From contig JAFXQM010000007.1 of assembly GCA_017527075.1 (NCBI GenBank), positions 62,001-126,000 on the forward strand: a stretch of DNA of 64,000 bases, in the 5' to 3' direction. Each line of letters opens with the position of its first letter. Position 1 is the first letter of the stretch. The notes beneath the pieces were generated by a model that did not search any database, was not told the DNA's origin, and saw nothing but the letters and a program-made list of their open reading frames with translations. The position numbers and the translations under genes were made by a program. This DNA comes from Selenomonadaceae bacterium. GTDB lineage: Bacteria > Bacillota > Negativicutes > Selenomonadales > Selenomonadaceae. Of this stretch, positions 1 through 64,000 are shown one piece after another.

Positions 1-1446
1 CATGAGCCAGCGGCGGTGAGTGATGCCGTTGGTTTTATTGTTGAACATGCGCGGCCAATATTCGTAGAAATCGTGGAGCGTGGTGGATTTGAGGATATCG
101 CTGTGAATGCGAGCGACGCCGTTGACCGAGTGCGAGCCGACAATCGCCAGGCGTGCCATGTGGACTTCGCCGCCTTCGATAATCGACATTGCGCGGAGCT
201 TTTCGACGTTGTTCGGGTAGCGCGCCCTGACATATTCGAGGTGACGGCGATTAACTTCGTCGATGACCATGTAAATGCGCGGCAGGAGCGTCTTGAACAT
301 ATCGACGGGCCATTTCTCCAAAGCTTCGGGCATAATCGTATGGTTCGTGTAAGCGACGACGCCGCGAGTAATCGTCCAAGCTTCGTTCCATTCAAGATTG
401 TGGTCGTCAATCAAAATCCTCATGAGTTCGGCGACGCAAAGTGCGGGGTGCGTGTCGTTAATGTGAATCGCAATTTTCTTGTCGAGTTCGCGAACGTTTC
501 CGCCCGAACGAACGAAATGACGGATAATGCTTTGCGTGCCCGCCGAGACCAGGAAGTACTCTTGAATCAGGCGCATGCGCTTGCCTTCGCTGGAGCTGTC
601 GTCGGGGTAAAGGTACTCGGTGATACTCTCAACGAAATTGCGGTATTCATTTTTGGCGCGCATTTGCTCGTGCGTCAACATGCCGTAATCGGAGAAGTCG
701 CGATTAACTTCGGCGTTCCAAAGTCGGAGAGTGTTGACGGTTTTGTTGTGGTAGCCGACAATCGGCACGTCGTAAGGGACAGCCATGACGGTCATTGCGT
801 TTTCGTGGACGAGTTTAAGCGAGCCGTCGGGTTGCTCCTTCATGTAAGCGTTGCCGTTGAATTTGACGTTGATGGATTTGTCGGGCTTGCGATATTCCCA
901 AGCGAAACCGTCGCGCAACCAGTTGTCGGGAATTTCAACCTGCTGCCCTTGAATGATTTTTTGTTCAAACAAACCGTACTGGTAACGGATGGAGCAGCCG
1001 TGGCCGGGCAAACGGTGCGCCGCGAGCGAATCGATAAAGCACGCCGCCAAACGACCGAGACCGCCGTTGCCGAGACCTGCGTCGGGTTCTTCCTCATAAA
1101 TGTCGTCGAGGTTCAAGTCGAGGTCTTCGAGGACTTCGCGGAAGGCTTCGTCGATTCCGAGGTTGATGAGATTCGCCTTGAGCAGACGCCCCATCAAAAA
1201 TTCAATCGAGAAATAGTAAACCTGTTTTTCCTGCCTGTCCATGTAGGCGCGATTGGTTTTTATCCAGTTTTCGGAAATGACCTGCTTGGCGACCGCCGCG
1301 ACCGTTTTGTAAATTTCGTTCATCGGCAGTTCGTGAACGTCGCGCCCGAACATGATGTGCGCCGAGCTGATAAAGCGAGCCTTCAGCGTTTCTTTGAGCT
1401 TTTCGTACTCCCTGCTGTGGGTTGTTTTGTTTGCATCCTTTGCCAA
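1..1446 (-). CDS. glgP: Glycogen/starch phosphorylase, C-terminal part outside window
   Basis: Releases glucose-1-phosphate from glycogen in the cytoplasm (GT35 family, PLP enzyme). Reading the minus strand gives 482 codons open to the left edge. Recognisable phosphorylase blocks include SSAHIMFGRDVHELPMNE near residue 20, YYFSIEFLMGR, GLGNGGLGRLAACFIDS, HGCSIRYQYGLFEQ, and IHINDTHPALCVAELMR. The PLP lysine region lies beyond the window. The start is a TTG at 1444-1446 chosen because GGAGGA lies 6 nt upstream and no ATG is better placed. It is the third gene of a glgC-glgD-glgP order, typical of Firmicutes glycogen operons, with about 230 bp between glgD and glgP holding a hairpin and a repeat. 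Family identity is secure; which alpha-glucan it prefers cannot be told. Confidence 0.95.
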   Translation of the reverse strand, partial: MAKDANKTTHSREYEKLKETLKARFISSAHIMFGRDVHELPMNEIYKTVAAVAKQVISENWIKTNRAYMDRQEKQVYYFSIEFLMGRLLKANLINLGIDEAFREVLEDLDLNLDDIYEEEPDAGLGNGGLGRLAACFIDSLAAHRLPGHGCSIRYQYGLFEQKIIQGQQVEIPDNWLRDGFAWEYRKPDKSINVKFNGNAYMKEQPDGSLKLVHENAMTVMAVPYDVPIVGYHNKTVNTLRLWNAEVNRDFSDYGMLTHEQMRAKNEYRNFVESITEYLYPDDSSSEGKRMRLIQEYFLVSAGTQSIIRHFVRSGGNVRELDKKIAIHINDTHPALCVAELMRILIDDHNLEWNEAWTITRGVVAYTNHTIMPEALEKWPVDMFKTLLPRIYMVIDEVNRRHLEYVRARYPNNVEKLRAMSIIEGGEVHMARLAIVGSHSVNGVARIHSDILKSTTLHDFYEYWPRMFNNKTNGITHRRWLM

Positions 1447-1555
1447 GTGTATTCCTCCTTTTTTGCGTGCTTGATGTAATTCTGAATGTCATTTTATCAA
1501 ATGGAAGGCTGATTGGCAATATTGATTATGGAACCATAACCGCAGAAACGGCGAA

Positions 1556-1591
1556 TTCTTACGCCGGGGCAAGTTATCCCGCAGGTAAGAA
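1556..1591. other. Imperfect hairpin between glgD and glgP
   Basis: TTCTTAC (1556-1562) pairs with GTAAGAA (1585-1591), with CGGG/CCCG inside. There is no T-run, so it is not a standard terminator. It lies in the leader of glgP and could affect mRNA stability or processing. The remaining gap 1447-1673 otherwise holds only the AATTAGG repeat. Confidence 0.4.
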
Positions 1592-1603
1592 TCCGCCGCT
1601 GTC

Positions 1604-1640
1604 TTCAATTAGGAATTTGGAATTAGGAATTAGGAATGAA
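1604..1640. repeat. AATTAGGAATT dispersed repeat (family 1)
   Basis: Three tandem-like units of AATTAGGAATT with one TTTGG variant, followed by CTTGTCCCT units. The same short motif recurs at 38371-38402, 53043-53120 and 55299-55381, always between genes or at gene ends. Confidence 0.8.
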
Positions 1641-1673
1641 CTTGTCCCTTGTCCCTATTCCCTTGTCCCTCAG

Positions 1674-2783
1674 TTAGATTCTTGCTTTCTTGGTGACAAT
1701 GTAAGGATAATTCTCCGCGCCTTTGAGCCAGCGATTTTTGGTGATGATAACTTCTTTGTCGCAGATGACGTTTTCGACGCGAGCACCTTCCTGAACGTCG
1801 CAACGCTGCATGAGGATGGAGTCTTTGACGACCGCCCCTTTGCCGACGATGACGCCGCGGAAGATAATGCTGTTCTCAACCGTGCCGCGAATCTCGCAGC
1901 CGTTGGCGATGAGCGAGTTTTTGACGTTTGCAGTCTCTTTGTATTGAACGGGAACTTCGTCCTTGACCTTCGTGAAAATCGGGCGGTCGGGGTTCATGAA
2001 GAGTTCTTCCCAAACTTCGGGCTTGAGGCAGTCGCGGTTGGCGGCGTAATATTCCATGGTGGAGTTGATGTGGGCGACGTAGCCTTCGTGTTTGTATGCG
2101 CTGATTTTGAATTCGTGAGCGTGACGGATGAGAGCGTCGAGGAGGAAGTCTTGACCGCCGCGTTCGTAAGACGATTTGACGATGTAAGCAAACGTCGGGA
2201 CGGGCATGAGGTATGCGCCCATGACGTCTTTTTGACCGGCTTTGATTGCGGGAACTTCCGCCAAGTCGGTGACGATTCCGTTGGTGCTGGTCTCAATGAC
2301 AACGCTCTTGCCCGCGCGGTCGATTTGCGCCTTGGAATAAACCATGGTGATGTCCGCGCCGCTGTCTTTGTGGAACTGCAGAACTTTTTCGAAGTCGATG
2401 TTGTAAATGTAGCTGGCGTTGGTCAAGAGGACGTATTGTCTGCCGCTGAGTTCGGCGAAGTCGAGGTTGGCATAGATATCTTTGAGGTCGCCCTTGCGCG
2501 AGTCATTGTCGGGCAGCGCGGCGGGCAAATAGGTCAAGCCGTCGCGGCGGCGAGCCAAATCCCAATCTTTACCGGAGCGGATGTGGTCGAGCACTGCGCG
2601 GGAGAAATCGGGGAGCAGGAGCCCGACGACGCTCATGCCGGAGTTGACCATGTTGGAAATTGCGAAGTCGACGAGACGATAACGCCCCGCGAACGGCAGA
2701 GCCTCAACCGCACGAGTGGCCGCCAATTCTCTAATCAGACTGTTGCCTTCCTGAAGATTTATAATCCCCACTACTTGTTTCAA
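1674..2783 (-). CDS. glgD: GlgD, regulatory-type subunit of ADP-glucose pyrophosphorylase
   Basis: 369 aa nucleotidyltransferase-fold protein paralogous to the GlgC encoded just upstream. The N-terminus (VVGIINLQEG, FAGRYRLVDFAISNMVNSG) aligns with GlgC but lacks the GGxGxRL substrate loop, which is the usual mark of the GlgD subunit found in Firmicutes. The C-terminus carries left-handed beta-helix hexapeptides (GCEIRGTVENSIIFRGVIVG). It is expected to form a heterotetramer with GlgC and raise its activity (family knowledge). The ATG is preceded by a purine-rich GGTGCTTTG. It follows glgC by 49 bp on the same strand and would be co-transcribed. Confidence 0.93.
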   Translation of the reverse strand: MKQVVGIINLQEGNSLIRELAATRAVEALPFAGRYRLVDFAISNMVNSGMSVVGLLLPDFSRAVLDHIRSGKDWDLARRRDGLTYLPAALPDNDSRKGDLKDIYANLDFAELSGRQYVLLTNASYIYNIDFEKVLQFHKDSGADITMVYSKAQIDRAGKSVVIETSTNGIVTDLAEVPAIKAGQKDVMGAYLMPVPTFAYIVKSSYERGGQDFLLDALIRHAHEFKISAYKHEGYVAHINSTMEYYAANRDCLKPEVWEELFMNPDRPIFTKVKDEVPVQYKETANVKNSLIANGCEIRGTVENSIIFRGVIVGKGAVVKDSILMQRCDVQEGARVENVICDKEVIITKNRWLKGAENYPYIVTKKARI

Positions 2784-2799
2784 TTCAAAGCACCTCCGA

Positions 2800-2826
2800 T
2801 GGTAGCTGTTAGCTTCAAGCTCGTAG
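2800..2826. repeat. AGCTgttAGCTT dispersed repeat (family 2), short copy
   Basis: A short run of AGCTGTTAGCTTCAAGC between glgC and glgD. It belongs to the same kind of simple repeat as 47121-47195, 50740-50808 and 60232-60310. Confidence 0.6.
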
Positions 2827-2832
2827 CTTTAA

Positions 2833-3966
2833 TCACGCGGTGACGACTGCGCCTTCGGGGACGACGAAAATTTCGCCCTCTTTGCCTTCGACCTTCGCGC
2901 CCGCTTTAATGACGGCGTCCTGAGCGATAATGGCGTAGTTGACGACCGCGCCCTCTTCGATGACCGCCGACGGGAGAACGACCGAGTTGGTGACCTTCGC
3001 GCCTTTGCCGACGCGCACGCCCTGGAAGATGACGCATTTTTCAACGTCGCCCTCAATCTTCGCGCCCTCGTTAATCATTGCCTGCTTGACTGTGGCGTAG
3101 GGGCCGACGAAGTGCGGAGGCAGCGACGGGTTGGAGGAGTAAACTTTTTGGTCGCCTTTGAGGTCGAAGGGCGGCTGGTCTTGGAGCAAATCCATATTTG
3201 CCTGCCAGAGGCTTTCAATCGTTCCGACATCTTTCCAATAGCCGTCGAACGCGTAGGAGAACATGCGCGCGCCGTCCGCCAGCATTTTCGGAATCAGGTC
3301 GTTGCCGAAGTCATGCGTTGAATCTTCTTTCACGCCGTCTTCTTCGAGATACTTTTTGAGGAAGGGTTTCGAGAAAATGTAAATGCCCATCGAGGCGAGG
3401 TTGGATTTGGGTTCTTTCGGTTTTTCCTGGAACTCGGTAATGCGACCGGTCTCTTTGTCGGTGACCATGATACCGAAGCGCGGAGCCTCTTCCCAAGAAA
3501 CTTCGAAGACGCCGATTGTGACGTCCGCGTTGTTCATCTTGTGAGCTTTGAGCATCCACGAATAGTCCATGGTGTAGATGTGGTCACCGGAGAGAATGAG
3601 CACGTAGTCGGGGTCCGCCAAGTCGATGAAGTTGAGGTTCTGATAGATAGCGTCCGCCGTGCCGCGGTACCAGTCGGCGCCTTTTTCGCGCGCATAAGGA
3701 GGAAGGATGAACACGCCGCCGCCCGTGCGGTCGAGATCCCACGAGCTGCCGGAGCCCAAATAGTTATGAAGTTCGAGCGGCTTATACTGAGTGAGCACGC
3801 CAACTTTCTCAATGCCCGAATTTGCACAGTTAGAGAGCGGGAAGTCGATGATGCGATACTTTCCGCCGAACGGTACTGCCGGCTTCGCAACGGTTTTCGT
3901 CAAGGCCTTGAGGCGGCTGCCCTGCCCGCCGGCCAATATCATTGCCAAGCACTCTGTCTTTCTCAT
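2833..3966 (-). CDS. glgC: Glucose-1-phosphate adenylyltransferase (ADP-glucose pyrophosphorylase)
   Basis: Makes ADP-glucose from ATP and glucose-1-phosphate, the committed step of glycogen synthesis. 377 aa, the usual length of Firmicutes GlgC. Visible motifs: [16 protein letters not shown] with the substrate-binding loop at residues 9-20, [19 protein letters not shown], the catalytic-region [15 protein letters not shown], and [20 protein letters not shown]. The last third is a beta-helix ([17 protein letters not shown]). The start ATG follows a GGGGGGATTATTCT Shine-Dalgarno. It is first in the glgC-glgD-glgP order and probably has its own promoter in 3970-4030. Allosteric effectors cannot be read from the sequence. 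Confidence 0.97.
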
Positions 3967-4101
3967 AGAATAATCCCCCCTGAACGAAATACAATGCCTC
4001 CAAACTTCCGAAGCAACGCTTCATTAACCAGCCTTTTCTACGTGCCCTTGCTTTTTCCTGCCCAAAATTTCAGAAAAATTTTTAAGCTCGCGCGCGGAAA
4101 A

Positions 4102-4130
4102 TTGACATTTATTTTTCCGCGAATTATTCT
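4102..4130 (+). promoter_or_regulatory. Sigma-70 type promoter of the first GT41 block
   Basis: TTGACA (4102-4107), 17-bp spacer, TATTCT (4125-4130), about 40 bp before the first glycosyltransferase start. The region 3970-4100 must also hold the divergent glgC promoter. Confidence 0.65.
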
Positions 4131-4170
4131 TTAGGAACTGAAAAATTTTTTTGGAGGGGAGCAAACGGCA

Positions 4171-5727
4171 ATGACCGCTCAAGAACTTTATAAGGAAGCG
4201 TGCGCACTGCACAGGGCAAAAAATTATGACGCGACGTTCAAAATCATTGACGAGATAAAAAAGCTCGACCCGAACTTCAAGCGCGCTTATTACTTGGAAG
4301 CGTGGACGTGGGGAGACCTCGGCAACAAGGTCAAAGAGTATTACGCGCTGGAAAAAATTTTGCCGCTCCTCAATTTCTCTTCGCCCGAAGAAAAAAATTT
4401 CGCCGCCGAAGTTTTATCGCACATGGGGGACGCTTGCACGGTTTTGGGTTTGCAGAACGAGGGCAAAGATTTTTATTTGCTTGCCGTAAAAATGTTTGGT
4501 TATTCGGAAACTGAACAGGTGATTGCCTCTTTGCTTTTCCGAGAAAATATGCGCGAAGACTCCACGCTCGAATCTTTCCGCGCGCTTTACGACGAGTACA
4601 AAAAAATTTTGGCGGACATCAAACCTTTCCCGAAAAAATTTTACGCGCACGAAAAAATTCGCGTGGGCTTTCTTTCCGCCGATTTTCACAAGCATCCGAT
4701 GATTAACCAAACTTGGGCGTTGCTCACTCGCCTCGATAAAAATTTTTTCGCGACGTATTTTTACTCGAACAGCAAAACCAACGACGACATCACAAAAGAG
4801 TTACGCGCGAGTGCCGACGGCTGGCGAGATATTTTTGACTTGACGGACGAGGCAGCGGCACGTTTGATTCGCGACGACGAAATTGACATTCTCTTTGACT
4901 TGAGCGGATACACGATAGGCAGCCGTCTGCGCGCGGCGGCGTATCATCCCGCCTCCGTGCAGCTGTCGGGCATCGGTTACATGAACAGCACCGGCCTCGA
5001 CTGCTTCGATTATTTTTTGTCCGACGAAACTTGCGCGGGCGACGAAAATTTTTTCTCCGAGAAAGTTCTCAAGCTCCCGCACAGTCATTTTTGCCACGAG
5101 CCGTCGACGAGTCTTGAGCCCGCTCCTTTCCCGCCGTGCCTGAAAAATAATTTCGTGACGTTCGGCAGTTTCAATCAGCTTCAAAAGATAACCGACTCGA
5201 TTTTGCGCGCGTGGAAAAAAATTTTGGAGGCCGTGCCCGACTCTCACTTGCTCCTCAAGAATAAAATCCTCGACACGGACGACGGAAAAAAATTCGTCGG
5301 CGGACGCCTGAAAGATTTGGGCTTCGACGTGGCACGGGTGGAGATGCGCGGCGTTTCGTCGGACTGGCTCGCGCAATATGCCGACATGGACATCGCGCTG
5401 GACACTTTCCCGTACACGGGCGGCGTGACGACCTGCGAGGCTCTTTACATGGGCGTGCCCGTCGTCAGCCTTTACGGCCAACGTCACGGCTCGCGCTTCG
5501 GCTTGAGCATTTTAAAAAACGTCGGGCTGGAGGAGCTGGCGGTTGCCTCTTACGAAGAATACATTGCCCGCGCGGTCATGCTCGCCGGTGATTGGGAGCT
5601 CTTGACTTTGCTCAGAAAAAATCTTCGCGGCATGATGAAAAATTCTCCGCTGATGGATTGGAAACTTTACCTCAGCGAAATTCAAGCCGCGTTCAGAAAA
5701 ATTTTGGAGGAAAGCAAACGGCAATGA
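4171..5727 (+). CDS. SPINDLY/OGT-like GT41 glycosyltransferase, copy 1 (one TPR unit)
   Basis: 518 aa. The N-terminal 130 residues are TPR-like helices (LYKEACALHRAKNYDATFKI, RAYYLEAWTWGDLG). From about residue 160 the GT41 catalytic part begins with KIRVGFLSADFHKHP, then DILFDLSGYT, HPASVQLSGIGYMNSTGLDCF, FGSFNQLQKITDSILRAW and DIALDTFPYTGGVTTCEALY. The lysine in FNQLQKI lines up with the UDP-binding Lys of human OGT (K842 in CSFNQLYKI). The family moves sugar from a nucleotide sugar onto Ser/Thr or Asn of proteins; donor and acceptor are unknown here. Surface or flagellar proteins are plausible targets, but no flagellin gene is in view. The start has TTGGAGGGGAG upstream. The stop overlaps the next start as ATGA, so the block is translationally coupled. 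Confidence 0.85.
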   Translation: MTAQELYKEACALHRAKNYDATFKIIDEIKKLDPNFKRAYYLEAWTWGDLGNKVKEYYALEKILPLLNFSSPEEKNFAAEVLSHMGDACTVLGLQNEGKDFYLLAVKMFGYSETEQVIASLLFRENMREDSTLESFRALYDEYKKILADIKPFPKKFYAHEKIRVGFLSADFHKHPMINQTWALLTRLDKNFFATYFYSNSKTNDDITKELRASADGWRDIFDLTDEAAARLIRDDEIDILFDLSGYTIGSRLRAAAYHPASVQLSGIGYMNSTGLDCFDYFLSDETCAGDENFFSEKVLKLPHSHFCHEPSTSLEPAPFPPCLKNNFVTFGSFNQLQKITDSILRAWKKILEAVPDSHLLLKNKILDTDDGKKFVGGRLKDLGFDVARVEMRGVSSDWLAQYADMDIALDTFPYTGGVTTCEALYMGVPVVSLYGQRHGSRFGLSILKNVGLEELAVASYEEYIARAVMLAGDWELLTLLRKNLRGMMKNSPLMDWKLYLSEIQAAFRKILEESKRQ

Positions 5728-7772
5728 CTGTTCAAGAACTTTATGATGAGGCGTGCGCACTGCACAGGGAAAAAAATTTCGACGCCGTGTTGAAAATCCT
5801 CGACGAGATAAAAAGGCGCGACCCGAAATTCAAGCGCGCTTATTACTTGGAGGCGTGGACGTGGGAACTGCTCGGCGATTCCGAGAAAAAAATTCAGGCC
5901 TTGGAAAAAATTTTGCCGCTCCTCAATTTCTCTTCGCCTGAAGAAAAAAAATTCGCCGAAGAAATTTTGCAGCGCGTCTACTCGGCGGCGTGTGAGCAGT
6001 ACAACAAAAAAAATTTCGCCGCGGCTTTGAAACTCCTCGACGAAATAAAAAAGCGCGACCCGAAATTCAAGCGCGCTTATTACTTGGAGGCAAAGGCTTG
6101 GAACGGCCTCGGTGACTCCGAGAAAAAATTTCGTGCGCTGGAAAAAATTTTGCCGCTGTTGGATTTCTCCGCGCCCGAAGAAAAAAATTTTGCCGAAGAA
6201 ATTTTGTGGCTCGTCTACTCGGCGGCGCAGGAGCAACTTGAAAAGAAAAATTTCGCTGCGGTCTTCAAACTCCTCGACGAGATAAAAAGGCGTGACCCGA
6301 CGTTCAGGGCGGCTTATTACTTGGAGGCGCGAACGTGGGATTCGCTCGGCAACTTCGTCAAAGAATATTACGCGCTGGAAAAAATTTTGCCGCTCCTCAA
6401 TTTCTCCGCGCCCGAAGAAAAAAATTTTGCCGCCGAAGTTTTATTCCACCTGGGGGAAGCCTGCGCCGAGTTGTGTCTGTTGGATGAGGCGAAAAATTTT
6501 TGGATGTTGGTCACAAAAATCCTCAGCCCGCCGCAAACCGAACAAGTGCTCAACTCTTTGATTTTCCGAGAGAATTTGCGCGAAGACTCCACGCCCGAAT
6601 CTTTCCGCGCGCTTTACGACGAATACAAAAAATTTTTGGCGGACGTCAAACCTTTCCCGAAAAAATTTTATGCGCACAAAAAAATTCGCGTGGGTTTTCT
6701 CTCCACCGGCTTTTATTCCCATGCCGTGATTGTTCAATCGCGCTCGTTGCTCACTCACCTCGACAAAAATTTTTTCGAAACTTATTTTTACTCGGCGCGG
6801 AAGAAAAAAGATTTTGTCACGGAGCAGTTGCGCGCGACGGCCGACGGCTGGCGAGATATTTTTGACTTGACGGACGCGGACGCGGCGAAGTTGATTCGTG
6901 ACGACGAGATTGACATCCTCTTCGACTTGGACGGATACACGCGGGGCAATCGTCTGCGCGCGGCGGCGTATCGTCCCGCCTCCGTGCAAATGTCCGGCAT
7001 TGGTTACGTGAACAGCACCGGCCTCGACTGCTTCGATTATTTTTTGTCGGATGAAACTTGCGCGGGCGACGAAAATTTTTTCACGGAAAAACTTATCAAG
7101 CTCCCGCACAGTCATTTCTGCCACGAGCCGACGACAAAATTTGAGCCCGCCGAATTTCCGCCGTGTGTGAAAAATAATTTCGTGACGTTCGGCAGTTTCA
7201 ATCAATTTCAAAAGATAACCGACTCGATTTTACGCGCGTGGAAAAAAATTTTGGACGCGGTGCCCTCCTCGCGCCTGCTCCTCAAGACAAAAATTTTTAA
7301 CACGGACGACGGGAAAAATTTCGTCGGCGAACGGCTGAAGGGTTTCGGCTTCGACCTCGGACGAGTGGAAATGCGCGGCTTCTCAAATCAGTATTTTCTT
7401 GAATATGCCGACGTGGACATCGCGCTGGACACTTTTCCTTACACGGGCGGCGTGACGACCTGCGAGGCTCTTTACATGGGCGTGCCCGTCGTCAGCCTTT
7501 ACGGGCAACGCCACGGCTCGCGCTTCGGCTTGAGCATTTTAAAAAATATCGGGCTGGAGGAGCTGGCGGTTGCCTCTTACGACGAATACATTGCCCGCGC
7601 CGTCATGCTCGCCGGTGATTGGGAACTGCTCACGCTGCTCAGAAAAAATTTGCGCCCGATGATGAAAAAATCTCCGCTGATGGATTCGGAACTTTACCTG
7701 CAAGAAATTCAAGCCGCGTTCAAAAAAATTTTGGAGGAAAGCAAACGCGATGAACGTTCAAGAACTTTATGA
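5724..7772 (+). CDS. SPINDLY/OGT-like GT41 glycosyltransferase, copy 2 (three TPR units)
   Basis: 682 aa from the ATG that overlaps the previous stop (ATGA) with TTTTGGAGGAAAGC upstream; an in-frame start farther upstream would lie inside copy 1. Same design as copy 1, but the N-terminal helical unit of 79 residues (each containing LDEIKKRDPKFKRAYYLEA-type sequence, ALEKILPLL and APEEKNFAEEIL) occurs three times in tandem. The GT41 domain keeps GFLSTGFYSHA, DLDGYTRGNRLRAAAYRPAS, FGSFNQFQKI and DTFPYTGGVTTCEALYMG. The C-terminus reads through to KRDERSRTL, so it overlaps the next gene by 23 bp, unlike the KRQ end of copy 1. The substrate is unknown. Extra TPR units should lengthen the acceptor-binding superhelix (inference from OGT structure). 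Confidence 0.85.
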   Translation: MTVQELYDEACALHREKNFDAVLKILDEIKRRDPKFKRAYYLEAWTWELLGDSEKKIQALEKILPLLNFSSPEEKKFAEEILQRVYSAACEQYNKKNFAAALKLLDEIKKRDPKFKRAYYLEAKAWNGLGDSEKKFRALEKILPLLDFSAPEEKNFAEEILWLVYSAAQEQLEKKNFAAVFKLLDEIKRRDPTFRAAYYLEARTWDSLGNFVKEYYALEKILPLLNFSAPEEKNFAAEVLFHLGEACAELCLLDEAKNFWMLVTKILSPPQTEQVLNSLIFRENLREDSTPESFRALYDEYKKFLADVKPFPKKFYAHKKIRVGFLSTGFYSHAVIVQSRSLLTHLDKNFFETYFYSARKKKDFVTEQLRATADGWRDIFDLTDADAAKLIRDDEIDILFDLDGYTRGNRLRAAAYRPASVQMSGIGYVNSTGLDCFDYFLSDETCAGDENFFTEKLIKLPHSHFCHEPTTKFEPAEFPPCVKNNFVTFGSFNQFQKITDSILRAWKKILDAVPSSRLLLKTKIFNTDDGKNFVGERLKGFGFDLGRVEMRGFSNQYFLEYADVDIALDTFPYTGGVTTCEALYMGVPVVSLYGQRHGSRFGLSILKNIGLEELAVASYDEYIARAVMLAGDWELLTLLRKNLRPMMKKSPLMDSELYLQEIQAAFKKILEESKRDERSRTL

Positions 7773-9555
7773 TGAGGCGTGCGAACTGCACAAGGCAAAA
7801 AATTTCGACGCGACTTTAAAAATCCTCGACGAAATAAAAAGGCGCGACCCGACTTTCAAGCGCGCTTATTACTTGGAGGCGTGGACGTGGGAGTGCCTCG
7901 GCGACTCCAAGAAAAAATTTCAGGCCTTGGAAAAAATTTTGCCGCTGTTGGATTTCTCCGCGCCTGAAGAAAAAAAATTCGCCGAAGAAATTTTGCAGCG
8001 CGTCTATCGGGCGGCGTGTGAACAATACAACAAAAAAAATTACGACGCGGCGTTGAAACTCCTCGACGAAATAAAAAGGTGTGACCCGAAATTCAAGCGC
8101 GCTTATTATCTGGAGGCGCAGGCGTGGGACGGTCTCGGCAACAGCGTCAGGCAATATTACGCCCTGGAAAAAATTTTGCCGCTCCTCGATTTCTCTTCGC
8201 CCGAAGAAAAAAATTTCGCCGCCGAAGTTTTATCGCTCATGGGTTATGCGTGTGGGCAACTGGGCTTGCTGAATGAGACCAAAGATTTTTACACGCTCGC
8301 CGTAAAATTTCTTCCTCCTTCAGAAAGATGGAAGGAGTTCGGCAACTTAATTGCCTGCGAAAATTTGCGCGAAAACTTGTCGGCCGATTACTTCCGCGCG
8401 CTTTACGACGAGTACAAAAAATTTTTCGCGGACATCAAACCCTTTCCGAGAAAATTTTACGCGCACAAAAAAATTCGCGTCGGATTTCTTTCCTCCGACT
8501 TTTGCAGCCATCCTGTGATTAACCAATCGTGGTCACTGTTGACTCGCCTCGACAAAAATTTTTTCGCGACGTATTTTTACTCGAACAATTCAAAGCCGGA
8601 TACAGTCACGAAGCAGTTGCGCGCGACGGCCGACGGCTGGCACGATATTCAAAATCTTTCGGACGCGGACGCGGCGAAATTGATTCGCGACGACGAAATT
8701 GACATTCTCTTTGACCTGAACGGGCACACGGGCGGCAATCGTTTGCGCGTGGCGGCGTATCATCCTGCTTCCGTGCAACTGTCGGGTATCGGCAGCGTGA
8801 ACAGCACGGGGCTCGACTGCTTCGATTATTTTTTGTCGGACGTGAACTGCGCGGGCGACGAAAATTATTTTGTTGAGAAACTCATCAAGCTCCCGCACAG
8901 TCATTTTTGCCACGAATCGACGGCGAAATTTGAGCCGGCTCCTTTTCCGCCGTGTGTGAAAAATAATTTCGTGACGTTCGGCAGTTTCAATCAATTCAAC
9001 AAGATGACCGAACCGATTTTGCGCGCGTGGAAAAAAATTTTGGACGCCGTGCCCGACTCCCGACTGCTCCTCAAGCACAAAGTTTTCGACGCGGACGATG
9101 GAAAAATTTTTATCGGCAGGCGGCTGAAGGATTTGGGTTTCGACCTGAAACGAGTGGAGATGCGCGGCGTTTCGTCGGATTGGCTCGCGCAATATGCCGA
9201 CGTGGACATCGCGCTGGACACTTTTCCTTACACGGGCGGCGTGACGACCTGCGAGGCTCTTTACATGGGCGTGCCCGTCGTCAGTCTTTACGGTGACAGA
9301 CACGGCTCGCGCTTCGGGCTCAGCATTTTAAAAAACGTCGGGCTTGAAGAATTGGCGGTTGCCTCTTACGACGAGTACATTGCCCGCGCGGTCATGCTTG
9401 CAAACGATTGGGAATTGCTTACGTTGCTCAGAAAAAATTTGCGCCCGATGATGAAAAATTCTCCGCTGATGGATTGGAAACTTTACCTCAGCGAAATTCA
9501 AGCCGCGTTTATAAAAATTCTTGACGAGCAAAAGAATTTGTACGCAAACGAGTAA
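7750..9555 (+). CDS. SPINDLY/OGT-like GT41 glycosyltransferase, copy 3 (two TPR units)
   Basis: 601 aa. Two 79-residue TPR-like units at the N-terminus, then a GT41 domain with KIRVGFLSSDFCSHPVINQS, DLNGHTGGNRLRVAAYHPAS, FGSFNQFNKMTEPILRAW and DIALDTFPYTGGVTTCEALY. The start ATG lies inside the 3' end of copy 2, with GGAGGAAAGC 7 nt upstream. It ends the plus-strand block and is followed by a strong terminator. The C-terminus (ILDEQKNLYANE) matches that of copy 4 on the other strand, so these two are close relatives. The glycosylation substrate is not deducible. Confidence 0.85.
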   Translation: MNVQELYDEACELHKAKNFDATLKILDEIKRRDPTFKRAYYLEAWTWECLGDSKKKFQALEKILPLLDFSAPEEKKFAEEILQRVYRAACEQYNKKNYDAALKLLDEIKRCDPKFKRAYYLEAQAWDGLGNSVRQYYALEKILPLLDFSSPEEKNFAAEVLSLMGYACGQLGLLNETKDFYTLAVKFLPPSERWKEFGNLIACENLRENLSADYFRALYDEYKKFFADIKPFPRKFYAHKKIRVGFLSSDFCSHPVINQSWSLLTRLDKNFFATYFYSNNSKPDTVTKQLRATADGWHDIQNLSDADAAKLIRDDEIDILFDLNGHTGGNRLRVAAYHPASVQLSGIGSVNSTGLDCFDYFLSDVNCAGDENYFVEKLIKLPHSHFCHESTAKFEPAPFPPCVKNNFVTFGSFNQFNKMTEPILRAWKKILDAVPDSRLLLKHKVFDADDGKIFIGRRLKDLGFDLKRVEMRGVSSDWLAQYADVDIALDTFPYTGGVTTCEALYMGVPVVSLYGDRHGSRFGLSILKNVGLEELAVASYDEYIARAVMLANDWELLTLLRKNLRPMMKNSPLMDWKLYLSEIQAAFIKILDEQKNLYANE

Positions 9556-9563
9556 AAAATTTT

Positions 9564-9593
9564 CCCTGCACAAATCGGCAGGGATTTTTTTTT
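9564..9593 (+). terminator. Rho-independent terminator after the GT41 plus block
   Basis: CCCTGC (9564-9569) pairs with GCAGGG (9578-9583), followed by a T9 run at 9585-9593. A TATAAT at 9608-9613 just downstream may be the -10 of the next gene; no good -35 is seen. Confidence 0.9.
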
Positions 9594-9637
9594 GGCGAAG
9601 GCTGTTGTATAATTTTTAAAAAACGGGAGGCGAAGTA

Positions 9638-10525
9638 ATGCTTAAAAAAATTTTTTTTGCGTGCCTGGCGATAATTTTGTTCGTGCAGGGCGCGGCGTCC
9701 GCCAAAGACAAAGGGTTGCCCGAAGAAGAGCGGATAAGAGTCGCGGTCGAAGTGACGGACGATTCGCGGCACGTGGAACTCGGCACGGCGCAAAACTTGG
9801 AGCTGTTCTTGAACGAAAAACTCGGCGATAAAAATTTGGTGAGCGTCGTCGACACAAAATTTTTCGACGAAGAAAAAAAATCTGAGGGCGGATTGATTCG
9901 CGATGAAGACCTCCTCGCCGAAAACAAACCGTCCGCCGAAGAAATCGGGGAGTTGTTGGTCTTCGACGCGTTTGAATTGCCCAAGCCCGTCGCCGCGCCC
10001 GAAAATTTTCAGCAGACGTTTTACAAAAATCTCGACGTCGCTTACGTCATTCGCTGTGAAGTGCTCGCGCTCGGTGCCACGAAGGTCGAAGACAAAACCG
10101 TCGGGATGCTCTCGTCGATTATCGGCGGCGGAATTTCTCTTTCGGGCAGCGGCTCCAGCAACCGCGACAAAACTTTGCGGCGCGTGGGCAGCGGCATCGG
10201 TCTGCTCGGGCTCGTCGGCATGACGGACATCACGAAACGCACCGCGCTCAACACAGTCGTCAACATGCAATTCATCAGCGTGGAAACCGGCGAAATTCTT
10301 TGGCAACAAAATTTTACGGGTCAAGCCGTGAAACATCACAAGCCCGACAAAAATTTCGACAACGTTTGGACGCAGGCTTACATGGAGTCGGTCGAGAACG
10401 CGGCGAAGCTCATTTCAAAGCGCGTGAACAAATACGTCGACAAAGTTATCATCAAGGGCAAGAGCGACAAAGATTTCATGCCGAAAGTTCCGTTCGGCAA
10501 ACTCGGCGGAGGAAAACTTTTTTAA
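9638..10525 (+). CDS. Secreted CsgG-like protein of unknown role
   Basis: 295 aa with a clear signal peptide (KKIFFACLAIILFVQGAASA, cleavage after the ASA near residue 22). The mature part has features seen in CsgG/GNA1162-like lipoprotein-associated proteins: an N-terminal strand IRVAVEVTDDSRH, a Gly-rich IIGGGISLSGSGSS segment, and VNMQFISVETGEILWQQNF, the usual 'variation by gene set' strand. No lipobox cysteine is seen, so it is not an obvious lipoprotein. The start follows CGGGAGGCGAAGTA. The next gene begins at the base after the stop, so the two are an operon and probably work together at the outer membrane. CsgG membership is an inference from pattern only. Confidence 0.6.
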   Translation: MLKKIFFACLAIILFVQGAASAKDKGLPEEERIRVAVEVTDDSRHVELGTAQNLELFLNEKLGDKNLVSVVDTKFFDEEKKSEGGLIRDEDLLAENKPSAEEIGELLVFDAFELPKPVAAPENFQQTFYKNLDVAYVIRCEVLALGATKVEDKTVGMLSSIIGGGISLSGSGSSNRDKTLRRVGSGIGLLGLVGMTDITKRTALNTVVNMQFISVETGEILWQQNFTGQAVKHHKPDKNFDNVWTQAYMESVENAAKLISKRVNKYVDKVIIKGKSDKDFMPKVPFGKLGGGKLF

Positions 10526-11146
10526 GTGAAAAAATTTTTGGCGGCGATTGGTCTGCTCCTCGTGACGGGCAACGCGGCGGCTCAAGAAATTTCTCCCGAA
10601 GTCGACAGGGGCGTCGCGAGCATCAAGAAAAAAAAATTTGCGTTCAGCGCGGAGACGAAATTTTTTTCTCCTAACGTGAACGCAAAGGTTAAGGGCGAGG
10701 ATTTTTACGCGCACCGCACCGAGGCTCCCGAATTCGTTCTCAAGTACAAAAATTTTTCGGCGGATTACATTCGCGCGCACGACACGCTCCACTTCGTCAG
10801 GCTCAAAGTCGACAGGGAAATTTTTTCGTTGATGGGCACGGGTCTTGAATGGAACGTCGCGTTGAACTCAATGACGTGGCGCGGCGAAAAAAATTATTCT
10901 TCCGTCCTGCCGAGCGTCGGAATAAATTTTTACATGAGGATTCGTCCGCGCTTGGACATTTACGCGCAATTTTCCGGCATGACGCTCGCGGGCCACGGGC
11001 ACTTCAAAGATTTTGAGTCGGGCATAAAATATTTTCCGCAAAAAAATTTTTCGTTGAGCGCGGGCTGGCGTCGAATCGATTATAAATTTCGGCGCGGAAA
11101 TTTTTCTGTGAGCGGATTGTTCGCGGGCGTCCGTTACGATTTCTGA
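10526..11146 (+). CDS. Small outer-membrane beta-barrel protein
   Basis: 206 aa, GTG start directly abutting the previous stop, with GGCGGAGGAAAAC upstream inside the earlier gene. It has a signal peptide (KKFLAAIGLLLVTGNAAA). The rest alternates short amphipathic strands (SVLPSVGINFYMRIRPRLDI, YAQFSGMTLAG, KNFSLSAGWRRIDYKF, FSVSGLFAGVRYDF) and ends in Phe, the outer-membrane-protein C-terminal signature recognised by BamA. An 8-strand barrel would fit the length. No named family is recognised. Paired with the CsgG-like gene, it supports a diderm cell envelope. Confidence 0.65.
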   Translation: MKKFLAAIGLLLVTGNAAAQEISPEVDRGVASIKKKKFAFSAETKFFSPNVNAKVKGEDFYAHRTEAPEFVLKYKNFSADYIRAHDTLHFVRLKVDREIFSLMGTGLEWNVALNSMTWRGEKNYSSVLPSVGINFYMRIRPRLDIYAQFSGMTLAGHGHFKDFESGIKYFPQKNFSLSAGWRRIDYKFRRGNFSVSGLFAGVRYDF

Positions 11147-11161
11147 CGCAAATAATTTTCC

Positions 11162-11200
11162 AAAAAAAAATCCCTCGCACATGCGGGGGAAAATTTTTTT
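11162..11200. terminator. Bidirectional terminator between convergent operons
   Basis: CCCTCGC (11172-11178) and GCGGGGG (11183-11189) form a 7-bp stem with loop ACAT. A T7 run follows on plus and a T9 run on minus, so it serves both the barrel gene and GT41 copy 4. Confidence 0.88.
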
Positions 11201-12767
11201 ACTCGTTCGCGTACAAATTTTTTTGCTCGTCCAAAATTTTTCTGAACGCCGCTTGAATTTCGCGCAAATAAAGTTCCGAATCCATCAGCGGCGATTTTTT
11301 CATCATCGGGCGCAAATTTTTTCTGAGCAACGTGAGCAGTTCCCAATCACCCGCGAGCATGACGGCGCGGGCAATGTACTCGTCGTAAGAATTCACAGCC
11401 AATTCTTCCAGCCCGACGTTTTTTAAAATGCTGAGCCCACAGCGCGAGCCGTGACGGTCGCCGTAAAGACTGACGACGGGCACGCCCATGTAAAGAGCCT
11501 CGGCAGTTGTGGTGACGCCCGTGTAAGGAAAAGTGTCCAGCGCGATATCCATGTCATTGTAATCGGCAGGATGAGTCGCCGATAAGCCGCGCATTTCCAC
11601 TCGGCTCACGTCGAAGCCAAAATCTTTCAGCCGTTCGCCGACAAATTTTTTTCCGTCGTCCGTGTTGAGAAGTTTATTTTTGAGAAGCAGGCGCGAGGAA
11701 GGCACGGCGTCCAAAATTTTTTTCCACGCGCGAAGAATCGAGTCGGTTATCTTTTGAAACTGATTGAAGGTGCCGAACGTCACAAAATTATTTTTCAGGC
11801 ACGGCGGATAAGCGGCGGGTTCGAGATTTATCATCGGCTCGTAACAGATGTGGCTGTGCGGGAGCTTGAGAACTTTTTCCACGAAAAATTTTTCGTCGCC
11901 CGCGCAAGTTTCGTCCGAGAGAAAATAATCGAAGCAGTCGAGACCGGTGCTGCCCATGTAACCGATGCCCGACAGCTGCACGGAGGCGGGACGATACGCC
12001 GCCACACGCAGACGGTTGCCCAATGTGTGCCCGCTCAGGTCGAAGAGAATGTCAATTTCGTCCGCGCGAATCAATTTCGCCGCGTCCTCGTCCGTCAAAG
12101 AAAAAATGTCTCGCCAAGCGTCGGCACTCGCGCGCAACTTTTTCGTGATGTCGTCGTTGAATGAGTTGTTCGAGTAAAAGTAAGTGCTGAAAAATTTTTT
12201 GTCGAGTCCGGTCAGCAACGCCCAAGACCAATTAATCACCGGGTGCTTGTGAAAGTCGGCGGAGAGAAAGCCCACGCGGATTTTTTTGTGCGCATAAAAT
12301 TTTTTCGGAAAGGGTTTGATGTCTGCCAATTTTTTTTTGTAAGCGTCGAAAAAAATGCGGAAATAATCGGGCGCGGCCTCCTCAAAAATGTTCCCGCTAA
12401 AAATCGCGCAATGCAAGCTTTTGTCTTGAGGGTTGTCGATCATCTTCAGCATTAAAAAATAAAATTCTTCGCCTTCCTTGAACAGAGCCAAATTTGTGCA
12501 GATATCTCCCATGTGCCCCAAGATTTCGGAGGCAAAATTTTTTTCTTCGGGCGAAGAGAAATTGAGGAGCGGCAAAATTTTTTCCAGCGCGTAATATTCT
12601 TTGACACTGTTGCCGAGGTCTCCCCACGTCCACGCCTCCCGGTAATAAGCGTGCTTGAAAGTCGGGGCAAGCTGATGAATTTCGTCGAGGATTTTTAAAG
12701 TCGCATCGTAATTTTTTTCCTTGTGCAGTTTGCACGCTTCAGCGTAAAGTTCTTGAACAGTTGTCAT
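11199..12767 (-). CDS. SPINDLY/OGT-like GT41 glycosyltransferase, copy 4 (one TPR unit)
   Basis: 522 aa from the ATG at 12765-12767 (TTTTGGAGGAAAGCAA upstream), overlapping the stop of copy 5 by 4 bp. One TPR-like unit (LYAEACKLHKEKNYDATLKI), then a GT41 domain with KIRVGFLSADFHKHPVINWS, DLSGHTLGNRLRVAAYRPAS, FGTFNQFQKITDSILRAW and DIALDTFPYTGVTTTAEALY. The Gly-Val-Thr-Thr segment differs slightly from the other copies (TGVTTTAEA against TGGVTTCEA). It sits last in the smpB operon on minus. The C-terminus is almost the same as copy 3. The sugar donor and target are unknown. Confidence 0.85.
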   Translation of the reverse strand: MTTVQELYAEACKLHKEKNYDATLKILDEIHQLAPTFKHAYYREAWTWGDLGNSVKEYYALEKILPLLNFSSPEEKNFASEILGHMGDICTNLALFKEGEEFYFLMLKMIDNPQDKSLHCAIFSGNIFEEAAPDYFRIFFDAYKKKLADIKPFPKKFYAHKKIRVGFLSADFHKHPVINWSWALLTGLDKKFFSTYFYSNNSFNDDITKKLRASADAWRDIFSLTDEDAAKLIRADEIDILFDLSGHTLGNRLRVAAYRPASVQLSGIGYMGSTGLDCFDYFLSDETCAGDEKFFVEKVLKLPHSHICYEPMINLEPAAYPPCLKNNFVTFGTFNQFQKITDSILRAWKKILDAVPSSRLLLKNKLLNTDDGKKFVGERLKDFGFDVSRVEMRGLSATHPADYNDMDIALDTFPYTGVTTTAEALYMGVPVVSLYGDRHGSRCGLSILKNVGLEELAVNSYDEYIARAVMLAGDWELLTLLRKNLRPMMKKSPLMDSELYLREIQAAFRKILDEQKNLYANE

Positions 12768-14320
12768 TTGCTTTCCTCCAAAATTTTTTTGAACGCCGTT
12801 TGAATTTCGCTGAGGTAAAGTTGCGAATCCATCAGCGGAGATTTTTTCATCATCGGGCGAAGATTTTTTCTGAGCAAAGTCAAGAGCTCCCAATCGTTGG
12901 CGAGCATGACCGCGCGGGCAATGTACTCGTCGTAAGAATCGACAGCCAATTCCTCCAGCCCGATATTTTTTAAAATGCTGAGCCCGAAGCGCGAGCCGTG
13001 ACGTTCACCATAAAGACTGACGACGGGCACGCCCATGTAAAGAGCCTCGCAGGTCGTCACGCCGCCCGTGTAAGGGAAAGTGTCTGGCGCGATATCCACG
13101 TCGTTGTATTCGATGAGCGGTTGGTCGGTCGTGAACGGGCGCATTTCCACTCGGTCGAGGTCGAAGCCGAAATTTTTCAGCCGTTCGCCGACGAAATTTT
13201 TTCCGTCGCTCGTGTTGAAGATTTTGTGCTTGAGGAGCAGTCGGCTGTCGGGCACGGCGTCCAAAATTTTTTTCCACGCGCGGATAATCGGGTCGGTCAC
13301 CTTCGCGAAGTTGTTAAAGCAGCCGAACGTCACGAAATTATTTTTCACACACGGCGGGAAATCAGCGGGCTTAATGTTCGTGGGCGGTTCGTAACAAAAA
13401 TGGCTGTGAGGGAGCTTGAGAACTTTTTCCGTGAAAAAATTTTCGACGCCCGCGCAAGTTTTGTCGGATAAAAAATAATCGAAGCAGTCGAGCCCGGTGC
13501 TGCCCATGTAACCGATGCCCGACACTTGAACGGAGGCGGGACGATACGCCGCCACGCGCAGACGATTGTTCAGCGTGTGCCCGTCCAGGTCGAAGAGAAT
13601 ATCAATTTCGTCGTCGCGAATCAACTTCGCCGCGTCCTCGTCCGTCAAATCAAAAATATCTCGCCAGCCGTCAACGACCGCTCGAAAATAATTCGTGACC
13701 TCGTCGGAAATTTTTACGTTGGAGTAACAGTAGACTTTGAAAAAATTTTTGTCAAGGTCTCTGAGCAGAGCCCAGCTCCAAGCCATCACGACGCTCCACT
13801 GAAAATTGGCGGAGAGGAAGCCCACGCGAATTTTTTTGTGCGCGTAAAATTTTTTCGGGAAAGGCGCGACGTCCGTCAGATATTTTTTGTACTCGGCGTA
13901 AAGATTTTGAAAGTCTTCGGCGGAAAATTTTTCGGAGCTGCTCGCCGCGAAGAGCGCGTTGCTTATCTCCTCGCAGGCCTTGCGATTGTCGTCGGAGAAT
14001 TTCGCGGACAAACAAAAAGCACGCACCGAATCCTCAGTGCGTCCCAAAAATCTGTTGACCGCGCCGAAGCAGTTGAACGCGTCCGCCGCCAAATTTTTTT
14101 CGTCCGCCGAGTCCGGGTCGAGGCGCGGCAAAAATTTCTCCAGCAGAAAAAATTCTTTGACGGCCTCGCCCTGCTCGCGACGGATGAAAATCTCCAGCAG
14201 AAAACTTTTTTTCCAATGAGGCGCAGCTGCCTTCACTTCCGTGACCAACTTCAACGCCGCGTCAAAATTTTTTTCTCTGTAAAGTTTGAGAGCCGCCGCG
14301 TACTTCTCCAAAATATCCAT
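12764..14320 (-). CDS. SPINDLY/OGT-like GT41 glycosyltransferase, copy 5 (divergent N-terminus)
   Basis: 518 aa from the ATG at 14318-14320; an in-frame TTG at 14330-14332 would add four residues, and neither has a convincing Shine-Dalgarno. Translation may be coupled to the ChW gene, which ends 5 bp upstream. The helical N-terminus (ILEKYAAALKLYREKNFDAA) is the least like the others. The GT41 part keeps KIRVGFLSANFQWS, DLDGHTLNNRLRVAAYRPAS, FGCFNNFAKVTDPIIRAW and TFPYTGGVTTCEALYMG. It reads DIAPDTFPY where the other four have DIALDTFPY, a Leu-to-Pro change beside the donor-binding loop. HKHP is replaced by QWSV, so the base usually offered by His here is missing, and activity could differ. 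Confidence 0.8.
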   Translation of the reverse strand: MDILEKYAAALKLYREKNFDAALKLVTEVKAAAPHWKKSFLLEIFIRREQGEAVKEFFLLEKFLPRLDPDSADEKNLAADAFNCFGAVNRFLGRTEDSVRAFCLSAKFSDDNRKACEEISNALFAASSSEKFSAEDFQNLYAEYKKYLTDVAPFPKKFYAHKKIRVGFLSANFQWSVVMAWSWALLRDLDKNFFKVYCYSNVKISDEVTNYFRAVVDGWRDIFDLTDEDAAKLIRDDEIDILFDLDGHTLNNRLRVAAYRPASVQVSGIGYMGSTGLDCFDYFLSDKTCAGVENFFTEKVLKLPHSHFCYEPPTNIKPADFPPCVKNNFVTFGCFNNFAKVTDPIIRAWKKILDAVPDSRLLLKHKIFNTSDGKNFVGERLKNFGFDLDRVEMRPFTTDQPLIEYNDVDIAPDTFPYTGGVTTCEALYMGVPVVSLYGERHGSRFGLSILKNIGLEELAVDSYDEYIARAVMLANDWELLTLLRKNLRPMMKKSPLMDSQLYLSEIQTAFKKILEESK

Positions 14321-14325
14321 TTCGT

Positions 14326-14940
14326 TTACCAAGCGTAATCGTCGTAACGTTCGCGCTCATATCTGTCGCGCTCATATCTGTCGCGCCCGTATCTGTCGCG
14401 GCCATATCTGTCGCGCCCGTATCTGTCGTAACCGTATCTGTCGCGCCCGTAACGTTCGCGCTCTTGACTGCTGCCCTTCTCGACAATTTCAATTTGCAGA
14501 GCCTCAATCCTCAGGCTTTGACCTTCGGTGCCGGCGATGATTCCGTTCTTGACCCAATCCTGCCAGCCGATATTTTGAACGTGCGCGCGATAATAAACGT
14601 CGTATCTGTTCGCCAGGGAGCCCGTGAGCCGAATGCGAATCGCCTCCATGCGCAGGCCTTCGCCGACCGTGCCCGCGACCTCGCCCGAATATCGCCAGCC
14701 CTGCCAGCCGATATTTTGAACGTGCGCGTTGTATTCAATGCCGTCGGAGAAATTTATGATTATCGCCTCAAGCCGTCTGTCCTTGCCCGTGGTGCCGGCG
14801 ACTTGTCCGTTGCTTACGGGGCGCAGCCAGCCTTTGTCTTGGACGTGAGCTTGATAAGTCAGGTGCGGCTCGGCGAAGGCACTTTGCGTGAAAATCATCG
14901 CCGCCAGCAAAATCATCAAGCCGAAAAATTTTTTAATCAT
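14326..14940 (-). CDS. Secreted ChW-repeat protein with Arg/Tyr/Asp-rich tail
   Basis: 204 aa. Signal peptide ([20 protein letters not shown], cut near AFA-EPH). Three consecutive ChW repeats follow ('clostridial hydrophobic with conserved W', PF07538): each reads AHVQ(D/N)xGW, then GxxAGTxGxxxRxEAI, at about residues 30-60, 77-108 and 118-150. The last 50 residues are a pentad-like tail ([10 protein letters not shown], later [10 protein letters not shown]) encoded by a 15-bp tandem repeat. ChW repeats are known from secreted and surface proteins of Clostridium acetobutylicum; their ligand is not established. The gene overlaps the smpB stop by 4 bp and precedes two GT41 genes, so it is a possible glycosylation substrate (inference). 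The tail has few Ser or Thr. Confidence 0.8.
14336..14462. repeat. 15-bp tandem repeat coding the RYGRD tail
   Basis: About eight near-copies of a 15-bp unit (CGTATCTGTCGCGCC-like on plus), some with GCTCATA variants. Each codes five residues, so copy-number change keeps the frame. Confidence 0.85.
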
Positions 14941-15401
14941 CTCGACCTCTCCTTCAGTGCTCGTTCCACGTCGCGCTGAGCAGATTTTTCGTGAAGGGCT
15001 TCGCGTTTGTCATAAGTGTGTTTGCCGCTCGCCAACGCCAGCTCTAACTTCGCCCGCCCTTTTTTGAAATAAATCTTCAGCGGCACGAGTGTGAAACCTT
15101 TTTCGCGGGTCTTGCCGAAGAGTTTCAAAATTTCTCTCTTGTGCAGGAGCAGCCGACGCCGACGCAGCGGCTCGTGATTAAAAATATTTCCCTGCTCGTA
15201 GGGGCTGATGTGCATGTGTTCAAGAAAAACTTCGCCGTCCTTGACCTCGGCGTAACTGTCGCGCAGATTCGCCTTGCCAGCGCGCAAACTTTTGACTTCC
15301 GTGCCCTTGAGCTCGATTCCCGCCTCATACGTCTCGTGGATAAAATAATCGTGGCGTGCCTTCCGATTTTCGCACGCAATTTTTATCTCTTCTTTCTTCA
15401 T
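14937..15401 (-). CDS. smpB: SsrA-binding protein SmpB
   Basis: 154 aa tmRNA-binding protein for ribosome rescue. Motifs: [59 protein letters not shown], and the basic C-terminal tail. The ATG at 15399-15401 is chosen because CGAGGTGATTTGC places GAGG 8 nt upstream; an in-frame GTG three codons earlier is part of that site. It heads an operon smpB-ChW-GT41-GT41 with overlapping genes. No tmRNA gene was found in the window. Confidence 0.97.
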
Positions 15402-15469
15402 GCAAATCACCTCGCCGCAATGATAACAACCGCCGCCGCCTTTTGCAACTTAAAAGTTTGTTAGGCAAC

Positions 15470-15494
15470 AAAAAAAGGCAACCGCATGGTCGCC
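15470..15494 (-). terminator. Terminator of the cysS-mrnC operon
   Basis: On minus, GGCGACC (15488-15494) pairs with GGTTGCC (15477-15483, one G-U pair), followed by seven Ts at 15470-15476. The rest of the gap 15402-15564 must also hold the smpB promoter; no clear hexamers were seen. Confidence 0.75.
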
Positions 15495-15564
15495 AAAAAA
15501 TTTTTTTCACGACGCAAAAACTTTCCACGCCCGAAATTTTTTCCTCACGCCTCGAAAAATTTTT

Positions 15565-16044
15565 TTATGGCGACGCCTCCCTGAATGCCAACTCGCAGAT
15601 TTCATCAAGGCGCGAAAAATTTTTTCTGAGGTAAAGTTCTCCAAGCAAAGCTTCAAAGCCGGTGCTCGCGTGATACTCGGCGACGGTTGCTTTGCGCGGC
15701 GCGTGACTCTTTGCATTTCTTCCGCGGCGAAAAATATCGCGCTCGGCGTCCGTCAAAAAATTTTCTATCGCGTGATAAGTTTTGGCCTGCGCGGTCGCCG
15801 AGACGATTTGCGCGCTGAGGTCGTGGAGCCGCGTGATGTTGTGCGTGACTTGCAACAGGCGCGTGCGAATGTAAAGATGGAAGTAAGCGTCGCCGACGTG
15901 AGCCAAGACCAGAGGCGAGAGCGTTTTAATTTCTTCGGCGGGAAAATCTGCGGCGCGGTGATTAATTTCGGTCGTCAAAATTTCGGACGCGTCATCAGGA
16001 TGCAACGTCACGTTGCCGGGCGGGAAATTTATTGACGATGCCAT
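15565..16044 (-). CDS. mrnC: Mini-ribonuclease 3
   Basis: 159 aa, RNase III catalytic domain without a dsRNA-binding domain. It matures 23S rRNA ends in Firmicutes. Motifs: LSPLVLAHVGDAYFHLYIR with the catalytic Asp, VSATAQAKTYHAI, and FEALLGELYL with the second acidic site. The start ATG at 16042-16044 overlaps cysS by 16 bp, with AAGGAGCAATATGG upstream. The cysS-mrnC order is conserved in Firmicutes, which supports the call. Confidence 0.93.
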   Translation of the reverse strand: MASSINFPPGNVTLHPDDASEILTTEINHRAADFPAEEIKTLSPLVLAHVGDAYFHLYIRTRLLQVTHNITRLHDLSAQIVSATAQAKTYHAIENFLTDAERDIFRRGRNAKSHAPRKATVAEYHASTGFEALLGELYLRKNFSRLDEICELAFREASP

Positions 16045-17579
16045 ATTGCTCCTTGCGGCGTGTCCTCGACGACGAAACCCGCTGCCTTCAGGTCGTCGCG
16101 GATTTTGTCGGCGAGTTTCCAATTTTTTGCGGCGCGCGCGTTCTGCCGAAGCTCCAAAATAATTTTCATGAGCGCGTCGACGGTCTGTCCGTCCTCAGAA
16201 ATTTTTTCCTCGTCCTTCTCGACGGGCACGGGCTGTTCGAATATCCCGATTATCTCCGCCATCTCCAAGTAAATGTCACGGACGCGCAAAATGATGTCGC
16301 CGTCAATCGTCACGGGCAAAATTTTTCCGCCGACGAATTCATTGTAATAACCGCCGACTTCGCCCGCCAGCTCCAGCATGTGCGTTATCGCCAGCGCGGT
16401 GTTGAAGTCGTCGCTCATCGCCGCGTAAAAATTTGACAGAAGCCGCTCGCCCTCCTCGACGAGACCGCCCGCGGGACTCACCGTTATCGCGAAATTTTTT
16501 TCGCCCGTGTCCTTGATGAATTCGCCCGCGTGAATCTTGCGCGCCAAATCATCCAGCTGCCAATAAGCCTTGGCGAGTTTGCCGAAAAATTCTTGCGCCT
16601 CAATGATTCGCTCCTCGCTGAACTCCAACGGATTGCGGTAATGAGTCAGCAGGAGGAACACGCGCAGGACTTCGCCCGAAAATTTTTTCAGAGCACCCTC
16701 GACCGTGAAAAAATTTCCGGCGGACTTGCTCATCTTGACCTGCTCGCCTTCCGCCGACTCCTTGGCAACCTCGTCTTTATCTTTTTTGACGGTGATGAAT
16801 CCGTTGTGAACCCAATATTGCGCGAAAGAATTTTCGTCGCCGAGAGCCGCCTGACTCTGCGCGATTTCGTTCTCGTGGTGCGGGAAGATTAAATCGGAGC
16901 CGCCGCCGTGAAAGTCAAACTTCTCGCCCAAATATTTCAGCGACATGACGGAGCATTCAATGTGCCAGCCGGGACGCCCCGCGCCCCACGGACTTTCCCA
17001 CGAAGGCTCGCCGGGCTTGGCCGCCTTCCACAGCGCAAAATCCATCGGGTTGCGTTTGCGTTCGTCGACCTCGACGCGCGCACCCGCCAACATGTCCGAG
17101 AGTTTGCGCCCGCTGAGCTTGCCGTAATTTTTATCTTCCTCCACGCTGTAAAAAACGTCGCCGTTGTCCAGCACGTAAGCGAAGCCCTTGTCGACGAGCG
17201 TTTGAATCATTTTTATAATATCGTCCATGGTCTCTGACACGCGTGGATAAAAATCTGCGCGGCGAACGTTGAGGGCGTCCATGCTCTTGAAGTAAGCGGC
17301 GATATTTTTTTCGGCAACGTCTTTCCACGTGATGCCGAGTTTGTTTGCCTCCCTGATGATTTTGTCGTCGACGTCGGTGAAATTTTGAATGTAACGAACT
17401 TTGTAACCGCTCTTTGCAAAGAAGCGGCGAATGACATCCCACGTGACGAACGGGCGCGCGTTGCCGATATGCGGAGTGTTGTAAGGTGTCACGCCGCAGC
17501 AATAAATGCTGACCTCGCCCTTCTTTACCGGTTTGAAAATTTCCTTCGACCGACTCATCGTGTTATAAACTTTAATCAT
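16029..17579 (-). CDS. cysS: Cysteinyl-tRNA synthetase
   Basis: 516 aa class I aminoacyl-tRNA synthetase. Signatures: the HIGH box as TPHIGNARPF near residue 35, zinc-site residues in CCGVTPYN, CSVMSLKYLG and HHENEIAQS, and the KMSKS loop as VKMSKSAGNFF near residue 280. The insertion VKKDKDEVAKESAEGEQ just before KMSKS is a little longer than usual. The start overlaps the stop of the PIN toxin gene (ATGA), so this essential gene seems to be translated from a message that begins in the toxin-antitoxin pair. Confidence 0.97.
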   Translation of the reverse strand: MIKVYNTMSRSKEIFKPVKKGEVSIYCCGVTPYNTPHIGNARPFVTWDVIRRFFAKSGYKVRYIQNFTDVDDKIIREANKLGITWKDVAEKNIAAYFKSMDALNVRRADFYPRVSETMDDIIKMIQTLVDKGFAYVLDNGDVFYSVEEDKNYGKLSGRKLSDMLAGARVEVDERKRNPMDFALWKAAKPGEPSWESPWGAGRPGWHIECSVMSLKYLGEKFDFHGGGSDLIFPHHENEIAQSQAALGDENSFAQYWVHNGFITVKKDKDEVAKESAEGEQVKMSKSAGNFFTVEGALKKFSGEVLRVFLLLTHYRNPLEFSEERIIEAQEFFGKLAKAYWQLDDLARKIHAGEFIKDTGEKNFAITVSPAGGLVEEGERLLSNFYAAMSDDFNTALAITHMLELAGEVGGYYNEFVGGKILPVTIDGDIILRVRDIYLEMAEIIGIFEQPVPVEKDEEKISEDGQTVDALMKIILELRQNARAAKNWKLADKIRDDLKAAGFVVEDTPQGAIWHRQ

Positions 17580-18025
17580 GAGTAAATCACTCCTCCAAAA
17601 TTTTTTTCAATGTGTGCGCAAAATTCTTCGGGCGTAAAAATTTTTACCTCGTCGTCGACGAAGCCCTGCATGTTCCGCGTGACAATTCCGTCAAAGCCAT
17701 TCGATTTGGCGACGGCGTATTGAACGGAGTCCTCGAAGTCTTTCCAGTTCAAAGCAAAGGCGTTATGGATATCGTCGGCAGTCACTTTGACGACGCCAAC
17801 GAACTCGAAAAGTTTGCTGAAGTGACCGCGAACGACTTGATGGTTTTTCAAATTTTTGTAAGTGATGTAGTAGATGTCCGTGACGGTTGACGCCGAAATA
17901 AAATTGTTGACGACAGGGTATTCTCTCGAAAGAGCGAGTACCTGCCTGCTCATGCCAACGAAAGGCTCACGGTCAAGAAAAGAATCCAAAACTACATTCG
18001 TGTCAATCAGAAAGTTTAATCCCAT
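17576..18025 (-). CDS. PIN-domain toxin-like ribonuclease (VapC type)
   Basis: 149 aa. PIN-fold acidic residues are visible: FLIDTNVVLDSFLDREP at the N-terminus, the middle FEDSVQYAVAKSNGFDGIVT, and RNMQGFVDDEVKIFTPEEF at the end. The start ATG at 18023-18025 has GGAAGAAAG upstream and overlaps the antitoxin gene by 23 bp; longer in-frame starts have no ribosome site. PIN toxins cut RNA, often initiator tRNA or rRNA (family knowledge); the target is unknown. Downstream it overlaps cysS by 4 bp. Confidence 0.85.
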   Translation of the reverse strand: MGLNFLIDTNVVLDSFLDREPFVGMSRQVLALSREYPVVNNFISASTVTDIYYITYKNLKNHQVVRGHFSKLFEFVGVVKVTADDIHNAFALNWKDFEDSVQYAVAKSNGFDGIVTRNMQGFVDDEVKIFTPEEFCAHIEKNFGGVIYS

Positions 18026-18278
18026 ATCTTTCTTCCATCCTTTCTCTGCGCCAGTCATCGAGGGTTTTCGACGGGTCCACGCCTTTCAAGCAACCGGTGA
18101 AGCTGTCCAAAAGCGCATTAATCTCTTCTTTGCTCAAAATTTTTTTAGGCTTCTGTTCCGCGACGGAGGAGACGGTGACGCTCACGATCTGGTCATCGGG
18201 ATAGTTCGGCAGGTCGATTATCCCTTTCAAGTCGCCCGCCGTCATTTCCTTGCGCACGGTCTTCAAGTTCATGTCCAT
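18003..18278 (-). CDS. Putative antitoxin partner of the PIN protein
   Basis: 91 aa. No DNA-binding fold is obvious. The N-terminus (KTVRKEMTAGDLKGIIDLP) and a short VSVTV strand resemble DUF2281-like antitoxins. The C-terminal KTLDDWRRERMEERYG is the typical toxin-wrapping helix of antitoxins placed upstream of PIN genes. The ATG at 18276-18278 is chosen for AAAGGAGTGCTGAAC, and a promoter lies 35 bp upstream. The overlap with the PIN gene and the gene order support the assignment; the family name is not certain. Confidence 0.7.
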   Translation of the reverse strand: MDMNLKTVRKEMTAGDLKGIIDLPNYPDDQIVSVTVSSVAEQKPKKILSKEEINALLDSFTGCLKGVDPSKTLDDWRRERMEERYGIKLSD

Positions 18279-18311
18279 GTTCAGCACTCCTTTGATTGAA
18301 AAGTCACGGGT

Positions 18312-18340
18312 ATTTTACCAGCAAAAATTTTTTTCTTCAA
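18312..18340 (-). promoter_or_regulatory. Promoter of the antitoxin-PIN-cysS-mrnC operon
   Basis: On minus, TTGAAG (18335-18340), 17-bp spacer, TAAAAT (18312-18317). It is the only clear promoter upstream of cysS. Confidence 0.7.
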
Positions 18341-18351
18341 CGCGCAAAGGC

Positions 18352-18380
18352 TTGACGATTTTTTTTGAACGGCTTACACT
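18352..18380 (+). promoter_or_regulatory. Promoter of mnmG
   Basis: TTGACG (18352-18357), 17-bp spacer, TACACT (18375-18380). It lies back to back with the antitoxin promoter, 11 bp apart. Confidence 0.7.
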
Positions 18381-18406
18381 CAAAAAAATTTTGGAGGAGG
18401 AAAGAA

Positions 18407-20272
18407 ATGTTCACAGCCGACAGATATGACGTGGTGGTAATCGGGGCGGGGCACGCGGGAATCGAGGCGGCTCTGGCTTCGGCGCGGCTGGGCTGCAAAA
18501 CTTTGCTGACGACTTTATCACTGGAAAATTTGGCGATGATGCCGTGCAATCCGTCAATCGGAGGATCCGCCAAAGGTCATCTCGTCCGAGAGGTCGACGC
18601 GCTCGGAGGACAGATGGGTATCGCCGCAGACCAAACTTGCATTCAGTTCCGCACGCTCAACACCGGCAAAGGTCCCGCCGTCCAAGCTCTGCGCGCGCAG
18701 GCCGACAAAAAAATTTATCAGGCCGTCATGAAAAATTTTTGCGAGAACGTCGACGGTTTGGATTTGAAGCAACTGCTCATTGAAAATATTTTGGTCGAGG
18801 AAAATAAAATCGTCGGAGTCGTCGCGGAAACGGGCGAAACTTTTTTGGCAAGCGCGGTGATTTTGGCGAGCGGCACTTACCTCAGCGGAAAAATTATCAT
18901 CGGCGAAAGTATCTTCGACGGCGGACCCAACGGTCAGCGCGCGGCGATGAAACTTTCCTCCGCGCTGAAAAATCTCGGCGTCAAACTCATGCGCTTCAAG
19001 ACGGGCACGCCTGCGCGGGTCGACGGAAGAACTTTGGACTTCGGCAAGATGGAACTTCAACGCGGCGACGAGCCTCCGCAAAATTTTTCCTTCATGACGC
19101 GCGAGCCCGTGAAAAATCTTGTGAACTGTTACCTGACTTACACGAACGAACGCACGCACGAAATTTTACGGCGCAACCTGCACCGCGCGCCCATGGCGAA
19201 CGGAATCATCGAGGGAATCGGTCCGCGTTACTGCCCGTCGATTGAATCAAAAATTATTCGCTTCCCCGACAAGGAACGCCATCAACTTTTCCTTGAGCCC
19301 GAAGGTTTGAACACGCAAGAATTTTACGTCCAAGGAATGTCGACTTCAATGCCCATGGATGTGCAGATTGAATTCCTCCACACGATACCCGGTCTTGAGC
19401 GCGCAAAAATTATGCGGGCGGGTTACGCGATTGAATACGACTGCCTCGACCCGCTGCAACTCAAGCCGACGCTGGAGTTCAAAAATATTTCGGGATTTTT
19501 CTCGGCGGGGCAATCGAACGGCACGAGCGGTTACGAGGAGGCCGCCGCCCAAGGTTTAATCGCGGGGATAAACGCCGCCGCCTTCGTGAAGAAAACCGCG
19601 CCGCTGATTTTAAAACGCTCCGAGGCTTATATCGGCGTGCTGATTGACGACCTGGTCACCAAGGGCACGAACGAACCTTACCGCATGATGACTTCGCGCG
19701 CCGAGTATCGTCTGCTGCTTCGCCAAGACAATGCCGACTTGCGCCTGACTCCTCACGCGATTGAACTCGGTCTCGCCTCCGCCGAACGCAAAAAAATTTT
19801 CGAGAGCAAGCGCGCAGAAATTTTTTCCGCGACTCAACGCCTCAACGAAATTAAGTTGACGCCGAGTGCCGAGGTCAATCAAAAACTTTTGAGCTTCGGG
19901 CTGGGAGAAATTCATAACGCCATGCCTCTCGCCGAACTTTTGCGTCGCCCGCTCGTCACGTATGAAAAACTTCGCGCCGCCTTTGACCTGCCGGAAATTT
20001 CTGCCGAGGCCGCCGCGCAGGTCGAGATTGGAATTTTTTACGAGGGTTACATAAAAAAACAGGCGGAGCTCGCCGAGAAGCTTGACCGCCTGGAGGATAA
20101 AATTATTCCCGCAGAAATTGATTACGCCGCGCTGAAAAATTTGCGCGTCGAGGCTCGCGAAAAACTTTCGGAAATTCGTCCGCGTTCAATCGGGCAGGCG
20201 TCGAGGATATCGGGCGTTTCTCCCGCCGACATTTCTGTCCTGCTCGTTTGGATTGAAACTCTTCGCCGCTGA
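18407..20272 (+). CDS. mnmG: tRNA uridine-34 5-carboxymethylaminomethyl modification enzyme MnmG (GidA)
   Basis: 621 aa FAD protein that, with MnmE, modifies wobble U34 of several tRNAs. FAD-binding VVVIGAGHAGIEAALASARLG lies at the N-terminus. Family signatures NPSIGGSAKGHLVREVDALGG, RMLNTGKGPAV-like RTLNTGKGPAVQALRAQ, FKTGTPARVDGRTLDF, and SAGQSNGTSGYEEAAAQGL are present. The C-terminus carries ISGVSPADISVLLVWIE. The start ATG at 18407 follows TTTTGGAGGAGGAAAG, better than an in-frame ATG 42 bp upstream. Its usual partner mnmE is not in the window. Confidence 0.97.
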   Translation: MFTADRYDVVVIGAGHAGIEAALASARLGCKTLLTTLSLENLAMMPCNPSIGGSAKGHLVREVDALGGQMGIAADQTCIQFRTLNTGKGPAVQALRAQADKKIYQAVMKNFCENVDGLDLKQLLIENILVEENKIVGVVAETGETFLASAVILASGTYLSGKIIIGESIFDGGPNGQRAAMKLSSALKNLGVKLMRFKTGTPARVDGRTLDFGKMELQRGDEPPQNFSFMTREPVKNLVNCYLTYTNERTHEILRRNLHRAPMANGIIEGIGPRYCPSIESKIIRFPDKERHQLFLEPEGLNTQEFYVQGMSTSMPMDVQIEFLHTIPGLERAKIMRAGYAIEYDCLDPLQLKPTLEFKNISGFFSAGQSNGTSGYEEAAAQGLIAGINAAAFVKKTAPLILKRSEAYIGVLIDDLVTKGTNEPYRMMTSRAEYRLLLRQDNADLRLTPHAIELGLASAERKKIFESKRAEIFSATQRLNEIKLTPSAEVNQKLLSFGLGEIHNAMPLAELLRRPLVTYEKLRAAFDLPEISAEAAAQVEIGIFYEGYIKKQAELAEKLDRLEDKIIPAEIDYAALKNLRVEAREKLSEIRPRSIGQASRISGVSPADISVLLVWIETLRR

Positions 20273-20403
20273 AAAAATCTTCGCCGCTGAAAACTCTTCG
20301 TCGCTGAAAAAATCTTCGACGCTGAAAAAATCTTCGCCGCTGAAAAAATCTTCGCCCGCCGAAAAATCTTCGTCGCTGAAAAAATCTTCGTCGCTGAAAA
20401 AAT
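20260..20403. repeat. 18-bp tandem repeat after mnmG
   Basis: About eight copies of an 18-bp unit (CTTCGCCGCTGAAAAAAT with GTC/GAC/CCC variants). It starts in the last codons of mnmG and ends at the ribosome-binding site of the next gene. It fills the whole intergenic gap. Confidence 0.9.
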
Positions 20404-20415
20404 TTGGAGGTCATA

Positions 20416-21762
20416 ATGAAACTTTATCCCGATTCAAAAGTTTACATCTTCTGCCCCGGCAACGTTCACACGGGCGGTCCCGAATCTTTGCACCAACTCG
20501 CCTCGCAACTCATCTCCTTCGGCGTGCAAGCTTACATGGTTTACGGACAGCTCGGCGACAATCCGTTCAATCTCAAAGACCCCGTCCACGACAATTACAA
20601 AAAATATCACGTGCCTTACACCTTCGATTTGGAGGACTCCGCGAGAAACGTCAGAATCCTTCCCGAAACCCTTACCACGGAACTTTACACAGGAAAAAAT
20701 CTTCGGCGCGTGGTGTGGTGGATGAGCGTCAATAATTATCTCAAGAACATCAAGAACCTGTTTGAAAATTTTTTGAAGAGCCCGTTCTTCAGACCGATAC
20801 CGAAGTTCTTCACTTTTTTTAATGAAGGCGCGAACGTCGAGCACTGGTTCAAGTCCGAGTACGCGCGACAGTTCCTTGAATTCAACGGGTTGTCCGCGAA
20901 TGAACTTCATCCCGTCGAAAGTTACGTGAGCCAAACTTTTTTAAGCCGCGCCGCACACGTCGACTTGAGCGCGAAAAAAAATATCGTCGCGTTCAATCCG
21001 AAAAAAGGTTTTGAGATTACTCGGCATCTCATCGAACTTGCGCCCGACATCGAGTGGCGACCGATTTACGGCATGACGAGCGAACAAGTTCAAGAGCTTT
21101 TGGCTTCGGCAAAAATTTATATCGACTTAGGCACTCACCCCGGCAAGGACAGACTTCCGCGCGAGGCAACTCTTTCGGGCTGCGTGGTGATAACCGGCAG
21201 ACAAGGAGCCGCCGCCAACGACGTCGATTACAACATTCCCGCCGAGTTTAAATTCGACGAGCGCACGACGCCCCCGCCGCAAGTCATCGAAAAAATTCGC
21301 GAGGTCTTTGAAAATTTTTCGGAGGCTCACGCCGCGCAAAAATCTTTCCGCGAGAAAGAACTCAACGCGCGAAAAAATTTTGCAGCTCAAGTTGCCGACG
21401 CCTTCGAGATAAACTGGTCACCGCTGCCGGGCGTCGCCTTCCCTCAAACTGTCAGCGGTAAAATTTTTCTTCTCGCAAAAAAATTTTCCGCAAGCAAAAA
21501 GTTTTCCGGCGGCTTTATCGTCGACGACGTGGTTGCCCGCGCGAACATTTCCGACAAATTCATCTTGCGCGAACAGAATCGAAATTTTTTTAACTTTGGT
21601 ATCGGATTCGCCGAAGTCATCACGCGCGACGACGCAAAGTTTTTGTATCAAGAAGGGCGGATAAAAAAATTCGCGCTGCTTGAGCCGACCGACGACGAGC
21701 TTGCCGCGCTGAAAAATTTTTACGAGGCAAACGCTGCGGACATAATCATTGACGAACCCTAA
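20416..21762 (+). CDS. Putative GT-B type glycosyltransferase
   Basis: 448 aa from ATG 20416 with TTTGGAGGTCATA upstream. The first half has a Gly-rich CPGNVHTGGPESLHQLASQL, as in the N-terminal domain of GT-B enzymes. The second half has IVAFNPKKGFEITRHLIELA, WRPIYGMTSEQVQELLASAK, and a donor-site-like IDLGTHPGKDRLPREATLSG followed by CVVITGRQGAA. This combination occurs in glycosyltransferases from polysaccharide clusters. The last 100 residues are Lys/Phe-rich with no recognised domain. Sugar specificity is unknown. It is separated from mnmG only by the 18-bp repeat array. Confidence 0.7.
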   Translation: MKLYPDSKVYIFCPGNVHTGGPESLHQLASQLISFGVQAYMVYGQLGDNPFNLKDPVHDNYKKYHVPYTFDLEDSARNVRILPETLTTELYTGKNLRRVVWWMSVNNYLKNIKNLFENFLKSPFFRPIPKFFTFFNEGANVEHWFKSEYARQFLEFNGLSANELHPVESYVSQTFLSRAAHVDLSAKKNIVAFNPKKGFEITRHLIELAPDIEWRPIYGMTSEQVQELLASAKIYIDLGTHPGKDRLPREATLSGCVVITGRQGAAANDVDYNIPAEFKFDERTTPPPQVIEKIREVFENFSEAHAAQKSFREKELNARKNFAAQVADAFEINWSPLPGVAFPQTVSGKIFLLAKKFSASKKFSGGFIVDDVVARANISDKFILREQNRNFFNFGIGFAEVITRDDAKFLYQEGRIKKFALLEPTDDELAALKNFYEANAADIIIDEP

Positions 21763-21763
21763 A

Positions 21764-21800
21764 AAAAAATTTGCCGAGCCATTCAAGACTCGGCTTTTAT
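21764..21800. terminator. Bidirectional terminator
   Basis: GCCGAG (21773-21778) pairs with CTCGGC (21789-21794). TTTTATTTTT follows on plus and a T-run (A9 on plus, 21761-21769) on minus, between convergent genes. Confidence 0.85.
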
Positions 21801-22522
21801 TTTTGTCTGAAAATCTCGCGCATCGCTTCCGATTGAAAAACTTCGCGCGCTTGACCGATTGCCAAAATTTTTTTGTTCAGCAGGATGACTTTGTCGGCGA
21901 ATCGTTCAATCATTTCCAAATCGTGCGAGACCAAAAGGATTGCCATGTCCTCCACGGATTTTAATTCGGCGACGAGTTCATAAAAAATTCTCATGCCCAC
22001 TTCGTCGACGCCGCTGACAGGTTCGTCGAGGAGCAACAGGTCGGGCAGCGGGTCGAGTGCCAACGCCAACAAAATTCTTTGGAGCTCGCCGCCGCTCAGC
22101 GCGCCCAATCTTCTGTCGATGAGGTGCTCGGCCTTCACGCGCCGAAGATTTTTTGTCACGCGCCCGCGAATGAATTTGGAACTGCACAGCCACACGGGTC
22201 GCCACGTCAGGCACGCCATGAACAAATCCAAAACTGTCGTCGGGCTCGTCGCGTCGAATTTCAAAGTTTGCGGAACGTAACCGATAATCGGGCGGAGGTG
22301 TTCGCCCTTCGCGTCGAAGTAATTCAATCTGCCCGCGTGATTCACTTCGCCGAGGATTGACTTGAGCAGCGTGGACTTGCCCGCGCCGTTCGGTCCGATG
22401 AGCGCGGTGAGCTCGCCGCAATGAATCGTGAAGTTCACGTCCTCAAAAATTTTCAGCGCGCCGACGTTCACGGAAAAATTTTCAATCTGCGTCGTGCACA
22501 GCTTCGATTGATTGTGTTTCAT
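21797..22522 (-). CDS. ABC transporter ATP-binding protein
   Basis: 241 aa. Walker A GPNGAGKSTLLKSILG, Q-loop in IGYVPQTLKF, signature LSGGELQRILLALAL, Walker B LLLLDEPVSGVD, and H-loop LVSHDLEM are all intact. The sequence style (DEPVSGVDEVGMRIFYELV, LLNKKILAIGQAREVF) is nearest to zinc/manganese importer ATPases (ZnuC/MntB). The partner gene directly upstream, however, is an ABC-2 type export permease. The start overlaps the permease stop by 4 bp, so the two subunits are coupled. The substrate is unknown. Confidence 0.88.
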   Translation of the reverse strand: MKHNQSKLCTTQIENFSVNVGALKIFEDVNFTIHCGELTALIGPNGAGKSTLLKSILGEVNHAGRLNYFDAKGEHLRPIIGYVPQTLKFDATSPTTVLDLFMACLTWRPVWLCSSKFIRGRVTKNLRRVKAEHLIDRRLGALSGGELQRILLALALDPLPDLLLLDEPVSGVDEVGMRIFYELVAELKSVEDMAILLVSHDLEMIERFADKVILLNKKILAIGQAREVFQSEAMREIFRQK

Positions 22523-23250
22523 GAGGATAATCTCCTAAACCAGCGCGTCGCCAGCCACAGCGACAAGATTGCATACGCCGCCAAAATTATCAGCGACGGC
22601 AAATTGAATCCCTCGCGCAAAAGTTGGCTCGTGTGAGTGAGCGGCAAAATTTCTATCACGAATCGGACGGCGGGCGGCAGCTCGGCTGTGGAAAAAAATG
22701 TCCCGCACAAAAAACTCATCGGCATGAGCAGGTACGTGTTGACTTGCGCCAGCTCCTCGTAAGTTTGAACCTTCAACGCCGCGCAGAAGCACACGCCCGC
22801 GAAGATTATCGAGTTGAGCACGACGACGACAAAAAAATTCAGCGGCGCGGAAAAAAATTTCAGACTCGCGCCGAAAATCCACGCGACGCCCAAAATCAGC
22901 GCGGTGGAGATTAAAGCTCTCACGACCGCCGAAAAAATTTTCCCGAAGACGAACGCCGCCGGCTCAATCGGCGCGCTCAAGTACTCTTCCAAACTTTTGT
23001 GGTAAACGCGCTCGGCATGGACGGAAGTCACGCTCATGTAACTGACGTTCATGGTGTTGAGGGCGACGATGCCAGGCACGAGGAAGTCAAGGTAACTTCC
23101 CGACGCGAGATTTATATTTTTGCCGAGACCCCAGCCGAACGCCACGAGGTAAAGGACGGGCGTCACCAGCCGCGACAAAATAAATTTTTTCAGCCGCCGC
23201 CGTAAGACAATCCAGTCGCGCCACATGACGGTTGCGATGTCCTGAATCAT
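22519..23250 (-). CDS. ABC-2 type transporter permease
   Basis: 243 aa with about six membrane segments (FILSRLVTPVLYLVAFGWGL, LDFLVPGIVALNTMNVSYMS, RALISTALILGVAWIFGAS, FFVVVVLNSIIFAGVCFCAA, LLMPMSFLCGTFFSTAELPP, LIILAAYAILSLWLATRW). The PMSFLCGTFFS and LPLTHTSQLLREG motifs are typical of ABC-2 permeases that export drugs, polysaccharides or haem. It overlaps both neighbours by 4 bp in an operon with a small coiled-coil protein upstream and the ATPase downstream. Confidence 0.88.
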   Translation of the reverse strand: MIQDIATVMWRDWIVLRRRLKKFILSRLVTPVLYLVAFGWGLGKNINLASGSYLDFLVPGIVALNTMNVSYMSVTSVHAERVYHKSLEEYLSAPIEPAAFVFGKIFSAVVRALISTALILGVAWIFGASLKFFSAPLNFFVVVVLNSIIFAGVCFCAALKVQTYEELAQVNTYLLMPMSFLCGTFFSTAELPPAVRFVIEILPLTHTSQLLREGFNLPSLIILAAYAILSLWLATRWFRRLSS

Positions 23251-23609
23251 GATTCCTTCAGCCGTTCGAGCCGCGCGATTTCTTTTTTGTGCGCTTCGAG
23301 CGCGTAACCGATTCGGACGTGTTCCTCCTCGGTGAATTCGTGGCTTTCATACGCCGCGGAAATTTTTTCCAGCCGCGCTTTGACTTCGGCGAGTTCGTCC
23401 TCCAAAATAAATTTTTCTTTGAGCGCGAAGCCGTACACCGCCAAGATTTGTTCGCGCGTCGTTTGATAGTAAGAGTCTTCGCCCGAAAGTTCGCCGACCA
23501 ATTTTGCCAGCGTCAAGACGATTTCGAGCGGCGGGCGTCCCGCGTCTATCATGTCGCTGAGTTTTATCCGAAGCTCTTGCGCCGCCCCGAAAAATTTTTT
23601 ATCAGCCAA
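23247..23609 (-). CDS. Small coiled-coil protein of unknown function
   Basis: 120 aa from a TTG start at 23607-23609. This start is preferred because AAAGGAGAG lies 6 nt upstream and the preceding gene ends just before it; an ATG nine codons earlier lacks a site and overlaps that gene. The C-terminal half (EDELAEVKARLEKISAAYES, EAHKKEIARLERLKES) is predicted coiled coil; no membrane segment is seen. The stop overlaps the ABC permease start, so a role in that exporter is possible but not shown. Confidence 0.65.
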   Translation of the reverse strand: MADKKFFGAAQELRIKLSDMIDAGRPPLEIVLTLAKLVGELSGEDSYYQTTREQILAVYGFALKEKFILEDELAEVKARLEKISAAYESHEFTEEEHVRIGYALEAHKKEIARLERLKES

Positions 23610-23622
23610 ACAAATCTCTCCT

Positions 23623-25176
23623 TTACCCGTCGACATTTTTATTCAAAAACATTTTGTTAATCTCTTTAATGCGCAGACGATTTTTCATCAGCCACACGGT
23701 GAACATTCTCTCGCAAAAAAATCCGACAAGCCTGCGCGTTCGAGAAGAAAGTTTTGAAAGAGATACCTCGTGAAAAACTTCGTTGAACGCGTCGAGGATG
23801 AATGAGAACAACCACTTGCAATATTCGTCAAAAATATTTCGGCGTGTGATGAACATGTGGCACTCGTAATAGGACGGAGAATCAATCACGTAATCGAAGG
23901 CGTCGACGTAATCGGGGTGAACGCGCAATAAATGTTTCTTCATAATCGTCGCCGCAAACTTTGCCAAATCCTCTCCGACAGGTACGCTGATATCTTCGAT
24001 TTGCGGCGCATCGTGAAGAGCGAGTCGAGTGACGACGATGTCGCAGTCAGCCAAAAGATTCAACGCTTCGTCCTTGGTCAAAATTTTTTCGTAGGAAAAG
24101 TTGTAGTCGTCGATTTGGTTCAGCGGCTTTTCTTCCGCAGTCGTAAAAAATCTGCGATAACTGCAGTGCCCGATAATTGAGTGAGAAGTATTTTTCCAAA
24201 TCCAATAAATGGCAGTCAGTTCGTTGAGGTAAGGATTGAGCGCGCTGATGTTGTCGCCGGAGTCGTCGCCGAGGTATCCGAGGTCTTTGCCGAGCGCGCG
24301 CCCCGCGTGAATGACTTTGTAACCTTCGGGCAACCTTTGAACATGTTCGGGTGGCAATTTTTTGTGAGTGACAACGTACATTGCAAAATCTTCGCGCGGG
24401 CGGCGATAACAGAAAAACCATGAGCCCGCAAAACTTTTGTAGGCTTCGGCTCTGATGATGTCGCACGGGAATTTTTTTATGTGCGCGTCGAGCGGCGAGC
24501 CGTTCCGCACAAAAGTTATCATGAGGTCGGCGGAGTGTTCGAGCGTGGCAAGAGCTTTGTCAAAATTTGCGGGCGACTTCTCGTTAATCAGCACGGCGTC
24601 ATATCGGCGGAGGTTGCACTCGGAAAAATTTTTGTAGACATGATGGAAAATATTTTCCTTTATCGGCAAAATTTTTTCGGAGCAAATGCAATCAATCTCG
24701 GTCAAATTATTTACGCCCTTGGTGAACAGCTGACTCTTGACGAAATGCGCGTCCGCGTCGAGCAGAGTTTTTATCGGTAAGCTTTTTAAAATCTCCATCA
24801 GCTGATTGTCCGAGTACATGTCGTAAAAACCGTCGAGCGGCAAGTGATTGAATTCTCTGAGCGTCATCACTTGCGAGCGCGGACAGCCCAAACGATATAT
24901 AAAAAAATGATGAAGAACGTTAAGTACTCTGTCGTCGTTGAAGACAATAAAATCGAACACCCCCCCCCGAATCATTTTGCTGAGCTCCGAGAGAGCGACG
25001 GGTTTGTCGTTAAGCAAAAATTTTCCGCTGCGGATTAAATCGAGTTCGTGACCGCTCTCGCCGAAAAATTCAACTTGCCCGACGAGTTCAAAGGGACGCC
25101 GGTCGACGCGCGCGAAAAATTCTTCTCTGTCGCCGCAAAGCAAAATCCTCGGCACAAAAATTTTTTCTTCAATCAT
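23623..25176 (-). CDS. DUF4422-type glycan biosynthesis protein, possibly phase-variable
   Basis: 517 aa. The C-terminal 260 residues match the DUF4422 pattern of capsule and exopolysaccharide genes: AMYVVTHKKLPPE, YKVIHAGRALGKDLGYLGDD, SGDNISALNPYLNELTAIYW, IIGHCSYRRFF, and a YYECHMFITRRNIFDEYCKW end. The N-terminal 250 residues look like a nucleotide-binding or FkbM-associated domain (RILLCGDREEFFARV, FDFIVFNDDRVLN). The start has CGGAGGAGCTCAT upstream. A run of nine G lies at codons 70-73 (24960-24968); gain or loss of one G would truncate the protein near residue 75-110. In this copy the frame is open. DUF4422 is often taken to be a glycosyltransferase, but this is not proven. Confidence 0.75.
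   Translation of the reverse strand: MIEEKIFVPRILLCGDREEFFARVDRRPFELVGQVEFFGESGHELDLIRSGKFLLNDKPVALSELSKMIRGGVFDFIVFNDDRVLNVLHHFFIYRLGCPRSQVMTLREFNHLPLDGFYDMYSDNQLMEILKSLPIKTLLDADAHFVKSQLFTKGVNNLTEIDCICSEKILPIKENIFHHVYKNFSECNLRRYDAVLINEKSPANFDKALATLEHSADLMITFVRNGSPLDAHIKKFPCDIIRAEAYKSFAGSWFFCYRRPREDFAMYVVTHKKLPPEHVQRLPEGYKVIHAGRALGKDLGYLGDDSGDNISALNPYLNELTAIYWIWKNTSHSIIGHCSYRRFFTTAEEKPLNQIDDYNFSYEKILTKDEALNLLADCDIVVTRLALHDAPQIEDISVPVGEDLAKFAATIMKKHLLRVHPDYVDAFDYVIDSPSYYECHMFITRRNIFDEYCKWLFSFILDAFNEVFHEVSLSKLSSRTRRLVGFFCERMFTVWLMKNRLRIKEINKMFLNKNVDG
24960..24968 (-). repeat. Homopolymeric G9 tract inside the DUF4422 gene
   Basis: Nine G on the coding strand spanning IRGGV. It is the second-longest G/C run in the window; only 33419-33428 is longer. 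Tracts of this length are prone to slip during replication. Confidence 0.9.
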
Positions 25177-25191
25177 ATGAGCTCCTCCGAA

Positions 25192-27567
25192 TCATTTAAT
25201 CGTGACGAGCGTCGCGCCCGTGCCGCCCTCGTCTTGGTCGGCGAAATTAAAATCGGCGACGGAATTGTTCCCGCGCAAAAAATCGTGGACGCCGCGCCTC
25301 AATGCACCCGTGCCCTTGCCGTGAATTATCAAAATCTGCTTGAGCCCCGAAAGCTGCGCGTCGTCGATAAATTTTCCGCAAACCAATTCCGCCTCATCAA
25401 CCATCATGCCGCGAATGTCAATGCTCCTCCGAACGGTCGCAGTTTTTTGCATGAGCCCGAGCGAGCCGCGATTTTGATTCGTGACGGGCGGCGAGAAATT
25501 TTCTTGAGCGTTGTGGCTGACGAAGCGGCACGCGGAAATTTTTACGGTCGTGCGCATGGCTCCGATTTGAACGCTGAGTGAGTCGCCGTCCTTTTCGATG
25601 GAAAGAATCGTGCCCTTTTGGTCGAGCGGCTTGATGTAAACGGTGTCGCCGACGCGAAGTTCATTTTTCTTTATGCGCGTGCCGACGAATTTGTCCGCGA
25701 TGATTCCCGTCGACGATTCAATCTCCGCCTCGCGAAGTTTGTCGCGCGCCTGCTGAATCACCTGCTGGCGACGCTTCACGCCCGCGTCGTCGAATTGTTC
25801 CTTGAGCGCGGCGATAATCTCTTCCGCCTCGCGTTTGGTCTCGCGAACCATGGCGGCGGATTTTTCTTTTGCCTTGCGAATGATGTCGCCCTTGGTCTTG
25901 GCAATTTCGTCGCGCATCTCGGCAATTTTTTTTTCGTGCTTGAGGACTTGTTGTTGGCGTTCAAAAATTTCTGCGTTGCGTTGTTCGAAGGTCATGCGCT
26001 GACTTTCCAGCGCGGAAATAATTTTTTCAAAGTTGGCGTGGTCGGCGGTGATTAACTGCTTGGCGCGCAGAATCAAACTTTGCGGAAGCCCGAGGCGTTG
26101 GCTGACGGCAAAGGCGTTGCTCGCGCCGGGGATTCCAATCAGCAGCCGATAAGTCGGGCGCAAAGTTTCCGAATCGAATTCGACGCTGGCATTTTCGATT
26201 CCGTCGGTCGAGTACGCAAAAGTTTTCAGCTCGGAGTAATGGGTCGTGGCGATTGTCGACGCGCCGATTTGCAGCAGCCGTTCGAGAATGGACATGGCAA
26301 GAGCCGCGCCTTCGTCGGGGTCGGTGCCCGCGCCGATTTCGTCGAGCAAAACCAAATCGGTCGCCGTGACCTCGTCCAAAATAGTAACTATTTTCTTCAT
26401 GTGCGCGGAGAAAGTCGAAAGGCTCTGTTCAATCGATTGTTCGTCGCCGATGTCCGCGAAAATGTTCGTGAAGACCGCGATACGCGAGCCGCCCGCCGCA
26501 GGAATGTAAAGCCCCGCCTGCGTCATGAGCGCGAGCAAGCCCAAAGTTTTCATGGAAACGGTTTTGCCGCCGGTGTTCGGGCCGGTGACCAGCAGCATGG
26601 AAAAATTTTCGCCGAGGCGGATGTCGACGGGCACAACTTCGGCGGGATTAATCAGCGGGTGCCGCGCAGCCAGCAGGTCGGTGAAATTTTCAAGCTGAGG
26701 TTCGGTCGCGTCGAGGTCGCGGGCGAGTTTTGCTTTGGCGAAGAGCAGGTCGACGTCCGCCAGAATTTTTATGTTGGCAGTGAGCGCGTCGAGATTTTTT
26801 CTGACGGCGTCGCTGAGTCCGCGCAAGATTCTCATGACCTCGTGGCGTTCGGCGGCTTCGAGTTCCTTGACGCTGTTGTTGAGATTGACGACGGCCAGCG
26901 GCTCAATAAAAACCGTCGCACCCGTCGCGGATTGGTCGTGGACGATGCCGGGGAACTGCGATTTGTATTCGAGTTTGACGGGCAGGACGTAACGGTCGCC
27001 GCGCATGGTGACGATTGCGTCCTGAAAAAATTTTTGCTTGCCGCTGTCGTGGAGGATGTTAAAAATTTCGTTCTTGATTCGGCTCTGAGCGGCGCGCAGG
27101 TCGCGGCGGATTTTTTGCAGCTCGGAGGTCGCCGTGTCCCGAACATTTCCGTGCTCGTCGATTGCGTTGTCGAGTTGGCGTTCCAGGTTTCCGAGAATCT
27201 CAATTTCGGTCGCGCGGGATTTTAATTGCGGCGCGTCGACTTCGGTTTCCTTGAAAAAATTTTTGACCTGCCGCATGGTGTACATGGTCGAGAGCACGTC
27301 GAGGAGTTCTTCGGCTTCGGCGACGCTCCCGATTTTTATTTTGCGGAAGGTCTCGCGCACGTCACGGAAACCTCCGAGGGGCGGCGCACTCACCGCGAAA
27401 ATTTTTACGGCCTCGGTCGTCAGCGACAAATTTTCTTTGACCGTGTCGAAGTCATCGGCGGGCTCAAGTTTTTCGGCGAGTTCCTTTCCGAAATTGCTCG
27501 TCGCGCACTCTCTCAGCCGCGCCAAAATTTTATCGAACTCAAGCGTCTTGAATGAATCCTTTATCAT
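25192..27567 (-). CDS. mutS2: MutS2 family ATPase/endonuclease
   Basis: 791 aa. Order of parts: N-terminal core and lever (FKTLEFDKILARLRECATS), ATPase with Walker A TGPNTGGKTVSMKTLGLLAL, DEIGAGTDPDEGAALAMSIL, the TTHYSELKTFAY switch, a long coiled coil (ESQRMTFEQRNAEIFERQQQ), a KOW-like segment VGDTVYIKPLDQKGTIL, and the C-terminal Smr nuclease domain SIDIRGMMVDEAE with LIIHGKGTGALR. The DIRGM and HGKGTG motifs of an active Smr domain are intact. In Bacillus subtilis MutS2 acts on collided ribosomes and in other bacteria it limits recombination. It lies downstream of the decayed Hsp70 operon, 12 bp away. Confidence 0.95.
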   Translation of the reverse strand: MIKDSFKTLEFDKILARLRECATSNFGKELAEKLEPADDFDTVKENLSLTTEAVKIFAVSAPPLGGFRDVRETFRKIKIGSVAEAEELLDVLSTMYTMRQVKNFFKETEVDAPQLKSRATEIEILGNLERQLDNAIDEHGNVRDTATSELQKIRRDLRAAQSRIKNEIFNILHDSGKQKFFQDAIVTMRGDRYVLPVKLEYKSQFPGIVHDQSATGATVFIEPLAVVNLNNSVKELEAAERHEVMRILRGLSDAVRKNLDALTANIKILADVDLLFAKAKLARDLDATEPQLENFTDLLAARHPLINPAEVVPVDIRLGENFSMLLVTGPNTGGKTVSMKTLGLLALMTQAGLYIPAAGGSRIAVFTNIFADIGDEQSIEQSLSTFSAHMKKIVTILDEVTATDLVLLDEIGAGTDPDEGAALAMSILERLLQIGASTIATTHYSELKTFAYSTDGIENASVEFDSETLRPTYRLLIGIPGASNAFAVSQRLGLPQSLILRAKQLITADHANFEKIISALESQRMTFEQRNAEIFERQQQVLKHEKKIAEMRDEIAKTKGDIIRKAKEKSAAMVRETKREAEEIIAALKEQFDDAGVKRRQQVIQQARDKLREAEIESSTGIIADKFVGTRIKKNELRVGDTVYIKPLDQKGTILSIEKDGDSLSVQIGAMRTTVKISACRFVSHNAQENFSPPVTNQNRGSLGLMQKTATVRRSIDIRGMMVDEAELVCGKFIDDAQLSGLKQILIIHGKGTGALRRGVHDFLRGNNSVADFNFADQDEGGTGATLVTIK

Positions 27568-27579
27568 TGAATCAACCTT

Positions 27580-28630
27580 TCAAAAAATCACCCGCGTCAA
27601 CAAAAAAATTATTGCCGCGCCGGCGATTACACTGAAGCAGCCCGACGAACTCGAATTGGCGTAAAGTTGCCGGTCAATTTTTTGCCACTCGTCGACCCTT
27701 TGACGTGCCAACGAAATTAATTTCGCGTCGCCCGAATTTTGAGCGTAAGGCAAAGCTTTTCGGAAAAGTTCAAGCGCCGTCTTCGGATGAAAATTTACCC
27801 ACGTCATTGCCGTGCCCATGTGAAGATAAATCACTGCGGCTTTTGCATTTAAAGCCGTCCACTCTTTTGGCTTCCGAGAATGTTTAATCGCCACCGCGCG
27901 CACGGAGTAAAAAATTTCTTCTGTCGCGTCGAAATTGTTCGTGCCGAGGGCGGCGGAAAATTTTTCAAGCGGTCTCATCGCGTCGACGAAAAATTTAAGA
28001 TTCGGTTCCATCTCGTAAAGAAATTGAGAGAACTCCGCCTTGAACGCAAACTTGAATTCGCACAGCTCAAAAATTTTTCCCCGCGTCTCATCAAGGAACG
28101 GCTTCATCTCCAAGCGATAACACTCGAAAAAAATCTTCAGCGACGACTCCGAAGCCGCTCGCGCGTTTTTTTGAGAACCAATAATCGGCAAGAGCGTCTG
28201 CAAAATTTGCGCGCTCGCCTTGAGTCATTTTCTTCAGCCGCGCTTGAATCTTTTCGCGAATCTCGTAACGAAAATTTTTCAGTTCGGACTTAATCGCGCC
28301 GGTGTCTTGGACGGCGGGAAACTTTGCCTTCGCGCGCGCCGCGTTGATTTGCTCGCGAATTTTTTCGGCGTCAAGCGCGGAATAAAGTGAATCGATTTTG
28401 ACGACGGCTTCAACCTTCCTCATGTCGCCAAAAATTTCGTCGTCGACCATTTCCAAAACTTCGGCGGCGATTCGTTTGCGTGGGTTGAGCAAAATATCTC
28501 GCGCCTGAGCAAAAAATTTTTCGTCGTCGGGCTCGGCAAAAGATAAATCGTCCGCCCGCTCGATAATCGTCGCCTTCGGGTCGTAAATCGAAACTTGCAG
28601 GACGCGGAAAGGATTTTCTTCAAAAGTCAA
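27580..28630 (-). pseudogene. Frameshifted J-domain-like protein with C-terminal membrane anchor
   Basis: Two overlapping reading frames make one protein of about 350 aa if one base is removed from the A7 run at 28166-28172 (minus strand). Part one (TTG start at 28628-28630) opens with NPFRVLQVSIYDPKATIIER and QARDILLNPRKRIAAEVLEM, which is J-domain-like but has no HPD motif, so it may not stimulate Hsp70 ATPase in the usual way. After the shift the frame continues as ARAASESSLKIFFECYRLEM, helical TPR-like segments, and a last membrane helix CFSVIAGAAIIFLLTRVIF. It follows the Hsp70 remnant by 15 bp. A sequencing error in the homopolymer cannot be excluded, but the neighbouring lesions make decay more likely. 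Confidence 0.7.
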
Positions 28631-28645
28631 GGCGCGGTCACCGCC

Positions 28646-31009
28646 TCAGCCTTTGATGATGTTGGCGGTCAAGAATTCGTCTTGAGCCTGCCCGCCCAAA
28701 TCCACAATGTCCCAAAAGATTTCGCGGAGCGCGTCAAAATTTTTTTGCGCGATTGCCTCTTCGCCCGCCTGCTTCAGCCGATAGAAATTTGTTTGGTCGG
28801 TGTAGTCGCCGGAATTTTTCGTCAGGTTGTTGAACCGACGAATTGCAAAATCGTCGTCGCGGTAGAAAATTATCCCCCAGCACAGGCCGCGAATCTCACT
28901 CATGGCATCTTCGAAGGCGGAGTCCTCGCGCTCGATTAAAGTTTCCGCCCTATCGAAAAGATTTTCAAGCTGAGAAATTTCCTGCGGCTTGGCAAATTTT
29001 TTGACGTACTTCAAATAATACTCGCGACAGCCGTCCAAATCTTCGCGGCGAATGCTTTCACGATTTCTGGCGCGAATGTCCGCCAAGATTTTTTTTGCCG
29101 TCTGCAAGTCTTCCTCAATGTGCTTGAGCTCCTCGCGGTCGCAGTCTTGATTGGTGTTTATCGCGGTGGAGGCAACTTCGCCCGCCCGCTGAAGTTTTTC
29201 ATAATCGTCATCGTCCTCGACAGCCCTGCCGAGATTTCGAACCTGCGCCAACAGATTTTTTCCGTCGGAATTGATTTTGCCCGCCGCCTTGTCGAAGTTG
29301 AGTTGCCCTTCGTTCCGCGAATAAAAATTTCCGTAGAAAGATTCGTTGATGGCGGGGATTTCGATTTCCAATTTGATTGAGCCGGCGTCGTCAATCGTGT
29401 AGTCGCAAATAATTTCCGCGCCCTCAACTATCGTGCCGAATTCAAAATCGTCGCCGGAAATTTTCAGCGCGCCGATAAAAAGATTGTCTTCGACGCGGTC
29501 TTCAATCTCGCCCTGAAAAATTTTGAAGTTTATCGAGTCGCCGGAGCCCGCGCGAATTTTTCTTCCCGCGCGAAATTTTTTCTGACCTTTTGCCGGCAGG
29601 GTGTCGCCTTCGCGGACAAAATAATCGAGCCGCGAGACGCTGCTGCCGAGTTTCTCTTTGACCTCAATGCAAATCGAATGAGCCGCGAGCAACGCGCCCA
29701 CGTTCGCGAAAGTTTGCGTTATGACAATCGTGTCGTTCTCCAAGAAAACGGAATCGCCGACCTTGTCGAAAACTTCGACGCGGAATTTATTTTCGCCGCG
29801 CCTGCGAAGAGGAACCGTCACGAGTGCTTTATTTTTTAATTCGACGAGCCCCGAAGTCCAGCCGCTGTCGAGCGAATTTATTTCAAAAGTGTAACCGACA
29901 ATTTTCTTTTCCAACACGACGGCAATGCGCGCCTTTTTGTCGAGCGTGCGAGATTCGTAACGGAAACTCAAACCCAATTCGGAATCGCTTTTGGATTGTT
30001 CGCGCGTGGCTTTCCTCTCGTGCTCCCGGGAAGTCCAATCGACCGCCTCGGCAAAAATCGCCGCGCCCTCAGAGACCGCCGTCATCGGATTGAATTACAT
30101 GCTGCCCGCAATGCCCAGCTCGTCAACGACTCTGTCGCGAATCGGCTTGTAATTGACAGGACCGCCGATAAAAATTATTTTTTCGATGTCCTCCGCCGCC
30201 AAGCCCGACTTTTCTATCGTTGCCCGCGCAGTTTCAATCGCCTTCGTGATTAAGTCATCAATCGCCGCAGAAAAATTTTCGCGGTCAATCGGCACGTCAA
30301 GATAAATTTCCTCGCCGTCCTCGTCCTCAACGCCGGTTTCGCCCTCAATCTTGGCGCGCTCGTCGGAGGAAAGTTCAATCTTGGCTTCTTCCGAAAGATG
30401 CGTCGCGATACTTTTGAGCAATTTATATTCGTCGAGCATTTGCCAATCTTCGGGCAAAGAATAATTTTCCTCAAGCCACGGCACGACGAATTCGTTCAGC
30501 AAAATTCTGTCGAAGTCTCGCCCGCCGCACATCGTCAAGCCGCCGTTCGCCAAAAAATTTACCTTCCCCGAAATCCTCTCGGCAATCGCCACGTCGAGTG
30601 TGCCGCCGCCCAAATCGAAGACCAAAAATTTTCCGTCGGCTTGGTTGTCTTTCATGACGCGCATAATCGCCGCGACGGGTTCCTGCATGAGCGCGACCTT
30701 GCCGAAGCCCGCCATCTTTGCCGCGTCGAGTGTTGCGGCGTTTTGCATTTGATTGAACGCGGCGGGGACCGTGATAACCGTACCGACCTCGTCTTTGTTC
30801 TCGCGAATTTCGTCGGGCAAATTTTTGAACAGCTCGCGCAAAATTTCCGCGCTGCATTCTTCGGGCGTGAGCTCCTCGCCGCCGAATTTAAATTTTGTGC
30901 TCGTGCCCATGAAACGCTTGAACAACGTCGCGCAACTTTCGGGCTGGCGGAAAAAATTTTCGTAAGCCTTTTGACCGTAAAAACGCTTGCCGCGCCTGTC
31001 AACGTAATT
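28646..31009 (-). pseudogene. Decayed accessory Hsp70 (DnaK-like) gene
   Basis: An open frame of 788 codons with two lesions. The upstream end begins abruptly at NYVDRRGKRFYGQKAYENFF, immediately after the TGA of the GrpE-like gene (31010-31012). About 40 residues that normally hold the first phosphate loop (DLGTTNS) are absent. The rest reads as Hsp70 ATPase: TLFKRFMGTST, TVITVPAAFNQMQNAATLDA, ALMQEPVAAIMR, VFDLGGGTLDVAI, NGGLTMCGGRDFDRIL, IIFIGGPVNYKPIRDRVVDE. Then an in-frame TAA at 30095-30097 interrupts GSM-stop-FNPMTAVSEGAAIF. The C-terminal 470 residues are a specialised substrate domain unlike standard DnaK. Each half could start internally but neither would make a working chaperone. 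Confidence 0.82.
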
Positions 31010-31375
31010 TCATTCGACTTTCCTCCCCAAAACCGCCGCGCCGCATTTGATAATTTCCGCCGCGTCCGCAAATTTAATCGTCGGCTCAAGCATTGCCGCG
31101 ACAATCAAATTTTCGTCCGCCGCAAAGTCCGAGAGATTTATCGGCGTAATCGGCAACCCCGTTTCAAATTCCTCGCCGGTGAAATCCAAAACCTCCACGC
31201 CAAAAATTTCTGCCGCCGCAAGAAAATGTTTGTCGAAGCGCGCGACTTGATTGGAAATTTTCCTTTGAAGTTTCGCGTCGCCAACCTGAGCCAATTTTTT
31301 TGTGAATTGATTCAGTCGCCAACTTTCCGTCAGCAAATCGATGACGGCGGAAAATTTTTTCTCATCAACAACCAT
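31010..31375 (-). CDS. GrpE-like putative nucleotide-exchange factor
   Basis: 121 aa from ATG 31375 (ACGGAGGAATTTTGTG upstream). An N-terminal helical half (FSAVIDLLTESWRLNQFTKK) is followed by FGVEVLDFTGEEFETGLPIT, MLEPTIKFADAAEIIKCG and AAVLGRKVE. This layout recalls the GrpE beta-domain, and the gene sits just ahead of an Hsp70 gene, so it is probably the exchange factor of that accessory chaperone. Similarity to standard GrpE is weak and the call is mainly from context. Its client, the adjacent Hsp70, is broken in this copy. Confidence 0.5.
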   Translation of the reverse strand: MVVDEKKFSAVIDLLTESWRLNQFTKKLAQVGDAKLQRKISNQVARFDKHFLAAAEIFGVEVLDFTGEEFETGLPITPINLSDFAADENLIVAAMLEPTIKFADAAEIIKCGAAVLGRKVE

Positions 31376-31403
31376 CACAAAATTCCTCCGTAATCCTCTT
31401 GAA

Positions 31404-32491
<1,088 letters not shown>

Positions 32492-32510
32492 TTTTCAACG
32501 CCTCCACAAT

Positions 32511-32774
32511 TTATTCTTCGGGCAGGATGTAAAACTTCGGACCTTTGCCGCGCTGAGAATTCACAATGACTCGCACAATATCTTTGACGACTTCCATGGC
32601 GCGCTCGTGTGTCGCGTATTGTTTTATCGGTTTGCCGCCGAAAACTTTGCCCAAGTCGATGTCCTTTTGCGTGAGCAAATCCACGTAACCGGTTTTGTCG
32701 ATTGAAAATTCCCACTCGCCGCGTTCGTTGAATCGGATAATCGTTTCGCCGGTTTCAGTTTTAATCTCGAACAT
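32511..32774 (-). CDS. Small conserved-looking protein of unknown function
   Basis: 87 aa, ATG with CGGAGGAGTAAGTTGC upstream. The N-terminal part reads as beta strands (FEIKTETGETIIRFNERGEW) and the rest mixes helix and strand (ERAMEVVKDIVRVIVNSQRG). No motif, signal or membrane segment is recognised. It lies between rnmV and rsmA, 5 bp after rnmV, and is surely co-transcribed. Confidence 0.75.
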   Translation of the reverse strand: MFEIKTETGETIIRFNERGEWEFSIDKTGYVDLLTQKDIDLGKVFGGKPIKQYATHERAMEVVKDIVRVIVNSQRGKGPKFYILPEE

Positions 32775-32779
32775 GCAAC

Positions 32780-33322
32780 TTACTCCTCCGATGAAATATT
32801 TTTCAACGCCGCCAAAAATTCTTCGCGGGTCACGCCGTAACTGTTGAGCCGCCGCACGAAAGTTTTCACGTTGCCGTAACCGATGCCGAGTGCCGCACCA
32901 ACTTTGTCGCGAAGTTTGGAACTGTCCGCGCCGCCCGCCAATTTGAATTGAATCATCTCCGCCGCAGAAAATTCTTCGCGCGGATTAAGTTCAAGCGTGC
33001 GCACTTTGCTCAAGGCTTTGAGGATTGATTCGGGCGACGCCTGCTCCACTCCGACGTCATCATTGGCGGTTGCCTCGTCGCGCGGAATGTACGCGTGCTT
33101 GGCGGCGGGAAATTTTTTCGTCAAAAATTTTCTGATGTTCTCGCCTGCCGAATCGGGGTCAGTCAAAATAATTATCCCGCGCTTTTTGTAAGCCGCCGAA
33201 ATATTTTCCAGCGTCCGTCGCCTGAGATGAAAGCCGTCGGTGATTATGCACTCGGCCTCCAGCGCGCGCGCGACCGCCGTCACGTCCGCCTTACCCTCGA
33301 CGATTAAAACTTCCTTCAGCAA
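32780..33322 (-). CDS. rnmV: Ribonuclease M5
   Basis: 180 aa Toprim-domain enzyme that matures 5S rRNA in Firmicutes. Toprim motifs: VLIVEGKADVTAVARAL with the catalytic Glu, IIILTDPDSAGENIRKFL with the DxD, and HAYIPRDEAT. The C-terminus (IGYGNVKTFVRRLNSYGVTR) is the usual RNase M5 tail. The start is a TTG at 33320-33322, chosen for TTTGGAGGGGAAAATTT; the in-frame alternative upstream lies before that site. The following rsmA is its standard neighbour. Confidence 0.93.
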   Translation of the reverse strand: MLKEVLIVEGKADVTAVARALEAECIITDGFHLRRRTLENISAAYKKRGIIILTDPDSAGENIRKFLTKKFPAAKHAYIPRDEATANDDVGVEQASPESILKALSKVRTLELNPREEFSAAEMIQFKLAGGADSSKLRDKVGAALGIGYGNVKTFVRRLNSYGVTREEFLAALKNISSEE

Positions 33323-33336
33323 AAATTTTCCCCTCC

Positions 33337-33368
33337 AAAAAAAATTAAGCCGCAAGATTTCTCGCGGC
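33337..33368 (-). terminator. Terminator after the FkbM gene
   Basis: On minus, GCCGC (33364-33368) and GCGGC (33349-33353) pair, then TTAATTTTTTTT (33337-33348). The hairpin overlaps the last codons of the FkbM reading frame as it stands, because the C10 tract upstream shifts the reading into it. Confidence 0.75.
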
Positions 33369-34565
33369 CATTATATCATTTGAAATTTTTTTGTCACGAA
33401 CGACAATTAAAATGCTTCGGGGGGGGGGTGTTAAAACACTGCGCTCGACGGGCACGGCATAAAGAACCATCTCGCCGGTCTTTTTCCAGTGACCGTGATA
33501 GGACGTGTGCTTTCTGAGATAAAAAATGTAATCGGGACAAATCGACTGCAAGAACTGCGGAATGCTCAAAATATCTTCCTTGAAATGATAAACGCACATT
33601 GCCATGACGGGTCGGTCGGCGCGAATGATTTTTTCCATGGCGTGGAGCAATTTCAATTCCGCGCCCTCGATGTCGGCGTTGAGGAGCGTGCATTTGTTGC
33701 CCGCCAAAATTTTTTCAAAGTCGGTTTGCTCGTCAATCATCTGATTAATCGGCTCGACGAGGGCGCGCTTGTCGGGCGGCAGCAGCGACAAATTTTCCAG
33801 CATGACGTCGTAAATTTTTTTGTCGCCCTCGAACGCGTAAATTTTTTTCGGCTTGAAGTCAAAGCTCAGATAAGCAAAAACCGTGTCGCCGATATTCGCC
33901 CCGCAATTTATCCAGCACTCGCCGTCAAGATGTTTGTAAAGCCGCTCATACTTGCCGCCGAAAAAATATTTCAAACGCGTCGGGTGCTGTTCGCCCCTGT
34001 AAATGCAATTACGAATGAAACTCTCGACGTAAAAATACAACGCCCGCTTTGAAGTTTCGTCGGCAAGAGAATCGAACAGCTCCATCAAATCTTTTTTGTG
34101 CGACTGATAGTAGTGTAACTTATCAATGTCGAATGGCGGAGCGTTGAACACCATCCCCTGCCGGTCATTGTTATCCATTAAATAAACTCCGAGCGGCTGT
34201 AAAATTTTCATCTGCTCATTCCAAAAGGCCGCGGGATTTTTCATCGGGTAGGCGCAGGCGTCCACGAAAAAGAATTTGTTCGGAGTTTTGTCTTGGAACA
34301 GCTCAGCCGGCGAAATGACTTCCACGTCGTCGACCTTCTGAAAATCTTTCGGCATGAAGCTGACGACGCGGTGAACGTTCAAGCCCCAGCTTTTGAGCAG
34401 GCGAACGTAGACATGCAAATCAATATCCGCCCAAATGTAAACGTTCGCCTTGAACATTATGGCGCGCGAGACGGGAATCAAAATTTCTGCGCTAACTCCA
34501 TGAAATTCTTCGACGCGAGTGCTGTCGAGCATGGCAAGCATTTTCTCTCTCAAGTTCAAAGTCAT
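33345..34565 (-). CDS. FkbM-family methyltransferase-like protein, C-terminus set by a C10 tract
   Basis: 406 aa from ATG 34565 (AGAGGAGG directly upstream; a TTG two codons later has better spacing). The N-terminal half holds a Rossmann-like segment (PVSRAIMFKANVYIWADIDL, FFFVDACAYPMKNP). The C-terminal half is the FkbM SAM-methyltransferase: CWINCGANIGDTVFAYLSF, KIYAFEGDKKIYDVMLEN, LLNADIEGAELKLLHAMEKI, and HFKEDILSIPQFLQSI. Such proteins modify surface glycans (family knowledge). Near the end a run of ten C (33419-33428) determines the tail. As sequenced it reads PPPRSILIVV through a terminator hairpin; with nine C it would end PPPEAF-stop ahead of the hairpin, which looks like the native end. 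Confidence 0.8.
   Translation of the reverse strand: MTLNLREKMLAMLDSTRVEEFHGVSAEILIPVSRAIMFKANVYIWADIDLHVYVRLLKSWGLNVHRVVSFMPKDFQKVDDVEVISPAELFQDKTPNKFFFVDACAYPMKNPAAFWNEQMKILQPLGVYLMDNNDRQGMVFNAPPFDIDKLHYYQSHKKDLMELFDSLADETSKRALYFYVESFIRNCIYRGEQHPTRLKYFFGGKYERLYKHLDGECWINCGANIGDTVFAYLSFDFKPKKIYAFEGDKKIYDVMLENLSLLPPDKRALVEPINQMIDEQTDFEKILAGNKCTLLNADIEGAELKLLHAMEKIIRADRPVMAMCVYHFKEDILSIPQFLQSICPDYIFYLRKHTSYHGHWKKTGEMVLYAVPVERSVLTPPPRSILIVVRDKKISNDIMAARNLAA
33419..33428 (-). repeat. Homopolymeric C10 tract (coding strand) in the FkbM gene
   Basis: Ten consecutive G on plus, ten C on the coding strand. It is the longest G/C run in the window. Confidence 0.95.
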
Positions 34566-34574
34566 TCCTCCTCT

Positions 34575-34599
34575 AAAAAAATTTAGCCGCAAACGCGGC
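34575..34599 (-). terminator. Terminator upstream of the FkbM gene
   Basis: GCCGC (34595-34599 on minus) pairs with GCGGC (34586-34590) over a GTTT loop, then TAAATTTTTTT. It closes the 128-residue gene upstream and lies within 20 bp of the FkbM start. Confidence 0.7.
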
Positions 34600-34622
34600 A
34601 AGTGATGAAAAATTTTTTCCGA

Positions 34623-34787
34623 TTAGGTGCTGGTGGTAAAATGAATCCGCCGTGATTGACGAGAAATTTTTGCGCATGACGCGAAGAAAATTCGCAGGCA
34701 TACTGAGGTATGTCAAGAATTTTCGACAAAGTCAGGCGAAAAAAGAGCCGGCAAGCTCGGCGTGGTGAATTTACCAACAGCACCTAA
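34623..34787. mobile_element. MITE-like palindromic element with 18-bp inverted ends
   Basis: TTAGGTGCTGGTGGTAAA (34623-34640) and its inverse (34770-34787) match at 17 of 18 positions. Inside is a second nested inverted pair GAAAATTC/GAATTTTC around a CATAC-TGAG-GTATG core. No gene fits it. The right end overlaps the stop codon of the next gene (34784). No target-site duplication could be confirmed. Confidence 0.6.
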
Positions 34788-35170
34788 ATTTCTTCCAAGT
34801 CCTCGGGGTGCTTCTTGATGTATTCGCGATACTTGTTGTACTCGTCTTCGAAAGATTTATCCTCGGCGGCGGCAAGTTGGAAAGTCATCATCGCGACCGC
34901 CATGATTCGAGCGATTTCGTGCGCCGAAAAAGTTTCGACCAAGCGGGAAATTGTGCGCGCCGTCTCGTCGAGCAACTCTTGGTCGTCGGCGGCGAAACGG
35001 TTCAAAAGGAGCAAGTCAAACATTTGTTGTTCCAAAGCAGACCAGCCGAGTGCAATGCCTGCGTTGGAGTGCGGAACGCGGTCGTGGACGTTTTCAAAAT
35101 CCTCTGAGCCGTCGTCACCGATTTCCGGAATATAAACTTCGTCTTCGTCTTCAAAACGCGGTCTGAGCAT
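34784..35170 (-). CDS. Acidic protein of unknown function
   Basis: 128 aa, ATG preceded by CGGGGGGAGTTCCTT. The first 40 residues are very acidic (RPRFEDEDEVYIPEIGDDGS). The middle is helical (FDLLLLNRFAADDQELLDET, EIARIMAVAMMTFQLAAAED) and the tail is charged. No signal peptide or known motif is seen. It stands alone between rplS-region genes and the FkbM gene, and its stop codon lies inside the right end of the palindromic element. Confidence 0.75.
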   Translation of the reverse strand: MLRPRFEDEDEVYIPEIGDDGSEDFENVHDRVPHSNAGIALGWSALEQQMFDLLLLNRFAADDQELLDETARTISRLVETFSAHEIARIMAVAMMTFQLAAAEDKSFEDEYNKYREYIKKHPEDLEEI

Positions 35171-35262
35171 AAGGAACTCCCCCCGAAAAAATTATTGAAA
35201 AATACAGCGCAGTTATTGTACTATAAGAGGCGTCTAAATGTAAAGTAAAGCAGGTGGTCGTT

Positions 35263-35712
35263 ATGCAAAAATTTTTGTTGGGAGTCGGCATCGTGCTGAT
35301 TCTCATAGGAATTTTTGGCGCGAGTTACACGTGGCACCACGACCACCGCGCGGCCGAGACTTTGGACAAATATGCGGCGACGGATTTTCAAGTCGGGCGC
35401 GACGGCGACGGCAACTGGGAAAGCGCGACGCTGAGCTTGTGGGATTATCGTTACGACAAAGCGCAACTCCTGAACAAGGCGATTGTCTTCACGGACGGCG
35501 CGCCGTGGGAAGTCGACGCCGTGACCAAGCAGACGCCTGCAGGTTTGCGCAACGAGAACAAATTATTTTTCCATTTCCCGAAGTCGAGCCTGAAGGATTT
35601 GCTCTTGGCGAAGGAGATTCGCATAAAATTTTTCTACGATAACGGGCAGTCGATTGATTTGCCGCTGAGCAAGAGAGATTTGCTGGCGTGGCAAAGGAAG
35701 TTGCGCTGGTAA
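35263..35712 (+). CDS. Membrane-anchored protein of unknown function
   Basis: 149 aa from ATG 35263 (GCAGGTGGTCGTT upstream; an in-frame GTG 9 bp earlier is part of that site). One N-terminal membrane helix (KFLLGVGIVLILIGIFGASY) is followed by an exposed domain containing HHDHRAAE, DGDGNWESATLSLWDYRYDK and IRIKFFYDNGQSIDLPL. The HHDH cluster just after the helix might bind metal. The family is not recognised. The AGGAGTT repeat starts right after the stop. Confidence 0.7.
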   Translation: MQKFLLGVGIVLILIGIFGASYTWHHDHRAAETLDKYAATDFQVGRDGDGNWESATLSLWDYRYDKAQLLNKAIVFTDGAPWEVDAVTKQTPAGLRNENKLFFHFPKSSLKDLLLAKEIRIKFFYDNGQSIDLPLSKRDLLAWQRKLRW

Positions 35713-36480
35713 ATTCAGTTAGGAGTTAGGAGTTAGGAGTTGAGCTCGGTACTTCGGCAAAAAAAATTCTCCTGCCAAACGGACGGGAGCCGCTGATTCC
35801 TCAGCAAGTGAAATGTATGAGCAATGCCTCCCCATGACGGGGAAAAACTTTTCGCCAAGATTAAATTTTTCGGGCGCGACGAACAAGAGGCCGCCCATGG
35901 ACGGGCGGCCGCCCGCGTTTTTCACGTGATGTGAAAACAGCGGGCACACCGAGCACGGGTAACCTTAACCTTCGAACCACGAACGCTGAGCCGCCCCTGC
36001 GAGGCGCACTTTCTCTTTGCTTCTTTCTCTTTGTGCGCGCAAAGAGAAAGAAGATTTAAAACTCAAAAGAAATTTATCCGCCGAATGAAAGCGACGATGG
36101 GTTCTACGTGTCCACTCTTGAAAAAGAGGGGACACCTCCGCCAAAAGAAAAACGCCCTTTCGCGGGCGCAGGTCAAGCAAAAATCTTTGCGCATTACGAA
36201 TCGCATTGCGCATCGAAAAATCCCCTCCCTGTCACTCGCAAGTCAAACGGTGATTGTTAATCGAGCAGTTCTCCCGACTTCGGCTCTTCGCTCGTCCGCG
36301 CCTTCCCAAGAAAAAATTTTCCCAGTGACATAAATGCAGAGTCGCTCCCCGCTACGGTGACGTGATCGTTTCGGCCTTTGACCGAATTCCCTATTGAGGC
36401 TCGCGCCACTCGATTCAATCGATATGAAATTTTCAACGCGCTTATCTTCTTACAAATCACCGCGCTTGTCAACAAAATTC
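35713..36480. other. Gene-free region with three strong hairpins
   Basis: No convincing gene in 770 bp. It begins with AGTTAGGAGTTAGGAGTT repeats (35717-35740). Strong inverted repeats follow: GGCCGCCC/GGGCGGCC (35889-35910), a perfect 14-bp stem CTTCTTTCTCTTTG/CAAAGAGAAAGAAG with loop TGCGCG (36020-36053), and GTGTCC..CTCTT/AAGAG..GGACAC (36108-36135). A small GCCC/GGGC stem follows. Short frames here lack ribosome sites and look like read-through of repeats. It may hold a structured RNA or a dispersed element. Confidence 0.6.
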
Positions 36481-36510
36481 TTGACAGCGATAAAATTTTT
36501 ATGTTAGACT
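36481..36510 (+). promoter_or_regulatory. Promoter of rplS
   Basis: TTGACA (36481-36486), 18-bp spacer ending in an extended TGT, TAGACT (36505-36510). The 60-nt leader that follows contains AGAGGCGTTCCTCT, a small hairpin that could be an L19 leader element. Confidence 0.7.
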
Positions 36511-36578
36511 GCGTGCGCTTAAGAGGCGTTCCTCTGCGTGCGGGCACGAACGTCGGGCAAAGATGGGAGGACTCAAAA

Positions 36579-36929
36579 TTGAATATCATCGAACTTTTGG
36601 AGAAGGAACAACTGCGCGACAACATTCCGCAATTCGCACCGGGCGACACGGTTCGTGTCCATGCAAAAATCGTCGAGGGCAACCGCGAACGCATTCAGAT
36701 TTTTGAAGGCGTCGTCATCGGTCGCCAAGGCAGCGGCGTCCGCGAGATGTTCACCGTCCGCAGAATTTCTTACGGCGTGGGCGTCGAAAGATTGTTCCCC
36801 GTGCACTCGCCGCGCGTCGAAAAGATTGAAGTCGTTCGCCGCGGTGCAGTTCGTCGCGCCAAGCTCTACTACTTGCGCAAGCTCACGGGCAAGGCAGCGC
36901 GCATTAAGGAAAAGAAACCCAAGAAATAA
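36579..36929 (+). CDS. rplS: 50S ribosomal protein L19
   Basis: 116 aa, the usual length. TTG start at 36579 with GGGAGGACTCAAAA upstream; upstream in-frame codons give sequence unlike L19. Motifs: [72 protein letters not shown], and the basic end [20 protein letters not shown]. It is at the 30S-50S interface. It stands alone here without the usual rimM-trmD neighbours. Confidence 0.97.
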
Positions 36930-36951
36930 TTTTGACCGAAAAATTTTTTTA

Positions 36952-36976
36952 GGCTCGTCACGGCGAGTCTTTTTTG
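36952..36976 (+). terminator. Terminator of rplS
   Basis: GGCTCG (36952-36957) pairs with CGAGTC (36964-36969, one G-U), followed by a T-run. Confidence 0.85.
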
Positions 36977-37020
36977 TTGCAAAGCTAAAAGGCGCAGGGG
37001 CGTCGGGCGTTCGTGACTCG

Positions 37021-38277
37021 TTACGATAAAAAATTTTTGACGCTCGTCACGGAATTTTTGTCAGCGTGCTCCAGATAATATTTTTCGTCGGCGGGCAAGT
37101 TGTCGTAATCGAAATACCACGGCAGATGATAAACGCGCAAGTCGCCGCTCGTGCGCAAAGAAAGCCGCAAGCTGTAATGGCGAACGTTCGAGTAAAGCGC
37201 AAGCGTCGTGTCCACCTGCACGAAATGAAAATCATCTCCCACGCGCGTGCCGTCGTAAAGATTTGCCTCCGTCCGCTGAATGTAATCTTTTTCCGGAAAA
37301 GTTATGTCCTCATACACGAGCCCGAGCCCGACCTTGCGCACCTCGCGGTTTTCGTCGAGCAATTTCATCAGCCGCTTTACGAAATCTTTCGGGCAACGCT
37401 CAATCGGAACGACGTCGGGGTCAGTGTAAATGTACGGCGTCGAAATTTTAAGCTGTTCCAAAATTCCCGACTGCCACAGAGCTTTGAATCCGAAATTTTT
37501 TTCCAGCCGAATGATTTTTATCCGCGAATCATTTTCGAGCGCGGAATAATATTTAAGCAGCGGCGGATACGTCGAGCGATTGTCGAGCACGAAAATTTTT
37601 CGGTAACCCGCGTCGAGCAGCCAATCGATTAATTTTTTCATGACGCCGAGACGGTCGCGCGCGTTTATGAAAATCGGCACGTCCCGCCAATAAGAAAAAT
37701 TCCACAGACTTTGGACTTCGCGCGAAAAATTTTTCGTCGCGCCGCCTCGGATTGCTCCGAGATTTTTTTTTGCCTCAGGGAAGTCGGACTTGATTGCCAA
37801 AATTTTTTCGTAAAGCTCAGCCGCCGCGTTGAAGTCGCCGAGCTGCGCCAGACAATTCGCCCGATAAAACAAAGTCAGCTCATCGACGTCGCCGAAATTT
37901 ATGGCGCGAATTTTTTCGTAACGCTCAAAACATTTCGCCGCCCAAGAGTAATCGCCCGTCGCGTAAAAAGTTTTGCCGAGCAGATAAAGCAGATAAAAAA
38001 ATGTGTCGAAGTTCGCGGCGTTGTTGCCGGCGAGCGCGAGCATGTAAGACTTCGCCTTGTCGACATCTCCGCCGCGCAAAAGTTTCGTGACGTGATAAAG
38101 CAGCACATAAACGTGGCGAGCGATTCGAAACGCGCTCTGCGGAATTTCATTTGCCCTGCCGGCTTGCGCGAGCGCGTCACAAACTTTGTGAACCTGCGCG
38201 ATTATGTCGCTCATCCTCTCCAAATCATCAGCCGCCTTTGCCGCCTCGAACTCCGCGTAAATTTTTTCAAAGTTCAT
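37021..38277 (-). CDS. TPR-linked family 2 type glycosyltransferase
   Basis: 418 aa. The first 190 residues are helical repeats with a TPR pair near 100-180 (FFYLLYLLGKTFYATGDYSW, LAQLGDFNAAAELYEKILAI). The rest resembles a GT-A fold: VPIFINARDRLGVMKKLIDW, KIFVLDNRSTYPPLLKYY, IIRLEKNFGFKALW, and a DxD-like YIYTDPDVVPIERCP. WYFDYDNLP near the end is typical of small-molecule glycosyltransferases in glycan clusters. No signal peptide; cytoplasmic. The start ATG is preceded by GAGGCGACGAG. The joining of TPR and transferase echoes the GT41 genes, but the catalytic fold differs. Confidence 0.75.
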   Translation of the reverse strand: MNFEKIYAEFEAAKAADDLERMSDIIAQVHKVCDALAQAGRANEIPQSAFRIARHVYVLLYHVTKLLRGGDVDKAKSYMLALAGNNAANFDTFFYLLYLLGKTFYATGDYSWAAKCFERYEKIRAINFGDVDELTLFYRANCLAQLGDFNAAAELYEKILAIKSDFPEAKKNLGAIRGGATKNFSREVQSLWNFSYWRDVPIFINARDRLGVMKKLIDWLLDAGYRKIFVLDNRSTYPPLLKYYSALENDSRIKIIRLEKNFGFKALWQSGILEQLKISTPYIYTDPDVVPIERCPKDFVKRLMKLLDENREVRKVGLGLVYEDITFPEKDYIQRTEANLYDGTRVGDDFHFVQVDTTLALYSNVRHYSLRLSLRTSGDLRVYHLPWYFDYDNLPADEKYYLEHADKNSVTSVKNFLS

Positions 38278-38370
38278 CTCGTCGCCTCCTCGGAAAATAT
38301 TTTACACGCCCGCCGCATAAAAAAAAAGCCCGCCAACTTTTCGAATCGCCCGCGAAAATTTTTCAAACCC

Positions 38371-38434
38371 AATTCCTAATTCCCAATTCCTCATTCCTAA
38401 TTAAAAAAACCCCGCGCACTCGGCGAGGCTGTGA
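38371..38434. repeat. Family 1 repeat copy plus merR terminator
   Basis: AATTCCTAATTCCC-type units at 38371-38402. Next to them on minus, CCTCGC and GCGGGG pair (38408-38430), followed by seven Ts, forming the terminator of the MerR gene. The gap 38278-38437 holds nothing else. Confidence 0.7.
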
Positions 38435-38437
38435 AGT

Positions 38438-38797
38438 TTAATTTTTTTTTGCAAAAAGTTTTTCGTAGTTTTCAATTTTATAATCGAGCCGTTCAATCGT
38501 CGCGCGCAAATGTTCTTCCTGCTTCTGAAGTCGCGCGCGCTGTTCGATTAAAATATTTTTCCGCCGCTCAATGCCCGTGCCCGCCTGCAGGAGTGAAACG
38601 TACTCAATCAACGCTTCGATTTGCACGCCCGCGTTCCTCATGCACTTGACGAACGATACCCAGCGGCATGCCTCGTCGTCGTAATCGCGAATCCCGTTTT
38701 TCTTGCGCGGCACCGGCGGTATCAGCCCGATTCGCTCATAATATCTCAGAGTGTCCGCCGTTATCTCATACTCCTTGCTGACTTCGCCAATCGTCAT
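38438..38797 (-). CDS. MerR-family transcriptional regulator
   Basis: 119 aa from ATG 38797 (CGGAGTGATGTTT upstream; another ATG three codons before is too close to that site). The N-terminal winged helix-turn-helix is clear: TIGEVSKEYEITADTLRYYE, RIGLIPPVPRKKNGIRDYDD. The C-terminus is a coiled dimerisation helix (EQRARLQKQEEHLRATIERL). The effector region has one Cys (FVKCMRNAG), so it is closest to AdhR/NmlR-type members that sense aldehydes or thiol stress (inference). Its own promoter has the 19-bp spacer typical of MerR-controlled genes, which suggests autoregulation. Confidence 0.9.
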   Translation of the reverse strand: MTIGEVSKEYEITADTLRYYERIGLIPPVPRKKNGIRDYDDEACRWVSFVKCMRNAGVQIEALIEYVSLLQAGTGIERRKNILIEQRARLQKQEEHLRATIERLDYKIENYEKLFAKKN

Positions 38798-38830
38798 AAA
38801 CATCACTCCGAAAAAATTTTTTCCTTTGAA

Positions 38831-38861
38831 AGTTTATCAGCTGAAGCCCGCTTTAAGTCAA
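38831..38861 (-). promoter_or_regulatory. MerR-type promoter with 19-bp spacer
   Basis: On minus, TTGACT (38856-38861), 19-bp spacer, TAAACT (38831-38836). Within the spacer CTTTAAG.. and GCTTCAGC form an imperfect dyad where MerR proteins bind. Confidence 0.6.
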
Positions 38862-38935
38862 GCATTTTTAATCGCCGACAAATTTTCCTCAGCCGCTCAG
38901 ATTTTTTCGCGAGCAGAAAATTTTTTACGACCTGC

Positions 38936-39937
38936 TCAAACTTTTATCGCCGACAAATCCGCAATGCAGCCCGCCCAACTCAGTCCGACGCCGAAGCCCG
39001 CGAGCATGACACGCTTTAAATTTTCCGCGCCGAAATTTTTTACGACTTGCTCAATCGCCAGCGGCACGCTGCCCGAAACCAAATTGCCCGTCTCACTGAT
39101 GTCGTTGTGGAAGGGCACGTCGAGCAAGCCGGCTTTGTCGCGCAGGTAAGTCATCATGAATTTGTTCGCCTGATGAAAAATGCAGTAGTCCAAATCGGCG
39201 CGCGTGAGCTTGGCGGCGTCCAAAACTTTTTCGACGAGCGGCGGCACCTCGCGCAGCGTGAAGTAAGTTATCGCCATGCCGTCCATAAAAATTTCCCAAT
39301 TCGAGCGGTAATTTCCGTTCTCGTCCGTGGAAAAAATTTCGGGATTGTCGCGGGGCATGTGGCGACTGCCGCCGACGGGAATGATGAGTTTGTCGAAGCG
39401 CGAGCCGTCCGAGCCGAACACGAACGCCCGAAGACTTTTCTGCGCGCCGCCGTCAAGCCAAGTGGCAGTGGCTCCGTCGCCGAACAGAGGCCGCGTCGAT
39501 TTGTCCGCGCGATTGATGTACTTCGTGTAAACGCTTGACGTGATGAACAAAATTTTTTTCGCGAGCCCCGTCTCGATTAAACCCTTGGCAACCGCCAGCC
39601 CGTAAATGTAACCCGAACAGCCCAGCGCAATGTCCATGGAGCCGACGGATTTTTTTAAGCCGAGCCGGTGCTGAAGATGCGCCGCCGTGTGCGGGCCGAG
39701 ATGGTCGGGGTGTTGCGTGCACAGCAGAATGAAATCAATTTCGTGGCGGTCAAGTTCGTGTTCGGCAAAAAGTTTTTCGGCGGCGTGGAATGCCAAATCG
39801 CCTGCGGCCTCGTCCTTGGCGCAAATGTGTCGGCACTTCACGCCGATTTTTTTTATGAAGCGCGAGTCGACGAGTTCAGAGTTGTATTCAATCGTGGCGG
39901 GCAGGTAAGTTGAAATCGCCCGTATCCTTGCAAACAT
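38936..39937 (-). CDS. 3-oxoacyl-ACP synthase III (FabH)-like protein
   Basis: 333 aa thiolase-fold condensing enzyme. Catalytic triad visible: Cys in DIALGCSGYIYGLAVAKGL, His in DYCIFHQANKFM, Asn in NDISETGNLVSGSVPLA. The glycine-rich end VMLAGFGVGLSWAGCIADL is also typical. It is adjacent to a DegT-family aminotransferase rather than to fab genes, so it may make an acyl part of a surface sugar or a secondary product, like the FabH homologues in glycan clusters. The start overlaps nothing and lies 4 bp after the DegT gene stop. Confidence 0.85.
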   Translation of the reverse strand: MFARIRAISTYLPATIEYNSELVDSRFIKKIGVKCRHICAKDEAAGDLAFHAAEKLFAEHELDRHEIDFILLCTQHPDHLGPHTAAHLQHRLGLKKSVGSMDIALGCSGYIYGLAVAKGLIETGLAKKILFITSSVYTKYINRADKSTRPLFGDGATATWLDGGAQKSLRAFVFGSDGSRFDKLIIPVGGSRHMPRDNPEIFSTDENGNYRSNWEIFMDGMAITYFTLREVPPLVEKVLDAAKLTRADLDYCIFHQANKFMMTYLRDKAGLLDVPFHNDISETGNLVSGSVPLAIEQVVKNFGAENLKRVMLAGFGVGLSWAGCIADLSAIKV

Positions 39938-39941
39938 TTTT

Positions 39942-41072
39942 TTATCTCCCGAAACTTTTTAGAATGGCACAAATTTTTCTGACGTCATCTTCGGTCAGCG
40001 CGCCGTACATGGGCAGGCTCAAAACCTGTTGCCCGACGACGTTGGCGACGGGAAGATTGTCGGGGCTCGCCGAGTTCAGCTGACGATAACACGTGTACTC
40101 GCTGCACAGCGGATGAAAATATTTGCGCGTGTAAACGTTGAAATTTTTGAACGCGCCGTAAACGAAGTCCCGCGACCGCCCGAAAATTTTTTCGTCGACG
40201 CGCACGACGTAATACTGATAATTCAGCTTGACGTTCGCCGCGCACTTGGGCATGAGCTTCAAGCCCTCGACCTCGGCGAGTTCCTCGTTGTAAATCTCGT
40301 GCAAGCGAATTCTCTTCTGCCGCTCGCCTTCCACGTACTTGAGCATGATTCGCCCGATTGCCGCGCGCACCTCGTCGAGTTTGCCGTTTATGCCGGGCAT
40401 GACGACTTCTTCCTCGTTCTTTATCCCAAAATTTTTCAGCAGGTCAATCCGTTGCTTAACGTGCTCGTCCTTCATGACAAGCGCGCCGCCTTCGACCGTG
40501 TGATAAAGTTTCGTCGCGTGAAAACTCAGCATGGAAATGTCTCCGAAGTTCCCGATGCCTCGCCCGTCAATTTCTTCGCCGAATGCGTGCGCCGCGTCGT
40601 AAATTATTTTCAAGCCGTAACGGTCAGCGACCTCCTGAATTTTTTCCACGGCGCAGGGCGTGCCGAACACGTGCACCGCCAAGATTGCCGTCGTCTGCGG
40701 CGTTATCATCTGCTCAATCTTCTCCGCGTCGATGTTCATTGTCTCTTCGTCGACGTCACAAAAAATCGGCGTGATGTTATTCCAGCTCAGCACGTGAGGC
40801 GTCGCCGCGAACGTGAAAGGCGTCGTGATTACTCCGCCGCTCAGCCGCAAACTTTGGCACGCGACCATCAGCGCGATCGTTCCGTTGTTGAACAGCGACA
40901 GGTACGGCACCTTCAAAAAATCTTTCAGCTCGCGCTCAAGCATCATGTGCTGCGGTCCGTTGTTGGTCAGCCACTTTGAATCCCAAATGTCTTGCAACTT
41001 TTCCGTGACTTCCTCAATCGTCGGAAAGACCGGACGCGTCACGGGAATTAATTTTTCAAACGGTTCAAGCAA
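39942..41072 (-). CDS. DegT/DnrJ/EryC1/StrS sugar aminotransferase
   Basis: 376 aa PLP enzyme that usually aminates keto-sugars bound to nucleotides. Motifs: WLTNNGPQHMMLERELKDFL, LFNNGTIALMVACQSL, TPFTFAATPHVLSWN, IYDAAHAFGEEIDGRGIGNF, and the PLP lysine in SMLSFHATKLYHTVEGGALV. The N-terminus LIPVTRPVFPTIEEV is typical of the family. The start is a TTG at 41070-41072 with GAGAGGAGG upstream. Together with the FabH-like gene 4 bp downstream it forms a pair that could make an N-acylated sugar (inference). Confidence 0.9.
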   Translation of the reverse strand: MLEPFEKLIPVTRPVFPTIEEVTEKLQDIWDSKWLTNNGPQHMMLERELKDFLKVPYLSLFNNGTIALMVACQSLRLSGGVITTPFTFAATPHVLSWNNITPIFCDVDEETMNIDAEKIEQMITPQTTAILAVHVFGTPCAVEKIQEVADRYGLKIIYDAAHAFGEEIDGRGIGNFGDISMLSFHATKLYHTVEGGALVMKDEHVKQRIDLLKNFGIKNEEEVVMPGINGKLDEVRAAIGRIMLKYVEGERQKRIRLHEIYNEELAEVEGLKLMPKCAANVKLNYQYYVVRVDEKIFGRSRDFVYGAFKNFNVYTRKYFHPLCSEYTCYRQLNSASPDNLPVANVVGQQVLSLPMYGALTEDDVRKICAILKSFGR

Positions 41073-41097
41073 AAGTCAAACCTCCTCTCAAACATTT

Positions 41098-42468
41098 TCA
41101 AAGTTTTATCTTGACGACGGTCGCGGTGTTCGGGCGGCACTCGAAGTCGCGCTCGGCGGGCATGGAAATTTTTATGATGAACTTGTCGTTGGGCTTCTGC
41201 TGCTCCTCGAACTTGTCGGGAATCTTCGGCGGCTGCGGCTGAGGAGTTTCCGTCGGCGGAGTTTTCTTTTGTTTGACGGACTCGATTATGTTTTTGATTT
41301 TAAGATTGGTCTCGGCGTCGTTCGCGCTGACGGTCTCGACGGCGGCCTGCACAGCTTGAGGCTGCTCCGTCGACGAAGAATTTTCCGCAGGCTGAGGATT
41401 TTCTGTCGGCTGAGAATTTTCCGTGGGTTGCGCGGGATTTTCTCCAATCAAAGCGGCGGGCGCGTTCGCACTCGTCGGGATGTCGGGCAACTCGACGGGC
41501 TCTTGATTTTCTTCGGGCACCGCGTTGACGTTCGGCTTAATCTTCTCGATGACCGTGCCGAAAAATTCTTTTCCGTCAATCGTGTAACTCGCGAGTTTGC
41601 CGAGAGGAATTTTGTCGAATACCTCTTCGGTGACCTCCACCTCAATCCAAAGCTCGCGGCTGTCTCCGATTCTCGAAACACTGTCGCCCGCCGCCAAATC
41701 CTGGTCGACTTCGACACCGTAATAAATCGTGCCGCTCACGGGCGCAATGACATCAGTTTCGCGCGCCTCCTGCTTTGCCACGTTCAAAGACAACTCCGCC
41801 TGACGAATCGCTTGCTCGGCTCCCGCCAAGACCTCGGCGGGCGTCTCCCTGAACTCGTCGACGTATTCGGTGTAATACTCGACAATCGGCGCGGGCGCGG
41901 CTGAGTACTCGTAACTCGACGACGAAGAATTTGCCAGCGCGTTTTCGTAGGCTCGGCGGGCGGCGTCGCGTTGAACTGCGCTGACCGCTCCCATCTCGAA
42001 AAGTTCTGCCATGCGATTGGCGCGCTCCTCCAGCTTCGCCAAATTTCCTGACGACGATTGAGTAACCGTGGGCGGCGGCGCGGGCGGATAAGTCACTCGC
42101 TCGCGCTGAACGGGAACTTTGACCCACTGACCCTGCGCCAGCTGCGCGTAATTGTCTTTGGCGAGTTGCACCGTATTTTCCAGCTGCTTAATCTCTTCCT
42201 CGGTTATCGCGACCTCCAGCCGCGCAATCACGTCGCCCGCCTTGACCTCGGCTCCGTCCTCGAACGAAAGCTCTTTAACTTTTCCGTTTGCCAAAATCCT
42301 GACGGAAACCATCGTGCCGACGACTTTTGCGTAGCTGAGCTGAAGGGTCTCGTCCTTGTGCCAGTATTTGTATTCGGCGTAACCGATGACCGCCGCCAAG
42401 GCAATCACGCCGGCCAAGCCGAAGCTGATAAATTTTTTAACCTTCGCGGTTATGTCCGTGCTTTGCAT
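41098..42468 (-). CDS. HlyD-like periplasmic adaptor (membrane fusion) protein
   Basis: 456 aa from ATG 42468 (TTTTGGAGCAAGTGAA upstream; longer frames run into the tandem repeat). One membrane helix (FISFGLAGVIALAAVIGYAE), then the first lipoyl half-motif VRILANGKVKELSFEDGAEV KAGDV, a coiled hairpin (QLENTVQLAKDNYAQLAQGQ to AEQAIRQAELSLNVAKQEA), the second half DVIAPVSGTIYYGVEVDQDL, and a beta-barrel. A Pro/Glu/Thr-rich linker (PTENSQPTENPQPAENSSS) is followed by a C-terminal strand domain. It probably bridges an inner-membrane exporter to an outer-membrane channel; neither is adjacent. The RTX proteins at 56-64 kb are possible cargo, but this is inference. Confidence 0.82.
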   Translation of the reverse strand: MQSTDITAKVKKFISFGLAGVIALAAVIGYAEYKYWHKDETLQLSYAKVVGTMVSVRILANGKVKELSFEDGAEVKAGDVIARLEVAITEEEIKQLENTVQLAKDNYAQLAQGQWVKVPVQRERVTYPPAPPPTVTQSSSGNLAKLEERANRMAELFEMGAVSAVQRDAARRAYENALANSSSSSYEYSAAPAPIVEYYTEYVDEFRETPAEVLAGAEQAIRQAELSLNVAKQEARETDVIAPVSGTIYYGVEVDQDLAAGDSVSRIGDSRELWIEVEVTEEVFDKIPLGKLASYTIDGKEFFGTVIEKIKPNVNAVPEENQEPVELPDIPTSANAPAALIGENPAQPTENSQPTENPQPAENSSSTEQPQAVQAAVETVSANDAETNLKIKNIIESVKQKKTPPTETPQPQPPKIPDKFEEQQKPNDKFIIKISMPAERDFECRPNTATVVKIKL

Positions 42469-42539
42469 TTCACTTGCTCCAAAAAATTTTTCCGCCATTT
42501 TACAACGGGCGCAAAAAAATTTCCACACCGAATCACGGG

Positions 42540-42885
42540 CGAAAAATTTTCTTCGCGGCTTTTGCTCCACTTCACGGCGGAAAAAATTTTTCACGCGGCT
42601 TTTGCTCCACTTCACGGCGGAAAAAATTTTTCACGCGGCTTTTGCTCCACTTCACGGACGAAAAATTTTCTGCGCGGCTTTTGCTCGACCTCACGATCGA
42701 AAAAATTTCTGCGCGGCTTTTGCTCCACTTCACGGGCGAAAAAATTTTCACGCGGCTTTTGCTCGACCTCACGATCGAAAAAATTTCTGCGCGGCTTTTG
42801 CTCGACCTCACGATCGAAAAAATTTCTGCGCGGCTTTTGCTCCACTTCACGGGTGGAACTAATTTCTGCGCGGCTGAGAAAAAAT
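42540..42885. repeat. 39-40-bp tandem repeat array between the adaptor gene and feoA
   Basis: About nine units beginning GCGGCTTTTGCT at 42555, 42595, 42635, 42674, 42713, 42752, 42791, 42830 and 42870 (last one partial). Two unit types alternate: CCACTTCACGGGCG and CGACCTCACGATCG variants, separated by A-run/T-run tracts. There are no spacers of unrelated sequence. Reading frames through it have no ribosome site. Confidence 0.92.
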
Positions 42886-42913
42886 TTTCGGCGAAAAAAT
42901 TTTTCAAACGGTG

Positions 42914-42942
42914 TTGATAATTATTCACGGGCGTGATACATT
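42914..42942 (+). promoter_or_regulatory. Promoter of feoAB, possible iron operator
   Basis: TTGATA (42914-42919), 17-bp spacer, TACATT (42937-42942). TGATAATTATTCA overlaps the -35 and resembles half of a Fur box; the match is partial. Confidence 0.55.
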
Positions 42943-42970
42943 ACGCGCGAAGAAAAAATTTTCGGGAGGG

Positions 42971-43201
42971 ATGAAGTTGACACTCAAGGATACAAAGCCC
43001 GGCATGGTCGTGAGGATTGATTCGGTCGGAGAATCGGAACTCAAGCAGCGGCTCATGACCATGGGCTTAATCCCCGGCACGCGCGTCGAAGTTTTGAACT
43101 CGGCACCGCTCGGTGACCCGATTGCCATTCGCCTGCGCTCTTACAACTTGGCAATGAGGAGAGACGACGCCGCACAAATCGAAGTTACTCAAGTCCAATG
43201 A
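42971..43201 (+). CDS. feoA: Ferrous iron transport protein A
   Basis: 76 aa SH3-like protein. Motifs: TLKDTKPGMVVRIDSVGESE, LKQRLMTMGLIPGTRVEV, GDPIAIRLRSYNLAMRRDDA. The ATG at 42971 sits directly after GGGAGGG; a TTG two codons later (42977) has better spacing and may be the true start. It is 9 bp before feoB. FeoA supports FeoB-driven Fe2+ uptake. Confidence 0.95.
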   Translation: MKLTLKDTKPGMVVRIDSVGESELKQRLMTMGLIPGTRVEVLNSAPLGDPIAIRLRSYNLAMRRDDAAQIEVTQVQ

Positions 43202-43210
43202 GGTGATAAA

Positions 43211-45112
43211 ATGTCAGCACTGTCCGTCGCCTTGACCGGCAACCCCAACACCGGCAAGTCCACAATCTTTAACGAACTCACGGGCGCGCGCCAGAAAATC
43301 GGGAACTGGCCCGGCGTCACCGTCGACAAAAAAGTCGGAGTCATCGAACACAACGGCAGAAAAATTTCCGTCATCGATTTGCCCGGCACTTACTCGATTA
43401 ACGCGCGCTCGCAAGAGGAGCAGGTCGTCAGCGATTACTTCAAAGAGAACAAGCCCGATATCGTCGTGAACATAATCGACGCCGCAAATATTTCGCGCAA
43501 CCTTTTCCTCACCGTTCAGCTCATGGAGCACGGCATCCCGCTCATCATAAATTTGAACATGATGGACGAGGCTCAGCGTCACGGAATTAAAATCGACATG
43601 GCAAAGTTGGAAGCCGCCTTCGGCATGCCCGTGACCAACACCGTCGGCAGGAGCAACAAGAGCGTCCGAAAACTTTTGGACGTGTTCACCAACGCAGTCA
43701 TGAGCAATTACAAGCCAAGCAAACTCATCGCCGACCACATTGAACGGATTCACAACATTGAACGCAGCGGGCTGGCGGCGGCCAAGATTGAGGAAGAAAT
43801 TATTTCCGCGCGATACGATTTGATTGATAAGATTATGCAAAGCGCGGTCACCGTCAACGCGGCGGGAAAAACTTTAACGGAGAAACTCGATTCGTATCTG
43901 GCGAACGGAGTGTCGTCGCTGGTGTTAATGCTCGCGGCGTTTTATCTGATGTTCCAAATCGCATTCAACTGGATTGGTCAGCCGCTGGCAGATTTGCTCG
44001 GCGGATTCTTTGAAGAGTCGCTGGCACCCGCGGCGGCGGAGGCCATGGAGGCGGCGGGCGTCGCAGATTGGATGCAGTCGCTCGTTTCGGACGGAATCAT
44101 CACGGGCGTCGGCGCGGTCTTGAGTTTCGTCCCGTTAATCTTCACGCTGTTCATCTGCCTGAGCTTCCTCGACGGCACGGGTTACATGGCACGCGTCGCG
44201 TTCGTCATGGACCCGATTATGCGCCGCGCGGGACTTTCGGGCAAATCGATTATGCCGCTGGTCATGGGCTTCGGCTGCGGCGTGCCCGCGATTATGGGAG
44301 CCCGCGCACTCGACACGCACAAGGACAGAATGATTTCAATCCTCGTGACGCCGTTCCTCACCTGCAACGCAAAAGTTCCGATTCTCATGTTGTTCGCGGC
44401 GATGTTCTTCCCCGACAACGCGGCAAACATTGTTTTCATTATGTACGTCCTCGGAGTGGCCGTCGCGATTCTTGCGGCGAAAATTTTGGGCACGACGACT
44501 TTCAAAGGTCAGCAGTCAACTTTCCTGCTCGAACTGCCGCCTTATCGTTTGCCCGACATAAAAACCGTTTTGCTTGAGGCTTGGGACAAGGGCAAGGGTT
44601 ACCTGATTAAAGCCGGCACGATTATTTTCGCGATGAGCGTTTTGATTTGGTTCCTGAGCAATTTCAATTCCGACGGCATGACCAAGGACATGAACGAAAG
44701 TTATCTGGCGAGTATCGGCTCGGCGTCGTCGAAAATTTTTGCGCCGCAAGGTTTCGACACGTGGGAGGCGGGCGCGTCAATCGTCACGGGCGTGCTCGCC
44801 AAGGAAGCGGTCGTCTCGACGATGGGAATCCTTTACGGCGCGGACGAACTGTCGACGGAGGACGAAGACATCCAAAATTCCGCGCAGGCTCTCCTGTCCA
44901 CGAACATGGCAGGCGCGTTCACTCCTCTGACGGCTTTGGCGTTCATGGTCTTCACTCAACTTTATTCTCCGTGCGTGACGGCACTCGGCACAATCAAAAA
45001 GGAAACGCAAAGTTGGAAGTGGATGGGCTTTGCGTTCCTGTACACGTGCGCGGTGGCTTGGGTCGCGTCGCTGATTGTCTATCAAGGCGGAAAACTTTTG
45101 GGCTTCGAATAA
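43211..45112 (+). CDS. feoB: Ferrous iron transporter B
   Basis: 633 aa inner-membrane Fe2+ transporter with an N-terminal G domain. G motifs: G1 GNPNTGKST, G3 DLPGTYS, G4 NMMD (NLNMMDEAQ). The membrane part has the two Gate motifs, for example DGTGYMARVAFVMDPIMRRA, GLSGKSIMPLVMGFGCGVPA, and ILVTPFLTCNAKVPI. Its helical region is shorter than that of E. coli FeoB (773 aa), as in many Firmicutes. The start has AATGAGGTGATAAA. The feoA-feoB-HMA protein order shows an iron uptake operon. Confidence 0.97.
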   Translation: MSALSVALTGNPNTGKSTIFNELTGARQKIGNWPGVTVDKKVGVIEHNGRKISVIDLPGTYSINARSQEEQVVSDYFKENKPDIVVNIIDAANISRNLFLTVQLMEHGIPLIINLNMMDEAQRHGIKIDMAKLEAAFGMPVTNTVGRSNKSVRKLLDVFTNAVMSNYKPSKLIADHIERIHNIERSGLAAAKIEEEIISARYDLIDKIMQSAVTVNAAGKTLTEKLDSYLANGVSSLVLMLAAFYLMFQIAFNWIGQPLADLLGGFFEESLAPAAAEAMEAAGVADWMQSLVSDGIITGVGAVLSFVPLIFTLFICLSFLDGTGYMARVAFVMDPIMRRAGLSGKSIMPLVMGFGCGVPAIMGARALDTHKDRMISILVTPFLTCNAKVPILMLFAAMFFPDNAANIVFIMYVLGVAVAILAAKILGTTTFKGQQSTFLLELPPYRLPDIKTVLLEAWDKGKGYLIKAGTIIFAMSVLIWFLSNFNSDGMTKDMNESYLASIGSASSKIFAPQGFDTWEAGASIVTGVLAKEAVVSTMGILYGADELSTEDEDIQNSAQALLSTNMAGAFTPLTALAFMVFTQLYSPCVTALGTIKKETQSWKWMGFAFLYTCAVAWVASLIVYQGGKLLGFE

Positions 45113-45130
45113 ATTTCGGCGAATGAAAAA

Positions 45131-45157
45131 ATCCCCGGCAAGATTTTTGTCGGGGAT
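45131..45157 (+). terminator. Hairpin between feoB and the HMA gene (attenuator or terminator)
   Basis: ATCCCCG (45131-45137) and CGGGGAT (45151-45157), then AAAATTTTT. The T-run is short, so it may only lower read-through into the next gene. Confidence 0.6.
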
Positions 45158-45178
45158 AAAATTTTTGGAGATGATTTT

Positions 45179-45589
45179 ATGTTGGCGACGATTATTCTCG
45201 GACTTTTAATCGCGGCGGCTTTCGTTTACGGCTTGCGGACGGTTTACAGAAATTTTTTCAAGGGCGAGGCGGCGTGTTGTTCGGAGAGCTGCGGGAGCTG
45301 CAACGGCGGCTGCGACAAGGAAAAACTTTTGGACGACAGTTATCGAGTTCGCGCCGAGAAGATTGAAAAATTTCCGATTCACCGCGCGATTGATGTCGAC
45401 GGCATGACCTGCGAGAAATGCGTTTACAAAGTCGTGCGCGCGCTGGAGAAAATCGACGGCGTGACGATTGCCGCCGCGAGTCTGGAGAAGCAGTCGGCGT
45501 TGGTCGGCTTGAAGAAAAATATTTCCGACGAAATTTTGCGCGAGGCAGTCAACAAAGCGGGATACTCGGCGGGCGCAGTCACGCCATAA
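45179..45589 (+). CDS. FeoB-associated Cys-rich membrane protein fused to an HMA domain
   Basis: 136 aa. An N-terminal helix (ATIILGLLIAAAFVYGLRTV) is followed by a Cys cluster ACCSESCGSCNGGCDKE, as in FeoB-associated Cys-rich proteins. A heavy-metal-associated domain starts near residue 65 with the metal site GMTCEKCVYKVVRAL. Fusion of the two is unusual; HMA domains normally bind Cu+ or similar ions and pass them to ATPases. The GGAGATGATTTT site gives the start. It probably tunes metal delivery to or from FeoB (inference). Confidence 0.8.
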   Translation: MLATIILGLLIAAAFVYGLRTVYRNFFKGEAACCSESCGSCNGGCDKEKLLDDSYRVRAEKIEKFPIHRAIDVDGMTCEKCVYKVVRALEKIDGVTIAAASLEKQSALVGLKKNISDEILREAVNKAGYSAGAVTP

Positions 45590-45609
45590 AAAAAAGAGAT
45601 GGGCGCGCC

Positions 45610-45638
45610 TTGAAAAATTTTTCACCGTGATTTATAAT
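45610..45638 (+). promoter_or_regulatory. Promoter of candidate antitoxin RNA A
   Basis: TTGAAA (45610-45615), 17-bp spacer, TATAAT (45633-45638), a near-consensus promoter. It points toward the small peptide gene on the opposite strand. Confidence 0.8.
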
Positions 45639-45644
45639 ACGCGT

Positions 45645-45738
45645 GTAAGAACCAAAGAATGATCATGTAGTTCCACCGGTACTCACAGACGCAAAAAAAC
45701 CCCCGAGTAAACCTGTTCTGAGCAGGTTCTCGGGGGTT
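45645..45738 (+). ncRNA. Candidate antisense antitoxin RNA A
   Basis: Predicted from the promoter at 45610-45638 to the strong hairpin at 45700-45736. The first 40 nt (45648-45686: AGAACCAAAGAATGATC, CCACC, CTCAC) repeat, in the same orientation, the plus-strand sequence over the peptide start (45842-45873: AGAAGCCAAAGAACAATC, CCACC, CTCAC). The RNA is therefore complementary to the ribosome site and first ten codons of the peptide mRNA. This is the direct-repeat design of the par/Fst type I system. No experimental proof; plus-strand termination is uncertain because no T-run follows. Confidence 0.6.
45693..45738 (-). terminator. Terminator of the small peptide gene A
   Basis: CCCCCGAG (45700-45707) and CTCGGGGG (45729-45736) with an inner AACCTG/CAGGTT stem, then seven Ts on minus (45693-45699). 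A flanking GACGC/GCGTC pair extends the stem. Confidence 0.92.
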
Positions 45739-45768
45739 GCGTCATTTCAGACGCATTTGGCACCCGAA

Positions 45769-45867
45769 TCACCGACGCTTGAGCAGGAAGTCGAGTACCT
45801 TGCCTACGCCGTAATGAATCACGGTTTCAGCCACTGTCTTTAGAAGCCAAAGAACAATCTCCACCAT
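45769..45867 (-). CDS. Candidate type I toxin peptide A (32 aa, hydrophobic)
   Basis: Starts ATG 45865-45867 after an ideal AAAGGAGGTGAGG; ends TGA 45769-45771. Sequence begins MVEIVLWLLKTVAE, has one long hydrophobic/amphipathic helix and ends KVLDFLLKRR. This is the size and charge pattern of type I membrane toxins (Fst, TxpA, Ldr). It has its own promoter, leader hairpin and terminator, and an opposing promoter whose RNA would cover its start. It is too short for usual annotation. Homology to a named toxin could not be tested. Confidence 0.65.
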   Translation of the reverse strand: MVEIVLWLLKTVAETVIHYGVGKVLDFLLKRR

Positions 45868-45918
45868 CCTCACCTCCTTTCCGTCAGCCGGATCGGAGAC
45901 CACGGCGGTGATGACGGC

Positions 45919-45947
45919 ATTTTACAACGGCGCAGAAATTTTTTCAA
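45919..45947 (-). promoter_or_regulatory. Promoter of the small peptide gene A
   Basis: On minus, TTGAAA (45942-45947), 17-bp spacer, TAAAAT (45919-45924). The start would be near 45912, giving a 45-nt leader. Confidence 0.8.
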
Positions 45948-45984
45948 CGATGAAAAAAAATCGGCTTGAAAAATTTTTCGACGC

Positions 45985-46026
45985 AAAAAAACCCCCGAAG
46001 AATCTGTTCGGAGCAGACCTTCGGGG
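45985..46026 (-). terminator. Terminator of leuB
   Basis: On minus, CCCCGAAG (46019-46026) pairs with CTTCGGGG (45993-46000), then a T-run at 45985-45991. It closely resembles the terminator at 45693-45738 (both contain GACGCAAAAAAACCCCCGA on plus). Confidence 0.9.
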
Positions 46027-46037
46027 TTTTGGTTTGT

Positions 46038-47102
46038 TCAGAGATTTTTGCAGATGATTTCGGTGGCTTGAGCCGTGCCGATTTTTTTGAAGCCGTCGGA
46101 GAAAATGTCAGCGGTGCGCCAGCCGTCGGCGAGAGTTTTATCAATCGCGGATTCGATTGCCAGAGCGGCCGCCTCTTCCTTGAGGCTGTAACGCAGGAGC
46201 ATGGCGGCGGAAAGAATCGTGCCCATGGGGTTTGCGATATCTTTGCCGGCGATATCGGGCGCGGAGCCGTGAATCGGTTCGTAAAGGCTGGTGAGCTCGC
46301 CGATTGACGCGCTGGGCATGAGCCCGATTGACCCGCCGATAACCGACGCCTCGTCGCTGAGGATGTCGCCGAAAATATTATTCGTGACGATTACGTCAAA
46401 TTGCTTGGGGTTGAGGACGAGTTGCATGGCGGCGTTGTCGACGTAAAGATGATTGACTTCAACGTCGGGGAAATGCTTCGCCACGTCGACGACGACTTTT
46501 CTCCACAGGCGGCTGGCTGCCAGGACGTTCGCCTTGTCGACGGAAGTGACTTTGCCGCGGCGGAGCTTTGCAGACTCGAAGGCAAGCTTGGTTATCCGTT
46601 CGATTTCGGGCACGGAATAAATTTCGGTGTCCCACGCCTGCTCGACGCCGTTTTTAATTTCGGATTCACAGCGCGGCCCGAAATAAATTCCGCCGACGAG
46701 TTCGCGGACGATGAGCAGGTCGCTGCCGCCTACGAGTTCGGGCTTGAGCGGCGAGGAGTTAATCAGCTCGGAATAAACTTTCGTCGGGCGCAGATTCGCG
46801 AAGAGCCCCAGACCTTTGCGCAGACCGAAGATTGCTTTTTCGGGGCGCAGGTGCACGGGCAGGCTGTCCCATTTCTTGCCGCCGACCGCGCCGAAGAGAA
46901 CGCCGTCAGCTTTCTTGCAGGCGTCGAGGGCTTCGTCGGTGAGCGGCGTCCCGAATTTTTCGTAAGAGGTGCCGCCCGCGTCGCGCGTCTCAAACTCCAG
47001 ACCGATTTTAAATTTTTCGTCGACTTTCTTGAGGACTTCGACGGCGGAGGCGGTTATCTCCTGACCGATTCCGTCGCCGGGGATGACAACAATTTTTTTC
47101 AT
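46038..47102 (-). CDS. leuB: 3-isopropylmalate dehydrogenase
   Basis: 354 aa. Oxidative decarboxylation of 3-isopropylmalate in leucine synthesis. Motifs: VVIPGDGIGQEI, LFGAVGGKKWDSLPVHLRPE (IPMDH-specific, not isocitrate DH), LGLFANLRPTKVY, VRELVGGIYFG, TSVDKANVLAASRLWRKVV, and DILSDEASVIGGSIGLMPSA. The ATG at 47102 is chosen for AAAGGAGCAACTGCAC. Other leu genes are not adjacent; nifJ lies upstream with a family-2 repeat between, so leuB may have a separate promoter. Confidence 0.95.
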   Translation of the reverse strand: MKKIVVIPGDGIGQEITASAVEVLKKVDEKFKIGLEFETRDAGGTSYEKFGTPLTDEALDACKKADGVLFGAVGGKKWDSLPVHLRPEKAIFGLRKGLGLFANLRPTKVYSELINSSPLKPELVGGSDLLIVRELVGGIYFGPRCESEIKNGVEQAWDTEIYSVPEIERITKLAFESAKLRRGKVTSVDKANVLAASRLWRKVVVDVAKHFPDVEVNHLYVDNAAMQLVLNPKQFDVIVTNNIFGDILSDEASVIGGSIGLMPSASIGELTSLYEPIHGSAPDIAGKDIANPMGTILSAAMLLRYSLKEEAAALAIESAIDKTLADGWRTADIFSDGFKKIGTAQATEIICKNL

Positions 47103-47120
47103 GTGCAGTTGCTCCTTTGT

Positions 47121-47195
47121 GGAGCTTTCAGGTTTCAGCTTCCAGCTTTCAGAAAAATTATCCTGACAGCTGAAAGCTGACCGCTGACAGCTCAT
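47121..47195. repeat. Family 2 repeat (AGCTTTCAG/CTGACAGCTGAAAGCTGA)
   Basis: Runs of AGCTTTCAGG, CAGCTTCCAGC and GACAGCTGAAAGC. It starts at the stop codon of nifJ and ends before the leuB ribosome site. Confidence 0.85.
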
Positions 47196-50100
47196 TTTCC
47201 TGCGAGAATTTTATAACCTGCAATGCGTTCCTCTGCGTCGTGCTGAGTCTTCTCAAAAAGTTCCTGCGCGGCGTCGGGGAAATTTCTTTTCAGCGAGGAG
47301 TAACGGACTTCGCCCATCAAAAATTCTTGGAACTTGCTGAAGTCGGGCTCTTTGCTGTCGAGCGTGAACGGATTTTTATTCGTGCCGACGAGCTGAGGAT
47401 TGTATCTCCAATTTGCCCAATAACCGCACTGAACGGCGAGCTTGCCTTCCAACTGACTGGAGCCCATGCCCTTTCTGATTCCGTGATTAATGCAGGGCGA
47501 GTAAGCGATGATGAGCGACGGACCGGGATAAGCCTCCGCCTCCGTGATTGCCTTGAGCAACTGATTTTGGTCTGCGCCCATGGACACCTGCGCGACGTAA
47601 ACATAACCGTAACTCATTGCCATCTTGCCGAGGTCTTTTTTCTTCGTGCGCTTGCCGGTCGCCGCGAACTGAGCGATTGCCGCCGCAGGTGTCGCCTTTG
47701 ACGCCTGCCCGCCCGTGTTCGAGTAAACTTCCGTGTCGAAGACAAAAACGTTGATGTCCTCTCCGCTTGCCAGCACGTGGTCGAGTCCGCCGTAACCGAT
47801 ATCGTAAGCCCAGCCGTCGCCGCCGAGAATCCACTGCGAGCGTTTCACGAAGAAGTCGCGGTTGTTGAAAATTTTATTGAGCAAAACGTCGTCGCCCTTC
47901 TGAGCCTCAAGCAGAGCCGTCAACTTATCGGCGCGCTCGCGTGTGTTGTCGCTGACGTTGAGATTTTCTTTCCAGTCGGTCAACGCGGCTTTGAGTTCGT
48001 CGGAAATATTTTCGGCGAGAGCTTTTTCCGCGTCACTCGCCAGAGCCTCACGAATCGCCTTGACGCCGAGGAACATGCCCAAGCCGTACTCCGCGTTGTC
48101 TTCGAAGAGTGAATTGCCCCAGGCGGGACCGTGCCCCTTGAAATTTTTCGTGTAAGGCATGGCGGGAGCCGACGCGCCCCAAATCGACGAGCAGCCCGTG
48201 GCGTTTGCAATCATCATGCGGTCGCCGAAAAGTTGCGTCAAAAGTTTTGCGTAAGGAGTTTCGCCGCAGCCCGCGCATGCTCCGCTGAACTCGAACAACG
48301 GCTTTTCGAATTGACTGCCGACGACCGTCGTCTTCTTCGTCGGATTATTTTTCGGAGAAACTTTCATGCCGTAATCGAAAACTTTTTGGCGAGCCTTCGC
48401 CGCGTCGTCGTACTTGACCATGGTCAACGCTTGCTTCGGACAAACCTGCGCGCAGTTGCCGCAGCCGAGGCAGTCCATGGTGGAGACGGCGATTGTAAGA
48501 TTATATGCGCCGCGAGAAATTTTTGAGGGAATGAATTCAAAACCTTCGGGCGCGTCCTTGAGTTCGTCGTTGGTCGTGAGAATCGGGCGGATGGCGGCGT
48601 GCGGGCACACGAACGAGCATTGGTTGCAGCCGATACATTTGCTCTTGTCCCACGCGGGAACTTTGATTGCCGTGCCGCGTTTCTCGAAAGCCGAGCCGCC
48701 AACGGGGAACGTGCCGTCCGCCAGCCCGACAAATTTGCTGACGGAAAGTTCGTCGCCCTCCTGGCGGTTCATGACGTTTTGAACTTCGGTGATGAATTCG
48801 GGCGGATTGACTTGCTGAGACTTGTGATTCAAACTCGTGTCTTCGATATCCCAGCTGTCGACGTCAACTTTGTGGAGCGCGGCAATGCCTTGGTCAATCG
48901 CGGCGCAGTTCATGTCGACGATGTTTTGCCCCTTCGAGCCGTAAGATTTTTCCACGGCGTCCTTGAGATATTTAACCGCGTCGTCAATCGGAATGATGTT
49001 TGCGAGCTTGAAGAAGGCGGCTTGCATGACCATGTTGAATCGTCCGCCGAGTCCGAGTTCGCCCGCGATTTTCACGGCGTTGACTGTATAAACGTTGATG
49101 TTGTTCTCGACGATGTAACGTTTCATGTAAGGCTGAAGTTTTTTGCCGAGCTTCTCGTCGCTCCAGTCGGTGTTCAAAAGGAAGGTGCCGTTCGGTTTGA
49201 GTCCCGCGATTAAGTTGTAATGATGAACGTAACTTTTCTGCGAGCAGGAAACGAAGTCGGGCTTGGTGATGAGGTAAGGAGAAGTTATCGGCAATTTTCC
49301 GAAGCGCAGATGGCTCATGGTGATGCCGCCGGATTTTTTGCTGTCGTAAGCAAAGTAAGCCTGCGCGTAAAGGTCGGTGTTGTCGCCGATGATTTTTATC
49401 GCGGATTTGTTCGCGCCGACGGTGCCGTCCGAGCCGAGCCCCCAGAACTTGCAGGCGGTCGTTCCTTCGGGCGTGAGGTCGACGTCGTGATGAGCAGTCG
49501 CCAAAGATTTATGGGAAACGTCGTCGTCGATACCGATTGTGAATCCGTTGAGCGGCGAATCTTTCTTGAGCTCTTCGAAGACGGCAAGCATCTGGTCGGG
49601 CGTGGTGTCCTTGCCGCCCAAGCCGAAGCGTCCGCCGACGATGACGGGTTTGATGTCCGAATCATAAAACGCGCTCTTCACGTCAAGGTAAAGCGGCTCG
49701 CCGACGGCTCCCGATTCTTTCGTGCGGTCGAGGACGGCGATTTTCTTCACGGTCTTGGGAATGGCGTTGAGGAAATGTTTGACGCTGAACGGGCGGTAAA
49801 GGTGGACGCTGACCACGCCAACTTTTTCTCCGCGCGCGTTGAGGTAAGCGGCAGCCTCGCCCGCCGTCTGGCAGCCCGAACCGATGGCAATGATGATTCG
49901 GTCGGCGTCGGGTGCTCCGCTGTAATCGAACAGATGATGGACGCGCCCCGTGACCTTCGCCACGTCCGCCATAATTTCTTCGACGAGGTCGGGCAGGCGG
50001 TCGTAATTGTTGTTGACGGTCTCACGGATTTGGAAGTAAACGTCGGGGTTGGTCGCCGTGCCGCGCATGACGGGGTGGTCGGGGTTGAGTGCGTTGCGGC

Positions 50101-50710
50101 GGAAGGCGTTGACCGCCTCGAAGTCCAAAAGCTTGGCAAGGTCGGCGTAATCAATCATCTCAATCTTTTGAATCTCGTGCGAGGTACGGAAGCCGTCAAA
50201 GAAATTTATAAACGGAATGCGTCCTTTAATCGCCGCCAGGTGCGCCACTGCCGACAAGTCCATGACTTCCTGCACGCTGCTCTCGGCGAACATGGCGCAA
50301 CCCGTCTGCCGTGCCGCCATGACATCTTGGTGGTCGCCGAAGATACTCAGCGTCGAGGTCGCCAGTGCCCGCGCAGAGACATGGAAGACGCCCGGCAAAA
50401 GTTCACCCGCGATTTTGTACAGATTGGGAATCATCAGCAAAAATCCCTGGCTCGCCGTGTAAGTCGTCGTGAGCGCGCCCGCCTGCAATGAGCCGTGAAC
50501 CGTGCCTGCCGCGCCCGCCTCAGACTGCATTTCCACCAGTCGTACTTTTTGCCCGAAAATATTTTTGACGCCCTTGGCCGCCATGACGTCCACATCTTCT
50601 GCCATGGGCGACGACGGCGTTATCGGATAAATCGCGGCCACGTCCGTGAATGCGTAGGAGATATACGCCGCCGCCTGATTGCCGTCCATCGTCTTCATTT
50701 TTTTTGCCAT
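47192..50710 (-). CDS. nifJ: Pyruvate:ferredoxin (flavodoxin) oxidoreductase
   Basis: 1172 aa, single-chain homodimeric type. Converts pyruvate and CoA to acetyl-CoA and CO2, reducing ferredoxin. Domain order: TPP-related domain I (GNQAAAYISYAFTDVAAIYP), domain II, CoA-binding domain, gamma domain, two 4Fe-4S clusters (CIGCNQCSFVCPHA and CLGCGNCAQVCPKQA), and the TPP-binding domain with EFSGACAGCGETPYAKLLTQ and GGDGWAYDIGYGGLDH. Residues for a third proximal cluster (CAGC, then NATGCSSIWG and PCINHG cysteine) are present. A TTTACT-N17-TATAAT promoter lies 110 bp upstream, with a repeat in the leader. The start ATG has a distant GGAG, so an alternative start is possible. Confidence 0.97.
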   Translation of the reverse strand: MAKKMKTMDGNQAAAYISYAFTDVAAIYPITPSSPMAEDVDVMAAKGVKNIFGQKVRLVEMQSEAGAAGTVHGSLQAGALTTTYTASQGFLLMIPNLYKIAGELLPGVFHVSARALATSTLSIFGDHQDVMAARQTGCAMFAESSVQEVMDLSAVAHLAAIKGRIPFINFFDGFRTSHEIQKIEMIDYADLAKLLDFEAVNAFRRNALNPDHPVMRGTATNPDVYFQIRETVNNNYDRLPDLVEEIMADVAKVTGRVHHLFDYSGAPDADRIIIAIGSGCQTAGEAAAYLNARGEKVGVVSVHLYRPFSVKHFLNAIPKTVKKIAVLDRTKESGAVGEPLYLDVKSAFYDSDIKPVIVGGRFGLGGKDTTPDQMLAVFEELKKDSPLNGFTIGIDDDVSHKSLATAHHDVDLTPEGTTACKFWGLGSDGTVGANKSAIKIIGDNTDLYAQAYFAYDSKKSGGITMSHLRFGKLPITSPYLITKPDFVSCSQKSYVHHYNLIAGLKPNGTFLLNTDWSDEKLGKKLQPYMKRYIVENNINVYTVNAVKIAGELGLGGRFNMVMQAAFFKLANIIPIDDAVKYLKDAVEKSYGSKGQNIVDMNCAAIDQGIAALHKVDVDSWDIEDTSLNHKSQQVNPPEFITEVQNVMNRQEGDELSVSKFVGLADGTFPVGGSAFEKRGTAIKVPAWDKSKCIGCNQCSFVCPHAAIRPILTTNDELKDAPEGFEFIPSKISRGAYNLTIAVSTMDCLGCGNCAQVCPKQALTMVKYDDAAKARQKVFDYGMKVSPKNNPTKKTTVVGSQFEKPLFEFSGACAGCGETPYAKLLTQLFGDRMMIANATGCSSIWGASAPAMPYTKNFKGHGPAWGNSLFEDNAEYGLGMFLGVKAIREALASDAEKALAENISDELKAALTDWKENLNVSDNTRERADKLTALLEAQKGDDVLLNKIFNNRDFFVKRSQWILGGDGWAYDIGYGGLDHVLASGEDINVFVFDTEVYSNTGGQASKATPAAAIAQFAATGKRTKKKDLGKMAMSYGYVYVAQVSMGADQNQLLKAITEAEAYPGPSLIIAYSPCINHGIRKGMGSSQLEGKLAVQCGYWANWRYNPQLVGTNKNPFTLDSKEPDFSKFQEFLMGEVRYSSLKRNFPDAAQELFEKTQHDAEERIAGYKILAGK

Positions 50711-50739
50711 AAGCTTTCAAAGTTCTCCTCTCAAATTTT

Positions 50740-50808
50740 AGCTGTCAGCCGTCAGCTTTCAGCTTTCAGGATTTTTCTAACAGCCAACAGCTACAAGCTA
50801 CCAGCTTT
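50740..50808. repeat. Family 2 repeat in the nifJ leader
   Basis: GCTGTCAGCCGTCAGCTTTC, then CAGCTTTCAGG and CAACAGCTACAAGCTACC, between the nifJ promoter and its start codon, so it is transcribed as 5' leader. Confidence 0.85.
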
Positions 50809-50820
50809 GAATTTCGCAGG

Positions 50821-50849
50821 ATTATATCACGCGGCTATGAAAAAGTAAA
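50821..50849 (-). promoter_or_regulatory. Promoter of nifJ
   Basis: On minus, TTTACT (50844-50849), 17-bp spacer, TATAAT (50821-50826). Confidence 0.75.
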
Positions 50850-50863
50850 CTGCGCCGCATATC

Positions 50864-50924
50864 TTGAAAATTTTATGCAAGAGTGTATAATCTTCAAAGC
50901 TTTATGCGAGACCGTATAAATTTC
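50864..50924 (+). promoter_or_regulatory. Promoter and direct-repeat operator of the PP-loop gene
   Basis: TTGAAA (50864-50869), 16-bp spacer, TATAAT (50886-50891). TTTATGCAAGAGTGTATAAT (from 50872) is repeated as TTTATGCGAGACCGTATAAA 29 bp downstream (from 50901). The repeat lies over the -10 and the start region, where a repressor could bind. Confidence 0.6.
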
Positions 50925-50944
50925 AAATTTCAAGGAGAGATTTT

Positions 50945-52068
50945 ATGATTAGAATTCATCCGGGTTACGTCAAAGATTCGGAGGGGCTTTCAACACTTTC
51001 CACGGACATTGAAATTGACGGAGAAAAAACGAACGTGTACTTGTCGGTTGAGCCGCAATACGGAAAATTTCTTTCGCCGGAACGGGCGGACTACGCGCTA
51101 ATCGGTTTGCTCGCTTACGCAATGAGACACGGTCACGACATCATTTGCGAGGCTCCCGTCACGGAAGAGTTGCTCTATAACATTCGGGAAATATTGCTTC
51201 CGACTCTCGTCCGTTCCGACTCGCGCAGCTATCACACCAAGATTCAAGCTGACATTGCGCCGCCGCTCAAAAAGCTCCCCTTTGCAGTCGGAAAATTAGG
51301 CGCAGTGGGCACCGGTGTTTCTCTCGGCGTCGACAGTGCCTACACCATCCTCAAGCATTTCAATTCCGTTTATCCCAATCAAAATCTGACTCACCTTTGC
51401 ATTTTCCAAAACGGCAGCGCAGTGACAGCAGACCCGCTCATCAACGAAAAAATTTTTGAACACGCCGAGGCAGTCGCCAAAGAATTTAATTTGCCGCTCC
51501 TCAAAGTTGAATCGAACGTAAAGTCGTTCGTGAAGCAAAAACATGTCGCCTCACACACTTACAAGGACGTTTTGATAATGTATGCCATGCAAAAACTTTG
51601 GCGCGTTTATTATTACAGCGGAGGTTATTCCTTCTCGGATTTTTCTTTGAAAAATAATCTTTATACGGCCACAGCACATTTTGAACCGTTCTTGCTGGAT
51701 TGTTTTTCCATTTCCAATTTAAGGATTGTTCCCTCCGGCAGCGAGGGCGACCGCGACGATAAAATTAATTTTATAATCGACAATCCGATTGTGCAAAAAT
51801 ATCTGCCGTCTGTGTGCTTGAGCCGTTTAACTGCGGCGAGTGCTTTAAATGTCGGCGCACGCTTCTGGCACTCGACGCGGCGGATAAACTTGAGGATTAC
51901 AGAGAGTCATTCGACATCGACAAATATTTCAAGCAACGAAAAAGAATCTACAAGTATTTGAGTGAAAGAATCCAAGAAGACCCCAATCATCCGTTCTTGT
52001 CCAAGTCTTATAAAATTTTGTACGAGCGACACAAAGAATTTTTCGACGAGCTCAACGCCAAGAACTAA
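50945..52068 (+). pseudogene. Frameshifted PP-loop ATPase-like gene with Cys-rich end
   Basis: Two frames join if one base is added near 51817. The first (ATG with AAGGAGAGATTTT) carries a PP-loop-like GTGVSLGVDSAYTILKHF near residue 120, a LTHLCIFQNGS strand and HTYKDVLIMYAMQKLWRVYY. It runs off into an unrelated tail after QKYLPSVC. The second frame resumes LEPFNCGECFKCRRTLLALD, a zinc-type CxxC-x2-C set, and a charged C-terminus to 52068. The joined protein of about 374 aa would be an ATP-using adenylating enzyme related in style to tRNA-modification or NRPS-independent synthetases; the exact family is unknown. In this copy the Cys motif is out of frame. Confidence 0.72.
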
Positions 52069-52082
52069 AAAAATTTTTTTGT

Positions 52083-52119
52083 CTTCGGGCACGCCACAAG
52101 CCTGAAGGCAATTTTTTTT
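52083..52119 (+). terminator. Terminator after the PP-loop gene
   Basis: CTTCGGGC (52083-52090) pairs with GCCTGAAG (52100-52107), then T8. Confidence 0.85.
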
Positions 52120-52135
52120 GCCCGCACGATTCCTA

Positions 52136-52164
52136 TTGAAGTTTTAATGTGGGCTTGATATATT
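52136..52164 (+). promoter_or_regulatory. Promoter of the CsgG-like gene
   Basis: TTGAAG (52136-52141), 17-bp spacer, TATATT (52159-52164). Confidence 0.75.
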
Positions 52165-52193
52165 TTCTTAAAAAAAAAGGGAGGCGAGCCGTC

Positions 52194-53048
52194 ATGAAAA
52201 AAATCGTAGCGTTGTTGAGCGCGATAATGATTGTGTGCACGCTGAATTTCTGCGAGGCGGCACGGAAGGCAGTGGCGGTTATGCCGCTGGAAAATGTATC
52301 GGGCTACAGCGAGGAAAAAGTGGCGGATATAATGACGGAGCAGTTAATCGTGGCGATTCATTCGAGCGGCGGCTACACGGTGGTGGAGCGTCCGCAGATG
52401 GGCGCGGTGCTTCGCGAGCAAGGCTTCCAAAACATTGCGGTTGACCCGAGCCAAGCAGTGGAGTTGGGCAAGCTCAGCGGCGCGGATTACACCATGGTCG
52501 GCAAGGTAACGATGGCTTTGGTCGAGGCGAATCCGACGGCGGGCGCGGTGGAGCAGATAAGCGCGATTCTCGGCTTGGGCGATATCGGAGCCATGGCGAG
52601 CGATTACGTCCACAAGTATAAAGGGAAAATCGGTTTGGAATTCCGCTTCGTGGACAACACGACGGGCGAGGTCGTTATCGCCGGCACGGTCGAGGGCTCC
52701 AAGAGCGGCGCGAGTGTCCCCGACGCCTTCAACAACGCCTGCAAGAGTGCCGCAACAAATTTCCTCAAGCAACTGGACATGCTCAATCCTTTCCGCGCGC
52801 GCGTGGCGGCTGTCAGCGGCTCGGACATTTACATTGACCAAGGAGCGGAAGCGGGCATTCGGCAGGGCGAGACGTTGCTGGTCGTGCGCGAGGGAGAACC
52901 AATCGTCGTGAACGGGCGCGTGGTCGCTGTGGAGCAAAAGGAGCTCGGCAAGATTAAAGTCGTCGAAGTCAACTCGGATTACGCGGTTTGTCGGACGGAA
53001 GATTCACTCGTCACGATTCACAAGGGCGACGTTGTTAAAAGAAATTAG
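52194..53048 (+). CDS. Secreted CsgG-family protein with FlgT-like C-terminal domain
   Basis: 284 aa from ATG 52194 (GGGAGGCGAGCCGTC). Signal peptide KKIVALLSAIMIVCTLNFCE. The CsgG-type core is clear: KAVAVMPLENVSGYSEEKVA, TEQLIVAIHSSGGYTVVERP, QMGAVLREQGFQN, GADYTMVGKVTMAL, and the GLEFRFVDNTTGEVVIAGTV strand. The last 90 residues (ARVAAVSGSDIYIDQGAEAG, GETLLVVREGEPI) match the FlgT-C/OB-like domain often attached to CsgG proteins. There is a Cys near the signal end (NFCEAA), so a lipoprotein is possible but the lipobox is poor. It forms an operon with the FlgT-like gene downstream. A family-1 repeat begins at the stop codon. Confidence 0.75.
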   Translation: MKKIVALLSAIMIVCTLNFCEAARKAVAVMPLENVSGYSEEKVADIMTEQLIVAIHSSGGYTVVERPQMGAVLREQGFQNIAVDPSQAVELGKLSGADYTMVGKVTMALVEANPTAGAVEQISAILGLGDIGAMASDYVHKYKGKIGLEFRFVDNTTGEVVIAGTVEGSKSGASVPDAFNNACKSAATNFLKQLDMLNPFRARVAAVSGSDIYIDQGAEAGIRQGETLLVVREGEPIVVNGRVVAVEQKELGKIKVVEVNSDYAVCRTEDSLVTIHKGDVVKRN

Positions 53049-53120
53049 GAATGAGGAATTAGGAATGAGGAATGGAAAAGCGATTCACAATTCCTAATTC
53101 CTAACTCCTAATTCCTAATT
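53043..53120. repeat. Family 1 repeat starting at the CsgG-like stop codon
   Basis: AATTAGGAATGAGG units on plus followed by inverse units AATTCCTAATTCC at 53091-53120, able to fold on each other as a hairpin. The TAG stop of the upstream gene is the first TAG of the repeat. Confidence 0.9.
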
Positions 53121-53139
53121 GAATAAGGAGCTGAACGCC

Positions 53140-54228
53140 ATGAAACGATTCGCGATTATAATTTTTATGCTGATGATTTTGAGCGCGACGGCCTTTGCAA
53201 AAAATGTGACGGTCACGGGCACGGGCATGACACCTTCCGAGGCGGAGAACGATGCGCTGCGGGCGGCCGTGGAAAATACCGTCGGGGTGCTCGTCGATTC
53301 GGAAACGCTCGTTCAGAACAGCATGTTGATTCACGACCAAATTTATACTCAGTCGCGCGGCTTCGTCAACGATTACCAAGTCCTCAGCCGTGAGCAAGTC
53401 GGAGGCACGTGGCGCGTGACGATTAACGCAACCGTCGACGACCAACCGAATTCGCGGCTGATGAATGAGCTGACTCGCCTCGGCATTATCAACGTTCAGC
53501 TGCGCAACCCGAAAATCGCCGTCTACGTCCCCGAACAACATTTGAACTACAGCGTGGGCGGCGCGGGCGCGGAGACTGCCATCGTTAAAACTCTCCTCAA
53601 CGCCGGATTTAATTTCGTCACGGAAGTCGGCACGGGTCTGAGTTATCAAAATCCGATGAGCATGAACGCCGCGCAAATGAAAGCCGCCGCAGAAAAATTC
53701 GGCGTGGACATAATGATTGTCGGCGAAAGTTTCAGCGAGGGCGTCGGCGACCTTGGAAATTATTTGCCGGGCAATCAGCAGACGAATATGCGTGCGTGTC
53801 GTGCGCGCGTCGAGGCGAAGATGTTCATCGTGCGGACGGGACAAATCATCGCGGCGGACGGCAAATACGGTTCGGCTTACGACAACTCGGAGGCAATCGC
53901 CGCGAAGAAAGCTCTGGTCAAGGCGGGCGAGCAAGTCGGCGATTATTTTGTCGAGCAGATAACCGGCATGTACACGAGCCGCCAAGGTTTGGAGGTCGTC
54001 GTCTACGGCGCGGATTTTTCAAAGATAAATCTGGTGCAAAGCGGCTTGGGCAGGGTGAGCCGCGTCAAGAACGTCAACCTGTCGAATTACGAGAGCGGGC
54101 GCGCGGTTTTCACGGTGATGTACGGCGGCTCCCCGCAAACTCTCTTCAACGAACTGCAAGCCGTCACCAACGCCGAATTGATTTTGCAATCCCTGGCTTA
54201 CAATACGCTGACCGTTTCCGTCCGCTGA
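53140..54228 (+). CDS. Secreted FlgT-like protein
   Basis: 362 aa from ATG 53140 (AATAAGGAGCTGAACGCC). Signal peptide RFAIIIFMLMILSATAFA. The mature N-terminus NVTVTGTGMTPSEAENDALR with AAVENTVGVLVDSETLVQNS is the FlgT-N type domain. A middle domain (NPKIAVYVPEQHL, AAAEKFGVDIMIVGESF) resembles the CsgG/FlgT-M fold. A C-terminal VVVYGADFSKINLVQSGLGR with AELILQSLAYNTLTVSV ends the protein. In Vibrio FlgT supports flagellar rings; the family is also found in non-flagellated bacteria. No flagellar genes are seen here, so function is open. Confidence 0.7.
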   Translation: MKRFAIIIFMLMILSATAFAKNVTVTGTGMTPSEAENDALRAAVENTVGVLVDSETLVQNSMLIHDQIYTQSRGFVNDYQVLSREQVGGTWRVTINATVDDQPNSRLMNELTRLGIINVQLRNPKIAVYVPEQHLNYSVGGAGAETAIVKTLLNAGFNFVTEVGTGLSYQNPMSMNAAQMKAAAEKFGVDIMIVGESFSEGVGDLGNYLPGNQQTNMRACRARVEAKMFIVRTGQIIAADGKYGSAYDNSEAIAAKKALVKAGEQVGDYFVEQITGMYTSRQGLEVVVYGADFSKINLVQSGLGRVSRVKNVNLSNYESGRAVFTVMYGGSPQTLFNELQAVTNAELILQSLAYNTLTVSVR

Positions 54229-54246
54229 AAAAGTTTTCCGAAGCCA

Positions 54247-54347
54247 AAAGACCGCTTCCATTTTCGGAGGCGGTCTTTCAGTCTGAAATTATCGTCACCT
54301 CAGTGGTCAGCTGAGGCATTGCCATTAAGGACTTTCTGTTACTTGCC
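54247..54347 (-). ncRNA. Candidate antitoxin RNA B
   Basis: Predicted from the minus promoter at 54354-54382 to the terminator at 54248-54277. Its 5' end is complementary to GGACTTTCTGTTACTTGC (plus, 54329-54346). That plus sequence is repeated over the start of peptide B as GGAC, GAGTA, TGTTGCTTGC (54466-54484). The RNA could therefore base-pair with the ribosome site-start codon region of the peptide mRNA (13 of 14 positions in the two blocks). An internal CCTCAG/CTGAGG hairpin follows. The layout is like divergent type I pairs such as zor-orz. Not tested. Confidence 0.6.
54248..54277. terminator. Bidirectional terminator after the FlgT-like gene
   Basis: AAGACCGC (54248-54255) and GCGGTCTT (54270-54277) with an inner TTCC/GGAG pair. 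Only short T-runs flank it. It would end both the plus gene and the minus RNA B. Confidence 0.75.
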
Positions 54348-54353
54348 GCGTTC

Positions 54354-54382
54354 AGTATATATCATCCCAATTTATTTTGCAA
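54354..54382 (-). promoter_or_regulatory. Promoter of candidate antitoxin RNA B
   Basis: On minus, TTGCAA (54377-54382), 17-bp spacer, TATACT (54354-54359). Confidence 0.75.
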
Positions 54383-54396
54383 CAAAAAATTTTTCA

Positions 54397-54423
54397 TTGC
54401 AAAACTAAATCACATGATATAAA
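54397..54423 (+). promoter_or_regulatory. Promoter of the small peptide gene B
   Basis: TTGCAA (54397-54402), 15-bp spacer, TATAAA (54418-54423). The short spacer suggests a weaker or regulated promoter. It is divergent from the RNA B promoter. Confidence 0.55.
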
Positions 54424-54473
54424 CTTTAGACGTTGCCACCTCCGATACCGGCAATGGAAAGGAGGGGACGAGT

Positions 54474-54551
54474 ATGTTGCTTGCTAACTTCTTGGTGGGC
54501 GTCGCGGCAAACGTCGTAGCTTACTTCATTATCAAGTGGCTCGACCGCTAA
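54474..54551 (+). CDS. Candidate type I toxin peptide B (25 aa, hydrophobic)
   Basis: ATG 54474-54476 after GGAAAGGAGGGGACGAGT, TAA at 54549-54551. The peptide reads MLLANFLVGVAANVVAY, then FIIKWLDR: one membrane helix and a charged end, the form of Fst/Ibs/Zor-type toxins. Its leader shares CTCCGAT, CCGGC and GGAAAGGAGG in the same order with peptide gene A. A TTGCC/GGCAA hairpin exposes CCTCC, an anti-SD, in its loop. In the 3' UTR, ACCCCTC (54561-54567) could also pair with the SD GAGGGG. A terminator follows at 54602. Homologues could not be searched. Confidence 0.65.
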   Translation: MLLANFLVGVAANVVAYFIIKWLDR

Positions 54552-54601
54552 GAGTTTAGTACCCCTCTCATAGTTAGCGTTATCCTTTAAAACGCGCAAG
54601 G

Positions 54602-54633
54602 AGCCCCGACTGGTCATCGGGGCTTCTTTTTTT
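54602..54633 (+). terminator. Terminator of the small peptide gene B
   Basis: AGCCCCGA (54602-54609) pairs with TCGGGGCT (54617-54624), followed by TTCTTTTTTT. Confidence 0.93.
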
Positions 54634-54644
54634 GTTGCAAATAT

Positions 54645-55352
54645 TCAAACGCGAACTTCGAAGTGCTTGCCCTTTTTGTCGTCGTCGGTTTTGGGCGGAA
54701 GTTTCGCGGGTTTGGGTGGAGGCGGTTTAACTTTTTCCTCGACCGCCTTAAGTCTGCTCGTCGAATCCGCGAACAGCTGAGACGTGGTGAGCGTCGGCTT
54801 GCCCGTGAACAAAAATTTTTTCACGACGATGAGAGCCGCGACCGCCACGAAAATTATCGTGAAAATCCATAAGAAACCGCCGTGCCCCTCGTGATAATTT
54901 ATTTTCGCCACGACGGGCTGACGCTGTTCCGTCGACGCGGGGGGCGGAGTGTAAGCCGACTGCGATTCGCGCGCGTCCATCTCTCTGAACTCGCGCAAAA
55001 CGTCCTGCCCTCTGTCGTAATCGGATTGGGTGTCGGCGACGGGCGCGGGCGATTCGGTTTCACGGCGGGCGGCAGGCGCGGGAGCTTGCGGCTCGTCGGG
55101 GCGTTCGACTGTGCGTTTGGTCAGCGCACCCGAACCGTTGGCGACGGCGTCCTTTGCCTGAGCTTCGGGCGATTCGTCGGAGACTTCAGCCGCAGAATTT
55201 TTTGCGAAGGGCGTTTTGTCGATTCGCGGAGGAGTGGGCGGCGTCGGACGAATTGCGGGCGCGGGTGCCGTCGGCGGTTGCGGGGGCTGAACGGCAATTA
55301 GGAATGTGGAATTAGGAATTAGGAATTGAGCCGACGCAATTTTGTTTTTCAT
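54645..55352 (-). CDS. Pro-rich single-pass membrane protein; N-terminus coded by repeats
   Basis: 235 aa. Residues 20-150 are Pro/Ala-rich and charged (PPQPPTAPAPAIRPTPPTPP). One membrane helix, GGFLWIFTIIFVAVAALIVV, sits near residue 165. The tail is Lys/Pro-rich (EKVKPPPPKPAKLPPKTDDD) and ends KKGKHFEVRV. The first 20 residues (KNKIASAQFLIPNSTFLI) are the translation of AATTAGG repeats, and the start ATG itself lies inside such a repeat with only GGAATTAGGA as a ribosome site, so the true start is uncertain. The layout recalls proteins that span the cell wall or periplasm, but no family is recognised. Confidence 0.6.
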   Translation of the reverse strand: MKNKIASAQFLIPNSTFLIAVQPPQPPTAPAPAIRPTPPTPPRIDKTPFAKNSAAEVSDESPEAQAKDAVANGSGALTKRTVERPDEPQAPAPAARRETESPAPVADTQSDYDRGQDVLREFREMDARESQSAYTPPPASTEQRQPVVAKINYHEGHGGFLWIFTIIFVAVAALIVVKKFLFTGKPTLTTSQLFADSTSRLKAVEEKVKPPPPKPAKLPPKTDDDKKGKHFEVRV

Positions 55353-55381
55353 TCCTAATTCCTCACTCCTAATTCCTAATT
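55299..55381. repeat. Family 1 repeat, two blocks
   Basis: AATTAGGAATGTGG-type units at 55299-55326 and AATTCCTAATTCC-type units at 55351-55381, in opposite orientation, able to pair. They overlap the 5' end of the Pro-rich membrane protein gene. Confidence 0.9.
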
Positions 55382-55384
55382 ATT

Positions 55385-56365
55385 TTAAAGCATGTGAGCG
55401 CGCAGGTCTGCACCGTCCTGTGCGCAAAGATAAGCGGGCGCGATGTCAAAGACGGTTTTGCAGCCGTTGTTGCCTTCCTTGTTCAGGCGCAAAGCCGCGC
55501 GGGCATAAGCGACCAAAACGCTCGTGGTGAATTCGGGATTGGAATCAAGCTTGAGGTTGAATTCGATGATGTGATTGTGTTCCTTTTCCATGCCCGTCTT
55601 GCCGGAGCGAATGACGAATCCGCCGTGAGCCAGTCCCGCGTGCTTGGTGAGCAATTCTTCCTCGCTGATGAAGTTGACGACCGTATCGTAATCCGCGAAG
55701 TAATTCGGCATGGTCTTAATCGCCTGCTCGACTTCGGCGGCGTCGGCACCTTCCTCCAGCACGACATAACATTCACGCAAATGTTTCTGGCGCGTGGTGA
55801 GCTCGGGGTTTTGTCCGCTGCGAACGGCTTCAAGCGCGGCGTCAATCGGCACGGTGTACTGCTTGGCATTCTTGACGCCCTTGACGCGGCGAATCGCGTC
55901 GGAATGTCCTTGGCTGACGCCCTTGCCCCAGAAGGTGTAATCCTTGCCGTCGGGGAGAATTGCGTTGGCGTAGGCGCGAATCAGCGAGAACATGCCGGGG
56001 TCCCAGCCGACGGAAATAATCGCCACGTGCCCCGAAGATTTTGCCGCCGCGTCGACTTTGGCGAAGTGTTCGGGGATTTTTGCGTGCGTGTCGAAGCTGT
56101 CGATGACGTTGAACATCTTGGCGTATTCGGGCGTCTGCGTGGGCAAATCGGTTGCGCTGCCGCCGCACAAAATCATCACGTCGATTTTGCCGACCCAGTC
56201 TTTTGCGTCCGCCACGTTGAGCACGGGCACGTTCGGCGTTTGGATTTTGACTTTCGACGGGTCACGACGAGTGAAGACCGCCACCAGCTGCGTGTCGGGG
56301 TTGTCTTTGATGGCGCATTCCACGCCGCGTCCGAGGTTGCCGTATCCGAGAATTCCTATTTTCAT
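55385..56365 (-). CDS. ddh: meso-Diaminopimelate D-dehydrogenase
   Basis: 326 aa. NADPH-dependent reductive amination that makes meso-DAP in one step, bypassing four enzymes of the succinylase route. Motifs: IGILGYGNLGRGVECAI, FTRRDPSKV, MILCGGSATDLPTQTPEYAK, VIDSFDTHAKIPEHFAKVDA, ISVGWDPGMFSLIRAYANAI, FWGKGVSQGHSDAIRRVKGV, and HNHIIEFNLKLDSNPEFT. The start has AACGGAGGCAATGAATC. It has its own good promoter upstream. It supplies peptidoglycan DAP and lysine. Confidence 0.97.
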   Translation of the reverse strand: MKIGILGYGNLGRGVECAIKDNPDTQLVAVFTRRDPSKVKIQTPNVPVLNVADAKDWVGKIDVMILCGGSATDLPTQTPEYAKMFNVIDSFDTHAKIPEHFAKVDAAAKSSGHVAIISVGWDPGMFSLIRAYANAILPDGKDYTFWGKGVSQGHSDAIRRVKGVKNAKQYTVPIDAALEAVRSGQNPELTTRQKHLRECYVVLEEGADAAEVEQAIKTMPNYFADYDTVVNFISEEELLTKHAGLAHGGFVIRSGKTGMEKEHNHIIEFNLKLDSNPEFTTSVLVAYARAALRLNKEGNNGCKTVFDIAPAYLCAQDGADLRAHML

Positions 56366-56408
56366 GATTCATTGCCTCCGTTAAGAAGTATTTTCAAAAC
56401 CGAGACGC

Positions 56409-56436
56409 ATTATAACATAAACGTTAGGGTTTGCAA
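56409..56436 (-). promoter_or_regulatory. Promoter of ddh
   Basis: On minus, TTGCAA (56431-56436), 16-bp spacer, TATAAT (56409-56414). Confidence 0.75.
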
Positions 56437-56474
56437 GATTTTCAGTGCATGAATACATTATTATTCCGCGCGGG

Positions 56475-59400
56475 TCATTTCGGAATGTATTGCCCGACTT
56501 GCTTGCTCGAACGATTGACCAGCACGATTGGTTTGCTTGCCGCGTCCTCGAAAGTGATTTGCCCGTCGCCGACAGAAAAGTAAACGTTGCTTCCGTCGAC
56601 AATCGGATTGGAGACCGTGCCCGACATAATCATCACCGTGTCGACGCCCGATTGATAATTTTCAATTACGTCCTTGCCGTCGCCGTCATAATAAATGAAA
56701 GTGTCCTCGCCTGCGCCGCCCGTCAAAGTATCGTCGCCGTCGCCGCCCCACAAGCTGTCGTTGCCCGCGCCGCCGCTGAGTGAATCATTGCCCGCGCTCC
56801 CGACGAGTGTGTCGTTGCCCGCGCCGCCCGATATCGTGTCGCCGCTCACTCCGCCGTCAATGTAATCGTCCTCCGCCGTGCCGATAATTTTGTTTGCGTT
56901 CTTGTTGCCGGTGATGTCGAGCGGGTGGAGAACTGCCGACGCGTTAATCGTGATGACCGAATCTTTATAATCGCGGTAGCCGTTAATGTCGAAGGCGTCT
57001 TCGGTGTAAGCCGTCGTCAACGTGACGCCCGTGCCCTTGGCGTTGAATTCGACAGGATTTTGCTCTTCGGGGTAGGTGTGCTCCGTGCCGTTCTCGTCGA
57101 CGTAAGTGACTGTCAAACCCGCGGCTTTCTTGAGCGTGAGCTTGCCCGAATCAAATTTAAAAATGATGTCGCTTAGGTTCTCGGAAATTTTTGCCGCGCC
57201 CGAAGCCAACGAGATTTTATCCGACGTGTCGTAGTTTGTGATTGTGTCGTTGCCGCCCGCGTAAACGAATGTGTCTTCGTCGTCCGAGCCCGTGAGCAAA
57301 TCGTTGCCCGCCCCGCCTGAGAGCGTCGAGCCGTTGACGTTACTGATGATTGTGTCGGAGCCTTCGCCGCCTTCGAGCAGGGAATATTTTCCGTTGCCGA
57401 CGATTGAATCATCGCCCGACCCGCCGAGTATCGTCATGCGCTGACCCGTGCTCTTTATCTTGTCGTCGAATTCGCTGCCGCTCACGCGTGCCTTTTTATA
57501 ATCCGTGCCGAAGTTGAAGCCGTACTCGTCGCTGCTCACCGTCACTTTGCTTGCCAGGGCAGTCGCCTCCGCCGAAATAATTTTCCCGCTGATTGAAAGC
57601 CCGTCGACGTTTTCCACGCCCTTAATCGTCGCCAGCGTCGCCGCAGATTTTTTCTTCGAGTAGCGGATGATATTGTCTTCGAGCGTGTAACCCGCCGTCG
57701 TGCCCGCGCTCTTGTAAATGGCGGTCGTATTCTTGAGCGTCCACGCCGCCTGCTTACTCGTCGGCGCGTCCACATCCGAGCCGAGCTTGAGCGAGTATCC
57801 GTTGGAAATTGTAACGTCGTTGGTGCCCAGCGATGCCGCCGAAACCGTCACAACTTTTTTGCTGAGCGCGAGCCCGTCCAAACTTTTCACGCCGTCAACC
57901 GTCACCAAAGTCTTGGAAGATTTTTTCGTGTAGGTGATTGAGTTGTCGGCGAGCTTGTAGCCGGCGGTCGTCGTCTGCTGATAAGCGGCGGTGATGCCGT
58001 CGAGTGACCAATCTTTACTCGTCGAAGGTTTGCTTACATTGGAGCCGAGCTTTAACGTATATCCGTCGGAGATTGAAACGTTCTTCGTGCCCAGCGAGGC
58101 CGAGGAAACCGTTACAATTTTTTTGCTGAGCTTGAGCCCGTCCAAATTTTTCACGCCGTCAACCGTCACCAAAGTCTTGGAAGATTTTTTCGAGTAGGCG
58201 ATTGCGTTGTCCGCGAGTGTGTAGCCGGCGGTCGTCGTCTGCTGATAAGCGGCGGTGGTGCCGTCGAGTGACCAATCTTTACTCGTCGAGGGAGCGTCAA
58301 CATCTTTGCCGAGCGCCAGCGTATATCCGTCGGAGATTGAAACGTCCTTCGTGCCCAGCGAGGCGGTCGAGACCGTGACGATTTTTTTGCTGAGCTTGAG
58401 CCCGTCCAAACTTTTCACACCGTCAACCGTCACCAAAGTTTTGGAAGATTTTTTCGAGTAGGTGATTGCGTTGTCCGCGAGCGTGTAACCTGCTGAGGTC
58501 GTCTGCTTGTAAGTCGCCGCAGAATTTTTCAGCGTCCAAGTTTTTGTCGTCGAGGGAGCCGCCATGCCCTTGCCCAACTTCAGCGTGTAACCACTCGTCA
58601 AAAGTTTAAGCGCAGTTCCATTCGTCTTGACTGCCGCTTTGCCAACTGTAATCGACGTGCCGCTCACGTAGAAATTTTTAACCGTCGCGTCGTCGTCCAC
58701 GCCCGAAAATTTTATCGTCTTGATGTCCGCCGTCACGTAGCGGATTGAGTTGCCGCTGAGTTGATAGCCCGCTTTGCTTATGCCCGCCGTCTTGTACACG
58801 CCGTTCGAGTAGGTCGCCTTGGCAGTGGTGGGCGCGGGCACGTCCGAGGCAAGCGCGAGGGTGTAGCCGCCGCTGACAGAAATATCCGTCGCGTTGAGTG
58901 CCGCCTTGGAAACCGTCACAACTTTTCCATCCAACGAAATGCCGTTCAAACTTTTTACGCCGCTGACAGTCGCCAAAGTTTTGTTCGCCGAACCGTAAGT
59001 GGCAACCGTGCCGTCCAGCGTCCAAGAGTAGCTAAAAATTTTTTCGTCGTTGATGTTGACGCTCTCCAAACTCGCCGCGCCCGTCAATGTGATTTTCCCT
59101 TTGCCGACAGTGACGATTAAATCATCGCCGACAAAATCCGTGGAGTATGTGCCGCCCGTGATTTGCAGAGTGCTCGTGGCGTTGAAGCCTTGGATTAAAT
59201 CGTTGCCGTCGCCGCTCGCATATTGGAACAGAATCTTCGCGCCAGTGTTGGAAATGGAGTCGTTGCCTGCCCCGCCGTTGAGTGTCGAGTTCGAGCCGTA
59301 GTTATCAATGTAATCTGAGCCCGCCCCTGCGTTGATTGTCACGTTCTCGCCGTAGTTTTCGATTGAATCGTCTCCGCCGAGAGCTTTAATCGTCGCGCCT

Positions 59401-60137
59401 GCCACAGAGTTGAAGTAGGAGTCGTTGCCTTCGGTCAGCGTGATGAGGAAGGGGTTAAGATATTTGCCTTCGATGTTCACGCTTTCCAAACTCGCCGCGC
59501 CCAAAAGCGTAATTCCTCCGTCGTCGACCGTCACGATTATATCCGAACCGCTCACTTGGCTGAAGTAGGTGCCGCCCGATATTTTTAACGTGTCATTGTC
59601 GTCAAAGCCGAAAACCGTGTCAAAACCGTCGCCATTGTTATAAATAATCACATTGTTGTCGGTATAGCTGTGCAGAGAAATTAAATCGTTACCTTTTCCT
59701 GCGTCGATTGTCGCCCATTTACCGTAGTTGTTGGAAATGTAATCGTCACCCGAACCCGCGTTGATTGAAACCGAGTTGCCGTTGCTGTGAATGGTGTCGT
59801 TGCCCGCGCTCATATCGATTATAATGTTGTTGCTGGTGGTGCGAACGGAGTCATTGCCTGCGCCCGCGTTTATCGTCACCGAGTTGCCGTAGTTGTCGAT
59901 TGTGTCCTTGCCGTCGCCCCCGTCGATTGTCACGTTTTTGCCCCAGTTGCTTACGGAGTCATTACCCGCGCCCGCGTCGATTGATACGTAGGAGTAGCCG
60001 TAGTGCCAGTTGCCGTCCCAATAACCGCCATTTTGAATGGTGTCGTTGTCGCTCGTGCCGCTAAGCAATGTGTTGCCTTCCTCGTTGTTTATCGTGACGA
60101 AACGCTGGAGGTCAAAAACAAATTCTTCCTTGAACAT
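56475..60137 (-). CDS. Large RTX (calcium-binding repeat) surface or secreted protein
   Basis: 1220 aa from the second ATG (60137), which has GAGAGGAG 9 nt upstream; an ATG three codons earlier lies against that site. There is no signal peptide, as expected for type I secretion. Starts FKEEFVFDLQRFVTINN. N-terminal third: degenerate Asn/Gly-rich repeats (NYGNSVTINAGAGNDSV). Middle: imperfect repeats of about 88 residues (SSKTLVTVDGVKSLDGLKLS, GYTLALGKDVDAPSTSKDWS, AAYQQTTTAGYTLADNAIAY). C-terminal part: classical GGxGxDxLx nonapeptides (GGAGNDTLVGSAGNDSLSGG). Ends VLVNRSSKQVGQYIPK. Ca2+-induced folding outside the cell is expected. No enzymatic domain is recognised. Confidence 0.85.
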   Translation of the reverse strand: MFKEEFVFDLQRFVTINNEEGNTLLSGTSDNDTIQNGGYWDGNWHYGYSYVSIDAGAGNDSVSNWGKNVTIDGGDGKDTIDNYGNSVTINAGAGNDSVRTTSNNIIIDMSAGNDTIHSNGNSVSINAGSGDDYISNNYGKWATIDAGKGNDLISLHSYTDNNVIIYNNGDGFDTVFGFDDNDTLKISGGTYFSQVSGSDIIVTVDDGGITLLGAASLESVNIEGKYLNPFLITLTEGNDSYFNSVAGATIKALGGDDSIENYGENVTINAGAGSDYIDNYGSNSTLNGGAGNDSISNTGAKILFQYASGDGNDLIQGFNATSTLQITGGTYSTDFVGDDLIVTVGKGKITLTGAASLESVNINDEKIFSYSWTLDGTVATYGSANKTLATVSGVKSLNGISLDGKVVTVSKAALNATDISVSGGYTLALASDVPAPTTAKATYSNGVYKTAGISKAGYQLSGNSIRYVTADIKTIKFSGVDDDATVKNFYVSGTSITVGKAAVKTNGTALKLLTSGYTLKLGKGMAAPSTTKTWTLKNSAATYKQTTSAGYTLADNAITYSKKSSKTLVTVDGVKSLDGLKLSKKIVTVSTASLGTKDVSISDGYTLALGKDVDAPSTSKDWSLDGTTAAYQQTTTAGYTLADNAIAYSKKSSKTLVTVDGVKNLDGLKLSKKIVTVSSASLGTKNVSISDGYTLKLGSNVSKPSTSKDWSLDGITAAYQQTTTAGYKLADNSITYTKKSSKTLVTVDGVKSLDGLALSKKVVTVSAASLGTNDVTISNGYSLKLGSDVDAPTSKQAAWTLKNTTAIYKSAGTTAGYTLEDNIIRYSKKKSAATLATIKGVENVDGLSISGKIISAEATALASKVTVSSDEYGFNFGTDYKKARVSGSEFDDKIKSTGQRMTILGGSGDDSIVGNGKYSLLEGGEGSDTIISNVNGSTLSGGAGNDLLTGSDDEDTFVYAGGNDTITNYDTSDKISLASGAAKISENLSDIIFKFDSGKLTLKKAAGLTVTYVDENGTEHTYPEEQNPVEFNAKGTGVTLTTAYTEDAFDINGYRDYKDSVITINASAVLHPLDITGNKNANKIIGTAEDDYIDGGVSGDTISGGAGNDTLVGSAGNDSLSGGAGNDSLWGGDGDDTLTGGAGEDTFIYYDGDGKDVIENYQSGVDTVMIMSGTVSNPIVDGSNVYFSVGDGQITFEDAASKPIVLVNRSSKQVGQYIPK
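57700..58540. repeat. 264-bp tandem repeats inside the first RTX gene
   Basis: Two nearly identical 264-bp units (about 57990-58250 and 58255-58515) with diverged copies on each side, coding the 88-residue repeat. The period is a multiple of three, so recombination would keep the frame. Confidence 0.85.
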
Positions 60138-60169
60138 GAAGCCCATCTCCTCTCAAAAACTTTTCCGTC

Positions 60170-60228
60170 ATTATAAAATATTTTCGGGGCAAAAAAAAGC
60201 CGGCCGCAAAATTTTCTGCGACCGACTC
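60170..60228 (-). terminator. Terminator of the second RTX gene, with -10 of the first RTX gene next to it
   Basis: On minus, GTCGGTCGC (60220-60228) pairs with GCGGCCGGC through G-U pairs, followed by eight Ts (about 60191-60198). A TATAAT at 60170-60175 (minus) just beyond is a likely -10 for the next gene; no separate -35 is evident. Confidence 0.65.
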
Positions 60229-60231
60229 TTT

Positions 60232-60310
60232 AAGCTGTCAGCTTTTAGCTTTCAGCTTTCAGGAAAAGGATTTTTCTAACCGCTAACAGCTAACAGCTAA
60301 CAGCTAACCC
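60232..60310. repeat. Family 2 repeat at the end of the second RTX gene
   Basis: AGCTGTCAGCTTTTAGCTTT, CAGCTTTCAGG, and CTAACAGC units. The TAG stop codon of the RTX gene (60304-60306) is inside the repeat. Confidence 0.88.
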
Positions 60311-62700
60311 TTGCTCGTGGGCGTGAAATTTTTCAAAAGGTTGTTGTCCTTGTCGAGGAGCTCAATGTATTTGTTCGCGCTGTTGGGGAAGGTCAATTGC
60401 CCGCCGCCGATTTTGAAGGTGACATTGCCGTCGGTGTCCACGAACGGGCTTTCCACTTTGCCCGAAAGAACCATGACTTTATCGACGGAGGTGTAATCGC
60501 TGATGATGTCCTTGCCGTCGCCGCTCTGATAAATAAAAACGTCGGAGCCCGCGCCGCCGTAAAGAGTATCGTCGCCCTTGCCGCCCCACAGCTCGTCGTT
60601 GCCTGCGCCGCCTGAGAGTGAATCGTTGCCCGCGGAGCCCATGAGTGTATCGTTGCCCTTGCCGCCCGATATCGTGTCGCCGCCCGCTTTGCCGTCGATT
60701 AAATCGTCCTCGCCCGTGCCGGTGATGATATTGGCGTTTTTGTTGCCGAAAATTTCCAGCGAGTGTTTGACAGCGGAGGCTTTGAGGGTGATGAGCGTGT
60801 CGGCGAAGTCGGCGCAGTCGGCAGTGAGGAAGGAGTCTTCGGAGTAGGTGTCGGCGAGCGTGGCGGAGGTGCCCTTGGCGTTGAAGGTGACGGCAGCCGA
60901 TGTCCTGAAAATTTTTTCGACGCCGTTTTCAATGTAAGTGACGGGTTTGCCCTTGGCGGCGGTGAGAGTGACTTTGCCGTTGAAAATAACGTCGGAGCCG
61001 TCGGTGGTGATGAGAGCCGCGCCCGACGCGAGAGAAACTTTATCGCCCGTCTCGTAATCGCCGATTGTGCCCGTTGACTTGAGTTGGAAAATATCATTGC
61101 CTGCGCCGCCCGCGATTGTGCCCGTGCCGAGCAGTTTAATCGCGTCGTCGCCCTTGCCGCCCTTAACCAAAACTTTTTTGCCGCGAACGATGATTGAGTC
61201 GTCGGAGGCCGAGCCGGTGACGGTTGCGTTTTTGAAATCGGAATCGAAATCGAAAGTGTAATCGCCGCTGACGGTGACCTTGCTTGAGAGGAAATCGCCC
61301 GCGAGTTTGACGGTGGAGCCGCTGAGGGTGAGCGCGTCGAGTGAGTTGACGCCCTTAACCGTCGCGAGCGTCTTGGAAGATTTTTTCGTGTAAATAATTT
61401 CGTTATCGCTGAGGGAGTAGCCGGCTTTGGTCGTGCGCTTGTAAGCGGCGGTGGTGCCGTCGAGCGTCCAAGATTTTTTTGTGGAGGGCGCGTTCACGTC
61501 CGAGCCGAGTTTGAGTTTATATCCGTCGGTGATTGAAACTTTGCTTGTGCCGAGTGAGGCATTGGAGACGGTGACGGTCGTGCCGCTGAGAGAGAGCCCG
61601 TCGAGTGACTCAACGCCCGTGACTTTGACGAGAGTTGCGGACGCCTGCGCGGAGTAAGTGATTGACTTGGCATTGGCGGCAAGAGTGTAGCCGGCTTTGG
61701 TCGTGCGCTTGTAAGTCGCCGTAGAATTTTTGAGCGTCCATTTGCCCTTGGTCGTCGGCGAGGAAACGTCGGAGGCGAGCGCGAGCGTGTATCCGCTGCT
61801 GATTGAAACTTTTTTCTCGGCGAGGGAAGATTCGGAAATCGTCAAAACTTTTCCGTTGAGTTTCAAGCCGTCCAAACTCTTCACGCCCTTAACGACGAGG
61901 TCGCCGTAAGTGGCGGTGGTGCCGCTGAGCGTCCAAGAATTTTTTTCGCCGTCGATGTTGAGCGTCGAGAGATTCGCCGCGCCGACGAGAGAAATTTTTC
62001 CGTCGCCCACCGTCACGAGGATATCCGAGCCGCTCTTGGTCGTGGAGTATCCGCCGTCGATTGAAAGCGTGGAATTTTTGTCGAAGCCGTAAATGATGTC
62101 CGAGCCGTCGCCCGCCGCGTATTTGAACAGGACGACCGAGCCCGCGTTGTAAATTAAATCGTCGCCCGTGCCGCCAATCACCGTGATTAAATTTGCCGTG
62201 CCCGACGCGACGATCGTGTCGGAGTCTGAGCCGCCGTCGATTAATACGCCGTCGGAATTGTAAGTGGAAATGTAATCGTTGCCGCTGTTGCCGAAAAGCG
62301 ACGCGCCCGCGCCGAGATTTGTGTTGATGAGCGAGTCGTTGCCCGCTGAGCCGTAAATTTTTGCCCGCGCGCTGTTGCGAATCGAATCGTTGCCGTCGCC
62401 GCCTTTAATCGTGGCGTCCATGCCGTAACTGGTGTTGATGATTGTGTCGGAGCCCGCGCCGCCTTCAATTGAGTTGCTCGCGCCGCTGGAGTCGATTGAG
62501 TCTGAGCCTGAGCCCGCGTCAATCACCACGCCCTTGCCGAAGGAATAAGCCGTGACCGTCGGGGCAACGCCGTAAGTGGTGATGGTGTCGGAGCCGCCGC
62601 CCGCGCTTATCGTCACGAAGCTGCCCAAGTTGTCAATCGAGTCGGCGTCGTTCGTGCCGCCCACGAGCGTGTTGCTCTTGTCGTTGTAAATGGTCGCCAT
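60304..62700 (-). CDS. RTX calcium-binding repeat protein 2
   Basis: 798 aa, ATG with TAAGGAGGAAATATC. No signal peptide. Begins ATIYNDKSNTLVGGTNDADS and moves through irregular Gly/Asp repeats, two to three 88-residue type units (ASATLVKVTGVESLDGLSLS, GYKLKLGSDVNAPSTKKSWT), then classical nonapeptides (GGKGNDTLMGSAGNDSLSGG). The end domain is GSDVFIYQSGDGKDIISDYT with ANKYIELLDKDNNLLKNFTP. Same layout and close end domain as the RTX protein upstream (62713) but different N-termini. Likely exported by a type I system; the adaptor at 41-42 kb is the only candidate part seen. Confidence 0.85.
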   Translation of the reverse strand: MATIYNDKSNTLVGGTNDADSIDNLGSFVTISAGGGSDTITTYGVAPTVTAYSFGKGVVIDAGSGSDSIDSSGASNSIEGGAGSDTIINTSYGMDATIKGGDGNDSIRNSARAKIYGSAGNDSLINTNLGAGASLFGNSGNDYISTYNSDGVLIDGGSDSDTIVASGTANLITVIGGTGDDLIYNAGSVVLFKYAAGDGSDIIYGFDKNSTLSIDGGYSTTKSGSDILVTVGDGKISLVGAANLSTLNIDGEKNSWTLSGTTATYGDLVVKGVKSLDGLKLNGKVLTISESSLAEKKVSISSGYTLALASDVSSPTTKGKWTLKNSTATYKRTTKAGYTLAANAKSITYSAQASATLVKVTGVESLDGLSLSGTTVTVSNASLGTSKVSITDGYKLKLGSDVNAPSTKKSWTLDGTTAAYKRTTKAGYSLSDNEIIYTKKSSKTLATVKGVNSLDALTLSGSTVKLAGDFLSSKVTVSGDYTFDFDSDFKNATVTGSASDDSIIVRGKKVLVKGGKGDDAIKLLGTGTIAGGAGNDIFQLKSTGTIGDYETGDKVSLASGAALITTDGSDVIFNGKVTLTAAKGKPVTYIENGVEKIFRTSAAVTFNAKGTSATLADTYSEDSFLTADCADFADTLITLKASAVKHSLEIFGNKNANIITGTGEDDLIDGKAGGDTISGGKGNDTLMGSAGNDSLSGGAGNDELWGGKGDDTLYGGAGSDVFIYQSGDGKDIISDYTSVDKVMVLSGKVESPFVDTDGNVTFKIGGGQLTFPNSANKYIELLDKDNNLLKNFTPTSKG

Positions 62701-62712
62701 GATATTTCCTCC

Positions 62713-64000
62713 TTAACTTTTAATCGGTGTGTACTTGCCTTTGATGTTGCCGTCGGTGTCGAGGAGTTCAATGTATTTGTTCGCGCTGTTGGGGAAGAGG
62801 AGCTGCCCCGCGCCGATTTGGAACGTGACATTGCCGTCGGTGTCCACGAACGGGCTTTCCACTTTGCCCGAAAGAATTATCACCGTGTCCACTGAGGTGT
62901 AGTCGCTGATTAGGTCGGAGCCGTCGCCTTTCTCGTAGAAAAAAATATCTGCGCCCGCGCCGCCCGTGAGGGTATCGGAGCCGGTGCCGCCCCAGAGGGT
63001 GTCGTTTCCTGCGCCGCCGTTCAAGCTGTCGGAGCCCGCCCCGCCAAAAATTGAATCGTCGCCCTTGCCGCCGCTGATGATGTCGCCGCCCGCCAAGCCG
63101 TCGATTGTGTCGTCCTCGCTCGTGCCCGTGATTCGATTCGCATTTTTATTCCCGATTATCTCCAGCGAATGTTTGACCGCCGAAGCTTTTATCGTGATGA
63201 GCGTTTCGTTTGCCGTGAAGGTGTCGGGCGTGTAAGTGACGAGCAGAGTCGCCGCCGTGCCTTTGGAATTGTATTCCACGTCCGCCGAAGCCTTGTAAAT
63301 TTTTTCCGCGCCGCCTTCAATGTAGGTGACAGATTTATCCGCCGCGCCCGCCACGGTGATTTTGTCGTTGATGATGACGTCGGAGCCGCTGACGGAAAAA
63401 TCTGCCGCGCCGGAGAGCAGAGAAATTTTATCCGCCGAATCGTAATCGCTGATGACATTGGCGACGCTCGGCTTGAGCGCGAAAATATCTGCGCCCGCCC
63501 CGCCCGTGACGAAAATATTTTTTCCGCGGGCAATGATTGTGTCGGAGGAGCTTGAGCCCGTTATCGAAGCTTTCGAGTAATCGGAGGCGAAGTCGAAAGT
63601 GTACGCGCCGCTGACGGAAACTTTTTTGCTGAGCGCGCCGCCCGAAAGTTTTATCGTCGAGCCGCTGACTTTCAAGCCGCTCTTGTCGGTCACGCCCTTA
63701 ACCGTCGCGAGCGTCTTTGAAATTTTTTCGGAGTAAACGATTGAATTATTTTTGAGCGAATAACCCGCGGTGGTCGTTTGCTTGTAAGTCGCGGTGGAAT
63801 TTTTGAGCGTCCAAGATTTTTTCGTCGAGGGAGTGGCGACGTCATCAGCCAATGCCAGCGTGTACCCTTCGCCCGTGATTGAAACTTTTTTCTCATCGAG
63901 CGCGGCGGCGGAGACCGTCACAACTTTTTTATTAACGCTGAGCCCGTCCACACTCTTAACGTTCTTGACCGTCGCCAAAATTTTTCCGCCCGTGCTGTAA
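62713..64000 (-). CDS. RTX calcium-binding repeat protein 3, N-terminus outside window
   Basis: At least 429 codons, open to the right edge (YSTGGKILATVKNVKSVDGL at the edge continues the repeat pattern). Contains an 88-residue type unit (KISKTLATVKGVTDKSGLKV), a linker (TVAGAADKSVTYIEGGAEKI), nonapeptides (GGKGDDSIFGGAGSDSLNGG), and the same end domain (GADIFFYEKGDGSDLISDYT, ANKYIELLDTDGNIKGKYTP). It ends 12 bp before the next RTX gene, so the two are co-transcribed. Confidence 0.82.
   Translation of the reverse strand, partial: YSTGGKILATVKNVKSVDGLSVNKKVVTVSAAALDEKKVSITGEGYTLALADDVATPSTKKSWTLKNSTATYKQTTTAGYSLKNNSIVYSEKISKTLATVKGVTDKSGLKVSGSTIKLSGGALSKKVSVSGAYTFDFASDYSKASITGSSSSDTIIARGKNIFVTGGAGADIFALKPSVANVISDYDSADKISLLSGAADFSVSGSDVIINDKITVAGAADKSVTYIEGGAEKIYKASADVEYNSKGTAATLLVTYTPDTFTANETLITIKASAVKHSLEIIGNKNANRITGTSEDDTIDGLAGGDIISGGKGDDSIFGGAGSDSLNGGAGNDTLWGGTGSDTLTGGAGADIFFYEKGDGSDLISDYTSVDTVIILSGKVESPFVDTDGNVTFQIGAGQLLFPNSANKYIELLDTDGNIKGKYTPIKS

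Follow-up and report, generated by a model that had tools for sequence, protein, structure and literature searches.

The closest described counterparts of the locus presented here are the par/Fst type I toxin-antitoxin modules, which are found on plasmid pAD1 and as chromosomal homologues and whose toxins form part of the Fst/Ldr superfamily (PMC7472228, PMC3543317). A P/D/S/TxxxG motif is present in 'the majority' of these toxins, not in all of them, and the regulation of Ldr is more like that of hok/sok and does not follow the par manner (PMC7472228). Type I modules of Clostridioides produce convergent RNAs with a long complementary overlap (review PMC6563280). The convergence of toxin and antitoxin genes seen with the Clostridioides toxins (NCBIfam NF047374) recurs at our locus, although its peptide does not match that model. 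The Ldr/Rdl loci of Escherichia coli are chromosomal and multi-copy, as are the modules described below, and Ldr reportedly (according to Weaver) belongs to the same toxin superfamily as Fst, with a tryptophan preceding the charged tail. In ZorO/OrzO, ShoB/OhsC and TisB/IstR-1 the antitoxin is divergent, unlike the layout at our locus. A literature search for such modules in Negativicutes, with Veillonella, Megasphaera and Quinella as particular targets, found none in a collection that does not extend to many subscription papers or to the 2010 survey of type I systems in genomes.

The locus occupies positions 45610-45947 of a 64,000-nucleotide stretch of DNA from a rumen Selenomonadaceae genome, hereafter called the window. 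Two facing transcription units can be recognized in its sequence, and these converge on one hairpin (Table 1). The region is very likely a type I toxin-antitoxin module with a par/Fst-like mode of action and a divergent toxin; that it is transcribed, that its RNAs pair in vivo, that the peptide is toxic and that the module has a physiological role are all inferred. An initial annotation of the window had already proposed an unannotated type I module here, and the family conservation and copy-specific matching described below support that proposal at the level of sequence. Within 2.5 kb there are three promoter-like sites (1.2 are expected from shuffled sequences), and the two best are the promoters of the module, both exactly as first described. 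Among the paralogues, the toxin promoter is nearly always TTGAAA-17-TAAAAT, and intact paralogues have nearly the same promoter at the same distance, whereas TATAAT is present in the antitoxin RNA promoter of all 22 paralogue units tested. The antitoxin promoter is therefore the one nearer to consensus.

Table 1. Positions in the window of the features of the candidate module and of an adjacent region.
Feature	Positions	Strand	Remarks
Antitoxin RNA promoter, TTGAAA-17-TATAAT	45610..45638	plus	11/12; RNA start predicted near 45645
Antitoxin copy of direct repeat, 5' part of plus RNA	45649..45686	plus	complementary to toxin start region
Shared terminator hairpin	45690..45745, core 45700-45736	both directions	fold; strong U-tract for minus RNA, weak for plus
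Toxin-like ORF, 32 codons	45769..45867	minus	ATG start, stop codon included; peptide MVEIVLWLLKTVAETVIHYGVGKVLDFLLKRR
Target copy of direct repeat (ribosome site, ATG, first codons)	45842..45873	minus	sequence comparison
Leader hairpin, UCUCC pairs with GGAGG, masks ribosome site	45868..45912	minus	predicted fold
Toxin mRNA promoter, TTGAAA-17-TAAAAT	45919..45947	minus	10/12; RNA start predicted near 45912
Probable relic of second antitoxin gene	45962..46036	plus	-35-like CTTGAAAAATTTTTC fused directly to GACGCAAAAAAACCCCCGA and hairpin

The terminator hairpin folds strongly and, as the strong terminator of the initial annotation, is followed in the minus direction by a U-tract that corresponds to the A-run at 45693-45699 on the plus strand. 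A simple terminator scan did not list the hairpin at 45700-45736, and a bulge in the stem is the probable reason. Read on the plus strand, the stem is lengthened by GACGCAA/TTGCGTC, yet the U-tract is weak, and the end of the plus RNA (RNA II) is therefore uncertain. With both ends predicted, the toxin mRNA would span ~220 nt and RNA II ~100 nt, and compared to shuffled sequences they fold with z scores of -4.5 and -6.5, respectively. In the predicted leader hairpin, the Shine-Dalgarno sequence has a probability of being unpaired of 0.03 (7 of 100 shuffles are as low), and the minimum-energy fold also pairs the 5' CACCGCC within the leader. A similar hairpin is predicted to cover the ribosome site in most copies. 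Support from covariation is weak since the helix hardly varies among copies, and a covariation proof was given up because the helix is too conserved. This hairpin, here a prediction, is the counterpart of the 5' stem-loop (5'-SL) of par (PMC7472228).

The 32-codon ORF with an ideal ribosome site that the initial annotation placed on the minus strand is indeed present, with a strong site upstream of its start codon (GGAGGTGAGG-ATG), and it carries no annotation in the rumen Selenomonadaceae genome. A pN/pS of 0.45 indicates purifying selection on the coding sequence. From single-sequence input, AlphaFold models the peptide as a helix broken at G20 (H2-19 and H21-31; pLDDT 85), and the product is probably a 32-residue helical, membrane-acting toxin. 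Its description as hydrophobic is apt in part, as the maximum 19-residue hydropathy is 1.26 compared to 2.2-2.5 in two Fst toxins. This value is low for a membrane-spanning toxin and favours the alternative that both RNAs and their pairing are real but that the small, membrane-associated peptide has a regulatory or signalling role rather than a toxic one, its synthesis being kept low by the antisense RNA. We consider this unlikely, for reasons that emerge from the wider family.

Searches of Pfam and NCBIfam with the peptide or its profile matched no model, and hits in PDB, Pfam and NCBIfam (two designed coiled-coil proteins and other low-complexity entries) were discarded as reflecting hydrophobic stretches only. 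A genome search with PF13955 gave no match, and because its cut-off was passed in 0 of 14 controls as well, the power of this search is low. An Rfam search of the locus returned no credible match. The peptide is missing the P/D/S/TxxxG helix motif, having T11xxxT15 with no glycine at the aligned position, and carries V24, followed by L-D, in place of the tryptophan between helix and charged tail. It is not filed under the curated Fst family because the models of that family are unmatched and the glycine motif is absent.

The plus RNA was initially noted to open with a direct repeat of the toxin start. This repeat is real, if imperfect: GTGAGtACCGGTGGAactacatGATcaTTCTTTGG-TTCT downstream corresponds to GTGAGgATGGTGGA-GATtgTTCTTTGGCTTCT at the toxin start in two matching blocks, with a 7-nt insertion between them only in the RNA copy. 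Taken alone it is only modestly significant, and because an equally high score arises in 62 of 5000 Markov simulations, its significance is drawn from the paralogues. For 22 units, each RNA repeat was paired with each toxin start region and the duplex energy calculated. In 21 of the 22 units the cognate pair takes the first rank, and the cognate total is reached by none of 100000 permutations. The sole failing unit (L044) is decayed, with no toxin promoter and no start codon preceded by a ribosome site. Random places of the same geometry reach rank one in 6.6% of cases (~7%), compared to 95% of the family units, and local composition alone was rejected as the source of the repeat on these grounds. 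Local similarity is mildly raised at the random places too (z 2-7, well below the z 22 of the A3/A4 set introduced below), and the long tandem repeats of the window add to this baseline. These lie at 5770-6432, 42533-42875 and 57772-58507, with periods of 237, 39/117 and 264. Tandem repeats of 7 bases are also scattered through the window (1607-1637, 35717-35741, 53043-53120, 55296-55377 and 60228-60308), several of them of AATTAGG/AATTCCT type in facing orientations.

The duplex of the window RNA repeat with its own toxin mRNA has an energy of -37.9 kcal/mol, whereas its duplexes with four non-cognate paralogues of the genome range from -19 to -23. Across that genome, cognate duplexes span -29 to -44 kcal/mol and non-cognate duplexes -17 to -33. 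The same cognate pattern is given by six Fst plasmid loci used as a positive control (40-50 versus 16-35), five of which are annotated as Fst toxin, the rest having been found by tblastn. Moreover, class A loci have in common the insertion that marks the RNA copy (ACTACATGA), which implies that the repeat is ancestral and has co-varied since, rather than arising each time by fresh duplication. Conservation of both the ORF and the repeat in relatives had been set as a check on the initial annotation, and both prove to be conserved, co-varying copy by copy. RNA II of each paralogue appears to be tuned to its own toxin, and the modules of one genome would be largely orthogonal, recent duplicates excepted. 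The window copy (L001) and its near-identical partner (L002) would cross-react.

Two arrangements occur among the copies. Those of class A have a single shared hairpin and an RNA promoter ~120-140 nt past the stop codon, while those of class B have two hairpin regions and an RNA promoter ~153-180 nt past it. Control in the manner of txpA/RatA or bsrG/SR4, through overlapping 3' ends and cleavage by RNase III and with a secondary role for the direct repeat, would suit a convergent layout equally, and both RNAs have a long terminator stem in common through which their 3' ends could overlap. However, the repeat is conserved and co-varies whereas the overlap does not, and class B copies keep the cognate repeat with separate hairpins and no clearly shared terminator, which makes such control quite improbable. 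The window copy has a loop U-turn motif, YUNR, that most paralogues lack, and a kissing-loop U-turn was dropped as a conserved feature.

Six copies are present in the genome of the window, two of them near-identical (the window copy and L002) and four at 45-61% identity, of which two stand in tandem. This genome is a draft of ~85% completeness, and therefore copy numbers are minima. The window copy is flanked by the gene of a FeoB-associated protein on one side and on the other by what we take, from a reading of the ORF, to be leuB. Copies in the same genome adjoin clpB, a cofD-like gene, a gene for an SRP signal-peptide-binding domain (ffh), mraW and a Mg-chelatase gene. The position of chromosomal modules between such housekeeping genes (clpB, cofD-like, mraW, Mg-chelatase), with no mobile-element gene at those flanks, is a second point in favour of a regulatory peptide. 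Within the genus, full-length homologues occur in 14 of 66 genomes, and the records that carry a name are of rumen Selenomonadaceae, with a Quinella MAG among them. The narrow profile of the window family (A1) detected no convincing homologue in the rest of the class and no relatives among viral contigs; its single match outside the genus was rejected because it lies inside a 211-aa frame. One genome contains a 1.4-kb tandem array of four copies and a fragment. In another genome (locus L007, about 1000-1500), three antitoxin-like RNA genes stand in tandem behind a single toxin. Two of them carry identical repeats and the third a different one, and the additional RNA genes may be extra-dose and orphan antitoxins.

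Decayed copies also occur in the genus. Between the module and leuB, the region 45962-46036 shares repeats of 18 nt (94%) and 19 nt (100%) with the intact RNA gene and is likely the relic of a further antitoxin RNA gene, whose hairpin may now end leuB. Both this resemblance to a relic and the existence of decayed copies could suggest that the window module is itself decayed and silent. This is very improbable, since the window copy retains its ORF, ribosome site, both promoters, hairpin, terminator and cognate repeat, and near-identical L002 keeps the same parts.

A pattern search for the RNA gene found that the same RNA and terminator also face different small ORFs. This search yielded a second peptide family, A3 (ANV...DWLKK), and through A3 a broad unannotated family, A4, with the consensus NVxSYxICKWLD ('KWLD'). 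The A3 profile detects members in 45 of the 66 genomes of the genus and, at lower scores, elsewhere in the class, in further genera and families. A4 relatives are found elsewhere in the phylum, on small plasmids (of streptococci, aerococci and others, where they are unannotated) and on viral contigs. The plasmid matches (H101-H130), which are KWLD-type peptides, come from small plasmids of Streptococcus, Aerococcus, Ligilactobacillus and Enterococcus, with no annotated gene in the listed rows, and might be unannotated plasmid maintenance modules. Three KWLD relatives match NCBIfam NF047374 weakly (best E 0.0028; 18 bits against a cut-off of 60 bits). When the repeat test was applied to 54 A3/A4 units, rank one was reached downstream in 34 and upstream in eight, compared to 7.6% for random places. 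The latter eight are like the ZorO/OrzO, ShoB/OhsC and TisB/IstR-1 type. KWLD-type peptides with the start-region repeat upstream include L118, L121, L130, L135, L136 and L106, which suggests a divergent rather than a convergent antitoxin RNA for them. The window itself has a second unannotated small ORF of the KWLD family at 54474-54551 on the plus strand (MLLANFLVGVAANVVAYFIIKWLDR), with a strong ribosome site. The repeat test found no repeat on either side of it, and an upstream divergent RNA is possible, although unsupported by this test. Further A3/A4-type modules in the same genome (G000), at C24:17514, C24:17892, C24:121490 and C21:157281, bring its small-peptide modules to at least about eleven.

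The KWLD family also connects the window peptide to Fst. Comparison of the window family with the A4 profile gives a score of 27.2, and hhalign over the full length a Prob of 91.5 (E 8e-7), while the ungapped alignment of A4 with seven Fst toxins scores 26.8. For both scores the shuffled maximum is 15.2, and none of 60 nulls is as high. A direct profile comparison of the window family with Fst is not significant. In the chain from A1 through A4 to Fst, V24-L-D of the window peptide aligns with W-L-D of A4 and with V-L-D of Fst from pAD1, and one A4 member (L131) has PxxxN where Fst has PxxxG. By these profile comparisons, the candidate toxin of the window is a remote, transitive relative of Fst via the KWLD family. 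This relatedness, the multi-copy tandem arrays with decaying copies, and the KWLD relatives on small plasmids and viral contigs all fit toxins better than they fit a regulatory or signalling peptide.

Overall, the type I module reading is supported by the anatomy of the locus, its conservation, copy-specific matching, selection on the coding sequence, the relation of its peptide to KWLD and that of KWLD to Fst. At the level of sequence, the locus shares with par/Fst convergent promoters, an RNA II that repeats the toxin start in two blocks, a predicted leader hairpin over the ribosome site, an mRNA of ~220 nt (predicted here), a helical peptide of 32-33 residues with a charged tail, and V-L-D before this tail, the valine standing in the place of the family tryptophan as it does in Fst of pAD1. 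One hairpin lies between the two genes, as in par, with a strong U-tract for the toxin mRNA and a weak one for RNA II. The analogy with par/Fst drawn in the initial annotation is supported by the fit of layout, direct repeats, leader hairpin and predicted transcript sizes. In contrast, the locus differs from par/Fst in its lack of a Pfam PF13955 or NCBIfam match and of the APxxxG motif, its lower hydrophobicity, a link to Fst only via the KWLD family, its multi-copy arrays, the two separate terminators of some paralogues, and its host, a Negativicute. The points counted against the par/Fst reading are the lower hydrophobicity, the absent APxxxG, the non-significant direct profile comparison with Fst, the weak U-tract of RNA II, the unconserved YUNR, the separate hairpins of class B and the mild excess of local similarity at random places. 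The module would therefore be par/Fst-type by mechanism while standing outside the curated Fst family.

In the mechanism we propose, the minus promoter would produce an mRNA of ~220 nt (RNA I) for the 32-residue peptide, with the leader hairpin keeping its ribosome site closed, and the plus promoter, nearer to consensus, would produce RNA II of ~100 nt. The terminator hairpin common to both RNAs would permit them to meet loop to loop, whereupon the 5' part of RNA II would pair with the ribosome site and first codons of RNA I and block translation.

Because their peptides are tiny and their antitoxins are RNAs, type I modules are severely under-annotated. We lean slightly towards the view that Negativicutes carry a large unannotated par-type superfamily, composed of KWLD and the divergent branch of the window. 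In rumen Selenomonadaceae it would have expanded to ten or more modules in a single genome, whose antitoxin RNAs would be mutually orthogonal. Its layouts would number at least three, with a shared terminator, with separate terminators or with the repeat upstream, and its conserved core would be the repeat-based recognition code alone rather than the shared terminator. Comparison among the dozens of natural toxin/RNA pairs, which differ in sequence, makes the par recognition code testable and could show which repeat positions determine specificity and whether a shared terminator is required. KWLD would serve as an unannotated bridge family between Fst and sequences missed by curated models, and par-type modules would be extended to the diderm Firmicutes of the rumen.
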